Assembly: GCA_034231615.1 (NCBI GenBank) | Contig: CM067298.1 | Coordinates: forward strand, 54,464,883 to 54,528,882 | Source of the DNA: Meghimatium bilineatum | Taxonomy: Eukaryota > Mollusca > Gastropoda > Stylommatophora > Philomycidae | DNA length: 64,000 bases | Direction: 5' to 3' | Shown here: one piece after another, positions 1-64,000 of the stretch | Position numbering within the stretch: the first letter of the stretch is position 1 | Layout: every line of letters begins with the position of its first letter | Position numbers and translations under genes: made by a program | The notes under the pieces: model-generated | Told to the model about the DNA's origin: nothing | Seen by the model: the letters and a program-made list of their open reading frames with translations, nothing else | Databases searched by the model: none

Positions 1-939
1 AATGAACACACAGGCTATCTAATTTTTTGGTAGGGCTATGAACAAATATAGTTATCGGTTAGGGATCGAATGCCCACAATTTCCGACCCTTTTACCAAAA
101 CCTGTCTTTTCGATAGTTTCAATATTTAGAGAAGCGTTCATCGAAATTAGATACATTTTTAAAGGTGACGATGTATTAATTGTCTAATAAGCTTTTAACA
201 ATAACACAAATGTATAACTTCAAACGAACAGAAATAATGATCGTAATTTTTTAACTTAAATAGTTTTATTAATCAAATATTAAAACAATTTGTATTTTTA
301 TTTACTTAGTTAAATTTGAATATAATGAGATCGTAAAAAGAAAAATTTATAATCTTTGATCGCTAAATTGTGAGCGAAAATGGTTGAAAAAGTAACCTGA
401 TGAGGAGAATACCTCCTCAGACTCCACATTTTAGCTTAATCTTAACTGGAAATATATCATTATAACAACAACTGTCAATTAACTGTCAATATACTTAGTT
501 TGTTTATTTAAATCGAATTGTTTTGACGAGTAGAACTTTTTATATTGTTTGAATTGTCATGTAATGATTGGCTAGGTAAGACACAGAAACACTGGATCAT
601 TCAGCCTGGGACATAATAGTTCGAGTATGATTATGTTTCAAAAAGAAAATCAATTATAAAGTGAATTACTTATATTTTTTATCACAAAATAGAAGTAACA
701 TTTATTTGTGTCTTCAACTTAAGGGATTTGATTACAAATTTAGTCACAGTTTTCAGTGTGTAGGTAATTTAGCATAAATAAAGCAAATCAAGCAATCAAA
801 CATTTTTGTTCTAAAAATTTTACCCCGTGATTCGATTACAATGTGTTATTTTTTTCCATATATTTCATGTTACATATAAACTGTTACTGTACGTCAAAAT
901 TCGATTTTTTTCGACTATATCTATTTTCTGTTTCTTCGT
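1..939. other. Intergenic stretch, nothing recognised
   Basis: AT-rich, no gene, repeat or RNA that I can support. Confidence 0.4.
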
Positions 940-1195
940 TCTCAAACTCCTGAAGATTAGCAGTATGTAGTCCAAACAACACAATGCGTGCGTTGTATCA
1001 TAGTTGACAGCATTGCCGCGATATCTGCGCCTTGTTGGCTAACAAATCTGAATTCAGCAAGGTTTTATGTCACTTTGACCCCATATGGAGTGGGGCAGCA
1101 AACTCCACCCTATAATCTCCGTAATCGCCTCCTACGACATACATGGAAGGCAAATAGTGTTCCTCTTCTGTGCTCCCCTCTCGAACCACAGAAAC
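940..1195 (+). repeat. Dispersed repeat family A copy
   Basis: Shares ordered blocks with other copies: agattagcag.atgtagtcc, cacaatgcgt, cagcaag...tcactttgaccc, tatggagtgggg, and tcgcctcctacgacatacat followed by ggaaggcaaatagtgttcct. The ending tcgcctcytacgacatgcat is a wording I associate with molluscan interspersed repeats. No internal tRNA promoter or open frame recognised, so the class (SINE or other) is open. Confidence 0.6.
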
Positions 1196-1439
1196 ATATA
1201 CATTATTTATTTATCATAATATCACAACGTTTAACGTACCAATCGTGTACATCCACTTTGCGACTCACGTCACTGGACACTTACATACTAGACACGCTCT
1301 ATATAAATGCAAAACTAATCACAACGCATTCTACTTTACAAATGAAACAGAAAACACATATCTAGTTCGCACATCACATACATTATTCGCATGTTTTGCT
1401 TTAAATACGACATGGAAAGTTACCACTGGAAACTAAGAA

Positions 1440-2789
1440 AAGCGATTTATATTTTTTTTAAATAAAATACTGAAAATTTAGAAAATTCCGGTTTTTATAT
1501 ATCCAATCCCGGTATTTTGAAACGTCAGTTTTAGTATTTTCGAGAGCCGAGATCCCGGTTTACGACCCCTACTAGCAGTATAAAAGACAGTTTCAACCAT
1601 AAGAACGTTATCAAGAAAATATAAGACAAACAGTGAACAAACAGAGGAAATAATGGCACTACCACAAATGCATCAGACTGCACACATTTACCAGCAGAGG
1701 CATCCAAGGAAACAATAACATACGTATAGTCGCAGAGACTCACATTAAAAATATGCACAATGATAGTGAATTACAGAAACTGTCTAAAATAAATACAATG
1801 ATTATTCACCATGAGTGACATCACAAACAAGGCTACCACCACACACACATCTAAATAAATGATTGCTTTAAGACCAAACAAATCATTTACTAACTGTAAT
1901 ATATAACGATTTTCAATGGCGTACCTAGCTCTATCATCAATGGAGCAAGATTTTATTGCAGTGACCTGAATGTCGCGGGCACTACGATAAACAGCGATAT
2001 TAAAATGCATCACGAAATGTATAAATGACCAGTGATTAATGACAAGAAAATATTGGCAGAAACGATCACTTATTTCTTTTGACAGCTAAATTGATTTAGT
2101 TACACAACTGACTTTTCCCACCCATCCCCCTTCCGCCACGTATTATCGTGTACCAGATGTTTGTAGGTGCCCGTCTTCATCAGTTGTGTTTTATATGTAC
2201 AGAGAATGTTAGTGATGGATGGGTTTGATGGTAACGTTTCCAACAGTTCTTGTACTGCATAAGACTAACACAGCACACTTTACCACGCATACATTGGACG
2301 TCTGACCCAAAATATTGTTATTAAAATAAAACACAGAGACAGTTTTGCATATGAACACATCACCATTAAAGGCTTCCAAGAAAACAATCATTTATGCATG
2401 AATTATGATCATGTACGTGTACTCATGTGCTTAGTTTTCTTCCACAGATGACTATACTTTTATTTGAGGATGATGATGATGAAATATTCCCTTTAGCTTT
2501 GAGCAGATAGTTCTTGATAGTTCTATATAGTTCTATATGTTTTCAGACAAAAGCATGGGTTCTTTTCTGATGTATACATCAGGTGACACTAGGACTTAAC
2601 GCAGATGATATCTCAAAGGCGTGGTTGTGTAAGGGAAGTTTGTGAATGCATGTTAGTCCCAGAAGAAAGACATTCCAGTGCGCCTGTATCGCAGGATTAC
2701 AACATCGTGTGAGGAGTACGGCATACCAGTACATTATATGGGCCAAATATCTTATATTTTTTCTGTCATATTTTTTTTTATCCACCCGC
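1440..2789. other. Intergenic stretch, nothing recognised
   Basis: Short open frames only, with no similarity I recognise. Ends at a 28-bp minisatellite. Confidence 0.4.
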
Positions 2790-3262
2790 TGTATCATTCC
2801 CAGAAAAGAATGTAGCATCTAACATTCCCAGAAAATCATGTAGCATCTAACATTCTTAGAAAAGCATGTATCATCTAACATTCCCAGAAAAGCATGTAGC
2901 ATCTAACATAATCAGAAAATCATGTAGCATCTAACATTCTCAGAAAATCATGTAGCATCTAACATTCTCAGAAAAGCATGTAGCATCTAACATTCCCGGA
3001 AAAGCATGTAGCATCTAACATTCCCAGAAAATCATGTAGCATCTAACATTCCCAGAAAAGCATGTAGCATCTAACATTCCCAGAAAAGCATGTAGCATCT
3101 AACATTCTCAGAAAAGCATGTAGCATCTAATATTCCCGAAAAAAGCATGTAGCATCTAACATTCCCAGAAAAGCATGTAGCATCGAACATTCCCAGAAAA
3201 GCATGTAGCATCTAACATTCCCAGAAAAGCATGTAGCATCTAACATACCCGGAAAAGCAGGA
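2790..3262. repeat. 28-bp minisatellite, about 17 copies
   Basis: Unit cattcccagaaaagcatgtagcatctaa, shown here in two parts: cattcccagaaaag and catgtagcatctaa. Variants alternate tc/gc before atgtag and ccc/ctc before agaaaa. No open frame and no hairpin spacing typical of CRISPR; it is an ordinary eukaryotic minisatellite. Confidence 0.93.
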
Positions 3263-3419
3263 TTCTGCCATTAAAGGACAAAGGCACAATGTCCGCTATC
3301 ATGCATCTCTTCTTCCTCTACAGTTATTATTTGATAGAAGACACACATAAGAAATTGAGACAAAATATGACAGTCATGATTTTTTAACAGGTGACAGGTT
3401 GTCAGCTTATCACCCAACT

Positions 3420-3460
3420 GTCTTTAGTCGCCTCCTACGACATGCATGGAACAGAAGTCA
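3420..3460 (+). repeat. Family A 3' fragment
   Basis: tagtcgcctcctacgacatg followed by catggaacagaagtcagttg matches the right end of the dispersed family. Confidence 0.5.
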
Positions 3461-3654
3461 GTTGTCCTATAATTTGTACCATGAACTACAATACAGGTCC
3501 ATAAAGACACGATATAGTTGACGGTACTATGATTACAGTCCAACACCCGCTTTCGTTCTTGTTCACCATTAGTGCGTGAACGTATTGTGTCAATTGATCT
3601 AAATATTATATCAATAAATAGTCAATAATTAATTGAAATATTAATTTTTTCGGG

Positions 3655-3721
3655 TTAGGGATTAGGATTAGTTATGCAAATCCTTATTTTTTTTGTTTTA
3701 CATAACTAATCCTAACTCTAA
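3655..3721. repeat. Inverted repeat with TTAGG-like arms
   Basis: Left arm ttagggattaggattagtta and right arm cataactaatcctaactcta pair across a 24-bp A/T-rich loop. Resembles the loop sequence of the palindrome near 8.5 kb (gagttagttatg), so both may derive from one family. Confidence 0.55.
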
Positions 3722-4082
3722 CTCTACATATACATATGTTTAAATTAATAAATGATAAACATACACTGATAAATATAGGAAAGGCAAATAATCACACGTT
3801 CTCACTAATTCTCGCAACGGGGGTTGAAATGCGATCATAGTACCTAGTTGAGTGAGTCAAGGATAAAATTAATTATTAGTTATGGACAGAGCTTGCTCGT
3901 GTGCAAACATAGCAAGAAAGGGAACTGACCACAACACGTAATAGTTATCTTCATTACTGACGGCATATTGCCACTATTGGAAACTACTATCGAAACACTA
4001 TTTTTGGGGCAAAACTGCTAAAAACTGCATGTTTCCCGTTAGGGAGTTATGGGAAGGATTTTGTGGTTGATGATAAAGGCCT

Positions 4083-4157
4083 CATATTCTTGCTGTCGCC
4101 GCGTCATCATATTCTTGCTGTCGCCGCGTCATCATATTCTTGCTGTCGCCGCGTCAT
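4083..4157. repeat. 25-bp perfect triplication
   Basis: Three exact copies of catattcttgctgtcgccgcgtcat (catattcttgct then gtcgccgcgtcat). GC content is well above the surroundings. Exact identity implies recent origin. Confidence 0.9.
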
Positions 4158-4285
4158 GTATGGGATGCATTGTTTAATTTACTCTCTAACAAGAACAAAC
4201 CCTTTGTATTTATAGGAAACGGCTAATCACTTCGTTTTTCATGAATAATTGAAGATTTGTTAGATAGAGATGTGGGAATTCCATT

Positions 4286-4380
4286 AAGGGAAGTGGGGTT
4301 TACACTTTTTTTGCTTGAAGTGAAGTGGGTTTTACACTTGTTTTGCTTGAAGGGAAGTGGGGTTTATACTTATTTTGCTG
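4286..4380. repeat. ~32-bp imperfect triplication
   Basis: Three copies of a unit reading gaagtggggtttacac then tttttttgcttgaag, with small changes. No coding sequence. Confidence 0.75.
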
Positions 4381-5454
4381 GTTGGTCTTTGCAAAACCAT
4401 ATTTTCTAATTTCATAAAAAAAGGTAGATTGGTTTTTATACCCCATACCACTTTATCTAGTGACTTAGTAATAGAAAAATACAATAGGCAACAATAAAAC
4501 ATAGGCCTAAAATCTTGTATAATGCTTCAATTTTCTATATTTTTGTTTATTCTTTTCGTAACCTCATATAGCAACGCTATGAAGTCATTGTCTTAGTCCT
4601 TGATAATGATCATAACCAGAGTTATTTTTATTGACTGATATTTTTCCGTGATTTTTTCATTGGCTGGCGATACAAATTATACGTAAAGCAACCAATGATC
4701 AATAGCATCATAAGCATACGTGGTTCCCATTGCAATCATTATGCGGTGCTATTTTGGAGTTTGATTAATTTGAGTAAGAGGTAAAATCACTGTACTGCAG
4801 ATAAATCCACAGGTGCATAGTCTCCCACAGCAAATATCGAAATATATGCACACTGGTGATTTTCGTAGCTAAATGGTTGAACACATTCCTTATTCTGCCC
4901 CTCAGATGCCCAATCCTGTTGTGTAGAAGTAATTATTCCTATCCCCTCTCTTATTTTCAAATGAATTGCACATTTATTAGCATACATCAGCCAGTGTTCA
5001 TCTCATCGCTCTACCAATGAAGCGTGCAACATTGTTCAGTACACTTTCCGCATATTCAACATTTCTCACTGTACAAATAGGCGTCAGTACTTAAATAAAA
5101 TTAATCCATTATGGCCTCCCCCAGAGCAGAGATCGATGGGCAGTATGTTCTTGCTCCCTCAAAAAGTACTGCATAATGTCTATTGTTTATTTTTTATGAT
5201 TGCACTTTATGGAAGGTGTTCCTGAAAACATAAAGCTGCAGACTCTTGATTGCCCTTTGCCGTTAATGTTGTTTCGGTGAGAGGTAGATTATAATACATT
5301 ATGTGCTAGTAGCTAGTAGTCAAACAGAAGACAGTTATGTTGTAATTTATGTAAACATATGATTGATAAAATATCAAGCCCATTGTTCTACTATTGGACT
5401 GTCCATAAATTGCGTCAACAATATGCAACAATGTTTCAATCCCTATACCACTGT

Positions 5455-5620
5455 CAGGGCCGGCCCTAACAATTGCGGAGCCCAATGCGAAACGGATTGC
5501 GCGGGGCCCAGTCTGGGTAGGGAAGAGGATAATAAAATAAATTCTAATATGAATTTATGAGCCTATGAAGTGCGGGCTCACTGCGGCCTCATAGGTTGCA
5601 ATGGCATAAGACCGGCCCTG
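5455..5620. mobile_element. Non-autonomous hAT-like MITE, 166 bp
   Basis: Terminal inverted repeats begin CAGGGCCGG at both ends (left cagggccggccctaac, right end read inward cagggccggtcttatg). The 8 bp on each side are identical, accactgt at 5,447-5,454 and 5,621-5,628. CAG-starting termini with an 8-bp target duplication are the hAT hallmark. No coding capacity, so it would need a transposase in trans. Confidence 0.88.
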
Positions 5621-6049
5621 ACCACTGTTAAATCAAGCATGAGGATGGAGATAGAGGGAGTTACAGCAGCACCTAATTCGTTGATAACTGATACATCAGC
5701 ACACTCGGTAATAGACTATCAAAGCATGTAGCGCAAGATAGAAAAGTGCATGCTGAGAAAAGAATAATAGGACTTAGTAAATAACTCAGTTGTCCAGAGT
5801 ATTACATGGATATACTGACTTGGTCATGCTGGGTTCAGATGAATCGAAAGAGCTGACTTATTGGTAGGTAATGCGGCGATATACGGCACAAAGCTGATAG
5901 AGATAAAGCAGACTTGATCAAGGCAGTAATACATTCAATTTCAAGATGAAGATGATTTTAATGAGGCTGAGAAAGTGCACATATGGAGAAGTCAGAATCG
6001 GGAGTGTATAAAGGGAAGGGAAGGAAAAGTATTTTTTTTTATTGTGGAA

Positions 6050-6165
6050 GGCCTCAAACATCACACAATCAACATCTGACCGCTACTCTGAGTCTACATA
6101 CACTGGGATGGCTGTTGGAACGGAGGGCAAAAAACTTATTGGAGTATCGTATGTGCTGAAAGCTA
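6050..6165 (+). mobile_element. RNase H-bearing retroelement, C-terminal fragment
   Basis: Reads NQHLTATLSLHTLGWLLERR then AKNLLEYRMC, matching the CxxC-ended C-terminus seen at 36,036 (NQQLTGTLSLYIF), 62,490, 15,360 and 31,845. Confidence 0.65.
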
Positions 6166-6539
6166 GTTTATAATAAAGAATCACTCCATCCCCGAACAAC
6201 TTTCAAGAATTATGACACCCCCTTTCCAACTCATCCTTAATTATAACCCAAACAAATATTGAACCCTCCCCTTGAAAACAATTTTAGCAGAAAAAAGAAC
6301 GAAAATATTACACAAATTGCTTCATTTTGTTTAGAAATGTTTTTAAATCTCAAACACTTTCGTTGGTGTATGAAACAGTATTGTGGACAAATCACCACTT
6401 CCCCATCTTGTCACATACTGTCAAACTGTAGTCACCTTTCCCCACTCCCTTCCCCATAAGTTTTTTTTCGTAGGTTGTATAACGAAAAATTACCTATAAC
6501 TTACAATTACAAGACACAGATACGTCAAATTAAAGTGTC

Positions 6540-6660
6540 GAACCAATATTGACAGGGATCTCCCTATGGTAGTGTTGAAACCGTACGCTTTATTATCGTT
6601 TGATCGATCACAAGGTCGCGAGTTCATATCCCGCTTACAACGTCTTGTTTGTAAAATGAA
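6540..6660 (+). repeat. Possible tRNA-derived SINE remnant
   Basis: cgcgagttcatatcccgc resembles a degenerate B box and lies after tcgtttgatcgatcacaagg. No clear A box, so only tentative. Confidence 0.3.
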
Positions 6661-7089
6661 TTATCTCAGAGATCCCTGGAAATTCTTCCTTGGAATTACA
6701 GATATACGTGCTCTAAGTGGTACACATTACATCGGGCGTGCCGATTGGTTGAGAAAACCGAGTACATATGGAGTAATCCGAGCACAATGAAATCACTCTT
6801 CTACACCTTTTGAGCCTCATTTTATAGATATTTATCTAGATAGAGTCAAACATACATAGAATGAAACAACACAGTAGACGGAAGACGGCATCAAGTTTCT
6901 GAGAAGTAAATCACCACATACATTCAAATAGAAGAATGTAATAACTCACACATTGACATTACAGAGACCACAGTAAAATTGTGCTTCATATGGTTAATAA
7001 GTATAAGACAAAACGGTTCCTATTTGGAACGGTTCCCTTACTATTTGACATTTTTACCTTGGCAATGTATGTCAAGATGGTGTAATCTT

Positions 7090-8420
7090 AAAACTACGAA
7101 AAAAGGCGACCTGTCAGATTGCAACAATTGGCGTGGAATTACTTTACTATCAACCCCAGGAAAACTGTTTTGTAGCATCTTAATGGAAAGAATTAAAATT
7201 GCTGTTGATCAAAGACTTAGAGAAGAACAAGCGGGTTTTAGACCTAACCGTTCGTGTGTAGATCACATCTTCACTCTTAGAATTATTATAGAAAATTCAA
7301 TTGAGTTTCAAAGTCCATTGATAATTAACTTTATAGACTTTCAAACGGCATTCGACAGTATACATCGTCCGGCACTATGCGAGATCCTTAAAATCTATGG
7401 ATTCCAGTTAAAATATATAAACATCATAAAAGCCCTTTACCATGAAGCAACCTGTTGCGTAAGAACAGATACAAGAAATTCAGAAATGTTCAATGTCAAC
7501 ACAGGAGTGAAACAGGGCTGCGTATTATCACCAATGCTATTTGGAATAGCCATCGACTAGATCATGCGTAAAACCATTCATGATGAAAAAGTGGGTATGC
7601 ACTGGCTCAAAAACAACACTTTAACTGACCTTGTTTTTGCAGATGACATCGCATTATTAAACTGTACTCACCAACAGCCACAAGATATAACCAACAAACT
7701 ATGCACACTCGCAGAGCAAATTGGCCTTCAGATCAACACGTCCAAATCAAATATCATGGAACTTACCAGCTCAACAAATACATCTTAGTAAATAACCAAA
7801 TAATGGAAAAAGTGCCCTGCTTTAATTACTTGGGCAGCCGAATGTTTGTTGACTGAGACTCAATAAAAGAAATAAACACACGTATAGCAGTGGCAGCTAG
7901 CACATTTGCTAAATTAACTAATATCTGGAAATCAAAAGATCTAGGGACAAACACCAAACTATCGCTATTTAACTTATGTATTGTATCAGTGCTAACGTAT
8001 GGTAGTGAAAGCTGGAAATCAACTCAAGCAACAGACAACAAACTAAACAGCTTCGAAAACAAATGTCTACGCAAACCGATAAACATAAATTTGAGCGACT
8101 TCGTCACAAATAGTGATCTAAGAGACAAAACACACCAAGAGTATGTTTCACACATCATAAGAAAACGAAGATGGAAATACCTTGGTCACGTTTTACGACT
8201 AGATGTATTCAGAATAAACCAACAATCCCTCATGTGGTCACCTGAGTGTAAAAGAAAAAGAGGAAGACCTAAAACAACCCTTAAAAACACCATTCTTAAA
8301 GAAGGGGAATTAATAGGCTCTAAGACTATCCAGGAACTAAAGTTGCAGGCAGCGGACCGCATCATATGGAGAACCAAAACTGCCATATGTGTCGCTTGCG
8401 GCACAAAAGGAACAAACTAA
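7090..8420 (+). mobile_element. Non-LTR retrotransposon, reverse transcriptase and C-terminal domain, broken
   Basis: Reads KKGDLSDCNNWRGITLL, FRPNRSCVDHIFTLR, FIDFQTAFDSIHRPAL, NTGVKQGCVLSPMLFGIAID, then LTDLVFADDIALLN, the reverse-transcriptase active site FADD, followed by a C-terminal region (YLGSRM, LTYGSESW, YLGHVLRLD, KRKRGRPKTTL). Breaks: TAG at 7,558-7,560 where relatives have Trp before IMRKT; a frameshift near 7,760; TGA at 7,854-7,856. The endonuclease half is missing upstream, so it is 5' truncated. The motifs are typical of LINEs widespread in molluscs and flatworms; the clade is not assigned. Confidence 0.9.
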
Positions 8421-8427
8421 CTAATGT

Positions 8428-8567
8428 ATGTCAGTTTATGTTTACCCTTTTTTAATATAAATTTATTTAGGGTAAGGTTAGAGTTAGTTATGATCTCCGA
8501 ACCTTAAATAAATTTATATTAAAATTAAAAAAAGAATAAAATTAACTGACATAAAATGCCATAAAAT
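8428..8567. repeat. Inverted repeat beside the LINE 3' end
   Basis: Arms ttttaatataaatttattta (8,450-8,472) and its complement (8,502-8,524) are almost perfect, with a loop containing ggttagagttagttatgatc. An outer pair, tgtcagtt and aactgaca, extends the fold. It starts just after the LINE reading frame ends and may be a separate palindromic element. Confidence 0.6.
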
Positions 8568-8569
8568 AA

Positions 8570-9296
8570 CATAACATAACTTAATGACATAAAATAAAAT
8601 TAATAAAGGATAAACATAAATTGCCAAGAGAAATAATGAAAATAGGCAAGCGCTCGTTCTAAACAAGTACCGAAAAAACTGTTAAATTGATTCAATGCAG
8701 TTTTACTTGAAATAAATACAGAAAATCGAATTTTCTACCAAAGTAAGTCGTTACATTTCTACCAGAACGTCTCCACCAAGTCCGTTCCACACCAGAAGTT
8801 GCCAGATTGTGGCGATTTCTTTGCCATATTTTCAAAATATTGCCATTTTTGCATGTCATTGCCATTAAATTTTGTTTTTATTACGTGTTTGGTCAATTTT
8901 AACATGTGTTAAAAGTTTCGCCATGTTTTTGTGTGCTCTATTTTACCTAATTTGAATATAATCAATTTTACTTATCTGACATCTATGTAAAAACACGACA
9001 TGGAACAATAAAGTAGACAGCTGTCTACATGAAGGTATGTCACACAAGATATGTAACATATTGGAAAAAAGAATGCTGTAAAACTGTAGAAATATGCTAG
9101 AAACTGTAAAAATGTAAAAAAAAATGTATAAAAATTGATTTCATACAATTTTTAGTCTTACTAGTAATTAGCAAGTATTCACGCTAGGGGAATAGTTTTA
9201 ATCGATTTAACTGGATATAATATTACTGAGCAACTGTTGCTATACAGCATTGAACTTGAAACATTATGGCATTGTAATAAATTGACAGCGTAAGTT
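8570..9296. other. Intergenic stretch, low complexity
   Basis: Starts with an A-rich tract of acataaaat-type motifs; nothing else recognised. Confidence 0.4.
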
Positions 9297-9645
9297 ATGG
9301 AATGATGTATGTTACAAGAGCTGAATACAACAGCGTTATAATAATGGAATGATGTATGTTACAAGAGCTGAACACAACAGCGTTATAATAATGGAATGAT
9401 GTATGTTACAAGAGCTGAACACAACAGCGTTATAATAATGGAATGATGTATGTTACAAGAGCTGAACACAACAGCGTTATAATAATGGAATAATGTATGT
9501 TACAAGAGCTGAACACAACAGCGTTATAATAATGGAATGATGTATGTTACAAGAGCTGAACACAACAGCGTTATAATAATGGAATGATGTATGTTACAAG
9601 AGCTGAACACAACAGCGTTATATTAATGGAATGATGTATGTTATT
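9297..9645. repeat. 47-bp minisatellite, about 7 copies
   Basis: Unit reads aatggaatgatgtatgttac then aagagctgaacacaacagcg then ttataat. Copies are nearly identical (first copy has aatac for cacac; one copy has aataatg). Confidence 0.93.
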
Positions 9646-10394
9646 ATTGCTAAAATTAACCAACAATCCTATTCATTTACGTCGATATCATTATAATAGA
9701 GAAATGATTTTAAATCATTGAGATATGTCGATCATCTACACACAAAAGCTGGAAATCGAATCTGGAACCCGGACATGCTCCAGATTCTTAAACAAACATT
9801 TAGACAATCAGGAAAAGGGCTTTAGTCATGCCCTGAGACTAAGGGTAGTGCACGATGTCCATTATCGCTTCCTAGCTCTGCTCATTCAAATCTTGACTAA
9901 GGCCCGGGGGTACTTGAAACTTTAGAACGTTCTAATAGAGCACACTCGTATTTTAAATACCGGTTATATTTTAGAGTAAGAAAACAAAGGTTTCCACTAT
10001 TGAAAGATGAAGTGTGAGTATATGGATTACTATGTCACTGTACACGTCACTCTTGAAAGATACCATTTTGAGTCAATGAGTTAACATGTCACTATATAAG
10101 CCACTTTTTCTTAGGAGTTAACATGTCACTGAATGAAAAAAAAAACGTTTCTCATTGAATTGCTTTTCTCAGATTTTTATTTATATTTGGAAGAAAAAAA
10201 CATATATTGCATTAAACCCATCCAACATTTACTTTAATTACATAAAGACACTTGATTTTATGAGTTACAAGCACTAGTATTTTCAACGTTCACTTAGCAA
10301 TTACACATTGTGAATTTGTTCTTATTGATGTGATGACATATAAAAAGGCGTTAAACATCAATGTGGTCTTTCTTATATCCGGCCAATAGTCTTA

Positions 10395-10500
10395 CAAGAT
10401 TTTCAGCAGGATGTAGTCCGGGAAACGGAAAATACGATGTGTCGCAGTTTTATTTGCGTCAGTGGCCCGAAACACCGAACTTCAGCGTTGACAACTAACA
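10395..10500 (+). repeat. Dispersed repeat family A fragment
   Basis: Contains cagcaggatgtagtccggga, gatgtgtcgcagttttattt and the gtggcccgaaacacc / cttcagcgttgac wording shared with the copies at 940, 39,850 and 45,050. Only the left part of the family is present. Confidence 0.6.
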
Positions 10501-10572
10501 CATTCTGTTATATGAATGGTGATTTTGTATTGATGGCTGTGTGACTTGAGTGCAAATCGACTTTAAATATAC

Positions 10573-10575
<3 letters not shown>

Positions 10576-10641
<66 letters not shown>
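10576..10641. repeat. (TA)n microsatellite
   Basis: About 66 bp of uninterrupted TA. Confidence 0.98.
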
Positions 10642-10644
<3 letters not shown>

Positions 10645-11399
10645 AATGCATGATGGTCTTGTCATAAATTACTAGAAAAGTTGTTCTGATTATCGACGAA
10701 GTTACGTGTATGAGACACGATGATGTATCGACCTGCCGGGTAAGAAGGCGAATTCTAGCAACACGGTGTGAATCGCATCACCATAGAGTATGGTGAGACA
10801 CGGAGAAAACTATGGTCATCCACTCCGTCTTGATTTGTCTTGCCACTAGTTTCAAATGAGGTCTGGAAAGATAGTGAGGTCCACGCTTTGCCAACTTTTC
10901 CACACTTGAATGAAAATCCCCAATGCACGATATCTACGAAACTTCACTCGAAGGGAAAACGTCTTCCAACTGACTCTAGGTGCATGTTCGCACATTTCTC
11001 GAATGTACGCATATGTGTGGCATAGGAACGGAATAAACCTAGAGACTACGCACAAAGTATACAGAGTAGTGGTATTTTCATTGCTGTTATAATTCTTAAG
11101 GCTGATTTAATTCTTAAATTTGACCTAACACATCCCCCCATAAATATGTGATCTCGTCAAGACATTCACCATGTGTACTACAGTCACTGGGAAATGGCCA
11201 CTCGAAACAAGGACTATTACAACAACAACGAACATACTGTACACGTATTGAAGTATCTTCAGAAACACACACATACAACATCCATATTAGTACTATAAGA
11301 AACAACAGGCCTGCTTATGAACATAAATGACATAGAGACAGGACAACGTTGCTTCAGATAATAACTTATACAAGTAAATTCAAGTAGAAAGCACCAAGA

Positions 11400-12045
11400 T
11401 AAATTAATTGCTGCTATACGCTGGTGAAACATGAACTGTGTATAGACGACATGTAAGGAAGCCCAATCAATTTCAGACAACATGTCTCAGAAACGTTCTG
11501 AACATCAAATGGCAAAACAAGATCCCGGATACCACTGTTCTAGACAGATCTGGTACACCTAGCATTGACACTATTTTGATGCAGACAAAGATTGGTTGGG
11601 CAAACATCTAGTACGTATGATAGATCATCACCTACAAAAGATACATCTCTATGGTGAATTGAAGAATGGCCGTCGCTCTCAAGTTGGCCAAAGAAAGCGT
11701 TACAGATACTCGTTAATGAGCTAACTGGAAGGCTTTGAAATGAAGAAAAATACATAATAAGAACTTTCATAAAATACAGTTACATAACACTACACAGTCA
11801 AAAAAGGCGCAGCATCTTGTGAAAAGGAGAGAAATTCACCAGTTGAACCGCAGATTGTAGCTAGATAGTGGCGGTAGACCAAAAGCAATCCACAGTGGTC
11901 ATCCAACTGTCCACAGAAATTTTTAACCAGAATAAATCTTGTTAGACATCTACGAACTGATAGTCAAGGACATAATTCTAACTTAATATCAAAAGTGGAT
12001 GTATCAAATGGTCATCATCACTTATGATGGACGAACAACGTATTT
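11400..12045 (+). mobile_element. LINE 3' fragment with zinc-finger-like end
   Basis: Degraded frames read LRNVLNIKWQNKIPDTTVL, TLMQTKIGWANI-type wording (ILMQTKIGWANI), then ELKNGRRSQ-like and finally TRINLVRHLRTDSQ. This is the C-terminal region of a LINE protein, where a C2H2-like finger with LxxHLRTH normally closes the frame. Many stops. Confidence 0.6.
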
Positions 12046-12049
12046 CCCT

Positions 12050-14640
12050 CTATTTACACTACTAATAATGTCCTTGCGTTAGCTCCTCGTTGTATTTTGT
12101 AGTCATATTACAATTGTTTTTATCTTTTGATTCCATTCTATATTATGCCCCCATCCCAAACGGGGAACGTCTGTTGATAAAATTTGAACACCAATTATGT
12201 ATATAGGTATGCATATATATAAGAGCATTTGGAATAACATAACTTAGCAGCTAGAGCAAAATTGGGCAGTTTATAGTAGTGTATAGTTGAATGTGTACAG
12301 CATAATGTATTTTTCAGAATATAATATCTATAAACAAATGGTTCGTATTACTTTTATCATGGTATAGGTATCCTATGTAAACATTAATATCTACATGATT
12401 ATCCGCAAATTGGAAATGAGTGCAATAAAATTGCAACACAAATCAACGAGTTAATAAATGTATAAACAAATCCCGATACGGTATTTAAACTAGTGATCAA
12501 TCTGCTTACATATTGGTGGGAACCATATTCGAATTTATTGATTAGCTGCCACAAAATGTCGATCTGACATCAGACTTAATATTTGTGCTGGACCTCCCTT
12601 TTTATTTCAGGTGATCCCTTCACGCCTGATGAAGTGGAACGTAATAGTTTTAATTAATTTTGGACAACAGCAGCACTTAGGGCAGGTGCGTGTACACTGA
12701 AGTTCCATTGATGACGATACCGATTGGTAATCTGTAGGTTGCATACGAAAATATCACGTGGGACTGTATCGCAGTGTTTGGCATCTGATCTGTGAGCTCT
12801 TTATTCAGAAGATCGCGTATTATAGTGCATACTCTAGCGACAGATGAAAATTAGTTCTTTTTGTTGCTATGTATAATTGTGAATAACCCTGGAATTGAAA
12901 CGAGGTTTCAAAATGACAGTTCCACTACCGCGTTGATCTGGTTCATTGTGTTTCAAAAGGTAGCACTTAAGCAATAACAGTGATGTATTAATTTGTTTTT
13001 ACTATTCATCTTTGCTTATTCCAAAATACATTGCATTCACTCTTAGTTATTATTCGAAGAAGTGCTGATTGCAGTGAAAATTAATATTTTGAATCTATGG
13101 TTCATGTTTTCATTTAAATATTTGATTTTTCCTTTATAAATGTCTAATTTCTGGTATACAAAGCGTTTAGCAGTTTCGTAAACCGACAGACTAGCACATT
13201 TCCAAGGCCCTACAAATCATCTCTTCGCGATGCATTCCGATAACATACATTGTTAAATTCATGAAAAATACTCGGTAAATGCATTGGGGATCTACTCTGA
13301 TTTTTTTCTTACCAAAATAGAATGATAATTGATTGCATTTAGACAATACCCTTTATCGATGAATGTTATTCGGGACATCCGAAAAAAAACGGCCGTAGCA
13401 CAGTTTAATACAAGAACGTCAATCATGACACATCACTGAGATATAGGTGGAATAGTGTCCTGAGATATAAGGATAATTATTTTAATACAATTTCTAATGA
13501 CAGCATATTACTAAAACACATTTTTAACGCAAGTAACAGTATATTTGAGACAACGAAATACGGAAGCCATAAAGAAAGCAAAGTTCATGGTCAAAAGATA
13601 CCATGTTGACCATGGTCAAATGAGCACAAGGCATTGGAAAGAAAATACTAAGAATCCAAATAATGACATTCAATTGGAAGATGTGTGTAGAAATTAGAAC
13701 GTGGATGTGGTGTTCACAATATATGATTGTGACCAAGACTCGTCTATGTGGATGAACCATCCGTAGTCAAATTCTACTATCGAGCGTAAATGGTACTTTT
13801 ATACCACTTTGTCAGATGATAAAGGGTTATACATAAATGGATATATTATGTACTGGACCGTGTAATTGGACGAGGTTAATTCTCCGATAGCGTAGCACTT
13901 AGTATACATAGACGTAGTCGATCAATGTCAACTCCTTACTGACTATTTCCATCACGGTAACTATTGCTCAGTATCATAGTTGTCTCATAAAGTAACATAA
14001 AGTTGAAAGGTGGAGTTGGTAATCTATTTTCACGGCATAGTAGTGATTCCAAGTTTATGGACAGGTGTAAAGCTGCCACAGATAGAGAAATCTATCCTGG
14101 CCTATATGCACCAGAGTAAACCGTAGCCCAATGCAGGCAGGTTTTCAGTCTCAAATCCCACGATGGATCGTGCTGGTAAACCGATAACGAACGCAAAAAC
14201 AATGCAAAAAGTACATTTCCGTTGTCTTTTCCACAATTCTTGTATTTCATTTAATTTTACGCATAAACCAGTTTTTTTTTAAATAGAAGACTACACACAA
14301 GACTCAAATCCGAAAGAAACATCATATTGCTGGTGTCCCCTTTTACGCTTGAAACAAAATTAGGTAATGTGGTATTAAGCGTGTATTTTTTGCTACCATC
14401 ACAATACCTTATGAATAATGTGTTCAATATCACTTTATGTGCCCTAGCGTTCCAAGAAAATATGCTATCCAATCTCAGCAAATCTGATACCAATATTTAT
14501 TGGTGTAAACTGCAAATTATATTTGATAGTTGTCATATGTGGGTTACGTCATTAATGATATATTTGAGGACGGTTTTATTTGTTATATTTTTTGTTCAAA
14601 TTGTATATATTTTTTTTTCTTATAAAGTAAAGCCCCATTG
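12050..14640. other. Intergenic stretch, nothing recognised
   Basis: AT-rich sequence without long open frames, repeats or recognisable element ends. Confidence 0.4.
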
Positions 14641-14760
14641 TCTACAGCTTAGATGTGGTCCTTGTTTGTGTGTGTCATGTGACTATTCTGTCCAGAACGT
14701 TGTCTTCCCAATGAACTCCTTGAACACCTCTCTGCCTTGGGCCATGTGGCTTGCATTACT
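14640..14760 (-). mobile_element. LINE 3' end fragment, antisense
   Basis: The minus strand reads NASHMAQGREVFKEFIGKTT, the C-terminal peptide of the LINE family also found at 42,230 (HMAQDRDGFREFIGKTT). A 38-bp minisatellite starts directly at its edge. Confidence 0.65.
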
Positions 14761-15050
14761 ACGTTCTACGTGTTATTACTTTCTCACAACAAATCACTAC
14801 GTACTACGTGTTATTACTTTCTCACAACATATCACTACGTACTTTTTGTTATTATTTTCTCACAACATATCACTACGTACTACGTGTTATTACTTTCTCA
14901 CAACATATCACTACGTACTACGTGTTATTACTTTGTCACAACATATCACTACGTACTACGTGTTATTACTTTGTCACAACATATCACTACGTACTACGAG
15001 TTATTACTTTCTCACAACATATCACTATGTACTACGTATTGTTAATCACA
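14755..15050. repeat. 38-bp minisatellite, about 8 copies
   Basis: Unit ttattactttctcacaacat then atcactacgtactacgtg. It keeps three frames open because 38 is not a multiple of three and the unit lacks stops on this strand; this explains long but spurious reading frames. Confidence 0.92.
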
Positions 15051-15359
15051 CAGTGTAGTACTGACCATTAAATTTTCCAAGGCCCTCGTTGTTTTTATCG
15101 GGTACAGTCTGATTCTTCGCTATTTGGTTAACAACAGAAAGAGATTGCATTATTACTTGTCAATTACAGCTGAGATCTAATACTGTTAAGTACGATCATA
15201 ACACAATTCACACAATACATATATTACGAGTATGTAGCTATTCGTGTGTTGTGTCCTTTGCAGAACGTTGTCCTCAGTGCTATTCTGTAAGCATATATGT
15301 TCTATGTAAGCTCTCCAGACTCTTCCAGCTTCACCTTCAAGAGGTTCTTGGTTATTGAT

Positions 15360-15480
15360 TATAAGCTAGCATCATAGCATATGGGACATTCCCACAATTG
15401 ATCTGCTCTCCGTTTCAACAACAATTCGAGTGTATGTAGACTCAAAGTCCAGTCAAGTGTTGATTACGTGATTTTCGATT
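15360..15480 (-). mobile_element. RNase H-bearing retroelement, C-terminal fragment
   Basis: The minus strand reads TLDWTLSLHTLELLLKRRAD then QLWECPICYDASL, with the terminal CPIC pair intact. Confidence 0.65.
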
Positions 15481-15619
15481 CTTTCCAAAAAAGAGTACAT
15501 TTTCTTCCCTCTCATTTAATCACTTTCTTTCATGCCATTCTTTGTATTTGTCCATTTACAGTTTCATTGTCAACATCTTCATTTTGCAATAAATGTATGA
15601 CTGATTAAATTAACTCAGT

Positions 15620-16045
15620 TATATCTCTTTTCATATGGGTACGAGACGTGGACAATAAACAAACTGGAAAGTGGTAAATTAGAGGCAACAGAGATGTGGT
15701 TCTGTAGAAGAATGCTGAGAATATCATGGACTGTTCGAAAAACTAATGTGGAGGTGCTGAAAGAGTCAAATGCGAAACGGACCTTAATCAATAATATAAG
15801 AAAAAGACACTCTTCATTTTTTGGCCACTTTTTGAGACAAGATGTTTAGGAACATAGTCACAACAGGCAAGATTGAAGACAACAGAGACAGTGGGTGAGA
15901 ACATGAGAAAATATTAGAAAGTTTGACAACCTGGCACGGCAGGGAAACAACAACGAGCTTGATACATAATACAGGAGACAGAGAGCTGTGGAAAGCCATG
16001 ATCGTCTACGCCAGTCGGCATGGCACATGATGATGATGATGATGG
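15620..16045 (+). mobile_element. RTE-type LINE fragment with (TGA)n tail
   Basis: Reads YETWTINKLESGKLEATEMW, FCRRMLRISWTVRKTNVEVL and NIRKRHSSFFGHFLRQD, then degrades and ends catgatgatgatgatgatgg. A short (TGA)n 3' tail instead of poly-A is typical of RTE-clade LINEs. Confidence 0.72.
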
Positions 16046-16049
16046 TATG

Positions 16050-16430
16050 TCTTTTCAGTACTGTATCTTCAAGAGGTTTACATATGTGTCCATCATAGTC
16101 TTGGTCTGCCTCTGGTCCTCTTTCTGGAAGCTTTCCCTTCATGATTAATCTTTCTACACAACTTTGTCTTTTCTATATGTTCAATAAGTTCAAATCCCGT
16201 TCTTTTTGTAGTTTTGAGGCGCCAGTCTTCTTCAATGTTCAGGCCTTTATGAACGTATGTATTGGATCATCTTTCTGTCCATAATATTCTCATCATCTTT
16301 CTGTCCATAATATTCTCAGCACCTTTCTATATAATTTCATGTCAAATGCTGATATTTGTTTTCATTGTAGATGCCATTGTCCAAATCTCACACACATATC
16401 TTGCCACTGAAAAAAGTATAGCTTATTAAT
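16050..16430 (-). mobile_element. LINE fragment, antisense, with internal duplication
   Basis: The minus strand reads like a LINE C-terminal region (YNENKYQHLT, MIQYVHKGLNIEEDWRLKTT, GKLPERGPEADQ). A 26-bp piece (tcatctttctgtccataata) is duplicated in tandem near 16,270-16,320. It lies tail to tail with the preceding fragment. Confidence 0.55.
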
Positions 16431-17217
16431 AGTTATATATTTGTTTTTATATGTTCCCTTTGCCATAAATTTTGCATATGTTTTTATGACTACCAACACT
16501 ACGTGTGGAAGTTCAATCTTGAAAAATGGTCTTTCATCTAGATACTATTTTGTGTTTTTTTAATAAAACAGGGTGCTAGATTTTTATCGAACCTTTAAAG
16601 ACATGAATAATTGTACATTAAAACTTCCCTTGTCCGTGTCATGGATGGGAATTGGGAAATGCTATGTTAGACACGTATTGTCATATATTAAACTGCATAG
16701 AGATGATACGATCTTCACTACAACCGCCAGTTTTTACTATCCCAGAAGATGTAGTAATCATTCCCGTTGGCTTGGACCACATAGCAGCTGCTTGTGAAAC
16801 AAAAATATGTCCAGTTGAGCTCTAAATGCCAATACAAATGATACTATTTTAATAGGTTACAATAAATAAAATATAACTCGAGACAAATAATGTTTATACA
16901 CTTAACATAATAATAAAAACCAATTAATAATAATGCACATACATGCAATGGAAAAGGAAGCCTTAATTTACTACCATTTTAGACTGAAGGGCTCTATACA
17001 TCAAGCAATTGTTTGACACAAAATACAGAGCTATTGTTTGTGCTGTGAACTAAGAATAATTTAAAATAACTACACAAAACAGGATTTTTATGGGGGTGGT
17101 GAAAAATTCTTGATTACTATTCTAGTACCCTTCTCTTTGCATCTCTATTTCTTGCATTTTCAGATGATGTTGCCATTCAGAAATTAGAAAACCAGATCTG
17201 AAAAAAAAGCTACAGCC

Positions 17218-54979
<37,762 letters not shown>

Positions 54980-55000
54980 GTGAGACGAAAATATATTTAG

Positions 55001-55479
55001 TGCTACGTGAGTAATGTTATCTGCATGAATGGATGCGTCGCGTCCGGTTGCGAAACGCATCCAAGATGGAGACCAACGCATCCGGATAATATATAGCTCA
55101 TAGACATAATTACTGGCTGTGGAGAGATCGTGCAAAGATCTTGCAGGTCGTGCAAATGTCGTGCACGTCACAAAAAGGTCGCGCAGGTGGTACAGAAAGC
55201 ATGCAGTGAGCGCGTAGGGTTGAGGAGAGGTGGTGCACTGGTTGGGCCGTGGGTCACACCTGAAACTGGACGAACTTTTAGTTTTTAGGAGATATCAATA
55301 AACCAGAGGTGGGTGTGTTCACTGTTCACGCCCACTGTCAATTCAATTGCAATTAGAAAATTCAAGGGAAATAAGAGATACCCTTCAATTGTCCCTTGGT
55401 GAAATCAGGGGAGGCAAGCCAGAAACTTGGCAGGTAGACATCATCTAGTACCATTTCTGCAACAAAGGTTGGCTGCAAC
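55001..55479. other. VMAT 3' flank or intron 13, no feature recognised
   Basis: Follows the exon 13 donor. It contains short repeats such as gtcgtgcaaatgtcgtgcacgtc near 55.15 kb. I saw no convincing terminal VMAT exon (acceptor followed by a short acidic reading frame and stop). Confidence 0.4.
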
Positions 55480-55760
55480 AGATCTCAACATCCCCTGCCT
55501 CTTGTTTTGGTGATGCACTCTGCTAGACTGTACCCTGTCCATCTTGTGATGTTATTCTCCCACACGTATCGCGTATCTCTGTCTACCTCGTGTTCGTTTC
55601 CCTTTGACTTTACCTTCAAGTAAGGTCTTCAATAAGGTGTCATTTCTTTTAATGTGTCCAAAATATTTTATTTGTCTAATCTTGATTTGTCTTAGTAATT
55701 CTTTCTTCATATTAAGTGTTTTTAGAACCTCTTAACTTTGTTTAGTTCCTTCTCTTGTGG
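55480..55760 (-). mobile_element. LINE fragment, antisense
   Basis: The minus strand reads as a degraded reverse-transcriptase C-terminal region, and the plus strand shares wording with the fragment at 29,330-29,480 (ctgtaccctgtccatcttgtg versus ctgtatcctgtccgtctcgtg). Stops in all frames. Confidence 0.45.
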
Positions 55761-56069
55761 CAACGAATACAGTGTATATTATAATAACGTTAAATGCACA
55801 CACAGTTTCGCATTAGCATTTCACTCAACCAACAAAATATATTTCACTTTCAAACTGAACACAATGATTGCAGAATATTTTGCTTTATGATTTTTATTTA
55901 AAACAAAATTAAATTCTGTATATTGTCATTTCTTGCATCCAATATCTTAAAGATGAGTATAACTCAATCTTTATTTATTATGTAACAACGATCTGGATAC
56001 ATAATACTGGAGATAGAGATACATGATCATATATGATTATATATAGTAAATATATATAATATAATATAT

Positions 56070-56760
56070 AATATTCAGCCCATCCTTCTTCATGGAAGAG
56101 AAACATGGACAGTAAACAAAATTAATTGTGCAGGATAAGGTGGAGTCATCTGATATGTGGTTTTTAAGAAGAATGATGAATATTTTTCCCGGCATGGACA
56201 GCCAAGAAAAGTAATGTACAAGTGTTCAGTGATGCAGGAAGAGTAGAAAGGTAATGTACAAGTTTTCAGTGATGCAGGAAGAGTAGAAAAGTAATGTACA
56301 AGTTTTCAGTCATGCATGAAGAGTAGAAAAGTAATGTACAAGTTTTCAGTGATGCAGGAAGAGTAGAAAAGTAATGTACAAGTATTCAGTCATGCATGAA
56401 GAGTAGAAAAGTAATGTACAAGCTTTCAGTGATGCAGGAAGAGTAGAAAAGTAATGTACAAGTTTTCAGTGATGCAGGAAGAGTAGAAAAGTAATGTACA
56501 AGTTTTCAGTGATGCAGGAAGAGTAGAAAAGTAATGTACAAGTTTTCAGTGATGCAGGAAGAGTAGAAAAGTAATGTACAAGTTTTCAGTCATGCAGGAA
56601 GAGTAGAAAAGTAATGTACAAGTTTTCAGTCATGCATGAAGAGTAGAAAAGGACAACTTATAGCAAAAATTAAAATCAGAAAATCAAGATTTTTAGGGTT
56701 GAAAAACAATTGTTTTGGAAAAACAGTTTTGATGAAAAACGGAACTAGAACATTTAGTAA
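56070..56760 (+). mobile_element. LINE fragment, reverse-transcriptase C-terminal end
   Basis: Plus-strand frames give SSDMWFLRRMMNIF and, after the 40-bp array, KIKIRKSRFLG, matching the C-terminal region of other LINE copies here (FCRRMLRISWTVRKTNVEVL at ~15.7 kb). Heavily mutated and interrupted by the minisatellite. Confidence 0.6.
56207..56650. repeat. 40-bp minisatellite, about 11 copies, seeded in a LINE
   Basis: Unit aaaagtaatgtacaagtttt followed by cagtgatgcaggaagagtag, repeated about eleven times with a few changes (catgcatg for gatgcagg, one ctttc). The sequence before and after is LINE reverse-transcriptase C-terminal coding DNA (WFLRRMM... and LIAKIKIRKSRFLG in degraded form), and the unit corresponds to the SNVQVFSDAGRVE stretch between them. 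Thus an internal LINE segment was amplified. Confidence 0.9.
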
Positions 56761-56924
56761 CCACTAATTAGCTAATGTGTGATGTCATTCAGTGAGTTGT
56801 GTAAACGTCCTCCTGTAGGATGTGTAGATGTCATTGTGTGGGATATGTATGTGTCATACTGTAAATGCATATAATATGCCATGTGATATGTGTATAATAT
56901 GATTCAAACCTAATTCCACTATAA

Positions 56925-58371
56925 CTAATTTGACTTGGACTTCTTGGGACCAGAAGCTGGAGAGGCCTGCATATCGGGAGATACTTGAAGAAGATGTGTC
57001 TCCATTATAAACTTCATTTGTTTTGTTTCATTCCTTATAGTCCATGCTCTTTGCTCTATTTTACCTATTGTAGAGTGCATTAGCTCTCCGCCCTGCTCTC
57101 CATGAAATCCTAGACCAAATCTGTATCTGTCTAGCCATGGCACACAATGAAATTCTAAAATGTGCTGTTTGGGTATAACTTTTTGAGGAAAGAATCTTCT
57201 GTACAGTGTCACGTATGTCTTAATGCATGCTTGTATATCTGAGATAGACTGTGTGTATAGGGGATGTGAATGAGATACTAAATTGTGTATATCACTGTAT
57301 GCATTGCTCAGAGCATCAAACAGGTTACGAACTTTGAATGCTTTCTCAATAATTGAATATGTGGATGTATATTCGGTTGTTGTTGCTACAATTGTCTTGG
57401 TTAAGTCAGTGTATACTGGTGTTGTGAGATATTTGTTGCAGTGATTGCCATTGAAAGATCTACTGTGAAATGATTGTATGTAAATATGATGTTTGTGTAG
57501 TATTTCGTCTAGTTTAGAACACACTGGACCAGACCTGGTAGTAAGTGGAACATAAAGCAAGTTATGCAAAGTGTCCTCACATGCTGACAGTTTTGTCTGG
57601 AACACTTCCTTTTGAACAGGATCAGTTTTAAACACAACACATCCTTGCAAGAGCTCCATTTCGGAAGTCTTGCATTCAAAGAGTTTCCAGTTACTACCAT
57701 ATCTGGACAGTGTTTCTGCTTTTTTATTTCTGTTTTCACTGGTATCCTGTTCTATTGCTGCATCTATAGTGTCTGCTTCAATCTCTAAGAGTGTATGGTG
57801 TTTGTGAACTATACCAAGAAGAATGTGTAAGTATGGTGGACAGACTCTATCAATGTCAATATCTAACAATGGGGAATGTATACTATTGTGATAAAACTTT
57901 GCGTACTCCTTTCTCTCAAGTCCATATTTTCTAAATCTACGATTATCTGTGTACAGCATAGTAAGTGTTCGTTCATGAATAACTGTTTGAGGTTTCTGTA
58001 TGTCTGGTTTTTCTTGCAAGCACCACAAACAAGGAAATGTGCCTTGAGCTCCAGACAATCCATTTACTTTACATAAGAAGTCATAATCCCCAAACAGAAA
58101 TGTCACTATCTTTTTCCCTTTCCACTCTATTCCCTCTACTTGTTTAATGTTTTCCCTAAGATCCGCTATCATAACTGTTAAGTTATGAGTGTCTTTAATT
58201 TTTGTAAGTGTCTTTAATTTTTGCCATTCCTATCATAGTGGTATTGAATTTGGAATTAGGTCTGTCTATATTCCCTATTTGTAAAAATGTTTTTAAACTG
58301 CTCTTACCGTGATCTCCTCCAAATTTCACCCAAATTTCATTGTCTGGTATGTGTCTATCGTGCCATGTCAA
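56925..58371 (-). pseudogene. RAG1-like catalytic core
   Basis: Opens with VKFGGDHGKSSLKTF (Asp codon 58,312-58,314), is broken by a 19-bp duplication at 58,189-58,222, then runs open for about 415 codons to its natural-looking stop at 56,925. Ordered motifs: FLFGDYDFLCKVNGLSG (Asp codon 58,086-58,088), CLWC, PPYLHILLGIVHKHH, HILEFHCVPWLDRY, GFHGEQGGELMH (Glu codon 57,096-57,098) and a Lys/Ser-rich end. Asp/Asp/Glu plus C2H2 zinc ligands is the RAG1/Transib-type RNase H-like arrangement. Which Glu is catalytic is uncertain, as two lie four residues apart. Confidence 0.75.
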
Positions 58372-58994
58372 CTATCCTAAATTGTCGTGCTTGTCTAATA
58401 TACTAACTACATACTTCTGAATATCTACAATTGATACATAAGGAAATACAACTTGCATGTTATCTACTCTAAATTCTTTTGTTTCTACTTGAACATGTTC
58501 AGACACGAGACTCTTTGCCAGACTTCGTTTACATCTTTCAAGGGGTAGATGCAAACCAGCCTCCTTCAAGAACTTCCTCTGGATTCTCAGTTGGCTCCAT
58601 GTTAGCCCCGTGGCTTCCTTCATGATCAGTGCATTTTTCTCGTCCATGTCTATTTTTACATTTATTCCTGCTCTCTCACAAATTTCATATCGTTGTCTAG
58701 CAGGAATTTTCTTTAGTTCAGCAACGTGTTGCTTCTCTAAAGAATCTTTGGCCTGACCTGCAATATGTTTCCGTACACTGCATAGCAAATTAGTTCTTCT
58801 TCTTTTTGTTGGTGTGCCAATTAGATTTGTTTGTTTTCGTGGAACTATTATTCTTTGAAACACTAAAGGTTGTCCTCCTGTTTTGCACCGTAAAAGTTTA
58901 TTAGGGTTGTTGTAAAGCTTCCTTTAATTAGATGTGTGAGTAATAATTCCTCCTTATTTGTCAATGGTTCTGATATAGGTTTGTTGATATATTT
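58372..58994 (-). pseudogene. RAG1-like element, middle basic region
   Basis: Two frames: about 58,950-58,994 reads KYINKPISEPLTNKEELL and LLTHLIK, then a frameshift near 58,940 leads to RKLYNNPNKLLRCKTGGQ and PLVFQRIIVPRKQTN. The rest is open to an in-frame TAG at 58,372-58,374. The region is rich in Lys/Arg (TPTKRRRTNLLCSVRKHIAG) and amphipathic segments (LEKQHVAELKKIPARQR), as expected of a DNA-binding part. The frame continues beyond the TAG into the catalytic core (WHDRHIPDNEIWVKFGGD), so the stop is a mutation. Confidence 0.65.
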
Positions 58995-59494
58995 TTAAAA
59001 ACTAAAGTCATGTTTCATCATGGGAGAAGTGGCGCTGTCTGATGTTAACTTTCTGAATTCAGAAACTGTACATGTTGTAACTGCAGGATATATGCTAGTT
59101 ATAGCAGAATCGTGTATGTTATTGGGCGTTGAAGGTCTAAAATATGTGGAGGGTGTGCTGATATAACTACATTGTGGATATGCAGGAGTTGTAAATGTGG
59201 AAGGTGTGCTGTTATAGTGAAGATGTGCAAATGCAGGTGTAAATATGGAAGGTGTGCTGGTATAGCTACATTGTGGATATGCAGTTGTTGCAAATGTGGA
59301 AAATATTCCATTATTATATGGAAGACAACGGCGAGCTGTGGGTACTGTTAAATTTGTTGGATTGTTATTACTATTGGTGAGTTGTGGAGACAATCTTGCT
59401 GTCACTGGCATTAGAATATCTGCCTCGGTTTCTGTAGCAGGAAATAACACAGGCACAGATACATCATGATCATTATCAGAATTATCAAAAACTC
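58995..59494 (-). pseudogene. RAG1-like element, low-complexity linker
   Basis: Continues from MKESFDNSDNDHD into a stretch rich in Ser, Thr, Pro and Tyr, with repeats such as YPQCSY, PSTF and TPAYPQC, ending SPMMKHDFSF and an in-frame TAA at ~58,995. The same frame continues after the stop (KYINKPISEPLTNKEELL), so the TAA is a single nonsense change within a poly-A/T run. No fold is predicted; it is a likely disordered spacer between zinc domain and core. Confidence 0.65.
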
Positions 59495-59498
59495 TCTT

Positions 59499-59880
59499 TC
59501 ATTTTATGCTGCCACAGTTCATACTTTGATGATGACTACACACGGAACATTCTAAAACAGTTAGGTTAGGATTAAAATCCATCCAGATGTGGGCACTTTT
59601 AGTAGCTATCAATTTGGCTCGAGCTAGAGATTTACTATCCTTGTTGATTTTGAGTTTATGATTTCGCATTACACACTTGATACACAATGTGGTTGAATGT
59701 TTTGTTTCACTATCGTACATGATATGTATCCCATATATACTAGCCAGGTCACTTTGATATAAGCTACAGGACAGTGGTTTCTTCTGCATCCTTTTATCTT
59801 TCTTAGATAATGTTCTTCCTGCACAAATTCTGCACAAATCATTCAAAAATCGCATGTGTAGTGAACTGCAGTGATCCATT
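59499..59880 (-). pseudogene. RAG1-like N-terminal zinc domain
   Basis: 126 codons from ATG at 59,879, immediately after a splice acceptor (tttcaaaacag). Cysteine pairs fall at about residues 16/19 (LCRICAG), 66/69 (LCIKC) and 111/114 (CSVC), with HSTT just before the second pair and IWMDFNPN before the third. This order and spacing is the signature of the RAG1 N-terminal zinc-binding region. The frame ends in TGA just after CSVC (NCGSIK), and the protein continues in another frame (MKESFDNSDND), so one indel separates this part from the rest. Confidence 0.8.
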
Positions 59881-60710
59881 CTGTTTTGAAATACATTTAA
59901 AAATATTATTAACACATTTTCACAAAAGAAACGTATAACATATATTTATTACAATAGTAAATTACTTCTGTGTATGTGTAGCATGCAACGAACTTATTCG
60001 AACGGTTATGGGGATCCAACCGCGATTGATAACTATCACACAGAACAAGTTCGTAGCGTTAATGCTACACAAAGAATGAATCTTTTACATGATCTAATTG
60101 CGCAATGTAACTAATTTCGATCATATTTGCACAAGTAAAATGAGATCTAACTAGATATACATGCTAAACTAGTGTTTGATGGTGGCACAATAGGTTTATT
60201 TTGGACTTAATATTTGTCGACCACGAATTGATAAATTATCATGAAGACAAGTTCGTAGCGTTAATGCTACACAAAGAATGAATCTTTTACATGATCTAAT
60301 TGCGCAATGTAACTAATTTCGATCATATTTGCACAAGTAAAATGAGATCTAATTAGATATACATGCTAAACTAGTGTTTGATGGTGGCATAATAGGTTTA
60401 TTTTGGACTTATATTTGCCGACCACGAATATAAAAATTATCATGAAGACAAGTTCGTAGCGTTAATGCTACAAAAAGAATGAATCTTTTACATGATCTAA
60501 TTGCGTAATGTAACTAATTTCGATCATATTTGCACAAGTAAAATGAGATCTAACTAGATATACATGCTAAACTAGTGTCTGATGGTGGCATAATAGGTTT
60601 ATTTTGCACATTCTTATGGTAAACGATGATCTAACAAATTTGACACTGTATGTAAAGTAATGATATTAGGCCTACTAAATTAACATGAAGAACAACGAAA
60701 TTGTCTTACC
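59881..60710 (-). other. Probable 5' intron of the RAG1-like element
   Basis: On the minus strand, tatacag|gtaagac at 60,710/60,709 is a strong donor, and tttcaaaacag|aatgg at 59,881/59,880 is an acceptor placed one base before the start codon. Together they suggest a non-coding first exon upstream of 60,710 and an intron of ~830 bp. The intron contains three ~200-bp tandem repeats. The extent of the first exon and the promoter are not visible. Confidence 0.5.
60046..60608. repeat. Three ~200-bp tandem repeats
   Basis: Three units begin with caagttcgtagcgttaatg at about 60,046, 60,250 and 60,450 and share the order aagaatgaatcttttacatg, gcgcaatgtaactaatttcg, aatgagatctaactagatat, gataataggtttattttg (with small changes). 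Identity is high, so the amplification is recent relative to the decayed transposase. They lie within the probable 5' intron of the RAG1-like element. Confidence 0.85.
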
Positions 60711-61079
60711 TGTATAAATATTGAATGTGCACTGGTCAAAAACAATGACAACCTAATAGGACTTGTACAAAAATATGACGATGGAAAATGTTGAGTTGTG
60801 CTTGCAAATGCACAAACAATGGCTGCTGTATAAAATTCGCAAAATTGAGAAACGGTATCTTTGAACCAGAAGCGAAATCCAAGCCTCCACGCGAATTATT
60901 TCATTCACCGCTGGGTAATAAATATGTCAGGTCTGTAACACACCTTCAGGACTACAATAGCTGAAATGCCTCGTGTGTGGCCGAACTAAGAGTCCACATT
61001 TTTAGTAAGGAATAACAGGTGTGGGGTGGGTATGGTGTATGTATGTTCATGTAGAGATCAAATAGTGGCGTGCAGTGGC
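60711..61079. other. Upstream flank of the RAG1-like element
   Basis: No gene recognised. On the minus strand this would hold the first exon and promoter of the RAG1-like element and possibly its terminal inverted repeat, but I could not pair any terminal sequence here with the flank near 56.8 kb. Confidence 0.3.
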
Positions 61080-62400
61080 ATGCACATCACCACTTTTATG
61101 TTCCAACAGGGGATATTTCCATAGACCAAACTTCTTGTTTATCAGTTTTCTAAATTAGCATCCCATACGGAAGAGTATTTTAGAACTTTCATACTAACAA
61201 CATAAAGCATTTGACATGTTTTAATTTGTAGTCCTTCGTCAGTTATCACTTTTTACAATTAGACGTTTCACTTTTAGCACTTTTCCATATGATCAAATGT
61301 ACTTGCAGGTACGGGTTTCAAGAATTATATGTACGAACAGGAGATATTTCCATTAATAAAGCTTCTTGTTTATCAGTTTTCTAAATTAGCATCCCATACG
61401 AAAGTGCATTTCAACACTGTCTTACTAACAACATAAAGCATTTGACCTGTTTTCCTCTGTGGAACTTCGTCAATTATCACTTTTCAAAATTATGCACCAC
61501 GCTTTTACCATATTTTCATATGATTAACTTCATGTTTTATCAGTTTTCTAGATTAACATTCCATACGTAACCATATTTTAGCACTTTCACGCTAACTCCA
61601 TAACACATCTGATATGTTTTTATTTGTGGAAGGACCTTATTTATCACTTTTCACAACCAGGAAACAGCTTTTAGCACTATTTTATATGATCAAATGCATT
61701 ATTTGTTGCTTTTGTATTCTTACAGGTGCGCATTGCAATACAATTATGTACCAACAGTGGTGAAATCACTATATTTCCGTATACCAAAGTTCATGTTTTT
61801 TTTCAGTTCGCTTAACTAGCATACTACAGGAAACCACATTTCAGTCCTTTCTCACTACAGCCAAAGCACATTTGCGATGTTTTTATTTGTGGTCATTCGT
61901 CATTTATTACGCTTCACAACTAGGCTCCATGATTTTTGTGCTTTTTGTTATGATCAAATGCCCCATTTCTTGCCTTTTTTATTCTTACAGTGACTATTTC
62001 ACAACATTTATACACTGACAGGGTTCAAATTACCGTAATGCCATACGGCAAAGTTCATGTTTTATCAGTTTTCTAAATTGGACACCCATACAAAAACACA
62101 TTTCAGAAATTTCTCACTAACGTCATAATGCATTGATAAGATGTTTATTTGTGGACATTTTTTCATTTATCACATTTCACAACTATGTAATACGATTTTA
62201 CTATATTTCTATATGAAAAACGTCATGTCTTATCAGTTTTATCATACAACACCAAATCACATTTCAGCAATTGCTCAATTATACCATAACGTATTTCACA
62301 TGTTTTTATTTGCTGTGCTACATCATTTATCACTGTTCACAACTAGGAAACCCGATTTATCAATTTTCCATATGTCAAACTTAGAAAAAAAGAGCATTCA
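61080..62400. repeat. Degenerate ~190-200-bp tandem array
   Basis: Diverged units recur with landmarks tgttttatcagttttctaaa, ttagcatcccatacg, catttcagcac, cataaagcatttgacatg, ttttatttgtggac, tcatttatcacttttcacaa and gcttttagcac..ccatatga. I count about six to seven units. They differ from the 60-kb repeats in sequence but have a similar period. No coding capacity seen. Confidence 0.7.
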
Positions 62401-62489
62401 TTGTATAATTGATTGTTGATAAACACGAGATAGAGCCGGTTGTATTCTTTGTCTCTTAGCTGGTTTAGTATTTTTTTGTGCTTCCTTTC

Positions 62490-62640
62490 TGGAATGATCA
62501 GAAGAACGCGGAATCAGCAACTGACTGGGACACTGAGCTTATACACTTTTAGATGGCTGACGGAACGGCAAGCAGAGCAAATATGTAGGAATGCCCCAAG
62601 TGCTGTGACGTTTGTTCCTAATCAAGAATCAAGAAATCAG
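62490..62640 (+). mobile_element. RNase H-bearing retroelement, C-terminal fragment
   Basis: Reads IRRTRNQQLTGTLSLYTF, RWLTERQAEQICRNAPSAVT and FVPNQESRNQ. Near-identical to the minus-strand text at 36,036-36,110. It abuts an RTE fragment on the opposite strand. Confidence 0.7.
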
Positions 62641-63165
62641 TAGCAATCAGTACTGTGCCATCAGCATATCTCAAGTTGTTTATGCTGCATCCTCCCACTT
62701 TCATTCCTTCCATATCTTCTATATTTCGCATAATGTATTCTCTATACAAAGAGATAAGATAGGATGAAATTACACAACCTTGCCTGGCATCTATTTCCAT
62801 CTTTTGAAATCTACCAATAGTGCTGTTAACTCTCATCGCATCCGTTTGTTTCCAATACATATTTCTTACTATTCTTAATTTCCAATCAACGTTAAGATTT
62901 TCTAGCAGTTTTATAATCTCTGAATGTTTCACCTTGTCAAATGCTGTTGCTGTAACCTATGAAGCACAGATATAGGCCTTGTTATACTTCTATGACCCTC
63001 TCAATTAATTTTCTTACTATATATAGGGCAATTATTGTGCCTTTTCCTTTCACGAATTCGCACTGTTCTTCTGCTCTCTGGTTTTATTTTTCCTTATACG
63101 CCTCATTATTATGCGCAATAGAATCTTGGTCATCTGACTCATAGGTCTGTCATAACACTATCCAT
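62618..63165 (-). mobile_element. RTE-type LINE reverse-transcriptase fragment, antisense
   Basis: The minus strand reads MSQMTKILLRIIMRRIRKNK, VRKLIERVIEV, QGLYLCFIGYS, then KHSEIIKLLENLNVDWKLRI, KQTDAMRVNSTIGRFQKMEI, DARQGCVISSYLISLYREYI, MRNIEDMEGMKVGGCSINN and LRYADGTVLIA. The catalytic YADD is YADG here and FIDYSKAFD is partly lost, so it is dead. The wording is RTE/BovB-like. Confidence 0.82.
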
Positions 63166-63359
63166 TATTAGTTATCAAGTGACTTGAGTACATAGGATGA
63201 ATGTCTTGACGAGATCACGCCTACTTTGGGGAGGGTGTGTGCGTTGGTTAAGTACGAAAATCCTGTTTACTAGATTTGCAAGGCGATTCGGTGGACTGAT
63301 TCAATTCCCGTCAGCTGTAAGAATTATTATCATTTATCATGTTTCTTGCTTGAATTTAT

Positions 63360-63430
63360 TTGTTAAAGCTTGGATACAGTGAGGTCACGGGGCCTTTGAG
63401 GTCCAGGGTTCAATCCACAGTCGGGACAGG
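63360..63430 (+). repeat. Possible tRNA-derived SINE
   Basis: ggtccagggttcaatccaca is a good B box; the upstream A box is weak. A second B-box-like ctgattcaattcccgtcagc lies 100 bases earlier. Confidence 0.4.
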
Positions 63431-63682
63431 ATTTTTTCTTTCAAAGGTACAATCGAAATCCTTCCTCCACATGTCTCGCGTCTGATATGGCACAAAGGCC
63501 TTTATTTCTACAGCCTGTATAAACTTCCCTTCACTCCTTCACAGGAACAAATGTAGTAAAGAAAGTTTTCTGGGAACATCTGCAGTCTATTTCTTGTGTT
63601 TTCGCACTTCCGTGTGACGTAAGGGTTTGATTTCCAAAATCTTATTATGTTCGGAAACCTCTGTTAACAATTCATTTAAAAC

Positions 63683-64000
63683 CCGAGCTCACCAGCTTGA
63701 GTGAACGGTTAAAGTGGGAAACATTGTTCCGAACTCACCAACTTGAGTGAACGGTTAAGTGGGAAACATTGTTCCGAACTCACCAACTTGAGTGAATGGT
63801 TAAAGTGGGAAACATTGTTCCGAGCTCACCAACTTGAGTTAACGGTTAAAGAGGGAAACATTGTTCCGAACTCACCAACTTGAGTGAACGGTTAAAGTGG
63901 GAAACATTGTTCCGAACTCACCAACTTGAGTGAACGGTTAAAGTGGGAAACATTGTTCCGAGCTCACCAACTTGAGTGAACGGTTAAAGAGGGAAACATT
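63683..64000. repeat. 46-bp satellite, about 7 copies, continues past the window
   Basis: Unit gttccgaactcaccaacttg then agtgaacggttaaagtggga then aacatt. Units alternate gaactc/gagctc and gtggg/gaggg. The array is open at the window end. Confidence 0.95.

Follow-up and report, generated by a model that had tools for sequence, protein, structure and literature searches.

A probable Chapaev-group transposon in Meghimatium bilineatum with a RAG1-type N-terminal zinc domain, a predicted RAG1-fold core and unequally spaced ends

Introduction

Does a single mobile element in the genome of Meghimatium bilineatum hold both halves of RAG1, and with which group of transposons does it belong? The question is raised by a 64,000-nucleotide stretch of contig CM067298.1 (assembly GCA_034231615.1), here called the window, in which a sequence-only reading had placed a RAG1-like transposon at 56925..59880, with the RAG1 N-terminal zinc region and a RAG1-type core in one unit, and had taken this to bear on whether the RAG1 halves were joined before vertebrates. 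We find its observation partly confirmed and its interpretation partly supported. The locus is very probably a degenerate cut-and-paste transposon of the Chapaev group, with a RAG1-type N-terminal zinc domain, a core of predicted RAG1 fold and, as we infer, pairing of unlike ends.

As far as the accessible parts of these sources go, the pairing of the two RAG1 halves is a known architecture in a known superfamily. Chapaev transposases carry the Chapa (RAG1 N-terminal) domain, with a RING finger in two subgroups (Kapitonov and Koonin 2015, PMC4411706), and the same authors describe the Chapa domain as fused to the core in an ancestor, with RAG1 clustering with TransibSU and Chapaev forming separate clades. 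N-terminal zinc motifs together with the core also occur in most protostome RAG1L proteins of Martin et al. 2020 (PMC7204232), and the proposed new bearing on a pre-vertebrate joining has thus been overtaken by these two papers. What is unexpected in a Chapaev element is its 12/23-type end spacing.

The window copy and its uninterrupted paralogues

Comparison with six other copies (L031-L036) set the limits of the element (Table 1), whose 5' end in the coding direction is 61023; the interval given by the sequence-only reading is its coding part. The motifs of that reading are spread over four minus-strand frames, from 59945 to 56925. We number residues by P0001, the 979-residue protein that begins at the first Met of the uninterrupted frame in paralogue L031, and against it the window copy aligns as residues 1-319, 313-561 and 552-979. 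Because its frames stop in-frame and change twice relative to P0001, this copy is broken and a protein product is not expected. The number of units in the 201-bp array differs between copies, giving staggered alignments, and alignments of the window copy with other copies are interrupted at the 40-bp minisatellite.

Table 1. Features of the window copy (positions in the window; residues in P0001 numbering)
Feature	Position	Strand	Basis
Whole element, probably Chapaev-type, 5,769 bp	55255..61023	-	alignment boundaries common to L031-L036
Target site duplication, 5' side, ACCC as minus-strand read	61024..61027		
Target site duplication, 3' side, ACCC as minus-strand read	55251..55254		
5' end: heptamer CACACCT, 23-bp spacer, second block, here ACTCTTAG	60986..61023	-	
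3' end, read inward: heptamer CACACCT, 12-bp spacer, second block ACTTTTAG	55255..55281	+	
Tandem array in 5' region, 201-bp unit, 2.8 units	60045..60606		
Transposase residues 1-319, in-frame stops	58923..59879	-	
N-terminal zinc (Chapa / RAG1 N-terminal) domain, approximately residues 1-122	59514..59879	-	profile match, PF12560, model
Residues 313-561: GGQP segment, DUF1280 region, first catalytic Asp (GGDHG)	58198..58947	-	
Residues 552-979: second Asp (GDYD), CxxC, H-x4-H, Glu (GEQGGE), C-terminal domain	56928..58208	-	
40-bp minisatellite in 3' untranslated part, 11.2 units	56205..56651		

With the core frame as query, 105 matches were obtained in this 1.6-Gb genome, 97 of 429 candidates having been scored. 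Uninterrupted frames of 985-1001 residues, 95-97% identical to the window copy, contain five of these matches, and the N-terminal domain is present in the same five frames, bearing out the claim that both parts form one unit. The listing for P0001 in the protein collection comprises 24 homologues at E <= 0.001, the one named among them coming from the sea slug Elysia marginata; DUF1280 is found in all 24, and in 25 of 25 alignment members. Homologues from other sources likewise carry the zinc domain and the core in one protein.

N-terminal zinc domain and catalytic core

The three CxxC pairs of the N-terminal part (LCRIC, LCIKC and CSVC) are present where the sequence-only reading saw them, in the minus-strand ORF 59945-59499. 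When the N-terminal sequences of P0001 and 12 relatives are compared, 13 in all, C16/C19, C66/C69, W99 and C111/C114 show little or no variation. The D...D...CxxC...H-x4-H...E core that it described is equally present, as GDYD...CLWC...HILEFH...GEQGGE in the minus-strand ORF 58229-56925. In an alignment of 25 sequences D523, C612 and C615 are invariant and D593, H901, H906, E923 and E927 nearly so; the conserved columns comprise the DDE triad and, flanked by its second D and its E, CxxC and H-x(3-4)-H. It is this conservation across relatives that places the motifs of both parts beyond chance. The second Asp presumably corresponds to RAG1 D708, the gap-free alignment through VNGL and CxxC agreeing with what we take to be the RAG1 sequence. 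The distance from the second His to the Glu is 17 residues (H906 to E923), as had been read, but it does not equal that of RAG1, in which position 962 (E in chain 9jpu, Q in 6oem) lies 20 residues past H942 and 17 residues lead to E959.

Homology of the N-terminal domain to that of RAG1, as had been proposed, is supported by profile comparison, with the N-terminal profile matching RAG1 chain 21wb_A at E 1.2e-10 and PF12560 matching 12 of the 13 N-terminal sequences at E <= 10 (best 4.6e-10). The N-terminus of P0001 itself gave PF12560 at just E 0.079, and full-length proteins as queries gave it at E <= 1 in only 6 of 25 cases. The model of the domain has a pLDDT of 93.9. A match of the N-terminus to SseK_NleB (E 0.0094; 0.006) is weak and was taken as chance.

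Weak similarity of the Chapa/RAG1 N-terminal domain (P0001 residues 1-122; RAG1 21wb_A) to the ZAD (zf-AD) domain was seen in both sequence and fold. PF07776 matched 6 of the 13 N-terminal sequences at E <= 10 (best 5.9e-6), four of its scores lying between 12.2 and 22.7 bits against a Pfam cut-off of 28 bits, and the fold comparison drew on 169 Foldseek chains, with RAG1 21wb_A not among the rows listed. ZAD domains have a dimerising role, and by analogy the zinc domain may act in dimerisation or regulation; the weak link hints at what this poorly understood part of RAG1 may do.

For the core, structure prediction gives a RAG1 fold. When the predicted core was compared with known structures, HzTransib rows aligned only from model residue 409 on, as did most RAG1 rows, while 6 of 30 RAG1 rows extended back to 345-348. 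Searches of the PDB with core profiles A3, A4 and A5, run without a positive control, brought up neither RAG1 nor Transib chains at E <= 10, and the whole-protein profile reached RAG1L only at E 0.34; the relatedness of the core to RAG1 therefore rests on the predicted model. The profile search proposed with the sequence-only reading thus gave a match to RAG1 for the N-terminal part and no significant RAG1 or Transib match for the core. PF12940 (RAG1) matched nothing in this genome and nothing in the control genomes either, which makes that search uninformative, and Pfam and PDB searches with single window pieces gave nothing useful. Within the GGQP segment, KTGGQP was paired with RAG1 NKGGRP in a profile alignment, at low alignment confidence, and the segment profile A5 had no match in the PDB. 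This pairing, with the six RAG1 rows that start at 345-348, is suggestive of NBD homology.

Element ends and target duplications

The family has CACACCTG...CAGGTGTG at its ends, the terminal hallmark of Chapaev, and all eight copies with both ends in view are flanked by 4-bp target duplications (ACCC for the window copy). L033 is nested in another family copy, and the outer-copy pieces overlap by 4 bp on L036, which identifies the overlap as the target duplication. According to the accessible text of the respective papers, Chapaev is marked by target duplications of 3-4 bp, by CAC/GTG termini and by a DDE motif that has CMC residues (PMC4079192), Transib-type elements make 5-bp duplications (PMC4411706, PMC8355894), and all of the EnSpm-Mirage-Chapaev-Transib group have C(2)C and H(3-4)H in common and, for the most part, CA..TG ends (PMC12730594). 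The duplications seen here have the 3- to 4-bp length of Chapaev and not the 5 bp of RAG1, RAGL and Transib. No RING finger follows the Chapa domain in P0001, and homologue P0024 has one above the Pfam cut-off after its zinc domain; both domain sets fit Chapaev architectures described in PMC4411706. We accordingly regard the family as a probable member of Chapaev on the strength of these hallmarks and its domain set.

The ends are bipartite. In ten 5' and eight 3' ends (a count that leaves out one chance match in L032) CACA(C/T)CT is separated by 23 bp at the 5' end, or by 12 bp at the 3' end, from ACTTTTAG or a form of it with a single mismatch; at the 5' end ACTTTTAG is the form in most other copies and ACTCTTAG that in the window copy. 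All seven of these two-ended copies join one 12-bp with one 23-bp end, and L060 has 22 and 12. Among 44 sites, in a listing that takes only sites having the block and counts some genomic ends in two loci, 43 are ends of the family, spaced at 23 or 12; the other, spaced at 43, is in L057 and unrelated. The heptamer is given 7 bp by analogy; with the conserved end taken as 8 bp the spacers become 11 and 22, and the 11-bp difference between them is independent of heptamer length. If the heptamer is 7 bp, the layout is that of an RSS, with heptamer and second block 12 or 23 bp apart, one of each per element. The RSS nonamer is A-rich, with the consensus ACAAAAACC, and is absent here, the second block being ACTTTTAG on the heptamer strand.

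For single end pairs, the shared block could be luck. Among 3000 shuffles each, 111 (L031), 62 (L034), 159 (L036) and 1497 (window copy) matched the shared word, and 5, 3, 5 and 46, respectively, had it at the 11-bp offset; the ends of the window copy have just 6 common bases beyond the octamer, which those 1497 shuffles reach. A genome-wide scan for CACACCTG, 0-30 bases and ACTTTTAG found 621 sites; the reversed pattern, used as control, gave 64. Spacing 12 accounts for 422 sites (control 1) and spacing 23 for 141 (control 0), so that 563 of 621 sites have exactly one of these two lengths, although, as copies that related families have amplified within a single genome, they are not independent events; the remaining 29 spacings hold 58 sites, or 2.0 each against 2.1 in the control. 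Requiring the exact block favours conserved blocks and not any spacer length.

One hundred sites were listed, on contigs C1 and C2 (70 at 12, 23 at 23, 2 at 22 and 5 other), and all 10 convergent pairs within 8 kb among them join a 12-bp end with one of 23 (9 pairs) or 22 (1 pair). The 23 listed 23-bp sites have 13 distinct spacers, which differ at up to 15 of 22 bases and fall into two clusters, the second marked by AAACTTCTA..., and the 70 listed 12-bp sites have at least 34, two of them outliers and perhaps chance sites. In the literature searched, which leaves most subscription journals and Repbase outside, we found no mention of 12/23 bipartite ends for Chapaev.

A working model would have a transposase of about 979 residues, comprising the N-terminal zinc domain, a linker with predicted disorder and the DDE core, that binds two unlike ends, each with a CAC heptamer at the cleavage site and ACTTTTAG as second block, the distance to the block being 12 bp in one case and 23 bp in the other. 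The synapse would then bring together one 12-bp end and one 23-bp end, in the manner of RSSs during V(D)J recombination.

Relation to known systems and rival explanations

The comparisons that follow are with known systems as described in the accessible parts of the cited papers. Chapaev (CMC group; PMC4411706, PMC4079192) shares with the window family the CAC...GTG ends, 4-bp duplications (hallmark 3-4 bp), the DDE core with C(2)C and H-x4-H, and the RAG1-type N-terminal zinc domain; the differences are the lack of RING in P0001 and the bipartite 12/23-spaced ends. N-RAG-TP of Aplysia is likewise a mobile element with a RAG1 N-terminal-like part, but is described as entirely N-terminal-like sequence (PMC8355894), and by that description it differs. 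RAG1L, ProtoRAG and TransibSU also combine, in a single protein, N-terminal zinc motifs with a core of the RAG1 fold (PMC7204232, PMC4411706). These elements are described with 5-bp duplications (TransibSU), over 30% core identity to RAG1 and ends that are not 12/23 (27/31 in amphioxus; PMC8355894), all unlike the window family, and with a RAG2L partner; invertebrate RAGL is expected to be rather insensitive to end asymmetry (PMC7204232). Transib shares the RAG1-fold core, and a few Transibs have 12/23 asymmetric ends, the only such asymmetry known outside V(D)J recombination (PMC8355894), but Transib differs in having 5-bp duplications and no RAG1 N-terminal region (PMC7204232, PMC8355894).

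Filing the element with RAG1, Transib and ProtoRAG, as a transposon newly uniting both RAG1 halves, is therefore very improbable in our view: the duplications are 4 bp and not 5 bp, the core has no significant sequence match, the protein belongs with the DUF1280 family, P0001 lacks a RING finger, and the combination is already in print. We give next to no credence to an origin of the N-terminal domain and the core in separate elements joined here by nesting. Many copies do keep the N-terminal part without much of the core, as nesting might produce, but one open frame of 985-1001 residues runs across both parts in five copies, other-source homologues carry both parts in one protein, and four of five shortened copies (L035, L036, L049, L050 and L051) have the same two ends, the exception being L035, whose 3' end was not found; the uninterrupted frames refute nesting.

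Whether the spacing matters for end pairing is a separate issue. It is possible, if somewhat doubtful, that the spacing is an accident that became fixed in a single ancestral element and was passed on without a role in pairing: the clear cases belong, as copies, to related families, the shuffle evidence for single end pairs is modest, and P elements, whose ends likewise differ in the spacing of the transposase site (9 and 21 bp) and have been compared with RSSs in print (PMC7776569), indicate that unequal spacing is no peculiarity of RAG. What speaks against such an accident is that both blocks are kept while spacers vary, and that 563 of the 621 sites fall at exactly two lengths. A Chapaev lineage that has a RAG1-type N-terminus, a RAG1-fold core and 12/23-spaced bipartite ends, in many closely similar copies, would offer a second natural system, more distant than Transib, for asking whether the spacing is of ancestral or convergent origin. 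We think it unlikely that 12/23-type signals and the RAG1 domain order (zinc, GGQP/NBD-like, DDE core) were already present in the ancestor of Chapaev, Transib and RAG, with Transib later losing the N-terminal parts and most RAGL the 12/23 spacing; were it true, the 12/23 rule would go back to ancestral transposons and would not have been invented by vertebrates.

Sister group and shortened derivatives

A sister Chapaev group (L052, L055 and L057; approximately 38-48% core identity) is present in tens of copies. It has a sharp 5' boundary near 2681 of L055 (reverse complement) and a long 3'-side satellite; CAC ends were sought in these three loci and none found, and the group is therefore no test of 12/23 spacing.

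Shortened forms of the window family are common. L049 (2,711 bp), L050 and L051 are internal-deletion derivatives with the same ends, and a 276-residue frame is common to 22 copies among the matches listed, which suggests that a non-autonomous form has been amplified recently. L036 (4,131 bp; compare L024-L030) keeps the N-terminal part together with a 412-residue frame, which covers the start of the core only and lacks the catalytic Glu. The 316-, 276- and 412-residue frames were considered as trans-acting products; those examined are internal-deletion derivatives, and we claim no function for them. The miniature element of 706 bp at 34-739 of L060 has one 22-bp and one 12-bp spaced end and a CTCT duplication.
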